From positions 372,001 to 436,000 of the forward strand of contig PJFC01000001.1 in assembly GCA_003574885.1 (NCBI GenBank): a stretch of DNA of 64,000 nucleotides, in the 5' to 3' direction. The stretch comes from Geobacter sp. GTDB taxonomy: Bacteria > Desulfobacterota > Desulfuromonadia > Geobacterales > Geobacteraceae. Positions within the stretch are counted from its first letter, which is position 1. Each line of letters starts with the position of its first letter. The notes beneath the pieces were generated by a model. It worked only from the letters and a program-made list of their open reading frames with translations, was not told where the DNA came from and made no database searches. Made by a program: the position numbers and the translations under genes. Of this stretch, positions 1-64,000 are shown in pieces.

Positions 1-964
1 TTCGGTTCCGTTCCCCATCAAGTTCCGACGACATATCATCGAGAAGCAGGATGGGGGGAGCGCCGAAAGTCCGCTGCAGGTAGTCTATTTCTGCCATCTT
101 GAGGGCCAGGATGAAGCTGCGCTGCTGTCCCTGGGAGGCATGGAGCTTCAGGAGCCGGCCATCGAGGATAAAGTCCAGGTCGTCCCGGTGGGGTCCGACC
201 GCGGTTGTCCCGTGGCGCCGCTCTTCATGGGCAAACCGTTCCAGGGCGGCCAGGATGGCGTTTCTGCCATCGGTTATCAACACCTCACGTTCAACTCCGT
301 GGGGATGGTAACCGATGCCGACCGTTTCCCCTTTTCCGGCAATGGTCCGGTAGTAATTTTGCAGAAGCGGTTCTATTGCCGCCAGGTAGGCAATCCGTTC
401 ACTGACGAGCCGTGCTCCCGCATCCGCCAGTTGCTCGCTCCATACGTCGAGTCCGGCCGTATCCCCCGTTTTCAGGAGGGCATTCCGGTTCTTAAGTAGC
501 CGGTAATAGGTATGGTAGAGCAGGATATAGGTCGGACTCCCGCTGAAGACGGCCCGATCCAAGTACCGCCGCCGCCCTTCCGGCGAACCCTTTACCATTT
601 CAAGCTCTTCCGGCGCAAACACCACGACGTTGAGACTTCCGAAGAAGTCCGTCAAGCGAGTAACCAGCTTCTGGTCTATGCGCGCTTTCTTCCCGTCCCG
701 TTCCAGCAGAAGGGCTATTTCCCGCGTTACCCCATCCCGCTCCACCCACCCCCTTATAATGCCGTGAGGGGCCTGCCAGGCTATCAGGTCCCGGTTCCGG
801 GTATGGCGGAATGACTTCATGGTACCGAGCAGATAGATCGATTCAAGCAGATTGGTTTTTCCCTGGGCGTTATTGCCATGGATAATATTGAATCGCGTTC
901 CGGGGTTGAACTCCACCTGCTGCAGATTGCGGAAAGCGCTGATGGACAGTCTGTTGAGCTTCAT
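1..964 (-). CDS. recF: DNA replication/repair protein RecF (3' end cut by window edge)
   Basis: Reading the minus strand from the ATG at 964 gives an open frame to the window edge, about 321 residues of a family usually near 360-370. RecF loads RecA at single-strand gaps with RecO and RecR. Visible are the SMC-like Walker A GNNAQGKTNL near residue 30, the signature region LHASQGQQRS and the Walker B PILLLDDMSSELD close to the edge. It lies downstream of dnaN in the common dnaA-dnaN-recF order, separated by 85 bases that contain a hairpin with a U tract, so its expression may be partly uncoupled from dnaN. The gene continues left of the window; nothing in the visible part looks damaged. Confidence 0.96.
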   Translation of the reverse strand, partial: MKLNRLSISAFRNLQQVEFNPGTRFNIIHGNNAQGKTNLLESIYLLGTMKSFRHTRNRDLIAWQAPHGIIRGWVERDGVTREIALLLERDGKKARIDQKLVTRLTDFFGSLNVVVFAPEELEMVKGSPEGRRRYLDRAVFSGSPTYILLYHTYYRLLKNRNALLKTGDTAGLDVWSEQLADAGARLVSERIAYLAAIEPLLQNYYRTIAGKGETVGIGYHPHGVEREVLITDGRNAILAALERFAHEERRHGTTAVGPHRDDLDFILDGRLLKLHASQGQQRSFILALKMAEIDYLQRTFGAPPILLLDDMSSELDGERNR

Positions 965-982
965 CGCGCTCCATCATCCGTG

Positions 983-1013
983 AAAAAGGCCGCTCCCGTC
1001 AAGAGTGGCCTTT
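983..1013 (-). terminator. hairpin with U tract between dnaN and recF
   Basis: On the minus strand AAAGGCC and GGCCTTT pair, extended by a GAG/CTC pair beyond one mismatch, and the second arm runs into a T tract. It sits 36 bases after the dnaN stop and 19 bases before the recF start. It may be a terminator or attenuator that lowers recF expression relative to dnaN. The T tract is only five bases, so efficiency is uncertain. Confidence 0.6.
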
Positions 1014-1049
1014 GTTGTGCCTGCCGCCAGGCAGCGGCAAACCGGCCGA

Positions 1050-2168
1050 TCAGAGGCGCATCGGCATGATCACCGCCAGGAACCCTTCCGTTGCACCCGG
1101 CCGGACGATGGCCGGTGACATCTCATCCCTCAGGAGCAGCTCTACCTGGGAGGTGGTCAGAACGGTCAGAACATCGATCAGGTAGCGGGCGTTAAAGCGG
1201 ATGGTGAGCTCGACGCCGCTGTAGAGTGCTTCCAGTTCTTCGTTTGCATCGCCAAGTTCGGGATTGCTGGAGGAAATTTCCACTTTTCCCTCTTTGACAT
1301 CGAACTTTATTCCTTTGAACTTCTCGCTGGAGAGGATGGCCATGCGCCGCAGTGAGTGGAGCAGATCCTCCCGGTTGAGGGTAACGAGCCTGTCGTTGCT
1401 GACCGGGATGACTTTGGTGTAGTCGGGAAATTCACCGTCCACAAGGCGCATCACAACGACCGTATTCCCTTTTTTGCAGACCGCGCTGTTGTCCATGAAA
1501 CCGAGGAGTACCTGGTCCCCTTCCTCTTCGGCCATTCGTTTCAGTTCGTATATTCCCTTTTTGGGGAATATCACGCCGCTCCCCAGTTCGCTCGATGAGG
1601 TCCCGCTCAGGTCCCTTTCGCTTACCGACAGGCGATGACCGTCGGTGGCCACCATCCGGAGAATCGTGCGTTCTCCCTCTGTGGCAGTGCGAACAAGAAT
1701 GCCGTTGAGGTTGTATTTGGTCTCGTCATGGCAGATGGCGTAGGAGGTCTGTTCGATCATCTCCCTGAGCATGGTGGTGCTTACGGTAATAAAGCTATCG
1801 TCGCTGATTTTGGGAAAATAGGGGAATTCCTCTGGTGAAAGCCCAACGATGTTGAACCGTGCCTTGCCGCTCCGAATCTCGACCCAGTCGTTCTCTTTGG
1901 TGGAAAAGGTTATTTCCTGGTCTGAAAGTTCCTTGATGATTTCGTAGATTTTCTTTGCAGAGACGGTGATCTTTCCGTCTTTGATGACCGTTGTCGGGTA
2001 GGAGCTTCTCATCCCGACTTCCAGATCGGTGGCTGTCACCTGGATCCGATCTTCGCTTGCCTCGATGAGCACGTTGGAAAGAATCGGCATGGTGTTTCTT
2101 TTTTCGACAATCCCTTGGACTTTTTGCAGGGCCTTAAGGAAGGTGTCTTTGTCGATTTTAAATTCCAT
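1050..2168 (-). CDS. dnaN: DNA polymerase III beta subunit (sliding clamp)
   Basis: 372 residues, the normal length for the ring-shaped processivity clamp that tethers DNA polymerase III and binds many repair proteins. The opening MEFKIDKDTFLKALQKVQG, the TMPILSNVLIEA segment near residue 27 and the C-terminal VIMPMRL are typical of DnaN. The ATG is preceded by GGAGGAAAC at a good distance. It follows dnaA on the same strand after 220 bases that hold DnaA-box-like sequences and AT-rich stretches, so it probably has its own promoter. No damage seen. Confidence 0.98.
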   Translation of the reverse strand: MEFKIDKDTFLKALQKVQGIVEKRNTMPILSNVLIEASEDRIQVTATDLEVGMRSSYPTTVIKDGKITVSAKKIYEIIKELSDQEITFSTKENDWVEIRSGKARFNIVGLSPEEFPYFPKISDDSFITVSTTMLREMIEQTSYAICHDETKYNLNGILVRTATEGERTILRMVATDGHRLSVSERDLSGTSSSELGSGVIFPKKGIYELKRMAEEEGDQVLLGFMDNSAVCKKGNTVVVMRLVDGEFPDYTKVIPVSNDRLVTLNREDLLHSLRRMAILSSEKFKGIKFDVKEGKVEISSSNPELGDANEELEALYSGVELTIRFNARYLIDVLTVLTTSQVELLLRDEMSPAIVRPGATEGFLAVIMPMRL

Positions 2169-2388
2169 GTTTCCTCCATGAACAGTGACTTGTATCTAAT
2201 ATAAAGAAGTTCTTTTTAGTAGTATTAAGTAGTGCCTGTTGATTTGTTGATAAGCGGCTCGAATCCCCGGTTTATCGGACCGCAGTGGTGTTGGTAACTT
2301 TACGAATGACCGGTCACGTTTCGGTGGTTATACACAGGCCGCTTTTTTCTCCACAGGAGAAGGGGAGAATTACACAGGGTATACGCCC
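2169..2388. promoter_or_regulatory. dnaA-dnaN intergenic region with two DnaA-box-like sites
   Basis: TTATACACA at 2328-2336 (plus strand) fits the relaxed DnaA box TTATNCACA. The minus strand has TTATCAACA at 2245-2253, one base from TTATCCACA. The part next to dnaN (2180-2235) is AT-rich and could hold the dnaN promoter. A short TTCTCC/GGAGAA hairpin lies at 2347-2361, but no T tract follows it on the dnaA strand. The region may be an accessory part of a split origin or an autoregulatory site. Confidence 0.5.
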
Positions 2389-3738
2389 TTAGCTTAACAG
2401 CCCCCTTCTCAGGTTTTCAATGGTGGTTTTCAGTTCCAGGTCCTGGGTCAGTTGCCGTTCGACCTTCTTCATGGAATATATAATAGTCGAATGGTCCTTG
2501 CCGCCGAATTTTTCGCCGATTTCCGGGTATGATGCCTTGGTGAGCTCCCGGCAGAGGTATATGGCTATCTGGCGCGGAACCACCAGTGTCTTGAGTCGCT
2601 TGTCCGATTTCATATCGGTGAGCTTGATTCTGAACTGGTCGGCCACGTATTTCTGGATAATCTCTACGGTAACGTCCCGTGATTTATCGACGATGATATC
2701 TTTCAGGACCTCACGTGCCATGGCGAGGTTAACCTCGTTGCCGGTCAGACTGGCGAAGGCTCCGAGGCGGATCAGCATCCCCTCCAGTTCACGAACGTTG
2801 CTCGTGGAGCTGGTACCGAGGAACATGGCCACGTCGTCGGGGAGAAGGATGGCATTGATTTCAGCCTTCTTCTTCAGGATTGCAACCTTTGTTTCTATAT
2901 CAGGCGGTTGTATGTCGGCTATGAGTCCCCATTCAAACCGGGATCGGAGCCGTTCTTCCAGCTGGGGTATGTCTTTGGGAAACTTGTCCGAGGTGACTAC
3001 GATCTGCTTGTGAGACTCGTAGAGGGAGTTGAAGGTGTGGAAAAATTCCTCCTGGGTTGCCTCTTTACCCGCCATGAACTGGATGTCGTCGATGAGGAGA
3101 ACGTCCATTTTCCGGAACTTGTTCCGGAACTCGTCCATCTTCTTGTATCTGATGCAGTTGATCATTTCGTTCATGAATTTTTCGGATGTGTAGTAACAGA
3201 CCCGTGCCTTGTTGTTCCTGGCGTGAATATGGTTGCCTATGGCACAGAGGAGATGGGTTTTTCCGAGTCCGACTCCGCCGTAGATGAAGAGCGGATTATA
3301 GTTGCTGGCCGGTTTGTTGGCGACGGCCTGGGAAGCGGCATGGGCAAACTGGTTGCTGCTTCCGCAGACGAAGGTTTCGAAGGTATATTTGGGGTTGAGG
3401 TTTGATAGCTGTTCTCCCGGCCGGCCTTTTTCACGTCCGGTCGAATTGCCGGTTTTCTCAGCCGGTTTTGCCGGGTCAGGGGATACATCCCCCTCTATTT
3501 TCTTCTCGAGTCGTAACTCTATCTGGAAGGGATTTTCGGCGAGGGCGGAGACCGCCTCCTGGATCATGGTGAGGTATTTTTCCGTCACCCATTCTTTGAT
3601 GAATTTGTTCGGCACTTCGAGGATGAGGGAAGAGGATGTGGCGCTGCTGAACCTGATGGGGCGTATCCAGGTATTGTATGTCTGGGGTGTAAGCACCTTT
3701 TCTATATTTCCCTGGGCTTCAAGCCAGACCTTTTCCAT
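2389..3738 (-). CDS. dnaA: chromosomal replication initiator protein DnaA
   Basis: 449 residues with the four DnaA domains: N-terminal domain I (residues 1-80), a low-complexity linker rich in K/P/G (80-110), the AAA+ core with Walker A GGVGLGKTHL near 154 and Walker B VLLIDDIQF near 213, and the C-terminal DNA-binding domain IV with the signature DHSTIIYSMKKVE. It opens the origin by binding DnaA boxes. The ATG has an AAAGG ribosome site 8 bases upstream. Candidate DnaA boxes lie on both sides of the gene. It is divergent from rpmH, the usual arrangement at a bacterial origin. Confidence 0.98.
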   Translation of the reverse strand: MEKVWLEAQGNIEKVLTPQTYNTWIRPIRFSSATSSSLILEVPNKFIKEWVTEKYLTMIQEAVSALAENPFQIELRLEKKIEGDVSPDPAKPAEKTGNSTGREKGRPGEQLSNLNPKYTFETFVCGSSNQFAHAASQAVANKPASNYNPLFIYGGVGLGKTHLLCAIGNHIHARNNKARVCYYTSEKFMNEMINCIRYKKMDEFRNKFRKMDVLLIDDIQFMAGKEATQEEFFHTFNSLYESHKQIVVTSDKFPKDIPQLEERLRSRFEWGLIADIQPPDIETKVAILKKKAEINAILLPDDVAMFLGTSSTSNVRELEGMLIRLGAFASLTGNEVNLAMAREVLKDIIVDKSRDVTVEIIQKYVADQFRIKLTDMKSDKRLKTLVVPRQIAIYLCRELTKASYPEIGEKFGGKDHSTIIYSMKKVERQLTQDLELKTTIENLRRGLLS

Positions 3739-3870
3739 ACAGCTGCCTTTTTGATTGAAATAACGTAGGTTTTACACAGGGATATCAACAGGTGTTGATA
3801 AAATTACTCGTGTAAAATTGGATACTTAGGTGGTTAATTGAGGTCAATTGATGGTTATTCACAATAGCGT
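3739..3870. other. probable replication origin core (DnaA-box cluster)
   Basis: The interval between divergent dnaA and rpmH holds nested inverted repeats. TATCAACA (3783-3790) pairs with TGTTGATA (3793-3800) across two bases, and TTTTACAC (3770-3777) pairs with GTGTAAAA (3810-3817) around nearly the same centre. Each arm is within one or two bases of a DnaA box. An exact relaxed box, TTATTCACA, follows at 3855-3863. The stretch 3798-3860 is AT-rich and could be the unwinding element. Gene orientation also switches here, leftward to rightward, as expected at an origin. The assignment is an inference from pattern and context. Confidence 0.65.
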
Positions 3871-3937
3871 CATGAAGACTACCAGAGGAACCTGCAATTT
3901 GCAAGGTTAAATATTCCGGCCGCAGATGAATTTGTCC

Positions 3938-3967
3938 TTGACATTTTTCCGCAGGTGTGGTTAATAA
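3938..3967 (+). promoter_or_regulatory. sigma-70 type promoter for rpmH operon
   Basis: A perfect -35 TTGACA (3938-3943) is followed after 17 bases by an AT-rich -10 region beginning TTAATA (3961-3966). The expected start is about 35 bases upstream of the rpmH ATG, which has AAGGAG at 3991-3996. Ribosomal protein L34 operons normally have strong vegetative promoters. Confidence 0.6.
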
Positions 3968-4006
3968 TTCAGTTCCCTATCAGTATAAGCAAGGAGTATT
4001 TCGACC

Positions 4007-4156
4007 ATGAAAAGAACATTCCAGCCGAGCAACACATCGCGTAAAAGAACTCACGGGTTCCTCGTGCGCATGTCAACTAAAAACGGGCGTCTTGTTATCA
4101 AGCGCCGTCGTGCCAGGGGCAGAAAACGGCTCGCCGTCTCCATCGCTGCCAAGTAA
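4007..4156 (+). CDS. rpmH: 50S ribosomal protein L34
   Basis: A 49-residue highly basic protein beginning [18 protein letters not shown] and ending [11 protein letters not shown], close to L34 from other bacteria. L34 is a late-assembling component of the large ribosomal subunit. It is the first gene of the rightward rpmH-rnpA-yidD-yidC cluster next to the origin. ATG at 4007 with an AAGGAG site. The coding sequence is too short for a general ORF cutoff but is unmistakable. Confidence 0.97.
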
Positions 4157-4166
4157 CCCGCACCAG

Positions 4167-4511
4167 GTGATCGGGTTTCCCAAAACCGAGCGTCTCAGAA
4201 AGCGACCCGATTTCCTGGCGGTTTCCCATCAGGGGCACAAGTACCACAGTGTTAATTTTATAATTCTCGTCCTTCCTTCCGACAGGCCCGTAACCCGGAT
4301 CGGCATAACGGCGAGCCGGAAGGTCGGCAACGCGGTTGTGCGAAACCGCATCAGGCGGTTAGTGAGAGAATTTTATCGTCAGCACAAAGGGTTGTTCCAC
4401 CAGGCGGATTATTCGATCATTGCCAAAAAAGGGGCCGAGCGGCTTGATTACCAGGGGGTCTGTCACGACCTGACCCCGGTACTCCGTCGCTCACTCGGCA
4501 AAACATGTTGA
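4167..4511 (+). CDS. rnpA: ribonuclease P protein component
   Basis: The protein subunit of RNase P, which helps the catalytic RNA trim 5' leaders of tRNA precursors. The basic signature [13 protein letters not shown] and the [14 protein letters not shown] segment before it are diagnostic. I prefer the GTG at 4167 ([17 protein letters not shown]), giving about 114 residues, the usual family size and just clear of rpmH. The open frame extends upstream to an ATG at 4092 inside rpmH, which would add 25 residues unlike the family. A long rpmH/rnpA overlap is known from Thermus, so the longer form cannot be excluded. The 3' end overlaps yidD by 7 bases. Confidence 0.92.
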
Positions 4512-4717
4512 AATCATTCATCGTCCGCAGTATATCTGTCTATCAGCGTTTTGTCTCTCCTTTACTGGGGAGTACCTGCCGTTTTTACCCTTCCTGTTCC
4601 CATTACTCAATTCAAGCACTGGAGCGTTACGGCGTGGTCAAGGGGCTGTTGCTGACCCTGATACGTCTGCTGAAATGCCAGCCGTTTCATCCGGGCGGGT
4701 ACGATCCCGTAAAGTAG
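4505..4717 (+). CDS. yidD: membrane protein insertion efficiency factor YidD
   Basis: 70 residues with the YidD core: [10 protein letters not shown], then the cysteine-containing [11 protein letters not shown] and the C-terminal [13 protein letters not shown]. YidD is a small membrane-associated protein that assists insertion of inner-membrane proteins by YidC. It overlaps the end of rnpA by 7 bases and lies 16 bases before yidC, so translation is probably coupled along the cluster. Confidence 0.95.
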
Positions 4718-4733
4718 TCATTTAGGAGATACC

Positions 4734-6329
4734 ATGGAAAAGCGTGCCCTCATTGCCGTCGTGTTGTCCATTGCCGTATTGTACGGATACTCCCTCATAT
4801 TCCCGGCACCGAAACCGTCCGTGCCGGTCAAGGCTGTACAGAAGCAGGTTTCCACCATGACGATTGCTCCCGTTGCTGTGCCCTCCGTCAAGGCTCCGGA
4901 GATCCCTTCTCCTGTTACCAATCTCGCAGCCAAAGATGTTACGGTTGATACCGATACCTACACGGCTGTCTTCTCCACCGCTGGCGGCGCACTGAAGAGA
5001 ATCGTCCTGAAACAGTACAAAGAGTCGGCTGTTGCCGGCTCGAAACAGGAAACGCTGCTGACCGAGAACAACCCGGCTTATTATAACTTCGCGACTGTTG
5101 CTCCTGCGATCGGGCTTCCCGCCGCGGCTGTCTTCACGGTCGACGTTGATAACCTGAAGGTTGCGAAGGGGGAGCGAAAGGCACTTTCGTTCGTCTGGGT
5201 CTCTCCCCAGGGGAATCAGCTACGTAAGGTTTTTACTTTTGATGGTGACGGGTATGCCATCGATCTGGATCAGCAGTTGACGAGCCGGAGCGGTCTCTCC
5301 AATGCAGTCGTCCAGCTGCAATTGCAAAACAGGGCTGATACTACGGCAGGTGATAACCGTTTTGAGGTCCATGGCCCGGTGACCTTTACGGACAATGCCG
5401 TTGATGCTCCGAAGGTCAAAGACCTTCTCAAGGGTGCGAAGCAGTATTCCAAGAACATTCTATGGACCGGTTTTGGGGATAAATATTTCTTAAGTGGTGT
5501 GATTGCTAAAGAGGGGAGCATTGCGGCCGTAACCATAACCAACGCCAACGGCTACGTGGAGACCACCATTGCTTCTCCGCCTCTCAATGTGCCGTCAGGC
5601 GGGACCGCAACGATTAGCGACAAGATCTTTATTGGTCCCAAGGCTCTCGATGTTCTTAAGGCTCAGGGGAGCAGTCTTGAAGCTGCTATTGACCTCGGCT
5701 GGTTTTCCATGCTCGCCAAACCCCTTCTACATTCACTCAAGTTCTTCTATGGGTACACGCACAATTACGGTGTGGCGATCATTATTATCACCGTCATTCT
5801 TAAACTTCTCTTCTTCCCCCTTACCCACAAGAGCTACAAGTCTATGAAGGAGATGCAGAAGCTTCAGCCGAAGATGACTGAACTGCGGGAAAAGTTCAAG
5901 AACGACCGGGACGCGATGAACAAGGCGATCATGGAGCTGTACCAGACCCATAAGGTTAATCCCATGGGTGGCTGTCTTCCCATGATAGTTCAGATTCCCG
6001 TCTTCTTTGCCCTCTATAAGGCGCTCATGTTCTCTGTCGAGCTCCGTCATGCCCCGTTCATGCTCTGGATAACCGACCTTTCCGGCAAGGATCCCTATTA
6101 TGTCACTCCTATCATAATGGGCGCATCCATGTTCATCCAGCAGAAGATGACCCCTTCCAATATGGATCCGATGCAGGCAAAGATGATGCTTGCACTTCCC
6201 ATTGTCTTTACCTTTATGTTTCTCAATTTCCCCTCCGGCCTGGTTCTTTACTGGCTGGTCAACAACATCCTGACCATCGCCCAGCAGGTTTACATCAACA
6301 AGTCGCTGCATGAGGCCGAGGCTAAATAG
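4734..6329 (+). CDS. yidC: membrane protein insertase YidC (Oxa1 family)
   Basis: 531 residues, the Gram-negative form: an N-terminal membrane anchor (LIAVVLSIAVLYGYSLIF), a large periplasmic domain (about 25-320) and the five-helix Oxa1 core at the C terminus. Core landmarks include NYGVAIIIITVILKLLFFPL, a basic cytoplasmic hairpin (KEMQKLQPKMTELREKF), MGGCLPMIVQIPVFFALY and a final FPSGLVLYWLVNN. It inserts membrane proteins alone or with SecYEG. RBS TTAGGAG. Only 8 bases separate it from mnmE. Confidence 0.97.
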   Translation: MEKRALIAVVLSIAVLYGYSLIFPAPKPSVPVKAVQKQVSTMTIAPVAVPSVKAPEIPSPVTNLAAKDVTVDTDTYTAVFSTAGGALKRIVLKQYKESAVAGSKQETLLTENNPAYYNFATVAPAIGLPAAAVFTVDVDNLKVAKGERKALSFVWVSPQGNQLRKVFTFDGDGYAIDLDQQLTSRSGLSNAVVQLQLQNRADTTAGDNRFEVHGPVTFTDNAVDAPKVKDLLKGAKQYSKNILWTGFGDKYFLSGVIAKEGSIAAVTITNANGYVETTIASPPLNVPSGGTATISDKIFIGPKALDVLKAQGSSLEAAIDLGWFSMLAKPLLHSLKFFYGYTHNYGVAIIIITVILKLLFFPLTHKSYKSMKEMQKLQPKMTELREKFKNDRDAMNKAIMELYQTHKVNPMGGCLPMIVQIPVFFALYKALMFSVELRHAPFMLWITDLSGKDPYYVTPIIMGASMFIQQKMTPSNMDPMQAKMMLALPIVFTFMFLNFPSGLVLYWLVNNILTIAQQVYINKSLHEAEAK

Positions 6330-6337
6330 GGAAAGAT

Positions 6338-7708
6338 ATGTACGTCAAGGATACCATTGCGGCCATCAGCACCCCCGTTGGTGAGGGGGGCATCGGCATC
6401 ATCAGGGTGAGCGGCGATGCAGCTCCGCAGGTAGCGACACAACTCTTCCGTGGTACGACAGACGGTGGCCTGCAAAGCCACCGTTTTTATTATGGCACTC
6501 TGGTTGCGCCTGATACGGATAATGTCGTCGACGAGGTGATGCTTGTTCTCATGCGGGCACCCCGTTCCTATACCCGCGAAGACGTACTGGAAATCCACTG
6601 CCACGGTGGCTCGCTCGTGGTGCAGAAGATTCTCGAACTGGTGCTCGGACAGGGGACGCGGTTGGCAGAGCCGGGTGAATTCACCCGCCGTGCTTTCCTC
6701 AACGGCCGTATCGACCTTGTCCAGGCTGAAGCGGTCATCGAAGTGATCCGGAGCAAGACCGAAGCGGCTCTTTCTCTCGCGCAGCACCAGCGGGCCGGGC
6801 TTCTGTCCGGTAGGCTTCATCTCCTCAAGGAGCAGATCGTTCACGCTCTGGCGCTCCTCGAGGCCTACATCGACTTTCCCGAAGAGGATATCCCGCCTGA
6901 AGATTATGCCGAAATCGCCCGGCGTGTCGATACCGCTGCTGCCGGCATCGGAGAGCTCCTTGCCGGTTACCGGGAGGGGAGGGTCCTGAGGGAAGGTGTG
7001 GCAGTCCTTCTTGCGGGGAAGCCGAATGTCGGCAAGTCGAGCCTCCTTAACACCCTCCTTCGTGAAAAACGCGCCATCGTGACCGCCATTCCCGGCACTA
7101 CCCGGGACATCATCGAGGAGATCATCAATATCCGCGGACTTCCTGTCCGCCTGCTTGATACGGCGGGCGTACGGGAGTCGGTCGATCTGGTAGAGCAGGA
7201 AGGCGTACGTCTAACCCTTGAGAAGATACCGCAGGCAGATCTGGTTCTCTTTATGGTAGATGTCTCCCGCCCGTTCGATAGCGAGGACCAGCTTCTTCTG
7301 GACAATCTCGCCGGCTCCCGCTTTATACTCGTGAAGAGCAAGAGTGACCTGTCTGCCGTCATGGAACTCCCCTCCTCCCTTCAGGACTCTCCGTCGGTTG
7401 CCATTTCCACTCTGACCGGTGATGGGATAGAACAACTGCGCCAGGTCGTTCACGATACGTTCCTTCGGGATGGTGCGGTCGACAGCAGGGAGTATGTCGC
7501 CATCTCCCACGCTCGTCAACGGGACGCCCTTGTAAAGGGTCGTGATGCGCTCGACTGTTTCAGTCGGAATCTAGTCCTTGCCGTTACTGCTGAGATTCTC
7601 GCAATTGATTTGCGGGATGCCCTGCGTGCCGTTGGCGAGGTTACCGGCGAGACGACCTCCGATGATATCCTTGACCTCATCTTCCAGAGGTTCTGCATCG
7701 GGAAATAG
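6338..7708 (+). CDS. mnmE: tRNA uridine-5-carboxymethylaminomethyl modification GTPase MnmE
   Basis: 456 residues. The order is an N-terminal folate-binding domain beginning DTIAAISTPVGEGGIGIIR, a helical domain, and an inserted G domain with P-loop GKPNVGKSSLL near 227 and switch region GTTRDI. The extreme C terminus FCIGK carries the conserved catalytic cysteine motif. With MnmG it makes the cmnm5 modification at U34 of several tRNAs. It lies directly downstream of yidC; the jag/khpB gene often found between them is absent. A ParB site begins 4 bases after its stop. Confidence 0.97.
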   Translation: MYVKDTIAAISTPVGEGGIGIIRVSGDAAPQVATQLFRGTTDGGLQSHRFYYGTLVAPDTDNVVDEVMLVLMRAPRSYTREDVLEIHCHGGSLVVQKILELVLGQGTRLAEPGEFTRRAFLNGRIDLVQAEAVIEVIRSKTEAALSLAQHQRAGLLSGRLHLLKEQIVHALALLEAYIDFPEEDIPPEDYAEIARRVDTAAAGIGELLAGYREGRVLREGVAVLLAGKPNVGKSSLLNTLLREKRAIVTAIPGTTRDIIEEIINIRGLPVRLLDTAGVRESVDLVEQEGVRLTLEKIPQADLVLFMVDVSRPFDSEDQLLLDNLAGSRFILVKSKSDLSAVMELPSSLQDSPSVAISTLTGDGIEQLRQVVHDTFLRDGAVDSREYVAISHARQRDALVKGRDALDCFSRNLVLAVTAEILAIDLRDALRAVGEVTGETTSDDILDLIFQRFCIGK

Positions 7709-7712
7709 TAAA

Positions 7713-7728
7713 TGTTCCACGTGGAACG
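7713..7728. promoter_or_regulatory. parS: parS chromosome-partition site
   Basis: TGTTCCACGTGGAACG contains the fully palindromic 14-mer GTTCCACGTGGAAC (7714-7727), which matches the ParB-binding parS consensus in all but possibly the last flanking base. It lies about 4 kb from the origin, the usual place, in the mnmE-mnmG gap. ParB loaded here spreads and recruits SMC and ParA for origin segregation. No parA or parB is visible in the window. Confidence 0.88.
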
Positions 7729-8019
7729 TTTAGCCTGATCCCTTGCAGGGTGTGGTTTTGTGGCTGGGATACAGTGTCCCGTGAGGGGGTTTGTGGAACG
7801 TGGTTGGCGAAGCTTTGTTTGCGGCCCAGTGTGGGAACCAAAAAGGCAATGGAACACGGAAAAAGCGGTAATCACGGATAGGATCGGATAAACCCTGTAC
7901 TTCAGGTTTCACTCGAAATATTTTTTGCTGTTGTGTTTTTGATCCGCAGTTATCCAGTTTTTTCTGATTTTTCCGCGTCTAAACGCTTTTCAGGTTGAAT
8001 GATTGTGTGAGGTTCGCAG
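7729..8019. other. mnmE-mnmG intergenic region, no gene seen
   Basis: About 290 bases without a convincing ORF. It holds several partial copies of the ParB half-site (GTGGAAC at 7794-7800 and GGAACA-type stretches near 7853), an AT-rich block at 7915-7980 with one near DnaA box (TTATCCAGT around 7952), and a GAGG ribosome site just before the GTG of mnmG. The partial parS repeats may be chance. Confidence 0.4.
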
Positions 8020-9894
8020 GTGATAGTTAACGACAAAAAATATGAAGTGATAGTGGTCGGAGCCGGTCATGCCGGATGCGAGGCGGCCCTTGCCGCAGCC
8101 AGAATGGGGTGCAGCACCCTGCTCCTGACCATCAATCTCGATGCCATTGCGCTCATGTCCTGCAACCCTGCCATCGGGGGACTTGCCAAGGGGCACCTGG
8201 TGAAGGAGATCGATGCCCTGGGCGGGGAGATGGCGAAAAACATCGACGCCACCGGCATCCAGTTCCGCATACTCAATACCCGTAAGGGGCCGGCTGTTCG
8301 TGCCTCCCGTGCCCAGGCGGATAAACAGCTCTACCGACTCAGGATGAAGCATGTGCTGGAGTCGGAGCCGAACCTGGACCTGAAACAGGGGGAAGTAACC
8401 GGGGTGCGTGTGGAGGAGGGGCGGGTCACCGGAGTGGATACCAAGGCCGGGGTCAGCTTCGTCGGTACAACTGTAGTACTTACCACCGGCACGTTCATGC
8501 GGGGACTCATTCATATCGGGCTCACCCATTATCCCGGCGGCAGGGCAGGAGACCTTCCGTCCATCGGGCTTTCCGACCAGTTGCGAGAACTGGGGTTCAA
8601 CGTGGGGCGGCTCAAGACCGGCACACCGGCACGGCTCGACGGCCGGACCATTGACTTCAGCCGCCTGGAGCCCCAGTATGGCGACGACCCGCCGGTCCCC
8701 TTTTCATTTTCCACCGAGCGGATCGACCAGCCCCAGGTTCCCTGTCACATCGCCTACACCAATGAGCGCTCTCACGAGATCATCCGCGGCGGACTCGACC
8801 GTTCCCCCCTCTATGCGGGTATCATCGAGGGGATCGGCCCCCGCTACTGCCCCTCGATCGAGGACAAGGTGGTCCGCTTCCCGGACAAGAACCGGCATCA
8901 GACCTTCATCGAGCCGGAAGGGCGGGAGACGGTGGAGGTCTATCCCTCCGGTCTCTCAACCTCCCTCCCCATCGATGTCCAGTTTGCCTTCTACCGGAGT
9001 ATCGAAGGTCTTGAGCGGGTGGAGATCATGCGACCCGCCTATGCCATTGAGTATGACTACGTGGATCCGATTCAGCTCCATGCATCCCTGGAAACCAAGC
9101 TCCTCGGGAACCTTTATCACGCGGGCCAGATCAATGGCACTTCCGGGTACGAGGAAGCGGCAGCCCAGGGGTTGATGGCAGGGATAAACGCGGCCCTTCG
9201 GGTGAAGGGGAGGGAGCCGTTACTGCTCGACCGGAGTGATGCCTATATCGGTGTCATGATCGACGACCTGGTCACCCTCGGTACCCGTGAGCCTTACCGG
9301 ATGTTCACCTCCCGGGCCGAATACCGACTGCTCCTCCGGGAGGACAATGCCGATCTCCGGCTGCGGGAAAAGGGGCACGAGATCGGACTGGTGCGTGAGG
9401 AGGAGTACGGGAGATTTCTTCAGAAGCGTGAGCTGATCGGGGTTGAACTTGCACGGGTGCGGGAGGTACGGCTGGTCCGCTCCGAAATGGACGAGGCGCT
9501 CAAGGCAGAGTTTGGTCTCAGCGACCTTCAGAATGCGGTCACTCTGGAGCAGCTCCTGCGCCGTCCCGACATCACCTACGGAGAGCTTGGTCGCTTCGAT
9601 GCAGCATCGGTCGATGTGCCGGTGCAGGTCCGGGAGCAGGTGGAGATTCAGGTGAAGTACCAGGGGTACATCGACCGCCAGCTGGAACAGGTGGAGCGGA
9701 GCCGGAAGATGGAGACTACCCGTATTCCCGCCGATTTCGATTACGCTGCGATCTCGGGCATCACCGCCGAGGTGCGGGAAAAGCTCCAGAAATTCCGCCC
9801 GGATACCCTGGGTCAGGCCTCCCGGATCTCCGGCGTCACTCCGGCCGCCGTCGGCATCGTCGCCATTGCCCTCAAGGTCCGGAGCGCCAGGTGA
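8020..9894 (+). CDS. mnmG: tRNA uridine-5-carboxymethylaminomethyl modification enzyme MnmG
   Basis: 624 residues, standard length. An N-terminal FAD-binding Rossmann motif VVGAGHAGCEAALAAARMG is followed by the MnmG hallmarks SCNPAIGGLAKGHLVKEIDALGG (split here for length: SCNPAIGGLAKG then EIDALGG), FMRGLIHIG and NGTSGYEEAAAQG. It works as a complex with MnmE on U34 of tRNA, using FAD, NADH and methylene-tetrahydrofolate. It starts with GTG at 8020. Its stop overlaps the rsmG start in a GTGA junction, so the two are translationally coupled. Confidence 0.97.
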   Translation: MIVNDKKYEVIVVGAGHAGCEAALAAARMGCSTLLLTINLDAIALMSCNPAIGGLAKGHLVKEIDALGGEMAKNIDATGIQFRILNTRKGPAVRASRAQADKQLYRLRMKHVLESEPNLDLKQGEVTGVRVEEGRVTGVDTKAGVSFVGTTVVLTTGTFMRGLIHIGLTHYPGGRAGDLPSIGLSDQLRELGFNVGRLKTGTPARLDGRTIDFSRLEPQYGDDPPVPFSFSTERIDQPQVPCHIAYTNERSHEIIRGGLDRSPLYAGIIEGIGPRYCPSIEDKVVRFPDKNRHQTFIEPEGRETVEVYPSGLSTSLPIDVQFAFYRSIEGLERVEIMRPAYAIEYDYVDPIQLHASLETKLLGNLYHAGQINGTSGYEEAAAQGLMAGINAALRVKGREPLLLDRSDAYIGVMIDDLVTLGTREPYRMFTSRAEYRLLLREDNADLRLREKGHEIGLVREEEYGRFLQKRELIGVELARVREVRLVRSEMDEALKAEFGLSDLQNAVTLEQLLRRPDITYGELGRFDAASVDVPVQVREQVEIQVKYQGYIDRQLEQVERSRKMETTRIPADFDYAAISGITAEVREKLQKFRPDTLGQASRISGVTPAAVGIVAIALKVRSAR

Positions 9895-10544
9895 ACGAGC
9901 GGGCGAAAGAGTCGTTCGGCCGTGGTCTGGCGGAGCTGGGGGTGACCCTCACCAGTGCCGAGCTGGGGAAGTTCTACCAGCTGGCTGCCGAGCTTGGTAA
10001 ATGGAGCCGCAAGATAAATCTTACTGCCATCCGGGGCGAAGAGGATATCGTCGTCAAGCATTTCCTCGATTCCCTCACCCTCCTCAGGGCTATCAGTGCC
10101 AGGGGTTCTCTCCTGGATATCGGCTCGGGGGGCGGCTTCCCCGCGCTTCCCGTCAAGATTGCCCGTCACGACCTGCAGGTCGTCTCCGTCGATGCGGTGG
10201 AGAAGAAGATTATCTTCCAGCGCCACGCCGCCCGGCTCCTCGGCCTCCATCACTTTGACGCGCTCCACGTTCGGGGGGAGGAGCTGGCGGGGAAGTACGC
10301 CGGGCATTTCGACTGGGTCGTCTCCCGCGCGTTTTCCGATATCCCAACCTTTGTTAGGATGGCGCTCCCCCTGCTTAAAGAGTCGGGGAAGATTGTCGCC
10401 ATGAAGGGGAAGGGTGGGAGGGACGAAGCCCATGCCGCCGAACACCCCCTCGCCGATATGGGGGCCCGGGTGACCGAAGTGATGGAATTCCCCCTCCCGG
10501 TCAGCGGCGATGCCAGGTCACTGGTCGTCATCGAGCGGATGTAA
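9891..10544 (+). CDS. rsmG: 16S rRNA (guanine-N7)-methyltransferase RsmG
   Basis: 217 residues. It methylates G527 of 16S rRNA with S-adenosylmethionine. Family landmarks are KINLTAI near 43, the SAM-binding LLDIGSGGGFPALPVKI, and VEKKIIFQRHAARLLGL after motif I. The GTG start overlaps mnmG by 4 bases. Next downstream is foreign-looking DNA rather than parA-parB, which commonly follow this gene in many phyla. Confidence 0.95.
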   Translation: MNERAKESFGRGLAELGVTLTSAELGKFYQLAAELGKWSRKINLTAIRGEEDIVVKHFLDSLTLLRAISARGSLLDIGSGGGFPALPVKIARHDLQVVSVDAVEKKIIFQRHAARLLGLHHFDALHVRGEELAGKYAGHFDWVVSRAFSDIPTFVRMALPLLKESGKIVAMKGKGGRDEAHAAEHPLADMGARVTEVMEFPLPVSGDARSLVVIERM

Positions 10545-10926
10545 AATTCCGGATATTTCAAAATTCGCACCACCCTCATTTTCCGGAAAGGGTGTAATTT
10601 GCCACCCATCCCTTGCCGAGACCACTTTCCGATTGCCCCGAAAAGCGCCAAAAACTCGAAATTCTAATTTTCCCGCCAAATCTCCGCCTCAAGCCATCGT
10701 GCCCCTCTATTAAGCCCAACCCCAGGCTTGATACGAAAAAAGCCGTCAAAATGGAAATTTGGAAGCCAGTATTTGCCTTATTATTGTGCAGAATTCGACT
10801 TTCTCACCGTCATGACTCTCGGATCGATTTTCACAAAAACATTCAGGAAACTATATTCCTTGCACACAAATTGTTTTCGTACTATGTAAGAAGTAACTAA
10901 TTGTTGGAACATAGTATAAACGCTCG

Positions 10927-11055
10927 ATGAAAGCAGTGCGGGATCGGCTCAGAGATGTTAGTGCGAAGTGGGACCCGGTTCAAAAGCTCAGGTGTGTACA
11001 GTGGGGGTTGATACGAGGGGACAGGAAGTTAATGGAACGGGTTGTGAGGGAATGA
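10927..11055 (+). pseudogene. 42-codon ORF, possible gene fragment
   Basis: The frame MKAVRDRLRDVSAKWDPVQ continues through KLRCVQWGLIRGD and ends MERVVRE. It has no ribosome-binding site upstream. Its composition looks like real protein more than its surroundings do, and the RGDRKL segment faintly recalls the C-terminal part of B12-binding radical-SAM proteins. It may be a remnant left by an insertion or simply chance. Confidence 0.2.
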
Positions 11056-11077
11056 AGAAGTTTTGATAAATTCCCGG

Positions 11078-11151
11078 TATAGGGAACATTCCCGCTTCCC
11101 TATATTGGACATAATTTCCTTATATAGGTAATAAATGGCTCATATAGGGAA
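11078..11151. repeat. TATAGGGAA repeat cluster
   Basis: TATAGGGAA at 11078-11086 is mirrored by TTCCCTATA at 11096-11104 (nine-base arms, nine-base loop), and a third direct copy lies at 11143-11151. A related TATATAGG occurs between them near 11122. The cluster ends 16 bases before the first cassette boundary and 36 bases before its gene. It could be an operator, a promoter region for cassettes, or recombinase-binding repeats. Confidence 0.5.
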
Positions 11152-11187
11152 ACCTACTAATAACTAGTTGTCCCAATAGGAGAAATA

Positions 11188-11763
11188 ATGAGAAATACAA
11201 TCTGCCTTCTCCTGGTCTTAGCTGCAACGTCAGGGCCTGGGTGGTGCGCTGGAAGCGAAAGTTGCCGCTCGTTTTCCTTGCGTCTCGCTACAGATGCCAC
11301 AACACCGACATCATCTTCACCGACAGAGAAACTTAAACTGCATCCTCTTTCACCCGAGCAGGAGCAGATATGGACTCAGAAAGCCTCTGTGATTGACGCA
11401 AAGTCGATTGAAAAAGCATATATCACCCCATCAAAACCACTATTCTCGCGCTGGCAAATCCTCCTCAATAAATTGAATCCGTGGTCGAAGCCGATTCCAC
11501 CCGATCTCGAAAAGCAATTCAGAAAGAGCGGAGAACCGATAATAAATTTGAAAATCAAGCCGGATGGCGTAGCAAGACTCGCTGCAGCGACTAAAAATCA
11601 TATCGGCAAAAAGATGGCCATTGTCATTGACGAGCAACTATTACTGGCAGCAGTAGTCGTTGAGCCGCTAAACGATTCAGAATTCCAATTGACAAGCACT
11701 TGGAGTCAGAAGGAAGCCAGTGCCATTGTTGATCGTATAAATTCTCTGAAAGGATGCCGGTGA
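11188..11763 (+). CDS. secreted protein with SecD P1-head-like domain (cassette gene 1)
   Basis: 191 residues with an N-terminal signal peptide (RNTICLLLVLAATSGPGWCAG). The C-terminal half (about 110-190) reads like the first periplasmic (P1 head) domain of SecD: a PIINLKIKPDGVARLA segment, then NHIGKKMAIVIDEQLLLAAVV, then a QLTSTWSQKEASAIVD helix. SecD proper has membrane helices, which are missing here, so this is a stand-alone periplasmic or surface version of unknown role. Base use is AT-richer than neighbouring housekeeping genes. The ATG lies 20 bases inside the cassette boundary with a GGAG site, and the stop is followed directly by an attC-like element. Confidence 0.72.
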   Translation: MRNTICLLLVLAATSGPGWCAGSESCRSFSLRLATDATTPTSSSPTEKLKLHPLSPEQEQIWTQKASVIDAKSIEKAYITPSKPLFSRWQILLNKLNPWSKPIPPDLEKQFRKSGEPIINLKIKPDGVARLAAATKNHIGKKMAIVIDEQLLLAAVVVEPLNDSEFQLTSTWSQKEASAIVDRINSLKGCR

Positions 11764-11765
11764 AG

Positions 11766-11836
11766 GGCCAACCATCGGCGGCAGACGGTCGTCGCGACTA
11801 AAGCCGCGCCGCCGCTGCGCCTCACCACCGTTATAC
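11766..11836 (+). repeat. attC: attC-like recombination site 1
   Basis: The 71-base element begins with inverse core GGCCAAC (11766-11772, one base off RYYYAAC) and ends with core GTTATAC (11830-11836). Inside, 11777-11788 pairs with CCGCTGCGCC at 11812-11821 over ten base pairs, leaving two unpaired extra bases on one arm. Unpaired spacers of 4 and 8 bases flank the stem and a 23-base variable loop closes it. Extra-helical bases, unequal spacers and short R boxes are what define attC folding. Confidence 0.62.
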
Positions 11837-11852
11837 GAATGAATCTAGAGGC

Positions 11853-12440
11853 ATGAAAATGACGATTGATTCTAAAATTGATGCCTTTGTAAGCAAGGTG
11901 AATTCCTCCTCACGTGAGCCCCTGCCCCCTGAAGAAGTGCCAGAATTCCTTAGAATTGGAAGTCCCGACAATTACGGACAGTTCATGTGGAGCATAAAAA
12001 GATCGGATTGTGAATGGATGCAAGGCTGGTTTGAAGCTTTTGAACGGGAAATGCATTTGAAATTTCCGCCATCTTTCGAATCTCTTTATTCCCGATATGC
12101 ATTTCCAGCTTTCCAATGCGGCCCTGTCTTCTTGCATGCAAACACAGGGTATGATTTGGAGTCGGAAATAAGTATTAATTGGGAATTTAAAGAGAGAATT
12201 TTCAAGGATAAAGGCTTGGTTGAAGCTTTGCTCCCAGCAGGATACCTACAATTCGGAAACCCACACGAAACCGATTACGATCCCATTTGCTTCGATACCA
12301 AGAACCGTAGAGATGATGGTGAGTGCCCGATTGTTGGAATCGACCACGAAGAGATACTTTGCTGGTCAAAAATTAGAGTCGCGAAGGTAATAGCTTCTTC
12401 ATTTCTGGAGCTAATCGAAAACTACAAAGGCAGCGTATAA
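11853..12440 (+). CDS. SUKH (SMI1/KNR4) family protein (cassette gene 2)
   Basis: 195 residues, soluble, no signal peptide. The pattern FPPSFESLYSRYAFPAF, a central hydrophobic strand, LQFGNPHETDYDPICFDTKN and CPIVGIDHEEILCWSKI is that of SUKH-superfamily proteins, many of which are immunity proteins against toxins and many of which travel in integron cassettes. Two possible starts, ATG at 11853 and 11859. The TAA stop lies inside the inverse core of attC-like site 2. No toxin gene is adjacent, so the partner, if any, is elsewhere or the gene acts as an orphan immunity gene. Composition is AT-richer than the host genes. Confidence 0.75.
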   Translation: MKMTIDSKIDAFVSKVNSSSREPLPPEEVPEFLRIGSPDNYGQFMWSIKRSDCEWMQGWFEAFEREMHLKFPPSFESLYSRYAFPAFQCGPVFLHANTGYDLESEISINWEFKERIFKDKGLVEALLPAGYLQFGNPHETDYDPICFDTKNRRDDGECPIVGIDHEEILCWSKIRVAKVIASSFLELIENYKGSV

Positions 12441-12498
12441 CCAGCGGCAACAGCGGTCTCCGCAAACGCTCCGCCGCTGGTGCCTTAAGACGTTGAGC
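12435..12498 (+). repeat. attC: attC-like recombination site 2
   Basis: The 64-base element runs from inverse core GTATAAC (12435-12441) to core GTTGAGC (12492-12498), a perfect GTTRRRY. The L arms GCAACAGCGG (12447-12456) and CCGCTGGTGC (12474-12483) pair at nine of ten positions. Unpaired spacers are 5 and 8 bases and the loop is 17 bases. An alternative eight-base stem CCAGCGGC/GCCGCTGG (12441-12448 with 12473-12480) is also perfect. This is the best-formed of the three elements. Confidence 0.7.
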
Positions 12499-12583
12499 AA
12501 ATAAAACTTGAAATAGGCGATCTAGGAGAGTTCGTAAGCTTAGGTTGCACCGTATCCTAAACCATTCCCACGGGAGGGGACAT

Positions 12584-13591
12584 ATGAAAGCGATACGACT
12601 GAAAGGCGCCGGAGGGCTTGAGCGACTGACACTGGTCGAGATGGACGACCCCGGTACACCGCAGGCGGGTGAAATTCTGGTGCGGCTGCACGCCAGCTCG
12701 CTGAACTATCATGATTATCTGGTCGCGCTTGGGAAGATTCCGACCGCAGACGGACTCATCCCGCAGACCGATGGCGCGGGAATCGTCGAAATGGTCGGGG
12801 AAGGCGTCAGCGAGTTTGCCGTAGGCGATCACGTCGTATCCTGCTTTTTCCCTGAGTGGCAAGACGGTGAAGCCGCATCCCACAAACTCGCCAAGGTCCC
12901 CGGCGACAGTCTGGATGGGTATGCACGGGAGAGGGTGGTGCGGCCGGCGCATTGGTTCACTCACTCGCCTAAGAATTACAGCCATATCGAAGCGGCGACG
13001 TTGACCACCGCCGGTCTTACGGCGTGGCGTGCCCTAGTCAGCGATGGTCCTTTGAAGGCTGGCGAGACGGTATTGACGTTAGGCACGGGCGGTGTGTCAA
13101 TGTTCTCCTTGCAGCTTGCAAAAATGATGGGCGCATCGACGATCGTCACCTCGTCATCGGACGAAAAACTGGCTCGCGCACGTGCTCTGGGCGCCGACAA
13201 TACGATCAACTACAAGCAGTATCCAAACTGGGCGGATCAGGTTTTAGAGCTGACCGACGGACGTGGCGTTGATCATGTCATCGAAGTTGGCGGTCCGGAT
13301 ACTTTGCCGCAGTCGATCAATGCGTGCCGCATCGGAGGGCATATCGCGTTCATTGGCGTTTTGACTGGCTTCTCCGGCCCGATTCCGACCGTGTCGCTGC
13401 TGACTCGCCAAGCGAGGCTTCAGGGGCTGCAAGTCGGAAACCGCCATCAGCAGATCGAGATGATCCGTGCTCTGGATGCCAATGACATGAAGCCGGTCAT
13501 CAACAAGACCTTTCCTCTCCAAAATTTGACCGAGGCGTTTCGTTACGAGGCAAGCGGTGCGCATTTCGGCAAAATCTGCATCGAAATATGA
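12584..13591 (+). CDS. NAD(P)-dependent MDR-family alcohol dehydrogenase/quinone oxidoreductase-like
   Basis: About 335 residues of the medium-chain dehydrogenase/reductase superfamily. It has a GroES-like N-terminal domain (HASSLNYHDYLVALG, DGAGIVEMVGEGVSEFAVGDHV) and a Rossmann domain with a glycine-rich LTLGTGGVSMFSLQLAK near 165. The catalytic-zinc GHE motif of classical alcohol dehydrogenases is replaced by DGAG, pointing to a zinc-independent oxidoreductase; the substrate is unknown. I chose the ATG at 12584, behind GGGAGGGG, over the upstream ATG at 12545. It lies 92 bases after a perfect cassette core and 84 bases before a third attC-like element, so it may be cassette cargo. Confidence 0.85.
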   Translation: MKAIRLKGAGGLERLTLVEMDDPGTPQAGEILVRLHASSLNYHDYLVALGKIPTADGLIPQTDGAGIVEMVGEGVSEFAVGDHVVSCFFPEWQDGEAASHKLAKVPGDSLDGYARERVVRPAHWFTHSPKNYSHIEAATLTTAGLTAWRALVSDGPLKAGETVLTLGTGGVSMFSLQLAKMMGASTIVTSSSDEKLARARALGADNTINYKQYPNWADQVLELTDGRGVDHVIEVGGPDTLPQSINACRIGGHIAFIGVLTGFSGPIPTVSLLTRQARLQGLQVGNRHQQIEMIRALDANDMKPVINKTFPLQNLTEAFRYEASGAHFGKICIEI

Positions 13592-13638
13592 ATCGATACG
13601 AAGGCGAACATATAATGAGAACATACGGCAAGGCGCAG

Positions 13639-13886
13639 GGGGTTGCCCTTGAAAGTGGAAAAATAGAAATAGGTGCCCAACGAGACCAGTGGACCCGGTC
13701 GCGATAAATCTGCGCCGGTTCACCGGCCGAGCCGTTGACGAGAAAAGAATATAAGAAACCATGTCTGGTCTGCTTCAACGAGACCTCCTGCCTTGTTCAC
13801 CTGAAGCCGATTCTTTAATAATACCCTTGCTTATTAAAGGAAAACAGGAGCATCGCAAAGGGGTCACCCTTGAAAAATGAAATAGA
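13639..13886. repeat. imperfect direct repeats and hairpin upstream of the Spy/CpxP-like gene
   Basis: GGGGTTGCCCTTGAAA (from 13639) followed by GAAAAATAGA recurs as GGGGTCACCCTTGAAA (from 13860) followed by GAAATAGATA. Between them lies a perfect inverted repeat CTTTAATAA/TTATTAAAG (13813-13821 and 13831-13839). The 395-base gap 13592-13986 holds no convincing gene. The repeats could be regulatory, RNA structure, or scars of insertion. Confidence 0.45.
13675..13740 (+). repeat. attC: attC-like recombination site 3 (weaker)
   Basis: The 66-base element starts with a perfect inverse core GCCCAAC (13675-13681), six of seven complementary to the core GTTGAGC that opens the dehydrogenase unit at 12492. 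GTGGACCCGG (13689-13698) pairs with CCGGTTCAC (13715-13723) with one bulged C and one G-T pair, and CGC/GCG closes the loop. The terminal heptamer GTTGACG (13734-13740) departs from GTTRRRY, so this site may be decayed. Confidence 0.42.
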
Positions 13887-13986
13887 TAACGTGGTCTGTC
13901 TATCCTGAACCGCAACCACTGTCTCTTGACTAACCCTCTTTTCGCAGTATAAGAATGTACAAATCGCAGATCATGAGGAGGAGAAA

Positions 13987-14478
13987 ATGAAAAGAATAGT
14001 TGTTTCACTGTTTCTGACAGTCGTTTTTGCCGTTCCCGCATTCTCTCAGATGAATATGCCCATGAATGGCAACGGGATGGGGAATGGGATGATGATGGGG
14101 GGGATGGACCGGATGGGGACGATGATGGGGATGTGTCTCCAGAATGCAGACAAGATTGGGCTGAGTGATGAGCAGGTCGCGAAGATGAGGCCGATCCATC
14201 GGGAAATGGAGAAAAAACAGGCGCAGTTCAAGGCCGATCTTAAGGTTGCAGAGATTGACCTGGCAGAGATCATGGATGTAAAGGATTTCGACCTGGAGAA
14301 GGCAAACGCTGCGGTCAAAAAGATTTCGGATATCAGAACAGCCCATCATCTGGAGATGCTGAAATCGATGAAAGAAGTACGCCAAATTCTGACAAATGAG
14401 CAGTATCTGAAGATGAGGAAGCTTATGCCGATGAAGGCGCAGGCTAAAAAGCCGATGAGGAAAATGAGGAGGCAGTGA
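13987..14478 (+). CDS. Spy/CpxP-like periplasmic protein with Met-rich N terminus
   Basis: 163 residues: a signal peptide (KRIVVSLFLTVVFAVPAFS), then about 30 residues dominated by Met, Asn and Gly (MNMPMNGNGMGNGMMMGGM and similar), then a helical domain with the LTxxQ-like pattern (LTNEQYLKMRKL) and a basic tail. Spy/CpxP/ZraP proteins are periplasmic chaperones or metal sensors. The Met-rich segment suggests copper or silver binding, which is inference. Strong AGGAGGAG site. A terminator follows at 14522. Confidence 0.8.
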   Translation: MKRIVVSLFLTVVFAVPAFSQMNMPMNGNGMGNGMMMGGMDRMGTMMGMCLQNADKIGLSDEQVAKMRPIHREMEKKQAQFKADLKVAEIDLAEIMDVKDFDLEKANAAVKKISDIRTAHHLEMLKSMKEVRQILTNEQYLKMRKLMPMKAQAKKPMRKMRRQ

Positions 14479-14521
14479 AGGATGCAGTCCAGCAAGGTTC
14501 CTGGCCTCTGACGTAACTATG

Positions 14522-14557
14522 AATCCCTGCCCTCACGTTGAGCCGCGGGGATTTTTT
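14522..14557 (+). terminator. rho-independent terminator
   Basis: AATCCCTGC and GCGGGGATT pair around a loop and run into TTTTTT at 14552-14557. It lies 44 bases after the Spy/CpxP-like gene and just before the convergent histidine kinase ends. Confidence 0.65.
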
Positions 14558-14569
14558 ATCGGCGATTTG

Positions 14570-16495
14570 TCAGTCATCAGCCAGGGTAAAATAAAACGTG
14601 GCACCCTTATCTACTTCTCCCTCGGCCCATATTTCACCGCCGTGGCGATGAATGATCCTCTGGGCGGTGGCGAGCCCGATGCCTGTTCCCTGGAAATCTT
14701 CGGCCTTGTGGAGCCGATGAAACGGCGTGAAAATCTTGTCGGCGAGTTTCTTGTCGAAGCCGACTCCGTTGTCCCTCACGTAGTAGACCTTCCGGCCGTC
14801 GAGCTCGGTGATGCCGAAACGAATGACGGTCGATTCCCGCTTGGCAGTGTATTTCCAGGCATTCCCGAGCAGGTTGGCCATGACGATCCGTAGCAGGGTA
14901 GGGTCTCCCTGAGCTTGAATTCGATCAGGGGCGATGAACTGCACACGCCGTTGGGGAGCTGTCAGCTGCAATTCGGTTATGACATTGGCAGCGATGGCAT
15001 TGAGATCGACCCGTACCTTCTGCAGAGGCTGACGGGAGAGGGCGGAGAATTTGAGGAGGGATTCGATCATGGTTTCCATCCGCTCGGTGGCGCCGGCTAT
15101 CTCCCTGAGGAAATCAATTGCCTGATCGTCGAGACGGTCGCCATACATCTCCTGCATGAGCTGGGCGTAGCCGCTGATATTGGTCAGGGGGGTACGCAGG
15201 TCGTGGGAAATCGTATGGCTGAAGGAATCCAGCTCCCGGTTCGAGCTTTCCAGCTCGGCAGCCCTGGCGGCAAGGGCGGTGTTTAGATATTCGATCTGTT
15301 GCAGGGCCATTTTCCGTTCGGTGACGTCATTCATGATCACCAGGTTCTTACCGTCTATTATCGAAGTAATGAATTCGGTGATACATTCCCTGCCATCCTT
15401 GCAGATTACCCGGTATTCGTCATGGCCGACAGGCTTCTCTTCCTGACGAGGACGCTGTACCGTGGTCTCCCAGGTATCCATCACCACTTTGCGGTACGAT
15501 GGGTCGGGATAGGCGCGCAGGAACCAGGTTGCCAGGTCCGGTATGTCGGCGCGGGTATAGCCGAAAACCTCGATGAACCGGTTGTTCAGCAGTTCTATGT
15601 CGCCATTGGTGTTGCTGATGCAAATTGCTACGGGGGAGTGTTCAAGGAGCTGACGGAACTTTTCCTCGCTCTGCCGGAGCGCCTCCTCATGCTGTTTGCT
15701 ATGGGTTATGTCGATGAAGATGGTTGCAAATTGACCGTGGTTGGGGGAAAAGACTGAAATACGGAAGTGCTTGTCCATGGGAGGGAAGTAGGTCTCAAAC
15801 TCGTAGTGGCCTCCAGCTTGGGCAATGGGGGCAAAGATATCGAGATAGGGCGCTTTTGCCGTGCCGTAAAGGTCGGTTGCCAGTTTCCCCTGCGACTGAT
15901 CTTTCGTAAGTCCGGTGTACTTCTCGTATGCCGGGTTTGTGTCAAGTATCCGGTAGTCCACAGCGTTGCCTGTTTCATCAAACACGAGTTCGTGTATGGC
16001 CACCCCCTCAAACATGGCGTCGACCAGAGAGCGGTATTGGCGTTCCCTGTAGGCAAGAGCCGCCTCGGCTTCACGGCGTTCGGTGACCTCGACGAACGAC
16101 GCCATCAAGCAGAGGGGGGTGCCGTCGTCGTCGGCGATGACGGCTGCCGACAGTACCACGTTGAACAGCGTACCATCGCTGCGAACGGCGACCAGTTCCC
16201 CATTCCAGCAGCCATCGTAACGAAGGGCGTCCCTGACCTGCCGGATATTCTCGGTCGTATGCCAGAACGAGGCGGCGGAGCGGCCAAGAACTTCGTTGTC
16301 GTCCCTGTAACCCCACATTTTGAGGAACGAAGGGTTCACGTAGGTGAGCAAGCCGTTTGGGTCGGAAAAGGCGACTGCATTGATGGCTGCTGCGATTGCG
16401 GCATCCCGGATGCGAAGAGCGACCTCAGTCTTCTCCCGGCCGGTTTGGGCAGTCACTTTCAGCTTTGAGTGTTTTTCCCGGTTATTCTGTCCCAT
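14570..16495 (-). CDS. soluble multi-PAS sensor histidine kinase
   Basis: 641 residues. Three PAS domains are visible: about 25-145 (AVAFSDPNGLLTYVNPSFLK), 150-275 (FEGVAIHELVFDETG) and 285-405 (AICISNTNGDIELLNNRFIE). They are followed by a HisKA dimerisation helix with H-box SHTISHDLRTPL near 430 and an HATPase with N box NLLGNAWKY, DNGVGFD and GTGIGLATAQRI. No membrane segment is present, so it senses a cytoplasmic or diffusible cue. No response regulator is adjacent, so it is an orphan kinase. It converges on the Spy/CpxP-like gene. Confidence 0.93.
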   Translation of the reverse strand: MGQNNREKHSKLKVTAQTGREKTEVALRIRDAAIAAAINAVAFSDPNGLLTYVNPSFLKMWGYRDDNEVLGRSAASFWHTTENIRQVRDALRYDGCWNGELVAVRSDGTLFNVVLSAAVIADDDGTPLCLMASFVEVTERREAEAALAYRERQYRSLVDAMFEGVAIHELVFDETGNAVDYRILDTNPAYEKYTGLTKDQSQGKLATDLYGTAKAPYLDIFAPIAQAGGHYEFETYFPPMDKHFRISVFSPNHGQFATIFIDITHSKQHEEALRQSEEKFRQLLEHSPVAICISNTNGDIELLNNRFIEVFGYTRADIPDLATWFLRAYPDPSYRKVVMDTWETTVQRPRQEEKPVGHDEYRVICKDGRECITEFITSIIDGKNLVIMNDVTERKMALQQIEYLNTALAARAAELESSNRELDSFSHTISHDLRTPLTNISGYAQLMQEMYGDRLDDQAIDFLREIAGATERMETMIESLLKFSALSRQPLQKVRVDLNAIAANVITELQLTAPQRRVQFIAPDRIQAQGDPTLLRIVMANLLGNAWKYTAKRESTVIRFGITELDGRKVYYVRDNGVGFDKKLADKIFTPFHRLHKAEDFQGTGIGLATAQRIIHRHGGEIWAEGEVDKGATFYFTLADD

Positions 16496-16727
16496 GTGTT
16501 CATATCCCGGTCAGCAGCCTGCCATCCTTCTGTAAAGAACACGAAAGAAATAATAGTATAGCCAAAATAAGGGGAAAAGCGACTTTTATTGAGGAGATAT
16601 TCACGGTTATGCAGGACAAATCTGTTGCTGCCCCGGTTTCATGTGGGGTCAGCGCGCTTCCCCTTGCCGGCACCGCCATTGGTATGGTAGTCTTCAAATA
16701 TAACATTAGAAATACAGGGGGTAGCCC

Positions 16728-17450
16728 ATGAAACGTCTCGTATCCATGATGCTCTGTCTGACGCTGTTTTCCGGCTGTGCCACCTACAAGACCCAGTACG
16801 TCTCGTTCAAGCCGCCCGAAGCCTATCCCAACTTTAAGGTGGTCGCGGGGGCTCCCATGGCTGCGGAAGCCTACGCAGACCAGTCAGTGGCTGCAGAAGC
16901 CTTCGGTTTCGACATCCGGGGGGCGGGACTTCTTCCTGTCCAGCTGGTGATCGACAACAAGAGCGGTCAGACCATGGAGATCGTTTCAGGTCAGACATTC
17001 CTCGTGGATGACAGCAACCGCTACTGGAATGTGATGGAAAACCGGGCCGCCGTCGAGCGCGTGGAACAGTACACCGCTTCGGGGGCCGTGGCGGCAGGTG
17101 CCGGTAAAAGCGCGATGTTCGGGGCGGTTGCCGGTACCATTCTGGGTGCGGCCATCGGCATCGTGTCCGGCCGGAACGTGGGAGAGGCAATCGGAAAGGG
17201 TGCGGTCATCGGTGCTGCGGGTGGTGCGGTCATCGGCGGAGTCCAGGGTAGCGCAGACCGGGGACAGGATTACCGCATAGCCGATGATATCCGGGAAAAG
17301 GGGCTTGAGGGGAAGGTCATTCCCAATGCCTACCTGGCTAACGGGTTCATCTTCTTCCCCGGCGAGGCCCAGTCCGCCAAGGAACTGCGGATGCAGGTGC
17401 GGGAAAAGGAGAGTGGCGATACCTACACGGTCGTTCTGAAGCTTAAATAG
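16728..17450 (+). CDS. lipoprotein with glycine-zipper segment
   Basis: 240 residues. A signal peptide with lipobox LFSGC is followed by an N-terminal domain of unknown type. Then comes a Gly/Ala-rich stretch at about 120-175 (GAVAGTILGAAIGIVSG and AVIGAAGGAVIGGVQG), typical of glycine-zipper outer-membrane-associated proteins, and a C-terminal beta-rich domain with FIFFPGEAQSAKELRM. Probably an envelope lipoprotein; exact role unknown. It is followed by a strong two-way terminator shared with dctA. Confidence 0.8.
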   Translation: MKRLVSMMLCLTLFSGCATYKTQYVSFKPPEAYPNFKVVAGAPMAAEAYADQSVAAEAFGFDIRGAGLLPVQLVIDNKSGQTMEIVSGQTFLVDDSNRYWNVMENRAAVERVEQYTASGAVAAGAGKSAMFGAVAGTILGAAIGIVSGRNVGEAIGKGAVIGAAGGAVIGGVQGSADRGQDYRIADDIREKGLEGKVIPNAYLANGFIFFPGEAQSAKELRMQVREKESGDTYTVVLKLK

Positions 17451-17493
17451 CGGCCATCCTGAAACTATTCAGAATTCACTACTCCCCATAAAC

Positions 17494-17534
17494 AAAGAAA
17501 AGAGGCGCCATCTTCGGCGCCTCTTTTCTTTTTA
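17494..17534. terminator. bidirectional rho-independent terminator
   Basis: A perfect 16-base stem AAAGAAAAGAGGCGCC/GGCGCCTCTTTTCTTT (17494-17509 and 17516-17531) with a six-base loop and T tracts on both strands lies between two convergent genes. Confidence 0.93.
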
Positions 17535-17569
17535 ACAACCACAACCATGGTACTCCAGCACAATTACGG

Positions 17570-18895
17570 CTATTCCGGCACAGTCTCCAGCTCAGGCTCA
17601 ACAAGCGACAAGGCTGCTTCGCTGAGGGCGGACGGCTCGCCGTTTCCATTCAGCACCCTCTTCATCCGTTCGACATCAAGTTCGTTCTCCCACTTGGATA
17701 CAACCACCGTTGCCACGCCGTTGCCGATCAGGTTGGTAATGGCCCGGGCTTCGGACATGAAGCGGTCGATGCCGAGGATCAGCGCCAGGCCGGCCACCGG
17801 GATGGTAGGGATAGCGGCGAAGGTAGCGGCAAGAGTGACGAACCCGCTCCCCGTGACGCCGGCAGCTCCCTTGGAGGTGAGGAGGAGGACTCCGAGAATG
17901 GTGAGGGTCTGGGTCATGGTCAGGGGGGTGTTGGTTGCCTGGGCGACGAAGACGGCTGCCATGGTAAGATAGATGGAGGTGCCGTCCAGGTTGAAAGAGT
18001 AGCCGGTGGGGATAACCAGGCCTACCACCGATTTCGTGCAGCCGAGATTTTCCAGCTTGGTCATCATCCGCGGCAGGGCCGACTCGGAGGAAGAGGTGCC
18101 GAGGACGATGAGGAGTTCATCGCTGATGTAGCGGAGAAACTTGAAGATGCTGAAACCGCAGAGACGGGCGATGGTGCCGAGGACCACGAAAACGAAGAGG
18201 ATGCAGGTGAGGTAGAAGCTTCCCATGAGCATCCCCAGCTTTGAGAGGGAGCCGACGCCGAACTTGCCGATGGTAAAGGCCATGGCGCCGAACGCTCCGA
18301 TGGGGGCCAGCTTCATGATGATATTGACGATACCGAAAAAGACATGGGAAACGTTTTCGATCAGCCTGTGCACCGGTTTCCCTTTTTCTTTCAGAGCGGA
18401 GAGGGCGAAACCGAAGAGGAGCGCGAAAAGGAGCACCTGGAGAATATCTCCCTTGGCAAAGGCGTCAACCACCGAAGACGGGATGATACTCATGAGGAAA
18501 TCCGACATCGTGTGCGCCTTGGCCTGGGTGGTGTAGGCGGTAAGCGCCTTGGTGTCCAGTTTGGTCACGTCGGCATTGAAGCCTGCACCGGGCTGGATCA
18601 CGGTGATGATAAAAAGGCCGATGGCAAGGGCGATAGAGGTGATAACTTCAAAGTAGAGGAGCGCTTTTCCCCCCACCCTGCCGACCTTCTTCATGTCCTC
18701 CATGCCGGCGATGCCGGTGACAACGGTACAGAAGATGACCGGGGTGATGATCATCTTGATAAGCTTGATAAAACCGTCACCCAGCGGCTTCATGGCAACA
18801 CCTGTATCCGGGTAGTAGTACCCGAGGAGGATACCGCAGGCGATAGCAGTCAGCACCTGGGCATACAGATGCTGGTAGAAACGTTTCTTTTGCAT
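17570..18895 (-). CDS. dctA: C4-dicarboxylate:cation symporter (DctA/GltP family)
   Basis: 441 residues of the dicarboxylate/amino acid:cation symporter (SDF) family in the inner membrane. The helical-hairpin signatures [11 protein letters not shown] and [19 protein letters not shown] are present, and the second is very close to DctA, importer of succinate, fumarate and malate. A glutamate/aspartate specificity (GltP) cannot be excluded by eye. It sits next to a sensor kinase and sigma-54 activator that probably control it. The upstream region carries a sigma-54 promoter and three palindromes. Confidence 0.9.
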
Positions 18896-18966
18896 GAAAC
18901 TTTCCTTTCCTAAGTGAAATAATGCAACCTGCGCCTCTTGCAGATGTCAATGTGTAAAGCTATATC

Positions 18967-18982
18967 AGCAAGAGGGATACCA
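18967..18982 (-). promoter_or_regulatory. candidate sigma-54 promoter of dctA
   Basis: On the minus strand TGGTATCCCTCTTGCT has the invariant GG and GC ten bases apart and matches the consensus TGGCACG-N4-TTGCW at nine of the twelve fixed positions. The predicted start is about 60 bases upstream of the dctA ATG. The activator encoded next door has the sigma-54 contact loop. Confidence 0.65.
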
Positions 18983-19059
18983 AACCGTATACGGCTGATA
19001 ACTATGCATATCAATTGAAATAACTCTGTTTTATTGGTGTCCGGAGGAGGGGAAAGGGT

Positions 19060-19161
19060 ATAACCTTTGTCATGGGGGGTGGTCCGTCGCGGAGATAGAA
19101 TGAGGCTGTTGCTGGAGTGATAAGGGGTATAACAAAGGTTATGGAATATAACCAAGGTTAT
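19060..19161. promoter_or_regulatory. three palindromic activator sites upstream of dctA
   Basis: ATAACAAAGGTTAT (19129-19142) and ATAACCAAGGTTAT (19148-19161) are inverted repeats 19 bases apart. ATAACCTTTGTCAT (19060-19073) is the same element in the other orientation with one mismatch to the first. They lie roughly 80-180 bases upstream of the sigma-54 promoter, the usual distance for an enhancer bound by an NtrC-type activator. Confidence 0.7.
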
Positions 19162-19186
19162 CCCCCTTGGGTCATGGAATGGAATT

Positions 19187-20596
19187 TCAGGTTTCCCTGC
19201 GGGAAAGCCTTTTGCTCAGGGCTGGCTGGGAGATACCGAGCAGCCGGGCAGCGATGGTCTGGTTGCCGTCGGCTCGATCCATCGCCTCGGCAATCAGCTG
19301 CTCCACCGTGTCGGTGATGGTTGGCAGCTTCTCCATCCCCCGGAAGATATTTTCCCCCGGCAGCCGCTGTGTTCCTTCGCCGCTTGTGGCGGCCGAACCG
19401 ATGGCAGCGATGAAGCTCTCCAGAGAGAGGACCCGGTCACGGTGGACGCTTACCGCGTCGTAAATCATGGACCTGAGTTCGCGTATGTTGCCGGGGAAGC
19501 TGTAGCTGGCCAGGAGCTGGAACAGCTCCCGGGGCGGGGTCGGTTTCTTTTTCCCCAACTCCTGAGCGGCTTTCTGGAGGAAATGATCCACCAGGAGAGG
19601 GATGTCGCCGAGCCGCTCCCTGAGCGGCGGAATTTTGATGCGATGGGTGCGGAGACGGTAGTAGAGGTCGCGGCGAAACTGACCGGCGGCCCCCTTGGCG
19701 GAGAGGTTCTGGTGGGTTGCGACAATGATTCGGGCGGAGAGTCGCTTGGGTCGGTCGCTCCCGAGGGGGAAGTACTCCCCCTCCTGCAGCAGGCGGAGCA
19801 GCTTCATCTGGGAGGCAATGGAGAGGTCCCCGATCTCGTCGAGGAAAAGGGTCCCCCCGGCCGCTTCCTCCACCATCCCCCGCCGGGCCTGGTCGGCGCC
19901 GGTGAAGGAGCCGCGCAGATGGCCGAAAAGGGTGTCTGCAAAGACATTGTCGTCCAGGCCGGCCACGTTGACGGAAACCAACGGCCCTCCCTTTCCGCTC
20001 AGCCGGTGAACCGCCCGGGCAACCAGTTCCTTCCCCACGCCGCTGTCGCCGGTGATGAGGAGCGGCTGGGGGCTCTGGGCCACCGCTTCAATATAGGCGA
20101 ATATGGCGTGCATGGCCGGATCGGCGGTGACAATATCGCTGAACGCGGTCGGGTGGCGCAGCTCGCGGGAGAGGAGCCTGTCGGACATGACCCGGTTCTC
20201 CCGCTCCAGCTGGTGCATCCGGATGGCGCGCACAATCCCCTGCACCAGCCGGTCTTCTTCCACCGTCTTGACAAAATAATCGAAGGCCCCCAGCTTCATG
20301 CAGCGGACCGCCGTCTCCAACTGGTTCATGCCGCTGACGACGATGGTGGTCACCTCCGGGTGCCGCTCGGCAATGGTGGCCAGGAGTTCTTCGCCGGCAA
20401 GGTGGGGCATGGTCAGGTCGAGGAGCACCAGCCCCACCTCTCCGTCCGCCAGGATATCCATGACGCCGCGGCTGTCGGTACAGGTGGCGATGTTGGTAAT
20501 CCCCGCCCTGGCCAGGATGAGACTGACCGAGCGGAGCCAGGCCTGCTCGTCATCCACCAGTAGAATCTTGAAATCCGGGGAGGGGGAATGGGTCAT
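19187..20596 (-). CDS. sigma-54-dependent response regulator (DctD/NtrC type)
   Basis: 469 residues: a receiver domain (phospho-acceptor D60 in VLLDLTMP), an AAA+ core with Walker A GDSGVGKE at 183-190, the sigma-54 contact loop as GSFTGA at 229-234 (the usual form is GAFTGA), Walker B TLFLDEIGD near 250, and a C-terminal Fis-type helix-turn-helix (QTIAARLLGISQPALSKRL). Its start overlaps the sensor kinase stop by 4 bases. Context suggests it activates dctA through the palindromes at 19060-19161. Confidence 0.93.
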   Translation of the reverse strand: MTHSPSPDFKILLVDDEQAWLRSVSLILARAGITNIATCTDSRGVMDILADGEVGLVLLDLTMPHLAGEELLATIAERHPEVTTIVVSGMNQLETAVRCMKLGAFDYFVKTVEEDRLVQGIVRAIRMHQLERENRVMSDRLLSRELRHPTAFSDIVTADPAMHAIFAYIEAVAQSPQPLLITGDSGVGKELVARAVHRLSGKGGPLVSVNVAGLDDNVFADTLFGHLRGSFTGADQARRGMVEEAAGGTLFLDEIGDLSIASQMKLLRLLQEGEYFPLGSDRPKRLSARIIVATHQNLSAKGAAGQFRRDLYYRLRTHRIKIPPLRERLGDIPLLVDHFLQKAAQELGKKKPTPPRELFQLLASYSFPGNIRELRSMIYDAVSVHRDRVLSLESFIAAIGSAATSGEGTQRLPGENIFRGMEKLPTITDTVEQLIAEAMDRADGNQTIAARLLGISQPALSKRLSRRET

Positions 20597-22356
20597 GGCG
20601 GAATAACCTCCTTCATGGCGGGGAGAACCAGCTTGACCGTGGTTCCACCTTCCGGCGGCGAACTGAAGATGATCTCGCCGCCATGTTCCTGGGCGATGCC
20701 GGCGGAGATGGAGAGCCCCAGGCCGGTACCGCCGCTTTCCCTCTTGGTGGTGAAGAACGGGTCGGTCAGATGGGAGAAATGCTCCGGCGGTATGCCGATT
20801 CCCTCGTCCCTGACTGTAAGGGTAACGTTGCCGCCGGCTTGCTCGTAGGCGGTTGACAGGGTGATGGCCCGGTCGTTTGCCGGCAGTGACTGGCAGGCAT
20901 TGATAAGCAGATTGATGACCACCTGCTCGATCCGCTGGGAATTGCCGCAGACGCGGGGAAGCCGCTCGCCGTACGTCGCGGCGAACCGGGTAGTGGCCTT
21001 GCGCAGGGACGGTTCCACCAGCCGCACTGCCGCCTGTACCACCTGGTTGACGTCGAACGGCTCCATGGCTGCCACCGTATCGGGGCGGGCAAAATCCTTC
21101 AGGTCTTCCACGATACGTTTGATACGCTGGGCGGCGTGAACCATCTCCTCCAGCATCTGTGGTATCTCGTCACGCATCCTGGCATAGCTGACCCCGCCGA
21201 GGAGGAAATCTCCCTCCCGCTGGTAGAGCTCTTCCAGTTCCTGCAGGGCGTCGGCGTACACATCCCGCAATATGGGCAGATTGAGCAGCAGCAGGCCGTT
21301 AGGATTGTTTATCTCGTGGGCCACTCCTGAGACAAGGATGCCGAGGGAAGCCATCTTGTCCGCCTGTACCAGTCTGTCCTGGTGGCGGCGCAACTCCTCC
21401 AGGGCAAGCTTGCGTTCTGCAACCTCCCGGGCCAGCTCGTCGGTACGGAGGGCAACCCGTCGCTGCAGGGTGCGCGACCAGACCATGCTGGCTGTGAGCC
21501 CCAGGATCAGCGGGAGCAGCACCATGGCGCCATACTTCAGTATCCGTTCCCGGGGAAAGGTGGGGGGCTCATTCACCCCGAGCCACTTGTCGTAAATGGC
21601 CTGGTACTGGCCGGACTGCTTGACGATGGCCAGCCCCTCGCTGAAGCGAGCCAGGAGCTCGGCGTCCCCCTTGTTCACCGCGTAACAGTACTTTTGGGCG
21701 GAAACGCTCCTGGCCACCTGCACCACGTTGGTCAGGTGCAGTTCGCGTATCAGGTACATGCCGGGGAGGCTGGCGACCACGCAGTAGTCGTACTTGCCCG
21801 AGGCGAGCAGCCGGAGAGCGTCGGCCGGTGTGCCGGTAAGAATCAGATCCTTGCCGAAACCGAGGCTCATCAGCATGTCGTACATGATGCCGTCGCGGAA
21901 AACGATGACTTTCTTCCCCCGCAGTTCCTCCAGAGAGGAGATGGCCGGGGTTCCCTTCCGGGCGAAGACCGCGTGATGAACGATGGTGTGGGGGGGGCTG
22001 AAGTCGAGTTTTTTTGCCCGCTCCTCCGACCAGGATATCCCCTGGAGGATGTTGATGCTGCCGTCATTCAAACCCTGACGCATCTCCGACCAGCTGCCGA
22101 AGCGGAAAGTTACCCTCATCCCCATCACATCGGCAATGGCTCGCGTGAGGTCGACATTGTAGCCGGCGGGACGGCCATCCATGTCGATGAATTCGTACGG
22201 AGGATAATCCCGGTCGCCGCCGACCACTATGGTGGTGTGCGAATCGATGCCGGGCTCGTCCGCGCCCTCGGCATGCAGCCGCGTGGTGGGCAGGCAGAGG
22301 GCCAGGAAGAGCAGCGGGAAAATCAGCAAAGGTTTTACGCGCAGCAATAAACCCAT
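20593..22356 (-). CDS. sensor histidine kinase with periplasmic solute-binding (SBP_bac_3) sensor
   Basis: 587 residues. A signal/anchor segment is followed by a complete type-3 periplasmic binding domain at about 40-265 (DYPPYEFIDMDGRPAGYNVDL, then LQGISWSEERAKKLDFS), a membrane helix near 275-295, a coiled linker, H-box GVAHEINNPNG near 346 and an HATPase with GTGLGLSIS. It should sense a small ligand, probably an organic or amino acid, in the periplasm and phosphorylate the overlapping regulator. Classical DctB uses a Cache-type sensor instead, so this is a different solution. Confidence 0.93.
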   Translation of the reverse strand: MGLLLRVKPLLIFPLLFLALCLPTTRLHAEGADEPGIDSHTTIVVGGDRDYPPYEFIDMDGRPAGYNVDLTRAIADVMGMRVTFRFGSWSEMRQGLNDGSINILQGISWSEERAKKLDFSPPHTIVHHAVFARKGTPAISSLEELRGKKVIVFRDGIMYDMLMSLGFGKDLILTGTPADALRLLASGKYDYCVVASLPGMYLIRELHLTNVVQVARSVSAQKYCYAVNKGDAELLARFSEGLAIVKQSGQYQAIYDKWLGVNEPPTFPRERILKYGAMVLLPLILGLTASMVWSRTLQRRVALRTDELAREVAERKLALEELRRHQDRLVQADKMASLGILVSGVAHEINNPNGLLLLNLPILRDVYADALQELEELYQREGDFLLGGVSYARMRDEIPQMLEEMVHAAQRIKRIVEDLKDFARPDTVAAMEPFDVNQVVQAAVRLVEPSLRKATTRFAATYGERLPRVCGNSQRIEQVVINLLINACQSLPANDRAITLSTAYEQAGGNVTLTVRDEGIGIPPEHFSHLTDPFFTTKRESGGTGLGLSISAGIAQEHGGEIIFSSPPEGGTTVKLVLPAMKEVIPP

Positions 22357-22487
22357 GATACCAGTTGTAATACACTTTGCCGGGTAAATGCAACATCGGC
22401 TATGCGGGGCTGTGCAATGAACGACTGGTGACAGTCCTGATTTTAAAAGGAGGTGTGTGCTGAAATGGAAAAGATGATGAGATTCGA

Positions 22488-22562
22488 GGGGTTACGGAGT
22501 ATGCGGTATGGAGGAAAAGACATGGGAAAGAAAGAGGGTCACAGCTGTTAAGCCGTAACCCC
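22488..22562. repeat. ten-base inverted repeat beside tRNA-Pro
   Basis: GGGGTTACGG (22488-22497) is mirrored by CCGTAACCCC (22553-22562) across 55 bases. A smaller hairpin on the minus strand (within 22536-22561) is followed by a pyrimidine tract and may serve as the tRNA terminator. The outer repeat has no assigned role. Confidence 0.4.
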
Positions 22563-22572
22563 TTGAAAATTA

Positions 22573-22649
22573 TGGTCGGGATGACTGGATTTGAACCAGC
22601 GGCCCCCTGCTCCCGAAGCAGGTGCGCTACCAGGCTGCGCTACATCCCG
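22573..22649 (-). tRNA. tRNA-Pro (CGG)
   Basis: The minus strand folds into a full cloverleaf: acceptor CGGGATG/CATCCCG, D arm with AGCGCAGCCTGGTAGCGC, anticodon stem CCTGC/GCAGG around loop TTCGGGA (anticodon CGG, reading CCG), T arm with GGTTCAAATCC, discriminator A, and an encoded CCA. It is 77 bases including CCA. Confidence 0.97.
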
Positions 22650-22660
22650 ACGAGGGCATA

Positions 22661-22689
22661 TATATACCTTGATGGTCGTTGTTTGTCAA
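22661..22689 (-). promoter_or_regulatory. promoter of tRNA-Pro
   Basis: On the minus strand TTGACA (22689-22684) and TATATA (22666-22661) are separated by exactly 17 bases, placing the start a few bases upstream of the tRNA 5' end at 22649. Confidence 0.85.
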
Positions 22690-22944
22690 CAGGTTAACTG
22701 GCACTTTTGCCAAAAAACCGTTGTCAGATTCCCCCCGAAGTGCTACAAAATTAGATTCAGTAAAACGTCACGGCATTTCATGGTGAGGGTGAATGACTTA
22801 CCGCAACCATGCACGAATACCATAAAAAGCGGGAGAGGTGGCGTACTCCGGCGAAAGCTGGTCAAGGCCGATACGCTGCCGGAGATTGCTGACGTCACCG
22901 TTGACAGGTGAACAGATGCCCTTGAAGTGGGAGGAATACAGTTT

Positions 22945-23457
22945 GTGTCGGTGTGGCGAGGGGTTCTGACCGGGGTGCTGCTGATAGCCCTGCTCGGTGC
23001 CGGCGGTTGCTATCATATGAGATTGATGCCAGTTCCCCTTGAAGGGGAGGGGTTTGAGACCGGGCAACCGGCGGGACGGGCTGTTGCCGAGATTGAAAAA
23101 CGTCTGCTGCAGGACGGATTTCTTCTGGAGAGCGTTGATGCAAAGAGTGGCGTGATCCTCACGGGATACCGGTTCTTTTACAACGACACCAGCCCCGGGC
23201 AGCCTGCCGGGGGACGGGACTATCACTACCGGCTGGAAGTCAGGGTTACCGCCAAAAGGAAGGGCGCTGCGGTACGGCTGACTCCCCTTGATCTGGAGCT
23301 CAGGACGTTCTACGTTTACGATCACGAAGGGAAACTCGACACGCTGAAGAAGCGGTACCCCTACGAGGAGTACCCCGGCATGTTCGAACTCGAGTATCTG
23401 AAGAAGGAGTTGCAGCGGGTGAAGGAACTGCTCGTTGCGGAGAAATGGCAGGGTTAG
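22945..23457 (+). CDS. lipoprotein of unknown function upstream of menaquinone genes
   Basis: About 170 residues. A signal peptide with lipobox LLGAGGC is followed by a mixed domain with YRFFYNDTSPGQ and RDYHYRLEVRVTA, and a charged helical C terminus. I prefer the GTG at 22945, ten bases after GGGAGG; an in-frame GTG at 22927 is possible. It ends 1 base before the UbiA-like gene and is probably in its operon. I do not recognise the family. Confidence 0.75.
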   Translation: MSVWRGVLTGVLLIALLGAGGCYHMRLMPVPLEGEGFETGQPAGRAVAEIEKRLLQDGFLLESVDAKSGVILTGYRFFYNDTSPGQPAGGRDYHYRLEVRVTAKRKGAAVRLTPLDLELRTFYVYDHEGKLDTLKKRYPYEEYPGMFELEYLKKELQRVKELLVAEKWQG

Positions 23458-23458
23458 C

Positions 23459-24355
23459 ATGCAGGCGGAAAGTGCAATGAAAGTAGCGTGGCTGGAAAAG
23501 CTCCGGGTATTCCTGGAGATGATCAAGTTTTCCCATACCGTATTCGCCCTCCCCTTTGCCTTCACCGGTGCGTTGCTGGCGAAAGGGGGGCTTCCCTCCG
23601 GAGAGCAGGCGTTCTGGATTCTCATGGCCATGGTGGGGGCGCGTACCGCCGCCATGGGGTTGAACCGGCTCATCGACGCGGAGATCGACGCCGCCAATCC
23701 CCGTACCAGCAGCCGGGCCATCCCCGCCGGCCTCCTTGGCAAGGGGACGGTCTTCGTCTACGTGCTGCTCGCCTCACTTCTCATGTTCTTCGCTGCAGCC
23801 CGGCTTAACACTCTCTGTCTCTACCTCTCGCCGGTGGCACTCGCGTTCCTTGTGCTCTATTCCTACTGCAAGCGGTTTACTCCCCTGGCGCACCTGGTGC
23901 TGGGGCTCTGTCTCGGCGCCGCTCCTGTCGGGGCGTGGATCGCCATCCGGGGAACCGTGGATCTGCCGGTGGTGCTTCTGGGACTGGCAGTGCTCTTCTG
24001 GGTGGCCGGTTTCGATATCCTCTATGCCTTGCAGGACCTGGAGTTCGACCGGCAGCGGGGTCTCCATTCCATCCCGGTACGGATAGGAGTCACCGGTTCC
24101 CTCTGGACAGCCCGCCTTTTTTCCCTCATCATGCTCGTACTGCTGGCCGGGGTCTACCTGACCATGCATCTCGGGGTGTGGTTCCTTGCCGGCCTGGTGC
24201 TTACGGCTCTCCTGCTCGGCTACGAGCACTGGCTGTTGCGGAGAGGGGACCTGGCACGGCTGGACCTGGCGTTCTTCACCATGAACGGATATGTCAGCGT
24301 CATTATCTTCGTAGCCACCCTGATAGATGTCCTGACCAGGAAGGTCGGGGCATGA
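23459..24355 (+). CDS. ubiA: UbiA-family prenyltransferase (MqnP-like)
   Basis: About 298 residues, polytopic. Both aspartate-rich motifs of UbiA enzymes are present: NRLIDAEIDAANPRT (NxxxD...D) and DLEFDRQRGLHSIPVR. The enzyme attaches a polyprenyl chain to an aromatic acid in the membrane. Next to mqnE and mqnC the likely acceptor is the futalosine-pathway naphthoate intermediate rather than 4-hydroxybenzoate. Starts at 23459 or 23477 are both plausible. The stop overlaps ubiX in ATGA. Confidence 0.9.
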   Translation: MQAESAMKVAWLEKLRVFLEMIKFSHTVFALPFAFTGALLAKGGLPSGEQAFWILMAMVGARTAAMGLNRLIDAEIDAANPRTSSRAIPAGLLGKGTVFVYVLLASLLMFFAAARLNTLCLYLSPVALAFLVLYSYCKRFTPLAHLVLGLCLGAAPVGAWIAIRGTVDLPVVLLGLAVLFWVAGFDILYALQDLEFDRQRGLHSIPVRIGVTGSLWTARLFSLIMLVLLAGVYLTMHLGVWFLAGLVLTALLLGYEHWLLRRGDLARLDLAFFTMNGYVSVIIFVATLIDVLTRKVGA

Positions 24356-24975
24356 GGGTGCGACAGGTCGTTCTCGCCATTACCGGCGCCTCCGGTGCGG
24401 TCTACGGCCTCAGGCTCGCCGAAGAGCTGCTGCGCGCATCGGTGCGGTTGACGCTCCTCATCAGCAGTCCCGGCTTTGCCGTTCTCAAGGAAGAGTGCGG
24501 GCTGGAGTGGGAAGGGGAGGCAGCGGCGGTCCGGGAGAACCTTTGCCGTCACTTCGGGGTGGATGCCGCTCAGCTTGCCTATTATGCGGAGGATGATTTT
24601 TTCGCCCCCATTGCCAGCGGTTCCGCCGCGCCTGATGCGCTCGTCATCTGCCCCTGCTCCATGGGGACCCTGGCCCGCGTAGCGACGGGGGTTTCGGGGA
24701 ATCTGCTGGAGCGTTGCGCCGACGTCATGCTCAAGGAACATCGCCGGCTGGTGATGGTTCCACGGGAGACGCCGCTGAGCGAGATCCACCTGGAGAACAT
24801 GCTGAAACTGGCCCGCATGGGGGTACGGATGATACCGGCCATGCCCGCCTTCTATCACCACCCCCGCTCCCTCGACGATGTGGTGGATTTTGTGGTCGGT
24901 CGGGTGCTGGATGGTGTCGGGATAGAACACCGGCTGGTACGCAGCTGGGGGGAAGAATCGGGGACCGGGGACTAG
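24352..24975 (+). CDS. ubiX: UbiX-family flavin prenyltransferase
   Basis: 207 residues starting at the ATG overlapping the ubiA stop. The FMN-binding ITGASGAVYGLRLAEEL start, the central VICPCSMGTLARVA and the VPRETPLSEIHLENM segment are characteristic. UbiX enzymes make prenylated FMN, the cofactor of UbiD decarboxylases; no UbiD is in the window. The context ties it to decarboxylation in menaquinone synthesis. The open frame reads far upstream into ubiA, but that part is spurious. Confidence 0.94.
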   Translation: MRVRQVVLAITGASGAVYGLRLAEELLRASVRLTLLISSPGFAVLKEECGLEWEGEAAAVRENLCRHFGVDAAQLAYYAEDDFFAPIASGSAAPDALVICPCSMGTLARVATGVSGNLLERCADVMLKEHRRLVMVPRETPLSEIHLENMLKLARMGVRMIPAMPAFYHHPRSLDDVVDFVVGRVLDGVGIEHRLVRSWGEESGTGD

Positions 24976-25032
24976 GGATCGGTCGGGAACGCTGTCGATC
25001 CCTGCTGGCGGTTCAGGAGAACGAGAGACGGG

Positions 25033-26115
25033 ATGATTACATTTGCTTCCATAGCCGGTAAGGTCCGGAGCGGTCAGCGGTTGAACGACGACGACGCCCT
25101 CTTCCTGTTCGAGTCGCCGGACCTTTTGGCGGTTGGCGAACTGGCGGCCTTTGCCAATGAGCGGCGCAACGGCCGTAAGGTTTTTTTCAACGTCAACCGG
25201 CATATCAACCACACCAATATCTGTGTGAACCGGTGCCAGTTCTGCGCTTTCTCCCGTACTGCCGACCAGCCGGGGGCCTACACCTACAATCTTGACGAAA
25301 TCCGGAATCGCACCACGCAGGCCCTTGCCCAGGGGGCGACGGAGATCCACATAGTCGGCGGCCTGCACCCCGACCTTCCTTTCGACTTCTACCTGGATAT
25401 GCTCCGGACGGTGCGGGAAACGGCCCCCGCCCTCCACATAAAGGCCTTCACCGCCGTGGAGATCGACTATCTCGCCAGGTTTGCCGGTCTTTCCCTGGAG
25501 AGGACCATTGAGGTCTTGAAGGAGGCCGGTCTCGGATCACTGCCGGGTGGAGGAGCTGAGATTCTCCGCCAGGAGGTGCGCGACCGTCTCTGCCCGGAAA
25601 AGATCAGCGGCGCCCGGTGGTTGGAGGTGATGCGGGCGGTCCACGGTGCCGGGCTCAAGTCAAACACGACCATGCTCTACGGCCATGTGGAGACCTATGC
25701 GGACCGGGTCGATCATATGCGGCAGCTGCGGGAGCTGCAGGATGAGACCGGCGGTTTCCAGGTATTCATCCCCCTTGCCTTCCAGACAGAGAACAACCCC
25801 CTCGGCCACCTGAAGAACCCACTGAGCGGCGGGGTGGACGATCTCAAGACCCTTGCCGTTGCCCGGCTCTACCTGGACAATTTTGCCAACATCAAGGCGT
25901 ACTGGGTGATGCTCGGGGAAAAGATAGCCCAGACCGCCCTCTGCTTCGGGGTAAACGACCTGGACGGGACGGTGGTGGAGGAGAAGATCGGCCACGATGC
26001 CGGCGCCTCTTCCCCCCAGACCATGGGGCGCGACGACATCGTTTCCCTCATCAGGATGGCGGGGCGGGTGCCGGTCGAGCGGGATACCCTCTACAACGAG
26101 CTGCGGACGTACTGA
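25033..26115 (+). CDS. mqnE: aminofutalosine synthase MqnE
   Basis: 360 residues. A radical-SAM enzyme with cluster motif CVNRCQFC near 62-69, preceded by NHTNI. The HIVGGLHPDLPFDFYLDML and IKAFTAVEIDY segments are typical of MqnE, which joins SAM-derived adenosyl to 3-enolpyruvyl-benzoate to make aminofutalosine in the futalosine menaquinone route. It lies 1 base before mqnC. The two are paralogues; I separate them by MqnE-like AFTAVEIDY versus MqnC-like SPAEI. Confidence 0.92.
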   Translation: MITFASIAGKVRSGQRLNDDDALFLFESPDLLAVGELAAFANERRNGRKVFFNVNRHINHTNICVNRCQFCAFSRTADQPGAYTYNLDEIRNRTTQALAQGATEIHIVGGLHPDLPFDFYLDMLRTVRETAPALHIKAFTAVEIDYLARFAGLSLERTIEVLKEAGLGSLPGGGAEILRQEVRDRLCPEKISGARWLEVMRAVHGAGLKSNTTMLYGHVETYADRVDHMRQLRELQDETGGFQVFIPLAFQTENNPLGHLKNPLSGGVDDLKTLAVARLYLDNFANIKAYWVMLGEKIAQTALCFGVNDLDGTVVEEKIGHDAGASSPQTMGRDDIVSLIRMAGRVPVERDTLYNELRTY

Positions 26116-26116
26116 C

Positions 26117-27202
26117 ATGCTGACGACGATTACCTCCAAAATTGAAAACAACGAACCGATCAACCGGCAGGAGGCGCTCTGGCTTCTCGTCGACGCCGAC
26201 CTGCTGGCAGTGGGGAAGCTGGCGGACGGCATCCGGAAGAAGCGGCATCCGGACAACCGGGTCACCTTCGTCGTTGACCGCAATGTCAACTATACCAACG
26301 TCTGCGAATCCAAGTGCAAGTTCTGCGCATTCTACCGGGATGCCGGTTCCGGCGAGGCCTACGTCCTTGCCGAGGCGGAGATATTCGCCAAGATCGCCGA
26401 GCTGGTGGACCAAGGTGGGGCCCAGCTTCTCATGCAGGGTGGGCTTCATCCCGACCTGAAAATCGAGTTCTTTGAAAGCCTGTTCCGGGAGATCAAGCGT
26501 CGCTTTCCGTCGGTGCAGAACCATTCCCTGTCGCCGGCGGAGATCACCCATATTGCCGGGCTGTCGGACCTCACGGTTCCCGAAACACTTCGGCGCCTTC
26601 AGGGATCCGGTCTGGACTCGGTTCCCGGCGGGGGAGCGGAAATTCTGGTGGACAGCGTCCGGCAGAGCATCTCTCCCAACAAGATAGGGTGGGAAGGGTG
26701 GGCGCTGGTGATGGGGGAGGCGGCCAGGCTCGGCATGCCGACCACCGCCACCATGATGTTCGGTAGCCGGGAAAGCCGGGAAGATATCGTCGAGCATCTG
26801 TTCCGGGTCCGTACTCTGCAGGCGGAGGGGGGAAGCTTCACCGCCTTCATTCCCTGGACCTACCAGCCGGGAAACACCGAGTTGGGGGGGAAGACCGCCA
26901 CAGGCGTGGAATACCTGAAGGTGCTGGCCCTCTCCCGCATCGTTCTCGACAACATTCCCAACATCCAGGCGAGCTGGGTCACCCAGGGGGCCAGAATGGC
27001 CCAGGTGGCGCTTTTCTTCGGGGCCAACGACCTGGGGGGAACCATGCTGGAAGAAAACGTGGTGGCGGCGGCCGGCTGTTCCTTCCGGATGAGCCGTGAG
27101 GAGATGATCCAGCTGATTCGCGGTGCCGGCTTTACCCCTGCGCGCCGCACCACCACCTATGCCATTCTCGAAGAGTACAACCAGTTGACGGAGGTACCAT
27201 GA
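26117..27202 (+). CDS. mqnC: cyclic dehypoxanthinyl futalosine synthase MqnC
   Basis: 361 residues from the ATG at 26117. The radical-SAM motif [29 protein letters not shown], the [14 protein letters not shown] stretch and [10 protein letters not shown] match MqnC, which cyclises dehypoxanthine futalosine. It is flanked by mqnE (1 base) and hisC (4-base ATGA overlap). An upstream extension of the frame into mqnE is not likely to be translated. Confidence 0.93.
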
Positions 27203-28242
27203 TCCCCCTGCGCAGGAATATCAAGGAGATGGCCGGATATGTGCCGGGCTACCAGCCGGCCGATGCGGCGGCCTATATCAAGCTGAACACCAATGAAAAT
27301 CCCTACTCCCCTTCACCCCGGGTGCTGGAGGCGATTATGGCCGAGGCGGGTGAGGGGCTGCGACGCTACCCCGACGCAGCCAGCCGTGTGCCGCTGGAGG
27401 AGGCGGCCCGGCTCTACGATTTCCCCGCCGACTGGATCGTCATGGCCAATGGCTCCGACGAGCTGCTCAACAATCTGATCCGTGCCTTTGCCGCCGAAGG
27501 GGAGGAGATCGCCTATGTGCACCCTTCCTACTCCTACTATGCCACCTTGGCGGAAATCCAGGGCGCGCGGGTACGGACCTTCGGTCTGACGGAGCAGCTG
27601 GAACTGGCCGATTTCCCGGCACGCTATGGGGGGAAGCTCCTCTTCCTCACCAACCCCAATGCGCCCCTCGGATTCTGCTTCCCCCGGGAGTTCATCGAGG
27701 AACTGGCCGGACGGGTGGCGGGAATGCTGGTGATCGACGAGGCCTACGTGGATTTTGCGGAGGAACACTCGCTCGACCTGGTGCGGCGCTTTGAAAATGT
27801 GGTGGTGACCCGGACCTTTTCCAAGAGCTATTCTCTGGCGGGCATGCGGCTCGGGCTTGCCATCGCACGTCCCGAGGTGATAGCTGCCCTCAACAAGATC
27901 CGGGACCATTACAACCTGGACCGGCTGGCCCAGACCGCAGCCGCTGCCGCCCTACGAGATCAGGAGTATTTCCGTGGCTGTGTGGAGAAAATCAGGGCAA
28001 CCCGCGAATGGTTCACCAATGAGCTTCGGGAGCTCGGCTATACGGTAATTCCCTCCCGGGCGAATTTCGTCTTTGCATCACCGCCGGACCGGAACGGTGA
28101 GAGGATCTATCAGGGGCTCTTTGATAGGAAAATTCTGGTCCGCTACTTCACTGATCCGCTCCTTTCCCACGGGATGCGGATCACCATAGGTACCCGCGAG
28201 GAGATGGAGAAGACAGTGGAGGCACTTCGTGACATTTGCTGA
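27199..28242 (+). CDS. hisC: histidinol-phosphate aminotransferase
   Basis: 347 residues, class I/II PLP-dependent aminotransferase. It has the HisC start [30 protein letters not shown], and the PLP-lysine segment [16 protein letters not shown]. It transaminates histidinol phosphate in histidine synthesis; aromatic amino acids are possible secondary substrates. Overlaps at both ends (mqnC, rnd) show it is part of a compact operon with genes of unrelated pathways. Confidence 0.92.
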
Positions 28243-29413
28243 ATCCGCCGGAGCCGAAGCCGGCTTGCGGCACGAAACTGCCGACTTCATCGGCATTATT
28301 TCCACACGGGAGGCGCTCCTCGGCCTGGCGGGAAGGCTCGAACGGGAACCGGTGCTTGCCTTCGACCTGGAAGCCGACTCGCTCCACCACTACACCGAAA
28401 AAGTCTGCCTGATCCAGGTTGCAACTCCGACGGAAAGCGCCCTTATCGACCCCCTTGCCTTGCCTGATCTGACGCCGCTTGCGCCGGTGCTTGCCAATCC
28501 CGCCATCCGCAAGGTGTTCCACGGCGCCGACTACGACATACGCTCCCTGCACCGCGACTTCGGCCTGGAGGTCAACAACCTGTTTGACACCATGATCGCC
28601 TGTCAACTTCTGGGCGAGGCGGAAGTCGGGCTCGCAGCGGTACTGAAACGGCGGTTCGGTGTGGAACTGGATAAGAAATTTCAGAAGGCTGACTGGAGCA
28701 GAAGGCCGCTGAGCAGCGAGATGATTGCCTATGCGGTGCAGGATACGACGCTGCTGATCCGCCTCAACCGGCAATTGGAGCAGGAGCTCCGCCTAAGGGG
28801 TCGGCTTGGATGGGTGGAGGAGGAGTGCCGGCTGCTCTCCCGTGTCAGGGTCGTTTCCCGTGACCAGGAGCCCCTTTGCCTGCGCTTCAAGGGGGCTGCG
28901 CGCATGGAGCCGAGAGCCCTGGCCGTGCTTGAGGAATTGCTCATCTTTCGGGACCAGCAGGCCCGGAGGCAGGATGTACCCCCTTTCAAGGTGCTGGGTA
29001 CCGATGTGATCAGAGCCTTGGCTGAAGGGCGTCCGCGGACCATGGAAGAGCTCGCGGCGATTCCCGGTTTCCCTGCAAAGCTTCAGCAACGGTTTGGCTC
29101 CGGAATTACGCAGGCGGTTGCACGGGGGATGGCACTGCCTCCCGACAAATTCCCGCGTTTCCCACGACAGCAACGGCAGGTGCTCGACAAAGGGCAGCAG
29201 GCGGTACTGCAGCGGCTGAAACAGGTACGGGAGTCGAAAGCGCGGGAGATGGGGATAGATGCGGGGCTGCTGATCAACAACAGCCTGTTGGAGTCTCTTG
29301 CCGTTGCGGACAAAAGCCTTGAGGCGCGACAGACGGCCCTGGCCGCCCTGAAAGGGTGGCAGCGGGAGGTTCTGGCCGCCGACCTGACAGCTCTTATGGA
29401 AATGGAGTCGTAG
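28229..29413 (+). CDS. rnd: ribonuclease D
   Basis: 394 residues. DEDDy 3'-5' exonuclease motifs are visible: [11 protein letters not shown] (Exo I), [16 protein letters not shown] (Exo II) and [10 protein letters not shown] (Exo III). An HRDC domain follows at about 215-295 ([19 protein letters not shown]), with a second helical region after it. It trims tRNA and other RNA 3' ends. GTG start inside hisC, overlapping by 14 bases. Confidence 0.93.
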
Positions 29414-29495
29414 ATACGTGAGAGCTGAGCGCCCCGTTCAGCTCAGAGTTCTCTCGCTTTACGAGGCACCCGCCTCACACGTATTCAGGTAAATC

Positions 29496-30227
29496 CTAAC
29501 GTTCCAGTTTGTCCCCGTCGTCGGAGGGGTCGCCGAACAGGAAGTCGAGATTATCCGCAGCAAGCCCGGGATCTTCGACCGGCAGCTTTTTGGGCTCGTC
29601 CTTTTCCGCGGGCTCATCTTCCTGAAAGAAAAAGTCCATCTCGATCCCTCCCCCTGCTGCCGGAGGTGCGGTAACAGGTTCTTCTCCCCCCCCATTACCG
29701 AAATCCATAAATCCATCCGCCGCCGGTTCTGCCACAGGCGTGGCCGAATCCCCATCAGCGGAGCTTTCCAAAAGGTCTGCAAAGCTGTCGTCAATGAATC
29801 CCTGCGCGGGAGCGGCCGATTGCTCCGGGGCAGAAACGGGCTCATCAAAGGAAAAATCTCCGAAAGCCGGCTCTTCAACCTGGGGTGTCGCTGCCGGTTC
29901 TGCCACGGGGGCGAAGCTGAAGTCCGTTGTATCAGACTCTTGGCTGTTGCCGAAGTCCATGTTGAAATCACTTCCGGATGGTGCAGTATTCTCTGCCGGG
30001 GCAAAATTCCCGAACAATCCCTCGTCCGCTGCTGTTGCCGTTGCCGATGGAGCCAGGATGAAGTCATCCGCCGCTTCTTTCGCAGGATTGGCTGTCGTTT
30101 CTGAAGGTACTTGCAGAAACACGGGGCGGATGCCCTGTGTTTCCTTGAACGATGTCAGATCATGGTTGCATTTCTTGCAGCTGTCGTGGAATTCAAAGCT
30201 GTTGTAACCGCACTTGGGACATTTCAT
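29496..30227 (-). CDS. zinc-ribbon protein with long acidic disordered tail
   Basis: 243 residues. The first 25 residues form a four-cysteine ribbon (MKCPKCGYNSFEFHDSCKKCNHDL). The other 215 are low-complexity, rich in A, P, E, D and S, with recurrent short aromatic/acidic motifs: FGNFAP, FNMDFGNS, FSFAP, FGDFSFDEP, FMDFGNG, MDFFFQEDEP, LDFLFGDP. This looks like a string of docking motifs on a flexible tether; the partner is unknown. It lies downstream of rsmE on the same strand. Confidence 0.8.
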   Translation of the reverse strand: MKCPKCGYNSFEFHDSCKKCNHDLTSFKETQGIRPVFLQVPSETTANPAKEAADDFILAPSATATAADEGLFGNFAPAENTAPSGSDFNMDFGNSQESDTTDFSFAPVAEPAATPQVEEPAFGDFSFDEPVSAPEQSAAPAQGFIDDSFADLLESSADGDSATPVAEPAADGFMDFGNGGGEEPVTAPPAAGGGIEMDFFFQEDEPAEKDEPKKLPVEDPGLAADNLDFLFGDPSDDGDKLER

Positions 30228-30319
30228 TGTATCTACTCCTTGTATTTATCGAGTTATCCATGGATACGATGCAAGCGACATCTCTGCACAGTCCAGATAT
30301 CGTGACATTGTGAACGGAA

Positions 30320-31060
30320 TTATCCAATGTCCCCCCAGTGGAACTGCAAGATAGACAGAATGGCGAGGCCGGCGGTTTCCGTTCGGAGGATGCGCGACCC
30401 CAGCGAGACCGGTACGAAGCCGGTTTCACGTGCCTGGCTGGCTTCCTTCTCTGTTAGGCCACCCTCGGGACCGACGATGACGGCAATGCTTTCCGGAGGA
30501 GGCTGCCCCGCTAAAACCGTTCTGAGGCGGGTCTCCCTCTCTTCTTCCCAGAGAAGCAGCTTGAGGGACTGGTTTGCCGACTTTAAAACCTCGTTTAGGC
30601 TCCCGGCAAAAGAAATTCGAGGCAGGGAGATGCGCTGTGACTGGCGAGCCGCCTCGTCAGCTATCCGTTGCCAGCGTTCGAGCTTGCTGGAACGCTGTTC
30701 CTGGCCGATCCTTGAGACGGACCTGTCTGCCTGAAACGGGACGATTGCGGCTGCCCCGAGCTCGGTCCCTTTCTGGAGGATTAGCTCCAGTTTGTCCCCC
30801 TTCGGCACTCCCTGGTAGAGGGTTATAGCCGGCCCGCTGTCGGCGGATTCAGCCAAGACTTCCCCGTCCCTCGCGATGGTAATACTTTCCTTCCCAACCT
30901 GGACGATGGTGCCAGGTGCCTCGTGCCCCTCGCCGTCCGCCAGGAGCACGGGGGCGCCGGCCTTCAGGCGGAGCACCCTGGTCATGTGGTGGTGGAGTTC
31001 TCCGCCGATGATGATAATTTCCCGTTCCAGGCTCCCCGGAGGAACGAAGAATCGCCGCAC
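30320..31060 (-). CDS. rsmE: 16S rRNA (uracil1498-N3)-methyltransferase RsmE
   Basis: About 246 residues from a GTG at 31060, directly after the prmA stop. It starts VRRFFVPPGSLE and has the knotted SPOUT methyltransferase signatures HHHMTRVLRLKAG, PKGDKLELILQKGTELGA and the C-terminal VGPEGGLTEKE and LGSRILRTETA. It methylates U1498 of 16S rRNA. The longer ATG start at 31156 would overlap prmA by 95 bases and is unlikely. Confidence 0.94.
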   Translation of the reverse strand: MRRFFVPPGSLEREIIIIGGELHHHMTRVLRLKAGAPVLLADGEGHEAPGTIVQVGKESITIARDGEVLAESADSGPAITLYQGVPKGDKLELILQKGTELGAAAIVPFQADRSVSRIGQEQRSSKLERWQRIADEAARQSQRISLPRISFAGSLNEVLKSANQSLKLLLWEEERETRLRTVLAGQPPPESIAVIVGPEGGLTEKEASQARETGFVPVSLGSRILRTETAGLAILSILQFHWGDIG

Positions 31061-31061
31061 T

Positions 31062-32006
31062 TCAGCTGTCCCGCCGGTAACAGAGGCAGCTCCACTCGTC
31101 GTGGCGGGTGGCCGCGAGCAAGGATACGCCGTGGCCGGCAAAACCGGACAGAACAAATTCCTCCCGTTCCGTCAATATACCCGACAGCACCAGTGTCCCT
31201 CCCGGCTCGAGGCGGTTGATCAGGGGGATCGCGAGACGCACCAGCTCTTCGGCCAGGATGTTGGCAAGTACAACATCAAATGTGCCTTTTACCTCCGCGA
31301 GGGGGGTTGTGCCGAGTTCCACCATAGTGTCCACTCCGTTCAGGAGCAGGTTTTCATGCGCCACTTCCAACGCCCGGGGGTCGATGTCCAGTCCGACTAT
31401 CCGGCGTCCCCCGAGTTTTGCAGCGGCGATGGCAAGGATGCCGGAACCGGTCCCTACGTCGAGTACTGTGGACGGTGTCGGCCCCTGATCCTGCGCCCAC
31501 GGACCTTCACCGGAAAACAGCTGTTCAAGAGCCTCAAGGCAGAGCCGGGTAGTGGCGTGAGTGCCGGTGCCGAAGGCCATGCCTGGGTCCAGTTCGATGA
31601 TAAGATCGCCGGGCTCGGGGGAGAATGTCTCCCAGGTAGGTTTTATAACCAGCCTTTTGCCGATGCGGGCCGGTTTGAAGTACTGTTTCCAGTTGTTTGC
31701 CCAATCTTCTTCCCGGAGCAGGGAAATTGTCGGTTGCAGGAAGGTGAACCCGTCGAATGCCGGGCCGCGTCTGGCCAGGAACGAGGTAATGGCGTCGACA
31801 GCAGTGGACAGGGCGTCGTCCGCAGGGAGGTACGCCTTGACCGTTTTCATGTCCGTCTCCTCGACGGTATCGAGGGAGAAAGTGTCGAGAAAGAGGTTGT
31901 CTATACTGACGCCGCTGCCGGAGAGCTCAATGAGGAATTCCGCCACCTCATCCACCATGGCGGCGGGAACGATGCAGGAAATCTCGGCCCATTCCATGTT
32001 TTCCAT
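31062..32006 (-). CDS. prmA: ribosomal protein L11 methyltransferase PrmA
   Basis: About 314 residues from the ATG at 32006. Landmarks are the N-terminal substrate-recognition domain, EEDWANNWKQYFKP, DPGMAFGTGTHATTRLCLE, the SAM site VLDVGTGSGILAIAAAKLG and NILAEELVRL. It trimethylates ribosomal protein L11. An upstream in-frame ATG at 32111 would add 35 residues not typical of the family. It is followed immediately by rsmE; both modify the ribosome. Confidence 0.94.
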   Translation of the reverse strand: MENMEWAEISCIVPAAMVDEVAEFLIELSGSGVSIDNLFLDTFSLDTVEETDMKTVKAYLPADDALSTAVDAITSFLARRGPAFDGFTFLQPTISLLREEDWANNWKQYFKPARIGKRLVIKPTWETFSPEPGDLIIELDPGMAFGTGTHATTRLCLEALEQLFSGEGPWAQDQGPTPSTVLDVGTGSGILAIAAAKLGGRRIVGLDIDPRALEVAHENLLLNGVDTMVELGTTPLAEVKGTFDVVLANILAEELVRLAIPLINRLEPGGTLVLSGILTEREEFVLSGFAGHGVSLLAATRHDEWSCLCYRRDS

Positions 32007-32145
32007 CAATAGGTCACTCCGGTGTGTAGACTTTGCGGCACAATGCCTCGTAACGTAGCAAAACAATGGGCGCCTGACAACAAAAAACCTTGACAAATCG
32101 CTGCTTTTCATGTGTAATTCTCATTAAAATTGTTGTGGGGATGGC

Positions 32146-33312
32146 ATGGAATCAACGACAATGAAGCAGGCCATAGTGGAGTTGGTGGAAGGGCGCAGAG
32201 ATGAACTGGCCGGCATTGCCGAGCAATTGTTCCGGTTTCCTGAAACCGGTCTGCAGGAACATCGGAGCGCAGCCCTGCTTGCAGATGCTCTGGAGCGGGA
32301 AGGCTTTCGCCTGGAACGGGGATTGGCGGGGATGGATACTGCCTTTCGTGCCGAGTACGGTTCTGGTGGTCCGGCTATCGCCATACTTGCGGAGATGGAT
32401 GCGTTGCCCGGTCTGGGACACGCCTGTGGCCACAATATAATAGCTGCGGCAGCTGTCGGTGCAGCAATCGCCCTGCGACAGGCCGTCCCTGCCGGGGAGG
32501 CCAGGATCATCGTTCTTGGTACGCCCGCCGAAGAACTGGGAATCGGCAAGGTGGAACTGGTCAAGGCGGGCGTTTTCCAGGGGGTGGATGCGGCTATGAT
32601 GGTCCATCCATCATCCAGGCGCGTGGTTATCAAGCACTATCTGGGGCTTGCCCGGATCCGTTTCACCTTTGCCGGGCGTCCGTCACACGCCGCAGCCTAC
32701 CCCGAAGAGGGGATCAACGCCCTAGACGGGGTAATCCAGACATTTAACGGCATCAATGCGCTCCGCCAGCAACTGCGCCAGGATGTACGCGTCCACGGGA
32801 TCATCACCGACGGCGGGGTTGCGCCCAATATCATCCCCGCTACTGCCGGCTGCTACTTTTACGTCCGGGCATCGGATCTCGACGAGGTCGGCCGGGTCAG
32901 GGACCGGGTTGTCGCATGTGCCGAAGGAGCAGCCCTGGCAACCGGCTGCCGGTTGGAGGTCGCCGCCGACGAGCGGGTGCTGGCCCCCTTGAAGATCAAC
33001 CATACCTTGTCGGCCCTCTATTCCGAGCAGCTTGCCTGGCTCGGCCTGGCAGAGGCGAATGCTCCCGCCGACAAAAACCTCGGTTCGTCCGATATCGGCA
33101 ACGTGTCGCAGGTGGTGCCGACCATCCATCCCCATGTTCCCATCGGAGCAGGGGTCCACATACATACGGACGCCTTTGCCCGGGCAACTGTCTCGGATCA
33201 GGGGAAGCAGGCGGTGGTCGAGGGGGCAACGGTTATGGCGTTGACGGCGGCGGAATTCTTCGCCCGTTCCGATCTGCGAAAAAAAATTCGGGATGAATTC
33301 ACTAATTCATGA
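32146..33312 (+). CDS. M20-family amidohydrolase/peptidase
   Basis: 388 residues. The metal-binding motifs GHACGHN near 92 and GTPAEELGIGK near 125 and the dimerisation domain (FAGRPSHAAAYPEEGINALD) belong to the M20 aminoacylase/AbgB/PM20D2 group. It probably hydrolyses an N-acyl or dipeptide-like amide in the cytoplasm; the substrate is not evident. It is divergent from prmA. Confidence 0.88.
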   Translation: MESTTMKQAIVELVEGRRDELAGIAEQLFRFPETGLQEHRSAALLADALEREGFRLERGLAGMDTAFRAEYGSGGPAIAILAEMDALPGLGHACGHNIIAAAAVGAAIALRQAVPAGEARIIVLGTPAEELGIGKVELVKAGVFQGVDAAMMVHPSSRRVVIKHYLGLARIRFTFAGRPSHAAAYPEEGINALDGVIQTFNGINALRQQLRQDVRVHGIITDGGVAPNIIPATAGCYFYVRASDLDEVGRVRDRVVACAEGAALATGCRLEVAADERVLAPLKINHTLSALYSEQLAWLGLAEANAPADKNLGSSDIGNVSQVVPTIHPHVPIGAGVHIHTDAFARATVSDQGKQAVVEGATVMALTAAEFFARSDLRKKIRDEFTNS

Positions 33313-33384
33313 AATTGTTTGCACATTAGAGATATCGTGGTATAAGTTAATGAAAATTGCGGCGTGAACGTAGCCGAGAGGCCC

Positions 33385-34197
33385 ATGGAACAGCAAGTAT
33401 ATCTTCTCTCCGATGCGACGGGAGAAACGGTTGAGCGGGTGGTACGGGCAGCCCTGTCCCAGTTCAAGGACGTGGAGATAAACCTGCACCGGCTGAGCGG
33501 CCTGAGGAGCCATGAGGATATCCTGACTGCAGTGGCCCAGGTGACGGTCCATCCGGGGCTCATCATCTATACTCTGGTCGATCCGGAACTTGCCCAACTC
33601 CTCCGGAACGAAGTAGAGGCCCACGGTTTCGATGCCGTGGATCTCATAAGTCCGCTGTTGTACAAACTGTCGGATATTTTCAAGATGCCTCCCCAGAAGG
33701 TGCCGGGGCTCCTCTACCAGATCAACTCCGAATACCACAAACGGGTGGAGGCGGTGGATTATACGGTCAAGCAGGATGATGGCCAGGAGCTGCGCAGCCT
33801 TCACAAGGCGGACGTTGTCCTTATTGGCGTCTCCAGGACGTCAAAGACTCCCCTGTCCATGTACCTGGCCCACCGGGGATACAAGGTGGCCAATGTCCCG
33901 CTGGTAAAGGGGATTGATCTCCCTTCAGAGCTGTTCGAGGTTCACCAGCACAGGGTAGTGGGACTGACCATCGATCCTAAGCGGTTGGTGGAACTTCGTA
34001 CTGCGAGGCTGCGCAATCTCCACCAGAGCCCGCGCGGCAGCTATGCGGATTACGAGCATGTGGAAGAAGAGCTTAACTGGTGCATGCGGTTATACCGGCA
34101 GCATCCCGAATGGCTGGTCATTGACGTAACGAACAAGTCGGTGGAGGAATCGGCAGCGGAAATACTGAAGCGGATCAGTACCTATTTCAGCTATTGA
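33385..34197 (+). CDS. ppsR: pyruvate,phosphate dikinase / PEP synthase regulatory protein
   Basis: About 270 residues from the ATG at 33385, which has AGAGG five bases upstream; the frame is also open from a GTG at 33364. A PSRP-type bifunctional kinase/pyrophosphorylase (DUF299): [16 protein letters not shown]-loop-like [15 protein letters not shown] and [10 protein letters not shown] are diagnostic. It switches PPDK or PEP synthase on and off through threonine phosphorylation, controlling the pyruvate/PEP branch point. Confidence 0.94.
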
Positions 34198-34249
34198 ACT
34201 ATCCGTAGTTGGGCGTGTAAATAAACAATCAGTCAGAGAGGTGTGAGTC

Positions 34250-34924
34250 ATGAAAATTCTTGTGGTTGAAGATGAGAAGAAGGTATCCAGTTTCATCAAG
34301 CGGGGCCTCGAGGAAGAAAAATATGACGTGGATATTGCCAATGATGGGGAAGAGGGGCTCCGCATGGCCCTTGACAAGGCATATGACCTGATCGTCCTCG
34401 ACTGGATGCTTCCCAAGCGTGACGGTTTAAGCGTGGTAAGGGAAATGCGCGGGAGAAGCACCATGACGCCGGTGCTCATGCTCACGGCCAAGGATTCCGT
34501 TGAGGATATAGTGGCCGGTCTCGATTCCGGTTCTGACGATTATCTCACCAAGCCGTTTGCCTTTGCCGAACTGCTTGCCCGCGTGAGGGCACTGCTCCGC
34601 CGCAGTGAAATGGACCGCGGCGCGGAACTCCGCTTTGCCGACCTGCGCATCGACCCGGTAACGCACAAGGTCTGGCGCAGCGAGAAGGAGATCGACCTCA
34701 CCGCCAAGGAATATGCCCTGCTCGAATATTTCATGCGCAATCCGAACCAGGTGCTGACCCGCACCATGATTGCCGATCACGTTTGGGACTACACCTTTGA
34801 CAGCTTCACCAATATTATTGATGTGTACGTCAATTACCTGCGGAAAAAAATCGACCGTGACGCGGACAAGAAACTTATCCATACGGTGCGAGGGGTTGGC
34901 TACATTCTCAAAGAGGAGGATTGA
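34250..34924 (+). CDS. OmpR-family response regulator
   Basis: 224 residues: a receiver (VVEDEKKVSSFIKRGLEEE, phospho-acceptor in IVLDWMLP near 51, lysine in DDYLTKPF) and an OmpR winged helix (DLTAKEYALLEYFMRN, RKKIDRDADKKLIHTVRGVGY). It resembles the CusR/CopR branch by sequence feel. It stands 4 bases before its kinase and upstream of a DegP protease, suggesting an envelope-stress or metal response. Confidence 0.94.
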   Translation: MKILVVEDEKKVSSFIKRGLEEEKYDVDIANDGEEGLRMALDKAYDLIVLDWMLPKRDGLSVVREMRGRSTMTPVLMLTAKDSVEDIVAGLDSGSDDYLTKPFAFAELLARVRALLRRSEMDRGAELRFADLRIDPVTHKVWRSEKEIDLTAKEYALLEYFMRNPNQVLTRTMIADHVWDYTFDSFTNIIDVYVNYLRKKIDRDADKKLIHTVRGVGYILKEED

Positions 34925-34928
34925 TTAG

Positions 34929-36374
34929 TTGTTCTTCAAATCAATCCGCTTCACGCTTACCCTCTGGTATTCGGTAACGCTTGCCGTAATCCTGATACTG
35001 TTCAGCTCGTTCTTCTACGTGTCCCTTCGGAACCAGCTGTATCAGGAGGCTGACCGGGATCTGCTTGCTATTGCGGAAGCAATAGCAAGCCCCACCTTCG
35101 AACCGTTTTACCGCGGCGTACATTCTGAAATGGATCAGCTCCTGGAGGATTTCATAGGAGACCGGATTGCCGGAAAGTACGTCCGGATTCTGGACCGGAG
35201 GGGAAACCTCCGTGCCTCCACCAGCAATCTTGACGAGATCCGTCTGCCGACGAACAAGCGGTCCCTTGCTGCAGCCGCTGCCAGCAGGATCGTCTACGAA
35301 ACCCACCGCGACAGTGATCGCTATCCCGTCCGGATTATCACCTTTCCGGTCCTTGTCCGGGGTCAACTGGATACCATCATACAGGTAGGTTCATCCTTGG
35401 TGGGGCCGACGGAAATCCTCAACAAGATTCTCCTCATCTTTACCATTTCCATCCCTCTTTCACTGCTTCTGCTGGTGTACGGCGGCTGGTTTCTTGCCGG
35501 CAGGGCGCTCAAGCCTGTCGAGCTGATAACCAGGAGCGCCAGGAGGATCTCTGCGGAAAACCTGAGTCACCGGCTGGATGTGGTAAATCCCCGGGATGAA
35601 ATAGGACGGCTGGCGGAAACATTCAATGCGACACTGGCGAGACTGGAGAATTCATTCAACCGGACCCGCCGTTTTTCCGCAGATGTCTCGCACGAGCTGC
35701 GTACCCCCCTTACCATCCTGCGCGGTGAGATCGAAGTCGGGCTTAAGTGGGCAAAAGAGCCTGACGAGTTCCGCGAGCTTATGAAAAGCAACATGGAAGA
35801 AGTCAACCGCATGTCGCGCATCGTTGAATCGCTCCTCGAGCTGTCCCGGGCTGAGGAGAACGGTTTGTCGCTCAATTTGCAGGAAGTGGAACTTCGTGAA
35901 TTACTACAGGAGCTTATCCATCAATTCAGCACTCTGGCAGCTGAAAAAGGGGTACTGCTTGAATTTGTCGTTGACCGGCCGGCCCGTATCCGGGGGGACC
36001 GGACGCGTCTGCAGCAAGTATTCCTGAACCTTTTAGACAATGCCCTGAAGTACACGGAGAGCGGCAACACTGTGCGGCTTTCCCTTGAGAACGACGAAGC
36101 GTATGCAAAGGTATCGGTCTCCGACAGAGGACAAGGCATTCCGACTGCTGACCTCCCGTATATCTTTGATCGCTTTTACCGGGTCGACGAGGCCCGGAAT
36201 CGCGCCGACGGCGGCAGCGGGCTCGGCCTTTCGCTGGTAAAATCATATACCGAAGCACACGGAGGACGGATAGATGTCGTCAGCGAAGTAGGGAAGGGAA
36301 GCACGTTCACGGTCTTTCTCCCGCTTATTGACAGCTCCGCTGCGGGAATTTCAGCCGAGGTTGACAATCAATAA
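34929..36374 (+). CDS. membrane sensor histidine kinase
   Basis: 481 residues from a TTG start with GAGGAGG just upstream. Two membrane segments (about 8-30 and 165-185) bracket a periplasmic sensor of about 130 residues. A HAMP domain, H-box FSADVSHELRTPLTILRGE near 254 and an HATPase (NLLDNALKY, DRGQGIP, GSGLGLSLV) follow. Partner of the preceding regulator. The following degP is likely a target or part of the same operon. Confidence 0.94.
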   Translation: MFFKSIRFTLTLWYSVTLAVILILFSSFFYVSLRNQLYQEADRDLLAIAEAIASPTFEPFYRGVHSEMDQLLEDFIGDRIAGKYVRILDRRGNLRASTSNLDEIRLPTNKRSLAAAAASRIVYETHRDSDRYPVRIITFPVLVRGQLDTIIQVGSSLVGPTEILNKILLIFTISIPLSLLLLVYGGWFLAGRALKPVELITRSARRISAENLSHRLDVVNPRDEIGRLAETFNATLARLENSFNRTRRFSADVSHELRTPLTILRGEIEVGLKWAKEPDEFRELMKSNMEEVNRMSRIVESLLELSRAEENGLSLNLQEVELRELLQELIHQFSTLAAEKGVLLEFVVDRPARIRGDRTRLQQVFLNLLDNALKYTESGNTVRLSLENDEAYAKVSVSDRGQGIPTADLPYIFDRFYRVDEARNRADGGSGLGLSLVKSYTEAHGGRIDVVSEVGKGSTFTVFLPLIDSSAAGISAEVDNQ

Positions 36375-36418
36375 CGACGGCATTAAATTATGGGGGATAT
36401 CTGAAAAGAGGAGGCCCC

Positions 36419-37822
36419 ATGAAAAACGTACTCGTGAATTGTGGAAAGCTGTTTCTTCCGGTCTTTTTCATTGCGATGCTGATGAACGGAACTGCATTCG
36501 CCAAAGCGGTAGTGCCCGACTTTGTCGAACTGGCCGGGAAGCTGAAACCGACGGTGGTCAATATAAGCACCGCCAAGGTCATTACGCCCCAGAAACGCCT
36601 TAAGCGTCCCTCCCCCACTCCTTACGGAACCGATCCCTTCGAGGATTTCTTTGAACGATTTTTCGAGGAGATGCCCCAGCGCCCCCACAAAGAGCGCAGT
36701 CTTGGGTCAGGGTTCATCATCAGTGAAGATGGCTATATTCTCACCAATAATCACGTTGTTGCAGGAGCAAACGAGATCAAGGTAAAACTTGCCGACGGCA
36801 AGGAATACATGGGTGAGATCAAGGGGGCGGACGAAAAGCTGGACCTTGCACTTATCAAGATCACTGCCAAGGAAAAACTGCCTGCAGCTTCTCTGGGGGA
36901 CAGCGATGCCATACGGGTTGGCGAGTGGGCGATGGCGATCGGCAATCCCTTCGGACTTGCCGAGACCGTTACGGCGGGCATCATCAGCGCCAAGGGGCGG
37001 GTCATAGGGAGCGGTCCTTACGACGACTTCATTCAGACCGATGCATCCATTAATCCCGGAAATTCTGGCGGTCCCCTCTTTAATGCCCGGGGCGAGGTCA
37101 TCGGGATCAACACCGCCATCGTTGCTGGGGGGCAGGGGATTGGTTTTGCCATCCCCGTCAATATGGCCAAGAGTATTATCCCCCAGTTACGGGATACCGG
37201 GCGGGTTACCCGCGGGTGGCTCGGAGTTTCTATCCAGCCCATAACTCCAGAACTGGCCCAGTCCTTTGGACTGCCTGATGCGGAGAGTGGAGCACTTGTC
37301 GCTGACGTAGTAAAGGAAAGCCCTGCTGCCAAAGCTGGAGTAAAGACGGGTGACATCATCCTCGAGTTTAACGGTAAACAGGTCCATGAAACGAATGAAC
37401 TTCCACGGCTTGTAGCCGTGACGCCAGCGGGGAAAAAGGTCCCTCTCAAGGTGTTGCGCGACGGGAAGCAGCTGGAGCTTAACGCCGTCATAGAACAACT
37501 CAAGGATGGTGCTTCTGCTGAAAGTCAGCCTCATGGAGCTGACGTTCTTGGTATAACGGTTCGGGATCTCACGAAAGAATTTGCCACACAGTTTGGCTTG
37601 CCGGATGTCAAAGGGGTCGTCGTAACGGATGTCAAAGCGGGAAGCGTGGCGGAAGAAGCGGGAATCGTAAAGGGTGACATCGTCCGGGAAGTTGACGGGA
37701 TAAAGGTTTCGACAGTGGCGGATTTCGAGAAGGCCGTGGCTGCTCACAAGAAAGGAGCACTCATGCGCCTGCTCCTGCGCCGCGGAGATATGTCGCTGTT
37801 CGTCGCGATGAAAGTCGGGTGA
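36419..37822 (+). CDS. degP: DegP/HtrA-family periplasmic serine protease
   Basis: 467 residues: a signal peptide (VFFIAMLMNGTAFA), a trypsin-like domain with His in TNNHVVAGANEI, Asp in EKLDLALIKI and Ser in NPGNSGGPLF, and two PDZ domains (GWLGVSIQ..., about 270-360, and DVLGITVRDL..., about 375-465). It degrades or refolds damaged envelope proteins. The linker between the first strand and the catalytic His is rich in F, P and R. RBS AGGAGG. Terminator just downstream. Confidence 0.95.
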   Translation: MKNVLVNCGKLFLPVFFIAMLMNGTAFAKAVVPDFVELAGKLKPTVVNISTAKVITPQKRLKRPSPTPYGTDPFEDFFERFFEEMPQRPHKERSLGSGFIISEDGYILTNNHVVAGANEIKVKLADGKEYMGEIKGADEKLDLALIKITAKEKLPAASLGDSDAIRVGEWAMAIGNPFGLAETVTAGIISAKGRVIGSGPYDDFIQTDASINPGNSGGPLFNARGEVIGINTAIVAGGQGIGFAIPVNMAKSIIPQLRDTGRVTRGWLGVSIQPITPELAQSFGLPDAESGALVADVVKESPAAKAGVKTGDIILEFNGKQVHETNELPRLVAVTPAGKKVPLKVLRDGKQLELNAVIEQLKDGASAESQPHGADVLGITVRDLTKEFATQFGLPDVKGVVVTDVKAGSVAEEAGIVKGDIVREVDGIKVSTVADFEKAVAAHKKGALMRLLLRRGDMSLFVAMKVG

Positions 37823-37846
37823 TCCTTAGGTAGTGAATGGTGCATC

Positions 37847-37877
37847 GAGGTCGTCAGATATGACGGCCTCTTTTTTT
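37847..37877 (+). terminator. rho-independent terminator after degP
   Basis: GAGGTCGTCA pairs with TGACGGCCTC across GATA with one mismatch, followed by TTTTTTT. Confidence 0.88.
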
Positions 37878-37882
37878 ACCGT

Positions 37883-38596
37883 TCAAAAGGTGAGATCGAG
37901 AAAAGCTAAGAGGCGCTCAAGAGAGGAATTGACAACCTGCTCCTCCCGGACACCCGCACATTCAAGCACCTCAATTGCCGCCGAGAACTCCCCCACACCC
38001 TGTGCGATGTGTGCGTCGCTGCCGACAATCACCGGTGCGCCTGTACGTGCAATGAGCTCAGCAAGGGATTCGCAGTTGGGTCGGCTCCCCTTGCGGCTGA
38101 TGACAAACGAGGAATTGTTGATTTCCAGGGCTGTGCCTGTCTGGCGGGCGGCCTCGACGACCATTTCGTAATTGAGGGGGAAGATGGGGTTGCCGGGGTG
38201 AGAGATGGCCTTTACCCGGGGATTGGCCATTGCCTTGATAACGGCGGACGTGTTACCGTCGGATCCCAATCCGTCCATGCCGCATCCCTCGTGGAGGCCC
38301 GCCATAACGAAATCGAGCCTCTGGAGGTACTCTTCAGGAAGGTCGAGGGTGCCGTCGGGGTCGATTATGTTGGCTTCCACACCGGTCAGAATGCGTACTC
38401 CCCCGATGGTTTGGGGAAAGAAGCGCATGGCGCCGAAATGGTAGAGATGGGGTCCTCCTGGAATGGCCGGTCCATGGTCGGTTACTGCCAGAGCCAGGAG
38501 TCCCTTGCGGGCCGCCTCCTGGGCCAGCTCGTTGACCGTGGAATAGGCGTGCCCTGATGCTATGGTGTGGGTGTGCATGTCGGCGACAATCTGCAT
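37883..38596 (-). CDS. PHP-domain phosphoesterase (YcdX-like)
   Basis: 237 residues. The PHP metal-site motifs DMHTHTIASGHAYST, VTDHGPAIPG, GVEANI, GLHEG, ISHPGNP and GSDAHIA are all present in order, as in the YcdX subgroup of trinuclear zinc phosphatases. Physiological substrate unknown. Divergent from pepA with 65 bases between. Confidence 0.9.
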   Translation of the reverse strand: MQIVADMHTHTIASGHAYSTVNELAQEAARKGLLALAVTDHGPAIPGGPHLYHFGAMRFFPQTIGGVRILTGVEANIIDPDGTLDLPEEYLQRLDFVMAGLHEGCGMDGLGSDGNTSAVIKAMANPRVKAISHPGNPIFPLNYEMVVEAARQTGTALEINNSSFVISRKGSRPNCESLAELIARTGAPVIVGSDAHIAQGVGEFSAAIEVLECAGVREEQVVNSSLERLLAFLDLTF

Positions 38597-38661
38597 GAAT
38601 TTCTAACCTTTTATTGTGTTTATTGGCTACTGTAGCACAACCTGTATCCGGAGGTCCAGTA

Positions 38662-40146
38662 ATGCACATTTCGTTGGAGGTGGGAGATTATCTGAAACAC
38701 TCCTGTCCAGTTCTGGCGGTGGGATGTTTTGAGGAAGATGGGGATCTGGAATGGATTACCAGGCTGGACCGAGCAATGGAGGGGAGACTCCTTCCTCTCT
38801 GCCGGCAGGAGGATTTTGCCGGCAAGCTCGACAAGACCAAGATGGTGCATAGCCTGGGCCGACTGCCGGCCGAACGAATCCTCCTGATCGGTCTGGGGAA
38901 ACGGAAGGATTTTACCGTAGAGCGCTTGCGGCGAGCCTCAGGAACAATGGTGCAGGTGTTGAAGAAGGCCAGACTTGAGCGCGGGAGCAGTCTGCTTCAC
39001 AGTGCTGCCGGCGACGACACGGATAAGATCCGGGCGGTTGCGGAAGGAGCGTTGCTCGGCAGTTATGAGTTCTCTCAGTACAAAACTGCCTCAGGTGAGG
39101 AGAGTGCTGTCGCCGAACTGACCTTCCTCTGTCATGACAAAAACGTAAGGACGAAGGTTGAGTCGTTTGTCGCTGAAGCCATCTGCGTCTGCGAGGCGAC
39201 CTTCTTTGCGAGGGACCTGGTTTCCCAGCCGGGTAACGTCGCAACCCCTGCCTACCTTGCGGATAAGGGACTGGAGATGGCAGCCGGGTATGGTATCGCG
39301 TGCCGGGCCCTGGAGCGGGATGAGCTGGAACGTCTTGGCATGGGAGCGATGCTGGCAGTAAGTCGCGGGTCCCATGAACCACCCCGGTTCATAACCCTCG
39401 AATACCGGAGTGGGAAGGTGAAGAGTCGTCCCATCGTTCTGGTGGGGAAGGGGGTCACCTTTGATTCAGGGGGGATATCACTCAAGCCTAGGGCTGGAAT
39501 GGAGCGGATGAAAGACGACATGGCTGGTGCCGCCGCCGTGCTCGGTACGCTCAAGGCCGCTGCCGCGCTGCGCCTCCCCCTGCACCTTGTGGGGCTGGTG
39601 CCTGCTGCCGAAAATCTTCCGGGTGGTTCGGCGTACAAGCCTGGTGACGTGGTGACAGCCATGTCGGGCAAGACCATCGAAATTGTCAATACCGATGCAG
39701 AAGGACGGCTGCTCCTCTGTGATGCCCTTTACTATGCACAGCGTTATCACCCCGCCGCGATCATCGACGTGGCAACCCTGACCGGGGCCTGTGTCGTCGC
39801 ACTTGGCAATGTCGCTACCGGCCTGATGGGGAACAACAGCGGCCTGAAGCGGGCTTTGACGAGGGCCGGCGAGGCGAGCGGCGAGCGGCTATGGGAACTC
39901 CCTCTCTGGGAAGAGTATGGCGAGCTGATGAAGAGCGATATCGCTGACCTGAAAAACGCAGGCGGTCCAACGGCCGGCACCATCTCCGCTGGCTGGTTCC
40001 TGCAGCAGTTTGTGGGGAGATCGCACTGGGCGCATCTGGACATTGCGGGCACCGCCTGGGAGGAGAAGGGGCAACCCCACATACCTAAGGGCGCGACGGG
40101 TGTCGGGGTGAGATTGCTGATCGAATACCTTCGTTCTATCTGTTAA
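38662..40146 (+). CDS. pepA: leucyl aminopeptidase (cytosol aminopeptidase, M17)
   Basis: About 494 residues from the ATG at 38662, which has GGAGG; an upstream ATG at 38614 would add 16 unlikely residues. The catalytic domain has VGKGVTFDSGGISLKP, the family signature NTDAEGRLLL, and the bicarbonate/metal region TLTGACVVALG. The enzyme removes N-terminal residues from peptides; some PepA proteins also bind DNA. Two-way terminator downstream. Confidence 0.95.
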   Translation: MHISLEVGDYLKHSCPVLAVGCFEEDGDLEWITRLDRAMEGRLLPLCRQEDFAGKLDKTKMVHSLGRLPAERILLIGLGKRKDFTVERLRRASGTMVQVLKKARLERGSSLLHSAAGDDTDKIRAVAEGALLGSYEFSQYKTASGEESAVAELTFLCHDKNVRTKVESFVAEAICVCEATFFARDLVSQPGNVATPAYLADKGLEMAAGYGIACRALERDELERLGMGAMLAVSRGSHEPPRFITLEYRSGKVKSRPIVLVGKGVTFDSGGISLKPRAGMERMKDDMAGAAAVLGTLKAAAALRLPLHLVGLVPAAENLPGGSAYKPGDVVTAMSGKTIEIVNTDAEGRLLLCDALYYAQRYHPAAIIDVATLTGACVVALGNVATGLMGNNSGLKRALTRAGEASGERLWELPLWEEYGELMKSDIADLKNAGGPTAGTISAGWFLQQFVGRSHWAHLDIAGTAWEEKGQPHIPKGATGVGVRLLIEYLRSIC

Positions 40147-40167
40147 TGCCAGGGAAGAATTGCAGAT

Positions 40168-40201
40168 AAAAAAAGGTGTGTCTTGCGACACACCTTTTTT
40201 T
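40168..40201. terminator. bidirectional rho-independent terminator
   Basis: A perfect 15-base stem AAAAAAAGGTGTGTC/GACACACCTTTTTTT with loop TTGC between convergent pepA and atpE, with T tracts on both strands. Confidence 0.95.
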
Positions 40202-40221
40202 ATGGTGACTGGTAAAGCGGA

Positions 40222-40497
40222 TTACTTGGCGACGGTTTCTGCCAGCTTGAGGGCGATGTCTTTGTAGGGGTTGGCGAACAGGATGATGAGACATACGACC
40301 AAAGCATAGATGGCGAGAGACTCGATCATGGCGAGACCGATCATCATGGTGGTGAGGATCTTGCCGGAAGCGCCCGGGTTACGGGAAACGCCTTCTACCG
40401 CGCTCTTGACGGCAAGCCCCTGACCGATACCGGTTCCGAGGGTGCCCAGTGCCATGCCGATACCGGCGGCGAGTACGCACATAGTGAAAAAACTCAT
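40222..40497 (-). CDS. atpE: ATP synthase F0 subunit c
   Basis: 91 residues, two membrane helices. The ion-carrying carboxylate is E59 in MIESLAIYALVV. Helix 1 carries GTGIGQGLAV with Q26, and E59 is followed by S60. Q26 and E59 are 33 residues apart, the same as Q32 and E65 in the sodium enzyme of Ilyobacter tartaricus, but the third residue after the carboxylate (T67 there) is L61. Last gene of the leftward atpZ-I-B-E operon. The F1 genes are not in the window. Confidence 0.96.
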   Translation of the reverse strand: MSFFTMCVLAAGIGMALGTLGTGIGQGLAVKSAVEGVSRNPGASGKILTTMMIGLAMIESLAIYALVVCLIILFANPYKDIALKLAETVAK

Positions 40498-40551
40498 TGT
40501 TGATTCCTCCTTTCGTGAAATATCTCCTAAATAGTATAGGAAGTCGAATTC

Positions 40552-41244
40552 TTAATGGGCTTCCTCAAGGGAGCCCTGGATGTAGATCATGGCCAGGAGC
40601 ATGAAGACGAAGGCCTGGATGAAGGAAACAAGCACCCCCATGACCATCATGGGGAGGGGCACCAGGAACGGAACGAGCCCGAAGAAGATCATGAGTACAA
40701 GCTCGTGGCCGTTCATATTGCCGAAGAGCCGAAGGGAAAGGGATATGGGGCGGCTGAGATGGCCGATGACCTCGATGAAGAACATGATCGGCGCCAGCCA
40801 CCAGATCGGCCCCATGAAATGCTTGAGATAGTGGAAGCCGTGCTCTTTCACCCCGACAATGTGCGTGGAGAGGAAGACGATAATAGCGCAGGCGGCAGTG
40901 GTGTTCAGGTTGGCGGTCGGCGGATAGAAGCCGGGGACCAGACCGATCAGGTTTGAGACGAGGACGAAGATGGCGATGGTCGCGATGAGCGGAAAGTAGG
41001 GGCGCCCATGTTCTCCCATGGTCTCCACTACCATGTTCTCGATGCCGCTGACGATGACTTCCATGAAGTTCTGAAGCTTGCCGGGAACGGTTTTCAGCCC
41101 CTTGGTGGCGAGCAGGGAAACAATCAGCAGGAGGGCCATGACCAGCCAGGTATAGGCGATGGCATCGGCGCCGGCCTCGGAAATGTGGAGCGACTCCACA
41201 AGGAGTTCTCTGAGGAACTGCAAAAACAGTAACGGATGAACCAT
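40552..41244 (-). CDS. atpB: ATP synthase F0 subunit a
   Basis: 230 residues, polytopic. The essential arginine lies in [16 protein letters not shown], and the final helix is [16 protein letters not shown]. Subunit a forms the half-channels through which ions reach the c ring. It lies between atpI and atpE, 3 bases after the former. Confidence 0.95.
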
Positions 41245-41247
41245 GGA

Positions 41248-41634
41248 CTACTCTCCTTTTGTGTTCAGCGTATAGAGCGCAAGTGCGGTTATGGTCATGA
41301 CCAGGATCGACAGTCCGAGGAGAAGGCCACGTATGTCAACGCCGATTTTTACAATGAGCAGGTATATCAGGGAACCGATCACCGTGAGCCGAAGCAGGTA
41401 CCGCAGGATGGCGAAGCGTTCGGGGCTCTCTTGCTGGCGGTAGAGCACACGCTGCATGATGCTCAGTAACCAGTAGTAGTTGCCGATTGCGATCAAGCCA
41501 CCCGCCAACACACCTCCGGCGAACCTGAGTGAGCCGATGCAGGCACCGCCAACGGTCAGTGCGGCAAGCAGACACCAACTGCCGGTGGCAATGACGGTGC
41601 AGTGGTCAAGCTCCTTTATCGTCACTACGGTCAT
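41248..41634 (-). CDS. atpI: ATP synthase I-type assembly protein
   Basis: 128 residues with four predicted membrane helices and the short loop RVLYRQQESPERFAILRYLLRL, as in the F0-associated I proteins that help c-ring assembly or Mg2+ handling. It overlaps atpZ by 29 bases and abuts atpB. Confidence 0.8.
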   Translation of the reverse strand: MTVVTIKELDHCTVIATGSWCLLAALTVGGACIGSLRFAGGVLAGGLIAIGNYYWLLSIMQRVLYRQQESPERFAILRYLLRLTVIGSLIYLLIVKIGVDIRGLLLGLSILVMTITALALYTLNTKGE

Positions 41635-41851
41635 TTCTGTGAATTTCTTTGCCTGCGATGATGTATATGTTCCTGAAGCCCGCAGCTATGCCGATAAAAA
41701 GAAAAATAAAGAAAAACCATGGGTTGGTTCCGAGCCATTTGTCCAGCTGCAGTCCGACGAAAACTCCGATGGCAATGGCCAGCGCCACGGAGATTCCCAT
41801 GCTCGACACCATTCCCATCGTCTTTATCAGGCTCTTAGTATCTTTCTCCAT
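41606..41851 (-). CDS. atpZ: AtpZ/AtpI-family small membrane protein
   Basis: About 81 residues from the ATG at 41851 (the frame also opens at 41902). Two hydrophobic helices: SSMGISVALAIAIGVFVGLQL and PWFFFIFLFIGIAAGF, joined by DKWLGTN, the AtpZ pattern. First gene of the F0 operon. Confidence 0.82.
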   Translation of the reverse strand: MEKDTKSLIKTMGMVSSMGISVALAIAIGVFVGLQLDKWLGTNPWFFFIFLFIGIAAGFRNIYIIAGKEIHRNDRSDDKGA

Positions 41852-41943
41852 GTTAGGAACCTGACATTGAAGGTACGGTGAAAAACCCAAGCTTAATAGC
41901 ACATCGACAGAGTTGTGTCAATCTTCTATTTGCTGAAGTTGGG

Positions 41944-43227
41944 CTACAGAGCCTTGAATGCCTTGCGGGCCGCCGCAATAGTCCTGTCCAGATCGGAATC
42001 GGTGTGGGCTGCGGAAACAAAAGCGGTTTCAAACTGGGAGGGAGCCAGGTAAATCCCCTCTTCCAGCATAGCGCGGAAATAGGTTGCAAAGGCCTTCGTG
42101 TCACATTGGGCGGCAGTCGTCCAGTCGTGGACCTCACCCCGCGTGAAAAAGGCACAGAACATGCTCCCGACGCGGGTTGAGTAAATCGGGTAGCCGGCGT
42201 CTTTGGCTGCCTGAGCGATGCCGGCCGAGAGGCAGGCGCTCTTTTCCTCCAGCTTCCGGTAGAAGCCATCCTCCTGGAGCAATCGCAGGGTGGTAATGCC
42301 GGCGGTCATGGCGAGGGGATTACCGGAGAGAGTTCCAGCCTGATAAACGCCGCCGGATGGGGAGAGGAGTTGCATGATATCCGACCGGCCGCCAAAGGCG
42401 CCGACGGGAAGTCCTCCGCCGATTATCTTCCCCAGGGTTGTCATGTCGGGGGTAACGCCATAGAGTGCCTGTGCGCCGCCATAGGCAACCCGGAAACCGG
42501 ACATGACCTCGTCGAAGATGAGAACGATTCCCTCGTTGGTGCAGATGTCCCGCAGTCCTTCCAGGAAGCCTTCCCGAGGTGGGACGGTTCCCATGTTGCC
42601 GGCGACCGGTTCTACAATGATACAGGCAACCTCACCGCTGTTTTCGGCGACGAGGGTACGCACTGATTCCAGATCGTTGTAAGTTGCAGTCAGTGTAAGC
42701 TTGGCGAAGTCCTTCGGTACGCCGGGGGAGTCAGGAACGCCAAAAGTGGCGGCGCCTGACCCTGCCTTGACCAGCAGGGCATCGGCGTGACCGTGGTAGC
42801 AACCGGAGAATTTCAGTATCTTGTCGCGGCCAGTATACCCACGGGCAAGACGGATCGCACTCATGGTTGCCTCGGTGCCAGAACTTACCATACGCACCAT
42901 GTCAATGGATGGTACGGCCTTGATGACCATTTCAGCCAGGGTGATCTCAAGCTCTGTCGGCGCCCCGAAGCTGCTGCCGTTCTCGACGGCGGACCTCACG
43001 GCGGTGACAACATCGGGATGGCAATGCCCCAGGATCATTGGACCCCAGGAGCCGACATAATCTATATATTCGTTGTCGTCCTCGTCATAAATCCTGGGCC
43101 CGTTGGCTTTTTTTATGAAAAGGGGGTCGATGCCGACGGACTTAAAGGCGCGTACCGGGCTGTTGACACCTCCGGGAATAAATTTCAGGGCCTGTTCAAA
43201 CAACTGAAGCGAACGTCCGTTTTTCAT
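41944..43227 (-). CDS. hemL: glutamate-1-semialdehyde 2,1-aminomutase
   Basis: About 427 residues from the ATG at 43227, behind GAGGTG. Class III aminotransferase fold with [15 protein letters not shown], the [16 protein letters not shown] loop, DEVMSGFR and PLP-lysine in [18 protein letters not shown]. It makes 5-aminolevulinate in the C5 route to haem, which fits the heavy cytochrome demand of this group. The upstream ATG at 43287 adds 20 basic residues and is unlikely. Confidence 0.95.
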
Positions 43228-43570
43228 CGTGGGGCACCTCACTCTTTTCAATTTACAACGTGGGCGTGTTACCATACAAATCCGCATAATGTCAAGGGTT
43301 AATAGCGACGGGAAGAGCTTGTGGGCAACCCGACTGAACCGGTAAATAACGCGACCAGAGGCTAAAAATTAGAACTTTTTTTTCTTGACAATGATTCTGA
43401 AATGAAATAAGTTCCGACCAACGGAGATTGTATACAGTATACGCTTCAATGATAAAAGGCGAATACGTTCGGATGGTTGGTGGCAAGGCAGAAGCGTAAA
43501 AAACGACAGAGAACTCATTCCAAACTAGAAATAAAACAGACCAACGTTCTACAGAAATTGGAGGAAAAAG
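43228..43570. promoter_or_regulatory. hemL-nuoA divergent regulatory region
   Basis: 343 bases without a supported gene. It contains TTGACA at 43385-43390 with a poor -10 (TAAGTT at 43408), a near-ideal palindrome GTATACAGTATAC at 43430-43442 positioned where a repressor would block nuo transcription, and a GGAGG before nuoA. In Geobacter sulfurreducens a nuo operon has been reported under the repressor HgtR; whether this palindrome is that site I cannot say. Confidence 0.5.
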
Positions 43571-43942
43571 ATGCTTGGTGCTTATCTGCCCATAATAGTT
43601 CTGCTAACGATCGCAATTCTGTTCGGTCTTGGCTCGCTTATTTTTTCGTCCCTTATCGGACCGAAAAAGCCTTCAGAGATAAAGATGGCTCCCTATGAGT
43701 GCGGATGTGAGCCAGTCGGTAGTGCACGGGAGCGATTCTCGATCAAGTTCTACCTTATCGCGATGCTCTTCATCCTGTTCGACATCGAGGCAGTGTTCCT
43801 TTATCCGTGGGCGGTGGTCTTCAAAAAGTTCATTGCAGCCGGCCTCGGTCCCTTTATTCTTGCTGAGATGGGGGTCTTCATCGTCATTCTCTTCGTCGGT
43901 TACATATACGTCTGGAAAAAAGGAGCATTGGAATGGGAGTAG
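43571..43942 (+). CDS. nuoA: NADH-quinone oxidoreductase subunit A
   Basis: 123 residues, three membrane helices with the conserved [20 protein letters not shown] loop and FLFYP-like segment ([16 protein letters not shown]). First gene of a complete complex I operon. It overlaps nuoB by 10 bases. Confidence 0.97.
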
Positions 43943-44448
43943 ATCAGCAGCCATTGGGTGATAACATCATTACCACGTCGCTGGACGGCCTTGTCAACTG
44001 GGCGCGTAAATCGTCGATCTGGCCAATGACCTTCGGTCTGGCTTGCTGCGCCATTGAGATGATGGCCACCGGGGCGTCCCATCATGACCTGGACCGTTTC
44101 GGTATCATCTTCCGCGCGTCACCCCGTCAGTCAGACTGCATTATAATAGCCGGTACGGTTACCAAGAAGATGCTCCCCGTTATCAAGACGGTCTATGAGC
44201 AGATGCCGGAACCGAAATGGGTCGTAGCCATGGGAGCCTGTGCCTGCTCTGGCGGGATTTTCGATACCTACAGTGTTGTGCAGGGGATCGACGAGGCTCT
44301 TCCTGTTGACGTCTATATCCCCGGCTGCCCGCCGCGTCCCGAGGCGCTTCTGTTCGGCCTTATGAAACTTCAGGACAAGATCATGAAGGAGAGGAACAGT
44401 TTCGGCTCGTCAATCGGCCTTGGTGAGAGGTTGGAGCCAGCGGCGTAA
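43933..44448 (+). CDS. nuoB: NADH-quinone oxidoreductase subunit B
   Basis: 171 residues. It carries cluster N2, the last iron-sulphur centre before quinone: [31 protein letters not shown] and [13 protein letters not shown] supply the cysteines. Peripheral arm subunit at the membrane interface. Confidence 0.98.
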
Positions 44449-44472
44449 GGGATCAATACCAAAGGAAAAGGT

Positions 44473-44967
44473 ATGACTAATATGGCTGAGAACAATCGTG
44501 CAGTGATAGGTTTGAAGGGGAAGTTCGCTTCTTCTCTCCTGGAGATCAAGGAATTCCGCGGCGAAGTGACGGTGACGGTCAAGAAAGAGGATATCATCGC
44601 CATCTGCAAATACCTGAAGGAAGAACTTGGGTATAACATGCTGACCGACGTGACTGCGGTTGACTATTACGGGAAAGCTCCCCGTTTCATGCTGGTCTAC
44701 AATCTATACTCTATCCCCGCCAAAGACCGTATCAGGATAAAGGCACCGGTGGATGAGTCGGACACGTCGATCGCAAGTGCCACCTGTCTTTGGAATTCCG
44801 CCAACTTTCTGGAACGTGAAGTGTTTGACCTGTTCGGTATCAATTTTACCGGCCACCCGGACCAGCGCAGGATTCTCATGGCGGACGACTGGGTCGGACA
44901 TCCTCTCCGGAAGGACTACCCCCTCCAGGGCCCGGATCGCGAACCTTACAAGGGCCGGCTGTCCTGA
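44473..44967 (+). CDS. nuoC: NADH-quinone oxidoreductase subunit C
   Basis: 164 residues of the 30-kDa subunit. The signature EREVFDLFGINFTGHPDQRRI and the C-terminal HPLRKDYPL are clear. It is separate from nuoD rather than fused as in E. coli. A second ATG lies four codons in. Confidence 0.97.
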   Translation: MTNMAENNRAVIGLKGKFASSLLEIKEFRGEVTVTVKKEDIIAICKYLKEELGYNMLTDVTAVDYYGKAPRFMLVYNLYSIPAKDRIRIKAPVDESDTSIASATCLWNSANFLEREVFDLFGINFTGHPDQRRILMADDWVGHPLRKDYPLQGPDREPYKGRLS

Positions 44968-45014
44968 TTTAACCATATATCAATACCAATCTATCCAACA
45001 TATAGAGGCGACGA

Positions 45015-46187
45015 ATGGCTAGCACAGAGATCATGACAGTAAACATGGGCCCGCAACACCCCAGTACTCACGGGGTTCTGCGGCTGGTTGTCGAACTGGA
45101 CGGTGAAGTGATCCAGAAGATCACGCCGCACATTGGGTATCTGCACCGTGGCGTTGAGAAGCTGTCGGAGCACAGGACCTATCACCAGGTGCTCCCCCTG
45201 ACTGACCGGCTCGACTACCTTGCTCCCATGAGCAATAACCTCGGTTACGTGCTGGCGGTGGAAAAACTGCTCGGGATCGAGATTCCTGAGAGGGCACAGA
45301 CGGTTCGCGTTATTCTGACCGAATTGACCCGTCTCAAATCCCACCTTGTCTGGATTGCCTGCCATGCCCTTGATATTGGCGCCATGACGGTCTTCATCTA
45401 TGCCTTCCGTGAACGCGAAAAGGTTATGCAGCTTTACGAAAAGATTTCCGGCGCAAGGATGACGAGCAGCTATTTCCGTGTCGGGGGCCTTTCCGCGGAT
45501 GTCTACGACGGCTTTGAGAAGGATGTGCAGGAAATCATAGATACCTTTCCGGGCCATTTTGATACCTACGAAGGGCTTCTGACCAAAAACACCATCTGGA
45601 TGCAGCGGACTATCGGCAACGGTGTGATCTCTGCCGAAGATGCCATAAATTATGGTATCACCGGTCCTGCTCTGCGCGGTTCAGGTGTTGACTGGGATCT
45701 GCGGAGAGACAATCCCTACAGCGGCTATGAGAAGTACAACTTCCAGGTGCCGGTCGGTAAGAACTGTGACACCTATGATCGGTACAAGGTCCGTCTCGTC
45801 GAGATGCGCGAAGCCGTAAAGATCATCAAGCAGGCATTGGACTCCCTCAAGCCGGGGCCGGTTCTTGCCGATGCTCCACAGGTCTGCTACCCGCCGAAGG
45901 AAGAAGTCTACAACACCATTGAAGGATTGATCCACCACTTCAAGATTGCGAGTGAAGGGTTCCCTGTCCCGGAAGGGGAGGTGTACCAATCGGTGGAAAA
46001 TCCCAAGGGTGAGCTTGGATACTACATTGTTAGTGATGGTGGAACCAAGCCCTACCGGATGCGGATTCGTCCACCCTCATTTGTCAACCTCGGAGCGATT
46101 GAAAAAATGGCAAAGGGCGCCATGATTGCCGACCTGGTTGCGGTCATAGGGACTCTTGACATCGTCCTCGGGGAAATTGACAGGTAA
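45015..46187 (+). CDS. nuoD: NADH-quinone oxidoreductase subunit D
   Basis: 390 residues of the 49-kDa subunit that lines the quinone cavity. NMGPQHPSTHGVLRL, the HIGYLHRGVEKL start and the C-terminal DIVLGEIDR are conserved. Confidence 0.98.
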   Translation: MASTEIMTVNMGPQHPSTHGVLRLVVELDGEVIQKITPHIGYLHRGVEKLSEHRTYHQVLPLTDRLDYLAPMSNNLGYVLAVEKLLGIEIPERAQTVRVILTELTRLKSHLVWIACHALDIGAMTVFIYAFREREKVMQLYEKISGARMTSSYFRVGGLSADVYDGFEKDVQEIIDTFPGHFDTYEGLLTKNTIWMQRTIGNGVISAEDAINYGITGPALRGSGVDWDLRRDNPYSGYEKYNFQVPVGKNCDTYDRYKVRLVEMREAVKIIKQALDSLKPGPVLADAPQVCYPPKEEVYNTIEGLIHHFKIASEGFPVPEGEVYQSVENPKGELGYYIVSDGGTKPYRMRIRPPSFVNLGAIEKMAKGAMIADLVAVIGTLDIVLGEIDR

Positions 46188-46213
46188 CTCATTTATCAAA
46201 GGAGATGGAGTAC

Positions 46214-46723
46214 ATGAGTAACGCTCCAGCCGAAGAAATACCGACTGCAGATATTGACCTGGAAGCTGCAAACCATGTCATCGACAAGTATCTGACTCTG
46301 CCGGGAAACCTGATGCCGGTCCTTCAGGGAATCCAGGATGAGTACGGATACGTACCCAAGCCGACCATTGATCTTGTCGCGGAGCGACTGAACGTTTATC
46401 CGAGCCAGATCTACGGTGTTCTCACATTCTATGCACAGTTTCACCTCAAGCCGCGGGGCAGATTCATTATCCGGGTCTGCGTCGGCACCGCCTGCCATGT
46501 GCAAGGAGCTCCTCGCATCGTTGAGACTTTCTTTGACAAGCTTGGGATCGGTCATGCCGAGACCACTCCCGACCTGCGCTTCACCTTTGAAAAGGTCGCC
46601 TGTCTCGGTGCCTGTGGTATGGCGCCGTTAGCTATGGTGAATGATTCAACCTACGGTTCAATGACGGTGCAGAAGGTCGGAGATATCATTGCCGATTACA
46701 GCCAGAGGCCGATGAAGAAGTAG
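46214..46723 (+). CDS. nuoE: NADH-quinone oxidoreductase subunit E
   Basis: About 169 residues. Thioredoxin-like [2Fe-2S] subunit with cysteines in CVGTACHVQGA and CLGACGMAPLAMV. The ATG at 46214 is spaced eight bases from AAGGAG; the ATG at 46205 is too close to it. Confidence 0.96.
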   Translation: MSNAPAEEIPTADIDLEAANHVIDKYLTLPGNLMPVLQGIQDEYGYVPKPTIDLVAERLNVYPSQIYGVLTFYAQFHLKPRGRFIIRVCVGTACHVQGAPRIVETFFDKLGIGHAETTPDLRFTFEKVACLGACGMAPLAMVNDSTYGSMTVQKVGDIIADYSQRPMKK

Positions 46724-46755
46724 CTCGATACTTATCCAGTAGGGGACTATTCGTC

Positions 46756-48537
46756 ATGAGCGAAAACGCAGCGATAAAAATTCTGATCTGCCAGGGAACT
46801 GGCGGCGTTTCCATGGGTGCCAAGGAAGTTGAGGCGGCATTCATCAAGCAAATCGCGGAAAAAGGTGTTGATGCCGTCGTCGGGAAGCGCTGCGATGTCA
46901 TCAAGACCGGTTGCCGTGGTCTCTGTGCCAACGATGTTCTCGTCGATATCATCACCCCTGAGCAGGGACGAGTCACCTATGACTTTGTCAAACCTGAAGA
47001 GGTTGAACAGATCGTCGAAGAGCACATTATCAACAAGACTGTCATGGAGAAACGCAAGGCAAAGCCCTACTACAACACATTCGTTGATCAGCAGATGCGC
47101 ATAGTCATGACCGGATGTGGTCAGATAGACCCCGACAGTCTGGACGCCTATCTTGAAGAAGATGGCTTTAAGGCAATTGAAAAATGTATCAAGACAATGA
47201 AGCCTGCCGAGGTTATCGACGAAGTTAAAAAGTCCGGGCTGCGTGGTCGTGGGGGCGGTGGATTTCCGACCGGCATGAAATGGTCTTTCTGTGCCGCATC
47301 CCCAGGTGATAAAAAGTACCTGATCTGCAATGCTGACGAAGGTGACCCCGGCGCCTTCATGGACCGCTCAGTTCTCGAAGGCGACCCCTTCTGCATCATC
47401 GAGGGGATGATGATCGCCGCCTACGCCATCGGCTGCTACTACGGGTATGTTTATGTCCGGGCCGAGTATCCTTTGGCTATCGAACGTCTGCAGCGTGCCA
47501 TCGATACTTGCTACGAAAAAGGCTGGCTTGGCAAGAACATTATGGGATGGGGCTTCGACTTCGACATGCGGATAAAAATGGGAGCCGGCGCATTCGTATG
47601 CGGTGAAGAAACGGCTCTCATGGCTTCCATAGAGGGTGAGCGTGGTATGCCGCGGCCGCGGCCGCCGTTTCCGGCAGTCAAAGGCCTTTGGGGCAAGCCG
47701 ACTAACATCAACAACGTGGAAACTTTTGCGAACGTCCGCCACATAATCAACAAAGGAGCTGACTGGTATGCCTCCCTCGGTACGGAGACGACCAAGGGGA
47801 CCAAGATCTTTGCCGTTACCGGAAAGGTCAAGCATACTGGACTCGTCGAGGTCCCGGCCGGGATGTCGGTTCGTCAGGTCATCTATGATGTTTGCGGCGG
47901 AATCGCAAATAACCGCAAATTCAAAGCAGTCCAGGCTGGCGGCCCGTCAGGTGGCTGTATCCCGGCGGAAGTGCTTGATACACCGGTTGACTACGACTCT
48001 CTCATAAAGGCTGGTGCCATGATGGGGTCCGGCGGTCTGGTCGTCATGGACGAGACTACCTGCATGGTGGACGTGGCCAAGTTCTTCCTTGCCTTTACCA
48101 GGATGGAGTCCTGCGGAAAGTGTGTTCCCTGCCGGATCGGACTGAAGGCAATGCTCGACATACTTCAGCGGATCACTGAAGGAAGGGGCGAACCCCAGGA
48201 CATCGAAACCCTGTTGGAAATGGGGACCACCATCAAAAAAGCATCACTTTGTGGACTTGGTCAGACGGCTCCTAACCCGATTCTTTCGACGGTTAAATAT
48301 TTCCGCCACGAATACGAAGCACATATAAACGACAAGCGCTGTCCCTCAAACTGCTGCAAAGAACTGCTCCTGTGGCAGGTAGTGGAAGATAAGTGTGTCA
48401 AGTGCGGCGCTTGCTTCAAAGCCTGTCCTGTGGACGCCATTGTCTGGGAGAAGGGGCAGGTGGCTTTCCTTGACAAGGAAAAGTGTACCAAGTGCAAGTC
48501 CTGTTACGACGCCTGCCGTTTCATGGCCATTGAGTAG
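46756..48537 (+). CDS. nuoF: NADH-quinone oxidoreductase subunit F with extra N- and C-terminal ferredoxin domains
   Basis: 593 residues, longer than E. coli NuoF (about 445). An N-terminal thioredoxin-like domain (residues 1-90) keeps cysteines in ICQGTGG, KRC and TGCRGLC but lacks the second cysteine of the usual first pair. The core has FMN/NADH motifs GRGGGGFPTGMKW and NADEGDPGAFMDR and the N3 cluster ESCGKCVPCRIG. The tail (about 535-593) is a two-[4Fe-4S] ferredoxin: CVKCGACFKACP and CTKCKSCYDACR. This build is shared with HydB/HndC-type proteins and many delta-proteobacterial NuoF. Confidence 0.96.
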   Translation: MSENAAIKILICQGTGGVSMGAKEVEAAFIKQIAEKGVDAVVGKRCDVIKTGCRGLCANDVLVDIITPEQGRVTYDFVKPEEVEQIVEEHIINKTVMEKRKAKPYYNTFVDQQMRIVMTGCGQIDPDSLDAYLEEDGFKAIEKCIKTMKPAEVIDEVKKSGLRGRGGGGFPTGMKWSFCAASPGDKKYLICNADEGDPGAFMDRSVLEGDPFCIIEGMMIAAYAIGCYYGYVYVRAEYPLAIERLQRAIDTCYEKGWLGKNIMGWGFDFDMRIKMGAGAFVCGEETALMASIEGERGMPRPRPPFPAVKGLWGKPTNINNVETFANVRHIINKGADWYASLGTETTKGTKIFAVTGKVKHTGLVEVPAGMSVRQVIYDVCGGIANNRKFKAVQAGGPSGGCIPAEVLDTPVDYDSLIKAGAMMGSGGLVVMDETTCMVDVAKFFLAFTRMESCGKCVPCRIGLKAMLDILQRITEGRGEPQDIETLLEMGTTIKKASLCGLGQTAPNPILSTVKYFRHEYEAHINDKRCPSNCCKELLLWQVVEDKCVKCGACFKACPVDAIVWEKGQVAFLDKEKCTKCKSCYDACRFMAIE

Positions 48538-48578
48538 CTGATCACCAAGTAAACATCCGAGGGAGAACAGAGGGCGAG

Positions 48579-51068
48579 ATGGTAAATCTTACAATCGACG
48601 ATAAACAGGTAACGGTACCGAAAGACGCTACCATATTTGATGCGGCCAAGGCAGCCGGCATAAGAATACCGATCCTCTGTCACGATAAGAAGCTCCACCC
48701 GTTCGGCGGATGTCGAATGTGTCTTGTGGAGGTTGAGCAGATGAAGGGGCGGCAGATTCCCGCCTGTACCACACCGGTGACTGAGGGGATGATTGTCCGG
48801 ACTACGACTGACGAGATCATCAAGGCCCGCAAAATGGTGTTGGAACTCCTGCTTCTCAAGCACCCGATTGACTGCCCGGTTTGCGATGCGGCAGGTGACT
48901 GTGACCTTCAGAACCTGACCTATGAGTACAAGGTTAATGCCAATCGCTTTCAGGACGAAAAATTCCAACACAAGATCGATTACGAAAACCCGCTCATAGA
49001 GCGTGATATGAACCGCTGTATTCATTGCGGCAAGTGCGCGCGGATCTGTGACGAGATCGTTTCCTTCGGTGCCTATACATTCATGAACCGCGGTATCGAG
49101 GCGAAGATAGGTACTGAATTCGATGGCCCCCTTAACTGTGAGTTCTGCGGCTCCTGCGTCTCTGTCTGCCCCGTAGGTGCGCTCGTTTCGCGCCCCTTCA
49201 AGTTCAAGGCACGTTGGTGGTCTCTCAACAAAGTTAAATCTGTCTGCTCATACTGTGGTACCGGTTGTCAGCTGACCCTTGGAGTCAAGGACAACAAGGT
49301 CCTGACCACGATTTACGATGAAAACCAGGGATTCCATAACGGGCAGCTCTGTACCCGGGGTCGCTTCGGTTATCAGTTCGTCAATAGTGACAAGCGGTTG
49401 TCAACACCCCTCATTCGTAAAAACGGCACTCTGCAGCCGGCGAGCTGGGACGAGGCGCTGACCCTTGTTTCTGCTAAGCTCGTTGAGGCGAAGAATGCCG
49501 GCGGCAAATCTGTTGCAGGCCTTGTAACTCCGCGGCTCACCAATGAGGAGCTGTTCCTCATCAAGAAGCTCTTCAAGGACGGTCTGGGCTCTGACAGTAT
49601 CGATCACTCAGCCGGCTATGCCCATGCGGCACTCACCGCGGGTGCGGCTGAGAGCTTTGGCTCCGCCGCTTCTCCGTCAGTTATCTCGGATATTCAGAAC
49701 GCTGACCTCCTGCTTGTGGTTAAAACAGACGCCTATGAAACCCACCCGGTCGTTGGCTTCGAGATCAACTTGGGGGTCAAGCGCAAGGAGATCGACCTTA
49801 GGATCATATCCGACAAACGTGGAAAGCTGTCGAAGCTCCCCAAGGCAGTTACCTACGTTCACAAACCGGGACAGGAAGTTGCCCTCGTTAATGCCCTCGC
49901 CCAGGTGCTGCTGGCAGATAATCTTCAGGATTCGACGGCGACCGGTGTTGAAGGATTTGAGGGGCTTAAGCAGCAGCTTGAGGCCTTTGCACCCGAAAAA
50001 ATTGCCGCTGCCTGCGGGCTGGATGCCGATACGATAAAGACCCTTGCCAGAGACTACGCAAAGGCTGCAAAAGCGCTCATTATCCTTCCACTTGGTCTTG
50101 GCTATCCAGGCCACGGTAAGGCGCTGGCACAGGCCCTTGCAAACCTGGCGCTTTTGTCAGGCAAGGTCGGCAAAGAAGGTTGCGGGGTTCTCTTCCTTGG
50201 CGAGAAGAACAACAGCCAGGGAGCAGCAGACCTCGGCATCTATCCGACTGCCGGTGGTGCAGATGCGGATGCCATCCTGGCTGGTTGTCAGAGCGGTTCC
50301 ATCAAGACACTTATTGTTGCCGGAGAAAATCCTGTTGTCTCCTACCCCGATCGGAAAAGGGTCGAAGCAGCGCTCGACAAAGTAGAATTCCTTGTGGTCC
50401 AGGACCTGTTCCTGACGGAAACTGCTGCGAAGGCCCATGTCGTGTTGCCGGCTTGTTCCTTTGCTGAGAAGAGCGGAACCTTCACCAGTGTTGGACGCGC
50501 TGTGCAGCAGGTTAATCAGGCCATTAAGCCTGTTGGCGAAGCACGGAGCGATTTTGCCATACTCAATGGTCTCCTTGCCGGCTTAACCGGTAATGCTCCC
50601 TATGCCGATGCTGCTGCAGTATTTGCCGAGATTGCAGCAACAGTTCCTGCCTATGCCGGACTTACCATTGCTGGATTAGGTGATACAGGGGCTATTCTTC
50701 CAGTCACCGTCAAACCTCGATTCGTGGCGGCAGAGACTGCTGCAGTCACTGCGGAGAGTGGCAAGTTCGCCCTCGTAACCGGCAGTGCACTCTACCACTG
50801 TGGGACCATGTCCCGATTCGGTGAAGGCCCCATGCATGTCTGCCCGGAAGGATATGTGGAGCTGGGCCGTGACGATGCTCAGGCGCTTAATGTCAAAGAT
50901 GGTGACACGGTCGCGGTAAAATCCGCCTCCGGCGAACTCAGATTGAAGGCCAAGGTCGGAACACGTATGCCTCAGGGGGTTGTTTTTGCCCCTTACCATT
51001 TTGACGAAGCTTCCGTCAACAGCATTGCTGTCGGTGCGCCGGTGACCTGGGTCAGCATCAGCAAGTAG
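48579..51068 (+). CDS. nuoG: NADH-quinone oxidoreductase subunit G
   Basis: 829 residues. An N-terminal [2Fe-2S] domain (CHDKKLHPFGGCRMC), the His-Cys [4Fe-4S] region, a two-cluster ferredoxin (CIHCGKCARIC, CEFCGSCVSVCP), then a molybdopterin-oxidoreductase-like domain. The latter begins CSYCGTGCQLTLGV with a fourth cysteine in LCTRGR, so the off-path N7 cluster is retained as in E. coli. The C-terminal domain is a molybdopterin-dinucleotide-binding fold without evidence for active Mo. Confidence 0.96.
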   Translation: MVNLTIDDKQVTVPKDATIFDAAKAAGIRIPILCHDKKLHPFGGCRMCLVEVEQMKGRQIPACTTPVTEGMIVRTTTDEIIKARKMVLELLLLKHPIDCPVCDAAGDCDLQNLTYEYKVNANRFQDEKFQHKIDYENPLIERDMNRCIHCGKCARICDEIVSFGAYTFMNRGIEAKIGTEFDGPLNCEFCGSCVSVCPVGALVSRPFKFKARWWSLNKVKSVCSYCGTGCQLTLGVKDNKVLTTIYDENQGFHNGQLCTRGRFGYQFVNSDKRLSTPLIRKNGTLQPASWDEALTLVSAKLVEAKNAGGKSVAGLVTPRLTNEELFLIKKLFKDGLGSDSIDHSAGYAHAALTAGAAESFGSAASPSVISDIQNADLLLVVKTDAYETHPVVGFEINLGVKRKEIDLRIISDKRGKLSKLPKAVTYVHKPGQEVALVNALAQVLLADNLQDSTATGVEGFEGLKQQLEAFAPEKIAAACGLDADTIKTLARDYAKAAKALIILPLGLGYPGHGKALAQALANLALLSGKVGKEGCGVLFLGEKNNSQGAADLGIYPTAGGADADAILAGCQSGSIKTLIVAGENPVVSYPDRKRVEAALDKVEFLVVQDLFLTETAAKAHVVLPACSFAEKSGTFTSVGRAVQQVNQAIKPVGEARSDFAILNGLLAGLTGNAPYADAAAVFAEIAATVPAYAGLTIAGLGDTGAILPVTVKPRFVAAETAAVTAESGKFALVTGSALYHCGTMSRFGEGPMHVCPEGYVELGRDDAQALNVKDGDTVAVKSASGELRLKAKVGTRMPQGVVFAPYHFDEASVNSIAVGAPVTWVSISK

Positions 51069-51111
51069 CAACTACTCCTATACCAATTATTTTCGAAGGG
51101 AAGAGGAACAC

Positions 51112-52176
51112 ATGGACGCTCTATTAGCACTGCCACCGATGTACTATGTCGCCATGGTCGCCAAGGTTCTCATAGCCTTTGTATTCGTGCTGTTGACGGT
51201 GGCTTATGCAACCTACGCAGAACGGAAAGTCATCGGTTTCATGCAGGTGCGGCTCGGACCGATGCGGACCGGCTGGTACGGTTTGCTTCAGCCGATTGCT
51301 GACGGACTGAAACTCTTTTTCAAGGAAGAGGTTGTTCCTAAACAGGCAAGTACTTTTGCCTTTCTGATTGCGCCGCTGATCGCCCTGGTGCCTGCTTTCA
51401 TATCTTTTGCCGTCATACCCTTCGGCGGCAACGTCGAGGTATTCGGCTACACGATCCCCCTGCAGATCGCATCGGTGTATGACCCCACGGTTGGGAGGGT
51501 GCTTGACCTTAATGTCGGCGTTCTCTATATCCTCGGTATGGCTTCTCTCGGTGTATATGGTATCGTTCTTGCCGGTTGGTCCTCCAACAGCAAGTATTCT
51601 CTTCTTGGCGGCCTCCGCGCTTCAGCGCAGATGATCTCCTACGAACTGGCAGCAGGACTGGCGATTGTTTCCATCTTCCTCATGTCCGGGTCTCTTTCCC
51701 TCAACCAGATCGTAGCTGACCAGGCAGGAGCTTTCGGCGTGGCTGGCTGGTATCTGTTCCGCAACCCTTTCACGTTCCTTGCGGGCATCATTTTCTTCAT
51801 ATGTTCCATAGCTGAGATCAACCGTACCCCGTTCGATCTTCCCGAAGCTGAGACAGAGCTGGTGTCCGGATTCTGTACCGAATATTCCAGTATGAAATAC
51901 GCCATGTTCTTCATGGCTGAGTATGCCAACATGGTAACGGTCTGCGCAGTCACCACAACTCTTTTCCTCGGTGGGTGGCATGGGCCGGCGTTCCTGCCTG
52001 GATGGATGTGGTTCATTGCCAAAGTCTACTTCCTGATCTTTTGCTGCATGTGGATCCGGGCCACCTATCCGCGCTACCGTTATGACCAGCTCATGCGGCT
52101 GGGATGGAAGGTATTCCTGCCGATTACACTGGTCAATGTCGTTGCCACCGCTCTTTGGATCATGGTGGTAGGATAA
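51112..52176 (+). CDS. nuoH: NADH-quinone oxidoreductase subunit H
   Basis: 354 residues, eight or nine helices. AERKVIGFMQVRLGPMRTG and the quinone-loop segment EINRTPFDLPEAETELVSG are diagnostic. It joins the peripheral arm to the membrane arm. Confidence 0.98.
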   Translation: MDALLALPPMYYVAMVAKVLIAFVFVLLTVAYATYAERKVIGFMQVRLGPMRTGWYGLLQPIADGLKLFFKEEVVPKQASTFAFLIAPLIALVPAFISFAVIPFGGNVEVFGYTIPLQIASVYDPTVGRVLDLNVGVLYILGMASLGVYGIVLAGWSSNSKYSLLGGLRASAQMISYELAAGLAIVSIFLMSGSLSLNQIVADQAGAFGVAGWYLFRNPFTFLAGIIFFICSIAEINRTPFDLPEAETELVSGFCTEYSSMKYAMFFMAEYANMVTVCAVTTTLFLGGWHGPAFLPGWMWFIAKVYFLIFCCMWIRATYPRYRYDQLMRLGWKVFLPITLVNVVATALWIMVVG

Positions 52177-52199
52177 AAAACGAAAAGAGGTAAATTCGC

Positions 52200-52598
52200 A
52201 TGATAATGCCATTGCTGCAAGGTCTGAAGATAACGTTCCTCCACATGTTCAAGAAGCCGGTTACGCTCCAGTACCCGGACGAACGCCCCAATGTTGTACC
52301 TAATTTTCGTGGGCTCCATGGCCTTAAGGTTTCCCATGAGCGGGCTAAGTGCGTTGCCTGTTATCTCTGCCCGACGGTCTGCCCTGCCAAATGTATTACT
52401 GTTGAGGCCGGAGAGGACGCAAACCATGACAAGTTCGCGGCACGCTATGAAATCGACATGCTCCGCTGCATATTCTGCGGGTACTGTGTCGAAGCGTGCC
52501 CCGTCGATGCATTGAAGATGACACAGGAGTTTGAACTCGCCAGCTACAAGCGGGAAGACTTTGTATTCGTTAAAGAAAGACTCTTAGAAAAGAAATAA
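52200..52598 (+). CDS. nuoI: NADH-quinone oxidoreductase subunit I
   Basis: 132 residues. Two [4Fe-4S] clusters (N6a/b): CVACYLCPTVCP and CIFCGYCVEACP. It bridges NuoG to NuoB. It is on the short side for the family, but both motifs are complete. Confidence 0.97.
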   Translation: MIMPLLQGLKITFLHMFKKPVTLQYPDERPNVVPNFRGLHGLKVSHERAKCVACYLCPTVCPAKCITVEAGEDANHDKFAARYEIDMLRCIFCGYCVEACPVDALKMTQEFELASYKREDFVFVKERLLEKK

Positions 52599-52608
52599 AG
52601 GAGCAGCA

Positions 52609-53115
52609 ATGGAAACCCTCTTCTTTACCATTGTGGCAGCAGTGGCTGTCCTTTCCAGCATTCTGGTGATCACCTGCAAGAATCCGATTAACAGCGCGCT
52701 GTCGCTGGTAATGACATTCTTCTGCCTGGCTACCTTCTATGTCATGCTGGATGCCCCGTTCATGGCAGCTATTCAGGTCATTGTCTATGCGGGTGCGATC
52801 ATGGTCCTCATCGTCTTCGTCATCATGCTCCTTAACATAAGGAGTGAAACGGGGAAACGCTCCAACCATGCCGTTGCCATCAGCAGCATTGTCGCCTTCT
52901 TTGTACTCTTTGAGACATGTTACTTCCTGTTCAGGAGTACGGCAGCCAAGGAGGGGATGGGGCCGCTTACCAGCAGCGTGGTCGAAAGTGTCGGACATAC
53001 CGAATTGATAGGTAAGGCGATGTACAGTCAGTTCCTCCTTCCCTTCGAGATAACGTCGCTGCTTCTCCTGGTCGCCATTATCGGTGCCGTAGTCCTGTCG
53101 AAAAAGAAAATCTAA
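52609..53115 (+). CDS. nuoJ: NADH-quinone oxidoreductase subunit J
   Basis: 168 residues, five helices. The family stretch NPINSALSLVMTFFCLATFY and QVIVYAGAIMVLIVFVIML is present. AAGGAG site. It lies 10 bases after nuoI. Confidence 0.97.
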   Translation: METLFFTIVAAVAVLSSILVITCKNPINSALSLVMTFFCLATFYVMLDAPFMAAIQVIVYAGAIMVLIVFVIMLLNIRSETGKRSNHAVAISSIVAFFVLFETCYFLFRSTAAKEGMGPLTSSVVESVGHTELIGKAMYSQFLLPFEITSLLLLVAIIGAVVLSKKKI

Positions 53116-53133
53116 CCAGTCAGGGGTGATGAA

Positions 53134-53430
53134 ATGTTAGAGAAGTACCTCATTCTGAGCGCAATACTTTTTTCCATCGGTACCCTTGGTGTGCTGATCA
53201 GGCGGAATGCCATCGTCATGTTCATGTGTATCGAACTGATGCTCAATGCAGTCAATCTGACCTTTATCGCTCTTTCAAAGCATCTGGGCAATATTGATGG
53301 TCAGGTATTCGTCTTCTTCGTTATGACGGTTGCAGCGGCCGAGGCGGCAGTGGGTCTGGCGCTGATGATCGCCTTCTTCAAGAATCGTGAGTCGATTGAC
53401 GTTGAAGACATCAACATGATGAAGTGGTAA
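53134..53430 (+). CDS. nuoK: NADH-quinone oxidoreductase subunit K
   Basis: 98 residues, three helices, with the buried glutamates in [10 protein letters not shown] and [13 protein letters not shown] that form part of the proton relay. Confidence 0.97.
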
Positions 53431-53472
53431 TCGCATTCAAGTTTCAGGAACTATACGGACAAGGAGTCTGGA

Positions 53473-55479
53473 ATGTTTGATAATGTATGGCTTATACCCC
53501 TCTTTCCACTGATCGGTTTTTTGATTAACGGATTATTTGGAAAGACCATCAAGGAAGAAAAGGTAATCGGCGGGATTGGCGCATTCGCCGTGCTCTGCTC
53601 CTTCGCGGTGGCGTGCATGACGCTCTTCAACATCATATCCCTCCCGGTCCATGAGCGGGTACACAACGTACCTATCTTCACCTGGATCAAGTCAGGAACA
53701 TTCCAGGCTGACATTGCATTTCTTATAGATCCTCTCTCCTGCATCATGCTCATGGTGGTTACCGGAGTCGGATTCTTGATCCATGTTTACTCCATTGGAT
53801 ACATGCATGGTGAGGAGGGCTTCTACAGATTCTTTGCCTACCTTAACCTGTTCATGTTCTCCATGCTTCTGTTGGTAATGGGTAACAACCTGCTTCTCAT
53901 GTTCGTCGGCTGGGAGGGTGTCGGCCTCTGCTCCTATCTGCTCATCGGCTATTATTTCCATAAAAAGTCTGCAGGCGACGCTGGGAAGAAGGCGTTCGTC
54001 ATGAACCGGGTCGGAGACTTCGGGTTCCTCCTCGGCATATTCAGCCTCTACTGGTGGCTCGGTCAGAATCATGGCATCTGGACCATCCAGTTCACGGAGC
54101 TTGCCAAGCATGCCGAGCTGTTTCAAGGGTGCACAATGCTGACAGCCATAACGCTCGTCTTCTTTGTTGGTGCAACCGGCAAATCAGCACAGCTCCCGCT
54201 CTACACCTGGTTGCCTGACGCCATGGAAGGTCCGACTCCCGTTTCTGCACTCATTCATGCTGCCACCATGGTTACCGCCGGTGTCTACATGATCGCCCGT
54301 ATGAACTTCCTCTATATTCAGGCACCAACAACGCTTATGGTAGTAGCTCTCGTCGGAGGTGCAACGGCGCTGTTTGCCGCAACCATCGGTACGGCCCAAA
54401 ACGATATCAAGCGTGTTCTCGCTTACTCTACCGTTTCCCAACTCGGTTACATGTTCCTGGCCATGGGGGTCGGCGCTTTCGCAGCCGGTATCTTCCATCT
54501 CATGACCCATGCCTTCTTCAAGGCCTGTCTGTTCCTCGGGTCGGGTGCCGTCATTCACTCGATGCATGGAGCCCTGCACCATGCACATTCTCATGATGAC
54601 GCCCAGGACATGAGAAACATGGGTGGCCTGAAGTCAAAAATGCCCCTTACTTACGGGACATTCCTCATAGCTACTATCGCTATTGCAGGTATCCCCGGTT
54701 TCGCTGGCTTCTTCTCCAAGGATGAGATCCTTTGGCAGGCATTTTCTAATCCCTACCATGGCAGCCTGAATTTTCTTCTCTGGGGCTTCGGTGCGTGTGC
54801 TGCTCTGCTCACCGCCTTCTATATGTTCCGTCTGGTCTTCATGACTTTCCACGGCGAGTGCCGCATCACTCCTGCAGCAAAGGACCACCTCCATGAGTCG
54901 CCCATGGTCATAGTGTTTCCCCTCATCGTCCTTGCATTTTTATCTCTGGTTGGTGGTTATATCGGCATGCCGAAGATCCTGGGCGATGTGCTCGGCGGAA
55001 TCCCAAACTACTTTGAGCATTTCCTGGCACCCGTTTTCGAGTTCTCGGAAGAGTTTGCGAAGGCGAATGCCCATGGGGGTGCGCACCTCAGTCATGCTGT
55101 CGAATGGGGCCTTATGGGACTGTCGGTGCTGATTGCTTTCGTCGGTATCGGAATCGCCTACGTCCTCTATGTAAAGGACACCTCCATACCGGGCAAGTTC
55201 ACCGCTGCCTTCCCTGCTCTGCACCGGGCAGTGTTCAATAAATGGTACGTCGATGAACTGTACGATTTCCTCTTCGTCAATCCCTGCAAGTCCTTGGGGA
55301 ACTTCCTCTGGAAAGGGTTCGACGTGGTGGTTGTTGACGGCATCGTCAATGGTGTTGGCAGCATCTTCATGGGGTTCAGTGGTGTCCTGCGCCACATTCA
55401 GTCGGGCTATGTGTTCAACTATGCATTCAGCATGACCCTCGGCGTCGTAGTTATTGTAGCCTTCTACATCTTCCGGTAG
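53473..55479 (+). CDS. nuoL: NADH-quinone oxidoreductase subunit L
   Basis: 668 residues, the distal antiporter-like subunit. GWEGVGLCSYLLIGYYF carries the key glutamate, followed by TGKSAQLPLYTWLPDAMEGP and HAATMVTAGVYMI. The long amphipathic helix and last membrane helix occupy the C-terminal 100 residues. A His-rich loop (HSMHGALHHAHSHDD) lies near 360. Confidence 0.98.
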   Translation: MFDNVWLIPLFPLIGFLINGLFGKTIKEEKVIGGIGAFAVLCSFAVACMTLFNIISLPVHERVHNVPIFTWIKSGTFQADIAFLIDPLSCIMLMVVTGVGFLIHVYSIGYMHGEEGFYRFFAYLNLFMFSMLLLVMGNNLLLMFVGWEGVGLCSYLLIGYYFHKKSAGDAGKKAFVMNRVGDFGFLLGIFSLYWWLGQNHGIWTIQFTELAKHAELFQGCTMLTAITLVFFVGATGKSAQLPLYTWLPDAMEGPTPVSALIHAATMVTAGVYMIARMNFLYIQAPTTLMVVALVGGATALFAATIGTAQNDIKRVLAYSTVSQLGYMFLAMGVGAFAAGIFHLMTHAFFKACLFLGSGAVIHSMHGALHHAHSHDDAQDMRNMGGLKSKMPLTYGTFLIATIAIAGIPGFAGFFSKDEILWQAFSNPYHGSLNFLLWGFGACAALLTAFYMFRLVFMTFHGECRITPAAKDHLHESPMVIVFPLIVLAFLSLVGGYIGMPKILGDVLGGIPNYFEHFLAPVFEFSEEFAKANAHGGAHLSHAVEWGLMGLSVLIAFVGIGIAYVLYVKDTSIPGKFTAAFPALHRAVFNKWYVDELYDFLFVNPCKSLGNFLWKGFDVVVVDGIVNGVGSIFMGFSGVLRHIQSGYVFNYAFSMTLGVVVIVAFYIFR

Positions 55480-55520
55480 TACCCAGACAATTTTTAACAG
55501 GAGCAAAAGGAGCAGAGTAA

Positions 55521-57089
55521 ATGAACCAGATGCCCGCGTTACTGAGCATAATTACATTCACACCGCTGATCGGGGTAATTCTTCTCCTCTTCATGAACAA
55601 GAATAACCACTCCGTCCTTCGCGGCCTTGCGATGGTAGTGACCCTGATTACCTTTCTGGCATCCTTGCCACTGGTTACCGGGTTCCAGTCCAACGCAGAG
55701 TTTCAGTTCGTGGAGATGGTTCCCTGGATCGCCGCAGGCCCCTTCCAGATGAACTATCATGTCGGCATCGACGGTATCAGCCTCTGGCTCGTGATCCTCA
55801 CAACCTTTATCATGCCGATTGCGGTACTTTCAACCTGGACTGCCGTTGAGGAGAAGGTCAAGGAGTACATGATCTGTCTGCTGCTCCTTGAAGTCGGTAT
55901 GCTCGGCGCGTTCATCTCCATCGACCTGTTCCTCTTCTACATATTCTGGGAGGTCATGCTTATCCCGATGTACTTCATAATCGGGATCTGGGGTGGGAAA
56001 CGCAAGGTTTACGCAGCCGTCAAGTTCTTCATCTACACCATGGTCGGCTCTCTTCTCATGCTGGTGGCGCTTATCTACCTTTATTTCAAGGCAGGCGGCG
56101 GCGATTTCAATCTGTTGAACTTCTATCAGCTCGCCCTTGATCCCGCGACACAGACGTGGTTGTTCCTGGCCTTCGCACTCGCATTTGCCATCAAGGTTCC
56201 GATGTTCCCTCTTCATACCTGGTTGCCTGATGCACATACCGAAGCGCCGACAGCAGGTTCCGTCATACTTGCCGCCATCCTCCTGAAGATGGGGACCTAC
56301 GGTTTTGTCCGCTTCGCCATGCCGCTGTTCCCTGATGCAACTGAAAAATTCACACCGCTAATAGCCACGCTTGCAGTGATTGGAATAATCTACGCCGCGC
56401 TGGTTGCGATGGTGCAGGAGGACGTCAAGAAACTGGTTGCTTACTCGTCTGTTGCCCACCTCGGTTTCGTTATGCTTGGGGTGTTTGCCCTGAATCAGCA
56501 AGGTGTTGCAGGCGGCATGCTGCAGATGCTTAACCATGGTGTTTCCACTGGCGCGCTGTTCCTTATCGTCGGCTTCATATATGAACGCCGACATACACGG
56601 CTCATTACGGATTTCGGCGGTCTCTCCAAGCAGATGCCGGTTTTTGCTACTATTTTCATGATAGTAACTCTGTCCTCAATCGGCCTTCCCGGGACCAACG
56701 GTTTCATAGGTGAGTTCCTCGTTCTGCTCGGTGCCTTCGAGAGCAATCTGCGCTGGTACGCTGTCATCGCGACGAGTGGTGTTATCCTTTCAGCCGTGTA
56801 TATGCTCTGGATGTTCCAGCGGGTCATGTTTGGCGAACTGAACAACCCTAAGAACCAGACCTTGAAAGACCTTAACGCTCGCGAGATTGCCATAATGGCT
56901 CCCCTCCTTGTGCTTATCTTCTTCATGGGTGTATACCCCACGCCGTTCCTTGACAAGATGAGTCCTGCCATCGACAGGATGATCAAGCTCTCCACAACAA
57001 AACACGCAGCACGCCTTCAGCAGCAGGTACCTGCAGGTCTTCAGCAGATGGCCCCAATGGTTACGCCGCCTGCGATGGAGATGAAGTAA
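55521..57089 (+). CDS. nuoM: NADH-quinone oxidoreductase subunit M
   Basis: 522 residues. Antiporter-like subunit with FWEVMLIPMYFIIGIWGG (glutamate E), PMFPLHTWLPDAHTEAPT and the following AILLKMGTYG. The C-terminal tail is extended and rich in Q and M (QQVPAGLQQMAPM). Confidence 0.98.
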   Translation: MNQMPALLSIITFTPLIGVILLLFMNKNNHSVLRGLAMVVTLITFLASLPLVTGFQSNAEFQFVEMVPWIAAGPFQMNYHVGIDGISLWLVILTTFIMPIAVLSTWTAVEEKVKEYMICLLLLEVGMLGAFISIDLFLFYIFWEVMLIPMYFIIGIWGGKRKVYAAVKFFIYTMVGSLLMLVALIYLYFKAGGGDFNLLNFYQLALDPATQTWLFLAFALAFAIKVPMFPLHTWLPDAHTEAPTAGSVILAAILLKMGTYGFVRFAMPLFPDATEKFTPLIATLAVIGIIYAALVAMVQEDVKKLVAYSSVAHLGFVMLGVFALNQQGVAGGMLQMLNHGVSTGALFLIVGFIYERRHTRLITDFGGLSKQMPVFATIFMIVTLSSIGLPGTNGFIGEFLVLLGAFESNLRWYAVIATSGVILSAVYMLWMFQRVMFGELNNPKNQTLKDLNAREIAIMAPLLVLIFFMGVYPTPFLDKMSPAIDRMIKLSTTKHAARLQQQVPAGLQQMAPMVTPPAMEMK

Positions 57090-57130
57090 CACGTTAACGG
57101 TTTCAGAATAGTCACCGGAGGAAATATTTG

Positions 57131-58594
57131 ATGGAAACACTCGTTATGCCAGCCATAAACTTCGCCGCAATCATGCCGGAGACAATCCTGTCGATTGTTG
57201 CCATGGTGCTGCTGCTCCTCAATGTCTTTGTTCCCGGCGAGCAAAAGGCGTATTTGGGGTACCTGAGCCTCGTCGGAATTGTCCTCGCGTTTTTCAGCGT
57301 AGTCAGCGGCTGGAACGCTCCGCTATCGCTTCAGGAGGGATTCAACGGCTCCGTCCTGCAGGACAACTTCTCGCTCTTCTTCAAGGCAATATTTCTGATA
57401 TCTTCCGGACTTGCGGTCCTGATATCGGATCACTATATGGTCAAGGAAGAGTGCAACCATGGCGAACTCTATCCACTCATCCTCTTCGCCACGTCCGGCA
57501 TGATGCTCATGTCATCCGGTACCGACATGATGACCATCTTCCTCGGCCTGGAAGTTCTGTCAGTCTCTCTTTACGTGTTGGCTGGATTCAAACGTGCTGA
57601 TACAAAGTCAAATGAGGCAGGCCTCAAATATTTCCTCCTTGGCGCGTTTTCAACAGGGTTCCTCCTTTATGGTATGGCTCTTACCTACGGTGCGACCGGT
57701 ACCACCAAAATTGCAGGGATCGCGGCGGCAGCCGCCCAGGATAGTACCCTTGCAGGCAACCCGATGTTCGTTGTCGGAATGCTGCTTATGGCGACGGGAT
57801 TCTCCTTCAAGGTAGCCGCTGCTCCGTTCCATATGTGGACTCCTGATGTCTACGAGGGAGCACCTACCCCCATGACAGCGTTCATGTCTGCAGGCCCGAA
57901 GGCAGCAGGCTTTGCCGCCTTCATCCGGGTGCTCATGGTTGCTATGCCGGTACTTGCCGTAGATTGGCATAATCTGCTCTGGGTACTGGCGGTACTGACC
58001 ATGACCGTCGGTAACATAATCGCCCTGACTCAGAACAATATCAAACGGATGCTTGCCTACTCCTCAATTGCCCATGCCGGCTATTGCCTGGTCGGCTTTG
58101 CCGCAGGAAATGGCGAGGGAACTGCCGGTATCCTCTTCTATATGCTCTCCTATGCGTTCATGAATATCGGTGCATTCGCCATCATAATTCTGGTTGGCAA
58201 GAAGGGTGAACCGAACAATAACGTTGAAGATTATGCCGGTTTCGGAGTAAAGCACCCGGTTCTCGCTATGATCATGGCTCTCTTCCTCTTCTCACTGGCA
58301 GGTATACCGCCTACGGCCGGCTTCATCGGGAAATTCTATCTCTTTTCCAGTGCCCTCAAGGCAGGGTATGTCTGGCTTGTTGTCATCGGTGTCCTTAACA
58401 GCGCCGCATCATGCTATTATTACCTCCGAGTCATGGTTTTCATGTACATGAAGGACCCTGTCGAGGAATTCGACTGGATGAAGCTCAGTCCTCCCGTACT
58501 CCTTTGCATCGCTATTTCGGTGGTTGGTGTGGTCGTGCCGGGGGTTGTTCCGAGTATTATTCTTCAGCTTGCACAGAAGGCGATACTTCTCTAG
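57131..58594 (+). CDS. nuoN: NADH-quinone oxidoreductase subunit N
   Basis: 487 residues from the ATG at 57131 (a TTG lies one codon earlier). Antiporter-like subunit with LGLEVLSVSLYVLAGF, FKVAAAPFHMWTPDVYEGAPT and the conserved AYSSIAHAGY. Last gene of the operon, followed by a terminator. Confidence 0.98.
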   Translation: METLVMPAINFAAIMPETILSIVAMVLLLLNVFVPGEQKAYLGYLSLVGIVLAFFSVVSGWNAPLSLQEGFNGSVLQDNFSLFFKAIFLISSGLAVLISDHYMVKEECNHGELYPLILFATSGMMLMSSGTDMMTIFLGLEVLSVSLYVLAGFKRADTKSNEAGLKYFLLGAFSTGFLLYGMALTYGATGTTKIAGIAAAAAQDSTLAGNPMFVVGMLLMATGFSFKVAAAPFHMWTPDVYEGAPTPMTAFMSAGPKAAGFAAFIRVLMVAMPVLAVDWHNLLWVLAVLTMTVGNIIALTQNNIKRMLAYSSIAHAGYCLVGFAAGNGEGTAGILFYMLSYAFMNIGAFAIIILVGKKGEPNNNVEDYAGFGVKHPVLAMIMALFLFSLAGIPPTAGFIGKFYLFSSALKAGYVWLVVIGVLNSAASCYYYLRVMVFMYMKDPVEEFDWMKLSPPVLLCIAISVVGVVVPGVVPSIILQLAQKAILL

Positions 58595-58615
58595 TCCGGT
58601 TCATTGTGTGAAAGC

Positions 58616-58648
58616 AAGCCCCTCTGCCAACGGTAGAGGGGCTTTTTT
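58616..58648 (+). terminator. rho-independent terminator of the nuo operon
   Basis: A perfect ten-base stem AAGCCCCTCT/AGAGGGGCTT with a nine-base loop, then a T tract to 58648. Confidence 0.95.
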
Positions 58649-58755
58649 GTGCTTCCACACAATACAATTCCGTTTATTATGGCAAGCTAAGTTGCTTAAT
58701 GCTGTTCTCAGATTTGCGGGGCTATAATTCTTTACATTCATACTAGGAATTTTGT

Positions 58756-59103
58756 ATGGAAATGTCACAACTGGAACGTTTGATTGACCGCTTTGCAAGA
58801 TCAGCCAGGAGTCATGATCATGCGATGGAGACCCTTGACGAAAAGAAGGCAAATCGACAGGCAGCTATTCTTGCCCGGCTTGCAGCAAGCATACTTGCTG
58901 AAGGTGAAGAAGGAGAATTGAGTCTTGAGGCTCTCTCACTCAGTTCCGAGTCGGTGGTGGCAGGGATGGCCGCTGTCTACTTACTCCAATGCAATCCTGA
59001 ACATGCCTTGTCTGTGCTGCGCAGGGTTGCACGAGAACCGACTCTTATTGGATTTCGAGCTGGTTGCGCAATTGAGCGCTGGGAAAAGGGGGAGTGGGGG
59101 TAA
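58756..59103 (+). CDS. small DUF2019-like helical protein
   Basis: 115 residues, all-helical by composition. The pattern ANRQAAILARLAASILAEGEEG, then SSESVVAGMAAVYLLQCNPEHALSVLRR, resembles DUF2019/HEAT-like small proteins that track residue pairs for a helical repeat. No signal peptide. Function unknown. It lies 150 bases beyond the nuo terminator. Confidence 0.65.
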   Translation: MEMSQLERLIDRFARSARSHDHAMETLDEKKANRQAAILARLAASILAEGEEGELSLEALSLSSESVVAGMAAVYLLQCNPEHALSVLRRVAREPTLIGFRAGCAIERWEKGEWG

Positions 59104-59191
59104 GCTTCTGAAGCCGCGCGGCAGTCAGATCCTTATGGCGGGTGTTGCGAAAAGTTGATATACTCGCAGGCACAGGTATGAGGTGAGGCAA

Positions 59192-59389
59192 ATGGTCGAC
59201 GGAAAAGATCGTGAACTGCTCGGTGAGATCCCAAGCCCCGGTAGGGCCGACAGTATCAATGAGCGAATCGAACGGCTACGGAGAGAAATTGTGAAGGGTG
59301 AGTCGGTCTATACTCCTGTCGAGCTCAGTACTCTCGAAAGGCAACTGGAAGAGTATGAGCATCTGCAGGATATGCTCCAGTATCGCTGA
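59192..59389 (+). CDS. small coiled-coil protein, unknown
   Basis: 65 residues from the ATG at 59192, behind GAGGTGAGG. Mostly charged helix (SINERIERLRREIVKGES and LERQLEEYEHLQDMLQ), probably a short coiled coil. No family recognised. It sits between two other small genes and may be co-transcribed with the next, 20 bases away. Confidence 0.55.
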   Translation: MVDGKDRELLGEIPSPGRADSINERIERLRREIVKGESVYTPVELSTLERQLEEYEHLQDMLQYR

Positions 59390-59409
59390 AAGAGGAGGGG
59401 CAGTACGTA

Positions 59410-59859
59410 ATGAAGAAAATAATCATAGCGCTTCTTCTCCTCTTTTTAAGTGGAGTATTCAGCAATCAATCCGCAAAAGCTGGGGACGACGGCCCGGGTA
59501 TATCCGGTGCCCGTGAGTTCAAGGAAATTGTCGTTATGTGGCGTATTTGGAAAAACGGCGACCAGCTGTCTGTCACCGGAGGTATTCGAGCGGTAGGCCC
59601 TCAGCCGCTCCGGAATCTGGAGTTGCGTACGCGTCATATGTCCTCGACGGGAGAGGAACTCGGCCGTGCGATTTTTGCTTTTTCTCCCAGCACGATTGAG
59701 CCCGGCACTCTTCTCCATCAAGGGGTCTCCTTGCCGATCCCTCAGGGTAAGAGACCAGCCAGCATCGAATTGGTCTACGCATACTACCACGAAGGTGACG
59801 AGGAAGAGGTGCTCCCCACATTCGAGGGTTTTAAGATTGACCTGTCGGATATGAAGTAA
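59410..59859 (+). CDS. secreted protein of unknown function
   Basis: 149 residues: a signal peptide (KKIIIALLLLFLSGVFSNQS ... AKA), then a beta-rich domain with VVMWRIWKNGDQLSVTGGIR and a C-terminal FEGFKIDLSDM. Probably periplasmic. The beta-strand pattern recalls immunoglobulin-like or FxLYD-type domains, but I cannot assign it. Confidence 0.7.
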   Translation: MKKIIIALLLLFLSGVFSNQSAKAGDDGPGISGAREFKEIVVMWRIWKNGDQLSVTGGIRAVGPQPLRNLELRTRHMSSTGEELGRAIFAFSPSTIEPGTLLHQGVSLPIPQGKRPASIELVYAYYHEGDEEEVLPTFEGFKIDLSDMK

Positions 59860-60021
59860 CGTGTAGAGCCATCATTAATTCAACTCTTCCCTTCAACTTT
59901 CCCGATCTCCCAATTATCTCGATAACAGGCACAAGCTTCAAAACATAATCTGAAGCGTGATTCCAGGGAAACAGGTTCTTCCGGCTATGCCACTGCCATG
60001 GAGACCTATAAGGACGAGCCT

Positions 60022-60939
60022 CTATGTTTCAAGCCTGTCCCCCTGCAGCGAACCCCGCTTTTCCATTTCACTGTCTATAGCGTTCAGCACCTCGAACTTT
60101 GCCAATGACCATTGAGGAGCGACCAGCTGGTCTCGGCCACCGTCTCCGGTAAGTCGGTGGATGAATATCAGCGGATCCAGCCGCTCAAGGAAGTCGCAAA
60201 CAAGCCCCACGTACTCGTCTCGATCAAGCAGCCTGACCTCTCCCCTCCCGTACTGATTCGCAAGCTCCGTTTCTGACATAACGTGGAGGAGATGGAGTTT
60301 TATCCCGTTCACACCCAAATCGTTCAATATCCTGGCCGTTGCCAGCATATCATCGCGACTCTCGCCCGGCAAACCGAGAATTACGTGGGCGCAGACACGC
60401 AAGCCGAGTGATCTCGCGGACTGGATGGCCGCTATCGACGTTGCGGCGTCGTGGCCGCGCCTGATGAGCCTAAGGGACCTGTCGTGGAACGATTGAATTC
60501 CCAGTTCAAGCCAGAAATATGTACGCCTGTGGTAGGCTGCAAGAAGGTCAAGGACCTCGGGTGGAAGGCAGTCGGGGCGAGTCCCCACGATGAGGCCGAC
60601 CACGTCCGGGACAGCCAGCGCCTCGTCGTAAAGGGTACGAAGCGTCTCAACGGGGGCGTAGGTATTGGAGTAAGGCTGGAAGTAGGCCATGAAACGAGCC
60701 GCCTTGTACTTTCGAGCCATAACTTCCTTGCCATCTTCCAATTGTCCCGTAACTGAGAGGCCACGTGCAATGCCAAACGATCCGGACCCGTCACCGCCGC
60801 AGAAGATGCACCCACCCGAACCTCGTGCGCCATCACGGTTCGGGCAGGTAAACCCGGCATCCACCGATATCCGGTGCACGCGGCAGCCGAAGACTCGTTT
60901 CAGCTCCTCGGAGAATGGGTTGTAGCGCTTGTCAGTCAT
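60022..60939 (-). CDS. radical-SAM protein (TIGR01212/YhcC family)
   Basis: About 305 residues from the ATG at 60939 (a TTG lies four codons upstream). The start RYNPFSEELKRVFGCRVHRI is typical of YhcC. The cluster cysteines lie in CPNRDGARGSGGCIFC, an unusually spaced motif characteristic of this family. FWLELGIQSFHD and HVILGLPGESRDDML are present. Function of the family is unresolved; tRNA or sulphur metabolism has been proposed. Confidence 0.9.
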   Translation of the reverse strand: MTDKRYNPFSEELKRVFGCRVHRISVDAGFTCPNRDGARGSGGCIFCGGDGSGSFGIARGLSVTGQLEDGKEVMARKYKAARFMAYFQPYSNTYAPVETLRTLYDEALAVPDVVGLIVGTRPDCLPPEVLDLLAAYHRRTYFWLELGIQSFHDRSLRLIRRGHDAATSIAAIQSARSLGLRVCAHVILGLPGESRDDMLATARILNDLGVNGIKLHLLHVMSETELANQYGRGEVRLLDRDEYVGLVCDFLERLDPLIFIHRLTGDGGRDQLVAPQWSLAKFEVLNAIDSEMEKRGSLQGDRLET

Positions 60940-60982
60940 GTATAAGTCCAAGTATCAGCCCAAAGAGCACGGTATACCCGTT

Positions 60983-61960
60983 TCATCGACCCAGGAGCCT
61001 CATGTACTCCTGGACCGTAACTGACGTATGCCAGTGACCGGTCAATCGTCCCGCCATGGTCCCCCCCCAGAAGAGAACCACAACCAGCAGTGCGAACAGC
61101 AGGCCGGGAACGATGATCTTCCCGCCGGTCAGTTTCATATCCAGGGCCCCTTCGGCGCGGCAGTAGCTGATACAGCGCCAGCAACCGATGCATTCAGGTG
61201 TATGGACCCGCCGCTTTGCCATGACAGGGATGTAAGAGGGGCAAACCTGGGTGCAGACCCCGCAGGAGACGCAGAGTTCTCCATTACGGCCCACCTTGGC
61301 GGGAGAAAGCATGGAGATGAGCCCGACGAGGGCTCCGTAAGGGCAGAGAAAGCGGCAGAAGGGATTACGGACCGGCAGGGAGAGGAGCATGAGGAAAAAG
61401 ACCACTCCGAGAGAAAAAGGAAAGGGATGGAGAAAAAAGTCGAGCATCCGCACGTCAGCGGTCTTATTGTAGTCGGAATAGATGAAGGCGGTCACCTGGT
61501 CCGGTCCCATGACCACGAGGATGGAGTAGAGAAAGAAAGCGAGCAGCAGGTACTTGACGCTGCGCAGTGCCATGTCGAGCCAGCGGGGAGGGGGGTAGTT
61601 GCGGTGAAACAGGCTGAATCCCCGCTTCCAGAGGAATTCCGACAACGTTCCGACCGGACAGATCCAGGAACAGAAGGAGCGCTTGAGAAGGAGGGAGATT
61701 GCGATGATGGTGACGAAAATGACGAGGCCGGCCGGATGAACCGGATTGATCTCTCCCGTCGTCAGCCAATCCTTGAGGCTCACCAGAGCAGAGATGGGGA
61801 GGAAACCCTCTACTCCATCCGGCCGGGCAACAAAGGTGGTACTGCCGCCGCTGCGGCAGTAGCGGACGAAACGGAAAAATTCCACGCCGAGATAGACCAT
61901 GAAGAGGAGATATCCCCACTGCACGGCTATCCTGAGTGGTTGCATGAAACGTTTACCCAT
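60983..61960 (-). CDS. NapH/NosR-like membrane polyferredoxin
   Basis: 325 residues with about five membrane helices and a cytoplasmic ferredoxin module. CSWICPVGTLSEF and CRFLCPYGALVG are the two CxxxCP motifs of NapH-type proteins. CVSCGVCTQVCPSYIP and CIGCWRCISYCRAEGALD hold two [4Fe-4S] clusters. Such proteins pass electrons between quinol and periplasmic or cytoplasmic partners. No reductase gene is adjacent, and the next gene, 43 bases on, is the radical-SAM protein. Confidence 0.88.
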   Translation of the reverse strand: MGKRFMQPLRIAVQWGYLLFMVYLGVEFFRFVRYCRSGGSTTFVARPDGVEGFLPISALVSLKDWLTTGEINPVHPAGLVIFVTIIAISLLLKRSFCSWICPVGTLSEFLWKRGFSLFHRNYPPPRWLDMALRSVKYLLLAFFLYSILVVMGPDQVTAFIYSDYNKTADVRMLDFFLHPFPFSLGVVFFLMLLSLPVRNPFCRFLCPYGALVGLISMLSPAKVGRNGELCVSCGVCTQVCPSYIPVMAKRRVHTPECIGCWRCISYCRAEGALDMKLTGGKIIVPGLLFALLVVVLFWGGTMAGRLTGHWHTSVTVQEYMRLLGR

Positions 61961-62114
61961 GGTGGCTCCCGGTTGCTGACGGTACTGAATAATTACTACT
62001 TCCTTTGAGGAAAGAATAAAGAAAGAAACCGATCCTGCCTGGACATCTATTGCGACGTATTGTGTCGCGGTATCCTGCTATCCTTACACCATAGAACAAG
62101 AAGGAGGTGACGTC

Positions 62115-62339
62115 ATGGAGCCGATCGTGGTGTTCGGAGCAGGACTGGTGCTGTACTGTGGATATCTGGCAGCTGTGGATACCTGGCGCGATAGGCGGCG
62201 GAGCCGGGTGAAAGTCCGGGCCGCGGTCAAGGAAGCCGTCAAGGTGACGAGCCATCGGCGCCGCTCTCTTTGCGCAGCAGCGGGTCGAGCAGGTGCCGTG
62301 GCTGCACGTTGGCAAGTGCCCGCAAAAGGCTCCGTTTGA
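62115..62339 (+). CDS. small membrane ORF with ideal ribosome-binding site
   Basis: 74 codons. An exact AAGGAGGTGA ends just before the ATG. The first 25 residues (MEPIVVFGAGLVLYCGYLAA) form one membrane helix, then a basic RDRRRSRVKVRAAVKEAVK stretch. The last third reads through the 3' end of ttcA on the other strand (100-base convergent overlap) and looks like shadow sequence, so the natural stop may have been lost. Real start, doubtful end. Confidence 0.5.
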   Translation: MEPIVVFGAGLVLYCGYLAAVDTWRDRRRSRVKVRAAVKEAVKVTSHRRRSLCAAAGRAGAVAARWQVPAKGSV

Positions 62340-63024
62340 CGTGAGGGATATCCTGCTCCAGGTGGTGCAGCAGTTCCTTCATCCTCTTGCGCTGCTGGTC
62401 GGCAACGCCGCAAACCGGGCAGCAGCAGCAGACCACCGGGAAGCGGTTTTGGCGGGAGAAGGTGACGATATCCTTCTCCTCAACGTAGACCAGGGGGCGG
62501 ATAACGGTAGTTTGGCCGTTGTCGGCCAACATTCGCGGTGCCATCGCCTTGAGCGAGCCGACAAAAAACTGGTTCAGGAGCAGGGTTTCCACGAAGTCGT
62601 CCAGGTGGTGACCCAAGGCCAGCTTGTTGCAGTTGAAACGCTGGGCGAGGCCGTAGAGAACCCCCCGTTTGAGCCGGGCGCAGATGGAACAGTAGGAAGA
62701 ACCGGGACGCCGTTTCTCCTGGATGATACCATAGTGCTCGGTCGCCTCCATGTGATGGGTGAAGCCATGATCCCGCAGGTGCTCGGCGATGATGTCGGCC
62801 CGGAAGCCAGGATAGCCGGAGTCGATATTGATTGCCATGATGTCGTATTTTACGGGGGCCCGCCGTTGCAGTTCAGCCAGGATGTGGAGCAGCGTATAGG
62901 AGTCCTTCCCCCCCGAGACCGCGACCGCTATCCGGTCACCATCCTCGATCAGGCCGAAATCGGCTATCGCCCTCCCCACGCCATTCTTGATCCTCTTATA
63001 CAGCTTGTCCTCGGTCAGTGCCAC
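62239..63024 (-). CDS. ttcA: tRNA 2-thiocytidine biosynthesis protein TtcA
   Basis: 261 residues. PP-loop AVSGGKDSYTLLH near 35, then the cluster cysteines in SYCSICARLKRG and CCCCPVCG. It thiolates C32 of some tRNAs using an iron-sulphur cluster. The four consecutive cysteines are unusual. The HHLDDFVETLLLNQFF segment is typical of the family. Confidence 0.94.
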   Translation of the reverse strand: MALTEDKLYKRIKNGVGRAIADFGLIEDGDRIAVAVSGGKDSYTLLHILAELQRRAPVKYDIMAINIDSGYPGFRADIIAEHLRDHGFTHHMEATEHYGIIQEKRRPGSSYCSICARLKRGVLYGLAQRFNCNKLALGHHLDDFVETLLLNQFFVGSLKAMAPRMLADNGQTTVIRPLVYVEEKDIVTFSRQNRFPVVCCCCPVCGVADQQRKRMKELLHHLEQDIPHVKRSLLRALANVQPRHLLDPLLRKESGADGSSP

Positions 63025-63236
63025 GCAAACTCCCCGTCGTTCAGTTAAATCAAGAGTACCGGAAAGCCATTAATCAAGTCAAGGAGAGGATTTCCCGACT
63101 GCGATTCACGAGCCGCCATGCCGAGTGTTTTTTAGGCAATTGCGCACCATCCCCCTTGTCGAAACAGGACTAGTTTGGTATTATTTGAGGCGCAGCAGAT
63201 TTGACGCACCAAACGACAAACAAGGAGACTATCAAT

Positions 63237-64000
63237 ATGAACGACGTGATCGAGATAAAACCGGGGCTCTACTGGATAGGGGTCGAGGACCCCGGCCTGC
63301 GCACCTTCGACGACCTCTTTCCGACGGAGCAGGGAACCACCTACAACTCCTACCTCATCAAGGGGAAAGCGAAGATCGCCATCGTCGATACGGTGAAGGA
63401 AGAGCGGGCCGAGGAGTTTCTTGCCAAGGTGAAAAAGCTCGTCGACCCGGCAGACGTGGATTACTTCATCATCAACCATACCGAGCCGGACCATTCCGGG
63501 TCGCTTGCCTTCATGCTCAGGCACTGCCCGAAGGCGACCGTGGTCTCCACCCAGGCGGCCAATACCTTCCTCAAGAACCTGATCCACAGCGAGTTCCCCG
63601 CCCACGTCGTCAAGGACGGGGAGGTGATCGACCTGGGGGGAAGGCATGTCCGCTTCATCGTCGCCCCGTTCCTCCACTGGCCCGACACCATGTTTACCCT
63701 CCTGGAGGAGGATGGTGCCCTCTTCACCTGCGATGCTTTCGGTGCCCATTACTGTGGCCCGTCCATCTTCAATGACGAATTGCCCGAATACCTCAAGGAC
63801 ATGCAGTTTTACTTCGACTGCATCATGCGCCCCTTCAAGGACCGGGCGCTGGCGGCCATTGCCAAGATCAAGGGTGAGCGGATAGAGGTTGTCTGCCCCT
63901 CCCACGGCCCCGTGCTTCGCTCCGACCCCTGGAAATACATCGGCTACTACGAGACCTGGTGCCAGCCGGTTACCGAAGGGAAAAGGGTGGTGATCTTCTA
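63237..64000 (+). CDS. fprA: A-type flavoprotein (flavodiiron protein), 3' end cut by window edge
   Basis: About 254 residues visible from the ATG at 63237 (AAGGAG upstream). The metallo-beta-lactamase diiron site is intact: NHTEPDHSGS (H-x-E-x-D-H), PFLHWPDTMF, FTCDAFGAH and PSHGPVLR. The frame runs off the edge just as the flavodoxin domain would begin (KRVVIFY). Flavodiiron proteins reduce O2 or NO in anaerobes, with electrons from rubredoxin or similar. Confidence 0.95.
   Translation, partial: MNDVIEIKPGLYWIGVEDPGLRTFDDLFPTEQGTTYNSYLIKGKAKIAIVDTVKEERAEEFLAKVKKLVDPADVDYFIINHTEPDHSGSLAFMLRHCPKATVVSTQAANTFLKNLIHSEFPAHVVKDGEVIDLGGRHVRFIVAPFLHWPDTMFTLLEEDGALFTCDAFGAHYCGPSIFNDELPEYLKDMQFYFDCIMRPFKDRALAAIAKIKGERIEVVCPSHGPVLRSDPWKYIGYYETWCQPVTEGKRVVIF

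Follow-up and report, generated by a model that had tools for sequence, protein, structure and literature searches.

A candidate DctBD-like sensor-activator-transporter module at dctA in Geobacter and the one-base change in operator spacer that may separate it from its paralogues

Three genes on the minus strand of a 64-kb stretch of Geobacter sp. DNA (here called the window), encoding a sensor kinase, a sigma-54 response regulator, and the transporter DctA, very probably make up a DctBD-like sensor-activator-transporter module, one predicted to be kept apart from its paralogues by operator half-site sequence and a 1-bp change in spacer. If true, this would be a compact natural case of duplicated enhancer-binding proteins avoiding cross-activation, with separation resting on half-sites of the same sequence, a single base of spacing, and a small number of residues, and with the 4-bp (N4) and 5-bp (N5) spacer states and their targets both present in one genome. 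For Geobacter-like bacteria, it would also provide dctA and dcuB-type genes with candidate activators and binding sites.

The kinase gene (20593 to 22356, minus strand) encodes a histidine kinase with a periplasmic SBP_bac_3 domain (Pfam PF00497, residues 43 to 260, 118.9 bits) and HisKA (PF00512) and HATPase (PF02518) domains. No second sensor domain was reported by Pfam, and the solved structure nearest to the sensor domain is PDB 3h7m (1.6e-104), which is listed simply as "Sensor protein." A sequence-only reading of the window had described a self-contained module at dctA; the activator, sites, promoter, and dctA do stand together, but this kinase had been overlooked. The DctD-like regulator (19187 to 20596, minus strand) comprises receiver (PF00072), AAA+ (PF00158), and Fis-type helix-turn-helix (HTH; PF02954) domains. 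Its Asp60 is invariant across 32 aligned relatives, and its sigma-54 contact loop (L1) reads GSFTGA (residues 229 to 234; 19895 to 19912). Judged by sequence, it has the features of a group I (NtrC-type) enhancer-binding protein (EBP): a receiver with a candidate phospho-acceptor Asp, a GAFTGA-type loop, a Walker motif, and a Fis HTH. The L1 loop varies within the family, with GSFTGA in the dctA-linked regulator of the window, GAFTGA in the family consensus, and GAYTGA in a dcuB-linked paralogue. For the DNA-binding part (19190 to 19318, minus strand), an AlphaFold2 model (mean pLDDT 82.9 overall and 82 to 86 for blocks 431 to 460) predicts a helix at residues 427 to 441 and HTH helices at 446 to 453 and 457 to 468. 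The product of dctA (17570 to 18895, minus strand; PF00375) was assigned to the C4-dicarboxylate symporter family NCBIfam NF002461 at 713.6 bits against a cut-off of 513, while the GltP model scored under its own cut-off.

The activator gene and dctA are separated by a gap of 291 bp (18896 to 19186), which contains a predicted -24/-12 promoter and three ATAAC-N4-GTTAT dyads, a layout that had been read correctly from the window and that recurs at near-constant distances in relatives. The promoter, TGGTATCCCTCTTGCT (18982 to 18967, minus strand; GG-N10-GC), lies 71 nt before the dctA ATG at 18895. By itself, the GG-N10-GC pattern is not significant (29 matches with at most two mismatches in the window versus 29.3 expected). 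The call is credible because of position and conservation rather than the pattern alone: at a score of at least 16.5, in a weighted scheme made for this analysis, such a site precedes dctA in the window and in all 34 dctA-linked relatives scanned. The leader with its ribosome-binding site, AGGAAAGGAAAG, spans 18896 to 18966 (minus strand), and transcription probably starts near 18956. Upstream, UAS1 (ATAACCAAGGTTAT, 19148 to 19161) and UAS2 (ATAACAAAGGTTAT, 19129 to 19142) are exact dyads 19 bp apart (18 to 19 bp in relatives), and this tandem is conserved in relatives. The window had been credited with three copies of ATAACmAAGGTTAT; three dyads are indeed there, but just two are perfect, the third, UAS3 (ATAACCTTTGTCAT, 19060 to 19073), having one mismatch and fitting that motif best on the minus strand. 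Although half-site and spacer are conserved, the central mAAG varies among relatives, and the motif is therefore better written ATAAC-N4-GTTAT. Dinucleotide shuffling of this gap, repeated 20,000 times, never produced two exact dyads, nor three dyads within one mismatch. These observations support the interpretation of the locus as a putative sigma-54 enhancer-promoter arrangement.

A genome-wide motif search had been suggested as a check. The tandem ATAAC-N4 pair occurs at one place only in 3.47 Mb of the genome; single dyads were not enriched (63 places with at most one mismatch versus 88 for the reversed control). Four other exact single ATAAC-N4-GTTAT dyads occur in the genome, none of them in a tandem pair. 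A broad regulon was rejected, since single dyads are rarer than the reversed control and the contexts examined hold weak promoter-like matches only (about 200 bp from the dyad in locus L091 and about 290 bp in L090). Autoregulation was also rejected, as the region reaching 544 bp upstream from the start of the kinase gene contains no dyad at one mismatch or fewer and a single dyad at two mismatches.

We propose that the SBP_bac_3 domain of the kinase would sense a periplasmic ligand, most likely a C4-dicarboxylate, and that the kinase would phosphorylate Asp60 of the regulator. The regulator would bind the three dyads, which lie upstream of the -24 element, the tandem pair starting at about 180 bp and the third dyad at about 92 bp, and would open the dctA sigma-54 promoter through looping and ATP hydrolysis, inducing the transporter gene. 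Paralogous regulators most likely recognise their own targets through the sequence of the half-site and the 1-bp spacer change, with the spacer set by dimer geometry (helix 427 to 441) and the half-site by the HTH (446 to 468).

SBP_bac_3 domains usually bind amino acids, and the presence of such a sensor could mean that the ligand is an amino acid, for instance glutamate or aspartate, rather than a dicarboxylate; one N4 tandem (locus L184) also lies near amino-acid type ABC transporter genes. We consider this improbable. In amino-acid binding proteins, an Arg lies in the binding site and an Asp grips the alpha-amino group. The kinase keeps the Arg (Arg113) and has Ala195 at the position that aligns with the Asp of the amino-acid binding protein, and across 95 related kinase hits the Arg is kept in 94 (the position is not covered in the other) and the Asp position is Ala in all 95. 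Also against amino-acid sensing, the transporter is DctA and not GltP by curated cut-offs, and relatives adjoin DcuB, DctA, and TRAP genes. The Arg/Ala pattern fits a ligand that has no amino group, for example a dicarboxylate, without proving it.

With the DctB-DctD-dctA circuit of Rhizobium and Vibrio, as described in the accessible part of one account, the module shares a two-component sigma-54 activator, more than one upstream site, and a dctA target (PMC11077940). Features of the rhizobial circuit found here include the DctA symporter target (NF002461) and a receiver-AAA+-Fis sigma-54 activator, and the -24/-12 promoter with multiple sites upstream of dctA is matched at the level of predicted sites. 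Tandem DctD sites are known in Rhizobium, where, according to the same part of that account, DctD sites read TGTGCG-N5-CCGCACA (PMC11077940), whereas the operator here is ATAAC-N4-GTTAT; the rhizobial sequence had no match within three mismatches in 18896 to 19186. Unlike in the Rhizobium/Vibrio circuit, the kinase, regulator, and dctA genes are co-directional here, with the sites after the regulator gene. The periplasmic sensor of DctB is PDC/PAS-like, whereas the sensor here is SBP_bac_3. The module would thus work like DctBD while departing from it in two tested features, operator and sensor.

Searching with the regulator yielded 148 relatives, drawn from named genomes and from metagenome bins, and the best 80 were kept as protein-first loci. 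In 34 of these best 80 (of 148), the regulator gene is followed by a dctA with identity above 60%. Tandem ATAAC-N4-GTTAT pairs, with at most one mismatch in each dyad, precede dctA in the window and in 26 of the 34 dctA-linked relatives. TTAAC-type sites were found in seven (Geomonas and like), including one locus (L071) with one exact dyad and a second dyad of 5-bp spacer, and the remaining locus, from Anaeromyxobacter (L075), has neither the ATAAC-N4 tandem nor TTAAC-type sites. An open dyad search (5-base half-sites, spacers of 0 to 11) recovered the same dyad, in register or displaced by one base, in one of the three best-ranked families at almost every N4 and N5 locus; unrelated chance families tie with or beat it at a few loci, including L027, L028, and L040. 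The operator was unassigned in 26 of the 80 protein-first loci.

The same patterns were then counted across 141 genomes of the order, covering 29 genera, with reversed patterns as the control. Tandem ATAAC-N4 pairs were detected in 46 genomes (50 places, 14 genera), ATAAC-N5 pairs in 26 genomes (26 places, 8 genera), and TTAAC-N4 pairs in 17 genomes (17 places, 3 genera), with the reversed control at zero for each. Within about 1.5 kb of the 50 N4 places, the gene was dctA in 40, dcuB in 5, and other in 5 (an unannotated ORF follows at three of these, ABC-transporter genes lie close to one, and one is at a contig end). For N5, the gene was dcuB at 25 of the 26 places and other at one; for TTAAC, dctA at 16 of 17, with the last at a contig end. 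Fisher's test of dctA or dcuB against N4 or N5 gave 2e-14, uncorrected for kinship. Some N5-linked dcuB genes are distant, those at L160, L164, and L166 being just 46% and that at L147 47% identical to the query dcuB. Of the 93 pattern places, 83 have a related regulator upstream in the same orientation (67 within 1.5 kb and 16 at about 2.0 to 7.4 kb), and for the other 10 none was found within the stretch examined; where the regulator was within 1.5 kb and the transporter recognised, the two genes shared a strand in 63 of 63 cases. N4 and N5 pairs co-occur in 8 genomes, TTAAC and N5 in 8, and N4 and TTAAC in 1.

Distances between operator and promoter are nearly constant. Taking as promoter the best match 165 to 204 bp away, which bounds the range obtainable, UAS1 lies 177 to 184 bp from the -24 element at 47 of 50 N4, 25 of 26 N5, and 17 of 17 TTAAC places. 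A third dyad with at most one mismatch stands between tandem pair and promoter at 20 of 50 N4 places, being missing in the other 30, and at 25 of 26 N5 places, with reversed controls at zero. For TTAAC places, the corresponding figures are 5 of 17 versus 1 of 17 reversed, and 17 versus 4 when two mismatches are allowed. Third dyads at one mismatch or fewer lie 89 to 94 bp upstream of the -24 element in 20 of 20 N4, 24 of 25 N5, and 5 of 5 TTAAC cases. This site layout points to a fixed looping geometry.

The genome that carries the window also contains a paralogous module that the sequence-only reading did not see: a second kinase-regulator pair precedes dcuB, with a regulator gene at C1:160698-162098 whose product is 68% identical to the dctA-linked regulator, and with three sites, each ATAAC-N5-GTTAT, so that half-site sequence is the same and the spacer is 5 bp. 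Exactly one tandem N4 place (dctA) and one tandem N5 place (dcuB) occur in this genome. Among relatives, porin-linked paralogues carry ATAGC-N5-GCTAT, present as one exact copy at three of their four loci and with one mismatch at the remaining locus, as well as a tandem pair that deviates by two mismatches.

A quick tree of 102 regulators, from which the C-terminal columns were excluded and in which 36 of the 99 inner branches are unresolved, requires one spacer change, two half-site changes (among the 97 rows that have an operator), and three changes of linked transporter (among the 91 rows whose label is confirmed); the outcome was the same with confirmed labels only. The N5-dcuB clade has SH-aLRT support of 96, and the five N4-dcuB regulators form a separate clade outside it (SH-aLRT 100). 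By these counts, operator type follows the regulator and not the transported gene. In the five genomes, all of one genus, where the pattern search located N4-dcuB places, dctA was not found in four and a 39% homologue was present in one, two of these genomes being less than 75% complete.

Residues 432, 433, and 448 of the regulator vary with spacer, and 445, 447, and 457 with the TTAAC half-site. Glu or Asp occupies position 432 in 46 of 48 ATAAC-N4, 17 of 17 TTAAC-N4, 0 of 28 N5, and 0 of 4 porin-linked N5 regulators (pooled, 63 of 65 N4-spacing versus 0 of 32 N5-spacing), and Phe or Tyr occupies position 433 in 31 of 32 N5-spacing versus 0 of 65 N4-spacing regulators. Both positions lie in the helix at 427 to 441 of the AlphaFold2 model, and the first helix of Fis-type proteins is the dimer helix. 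Ile448 versus Leu was rejected as the sole spacer determinant, with two Leu, two Gln, and one Met among the 48 ATAAC-N4 regulators; position 461 was rejected as a half-site marker, with Asn in 17 of 17 TTAAC but also in 9 of 28 N5 regulators. Since each operator switch occurred about once on the tree, these residue-operator pairings are clade markers and not independent events, and statistics cannot pick out individual residues; Glu/Asp432 and Phe/Tyr433 are candidates only for the spacer determinants. Other columns distinguish N4 from N5 regulators just as cleanly, among them columns 30, 112, and 134 of the receiver domain.

The half-site residues bear on whether the dyads belong to this regulator at all. 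Palindromes are possible sites for many dimeric regulators, and binding of the dyads by the EBP is predicted from sequence, so that another protein, a repressor or a nucleoid protein, might bind them while sigma-70 drives dctA. Such an arrangement seems very remote: the dyads lie at a near-fixed distance from the -24/-12 element and beside the EBP gene; the change from ATAAC to TTAAC tracks EBP positions in or next to the HTH (447 and 457 changed in 17 of 17 TTAAC versus 0 of 80 other regulators, and 445 nearly so); and a sigma-70 scan of 17400 to 22800 gave two sites versus 2.0 in shuffles, no excess.

We lean slightly toward the view that paralogous sigma-54 activators of this order are insulated by a two-part code: half-site letters (ATAAC, TTAAC, ATAGC, and perhaps ATGAC/GTGAC), which the HTH would recognise, and a spacer of 4 or 5 bp, which would be read through dimer geometry. 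A single change from 4 to 5 bp would have founded the DcuB/porin branch, after which the operator would have followed the regulator even where the transporter differs. Less likely, although a serious contender, is that this is an ordinary DctBD-like circuit in which N4 and N5 arose by neutral lineage drift and the regulators tolerate either spacer, with cross-talk between modules or separation at the kinase-receiver step only. The one spacer change on the tree is what drift after duplication would give, and the receiver columns separate the clades as well as position 432 or 433 does. Operator-based insulation is not universal, because one genome (G121) keeps two ATAAC-N4 modules, each with a different regulator; another genome (G120) also has two N4 places. 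Moreover, while 16 of the 26 N5 genomes also carry an exact N4 or TTAAC pair, 10 carry neither, and no need for separation from such a module is therefore seen there. However, a spacer-tolerant regulator would be expected to have mixed sites, and the near purity of the clades counts against tolerance: no exact N5 dyad was found in 29 of 30 N4 loci and no exact N4 dyad in 14 of 14 N5 loci. Tandem pairs with N3 or N6 spacers were also absent from all 141 genomes.

Earlier work on Geobacter covers parts of this picture. In Geobacter sulfurreducens, dcuB is needed for fumarate respiration and has an RpoN promoter shown by primer extension, which is a -24/-12 promoter like the one here on the kind of gene that is the paralogue's target; the accessible part of that account does not identify the activator and its sites, unlike the candidate ones here (PMC2725144). 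In Geobacter bemidjiensis, pairs of substrate-binding sensor kinases and response regulators adjoin dcuB, dctA, and a porin, with kinase and regulator genes 5' of dctA and dcuB as here and paralogous regulators 65 to 69% identical versus 68% here; that account, in its accessible part, concerns genes only, to which operator, spacer, and specificity analysis is added here (PMC2996986). These operators, or a spacer-based separation of such paralogues, were not found described in the accessible text of the openly licensed literature, and as far as that literature shows, the operators, the three-site layout, and the spacer and half-site split among paralogues are apparently new.

Several loci differ from the common arrangement. 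In two genomes (G035, locus L233, G035:C8:24300-40000; G041, locus L257, G041:C2:62000-78000), one regulator precedes a pair of dctA genes whose identities to the query are 81% and 56%, and each of these genes has its own tandem N4 pair in front of it. At L148/L245 (G023:C33:194925), an N5 tandem and a -24/-12 type promoter precede a gene for a Cache-domain protein, not dcuB, and a related regulator was not found within 16 kb. An N4 tandem and a -24/-12 type promoter precede similar-looking ORFs of more than 420 aa, cut by the locus end, at L119:1753-3030, L122:1762-3030, and L185:1771-3030; none has a Pfam match, and those of L119 and L122 also have no NCBIfam match. Two loci that have neither dctA nor dcuB (L081 and L082) encode regulators with an altered recognition helix and carry dyad-like sites, ATGAC-N4-GTCAT in L081 and GTGAC-N4-GTCAC in L082, perhaps representing further specificity; a DctP-type TRAP gene follows in L082. 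Leaders also vary in length. Some relatives have a small ORF (about 65 aa or more) between dctA and its sigma-54 promoter: the copies at L010:6787-6984 and L013:6754-6951 match DUF551 (PF04448), and those in the leaders of L020, L026, L027, L030, and L046 resemble them by eye. In the window, where the -24 element starts only 87 nt from dctA, this ORF is absent; L022, L033, L038, and L049 have long leaders that lack the full ORF.
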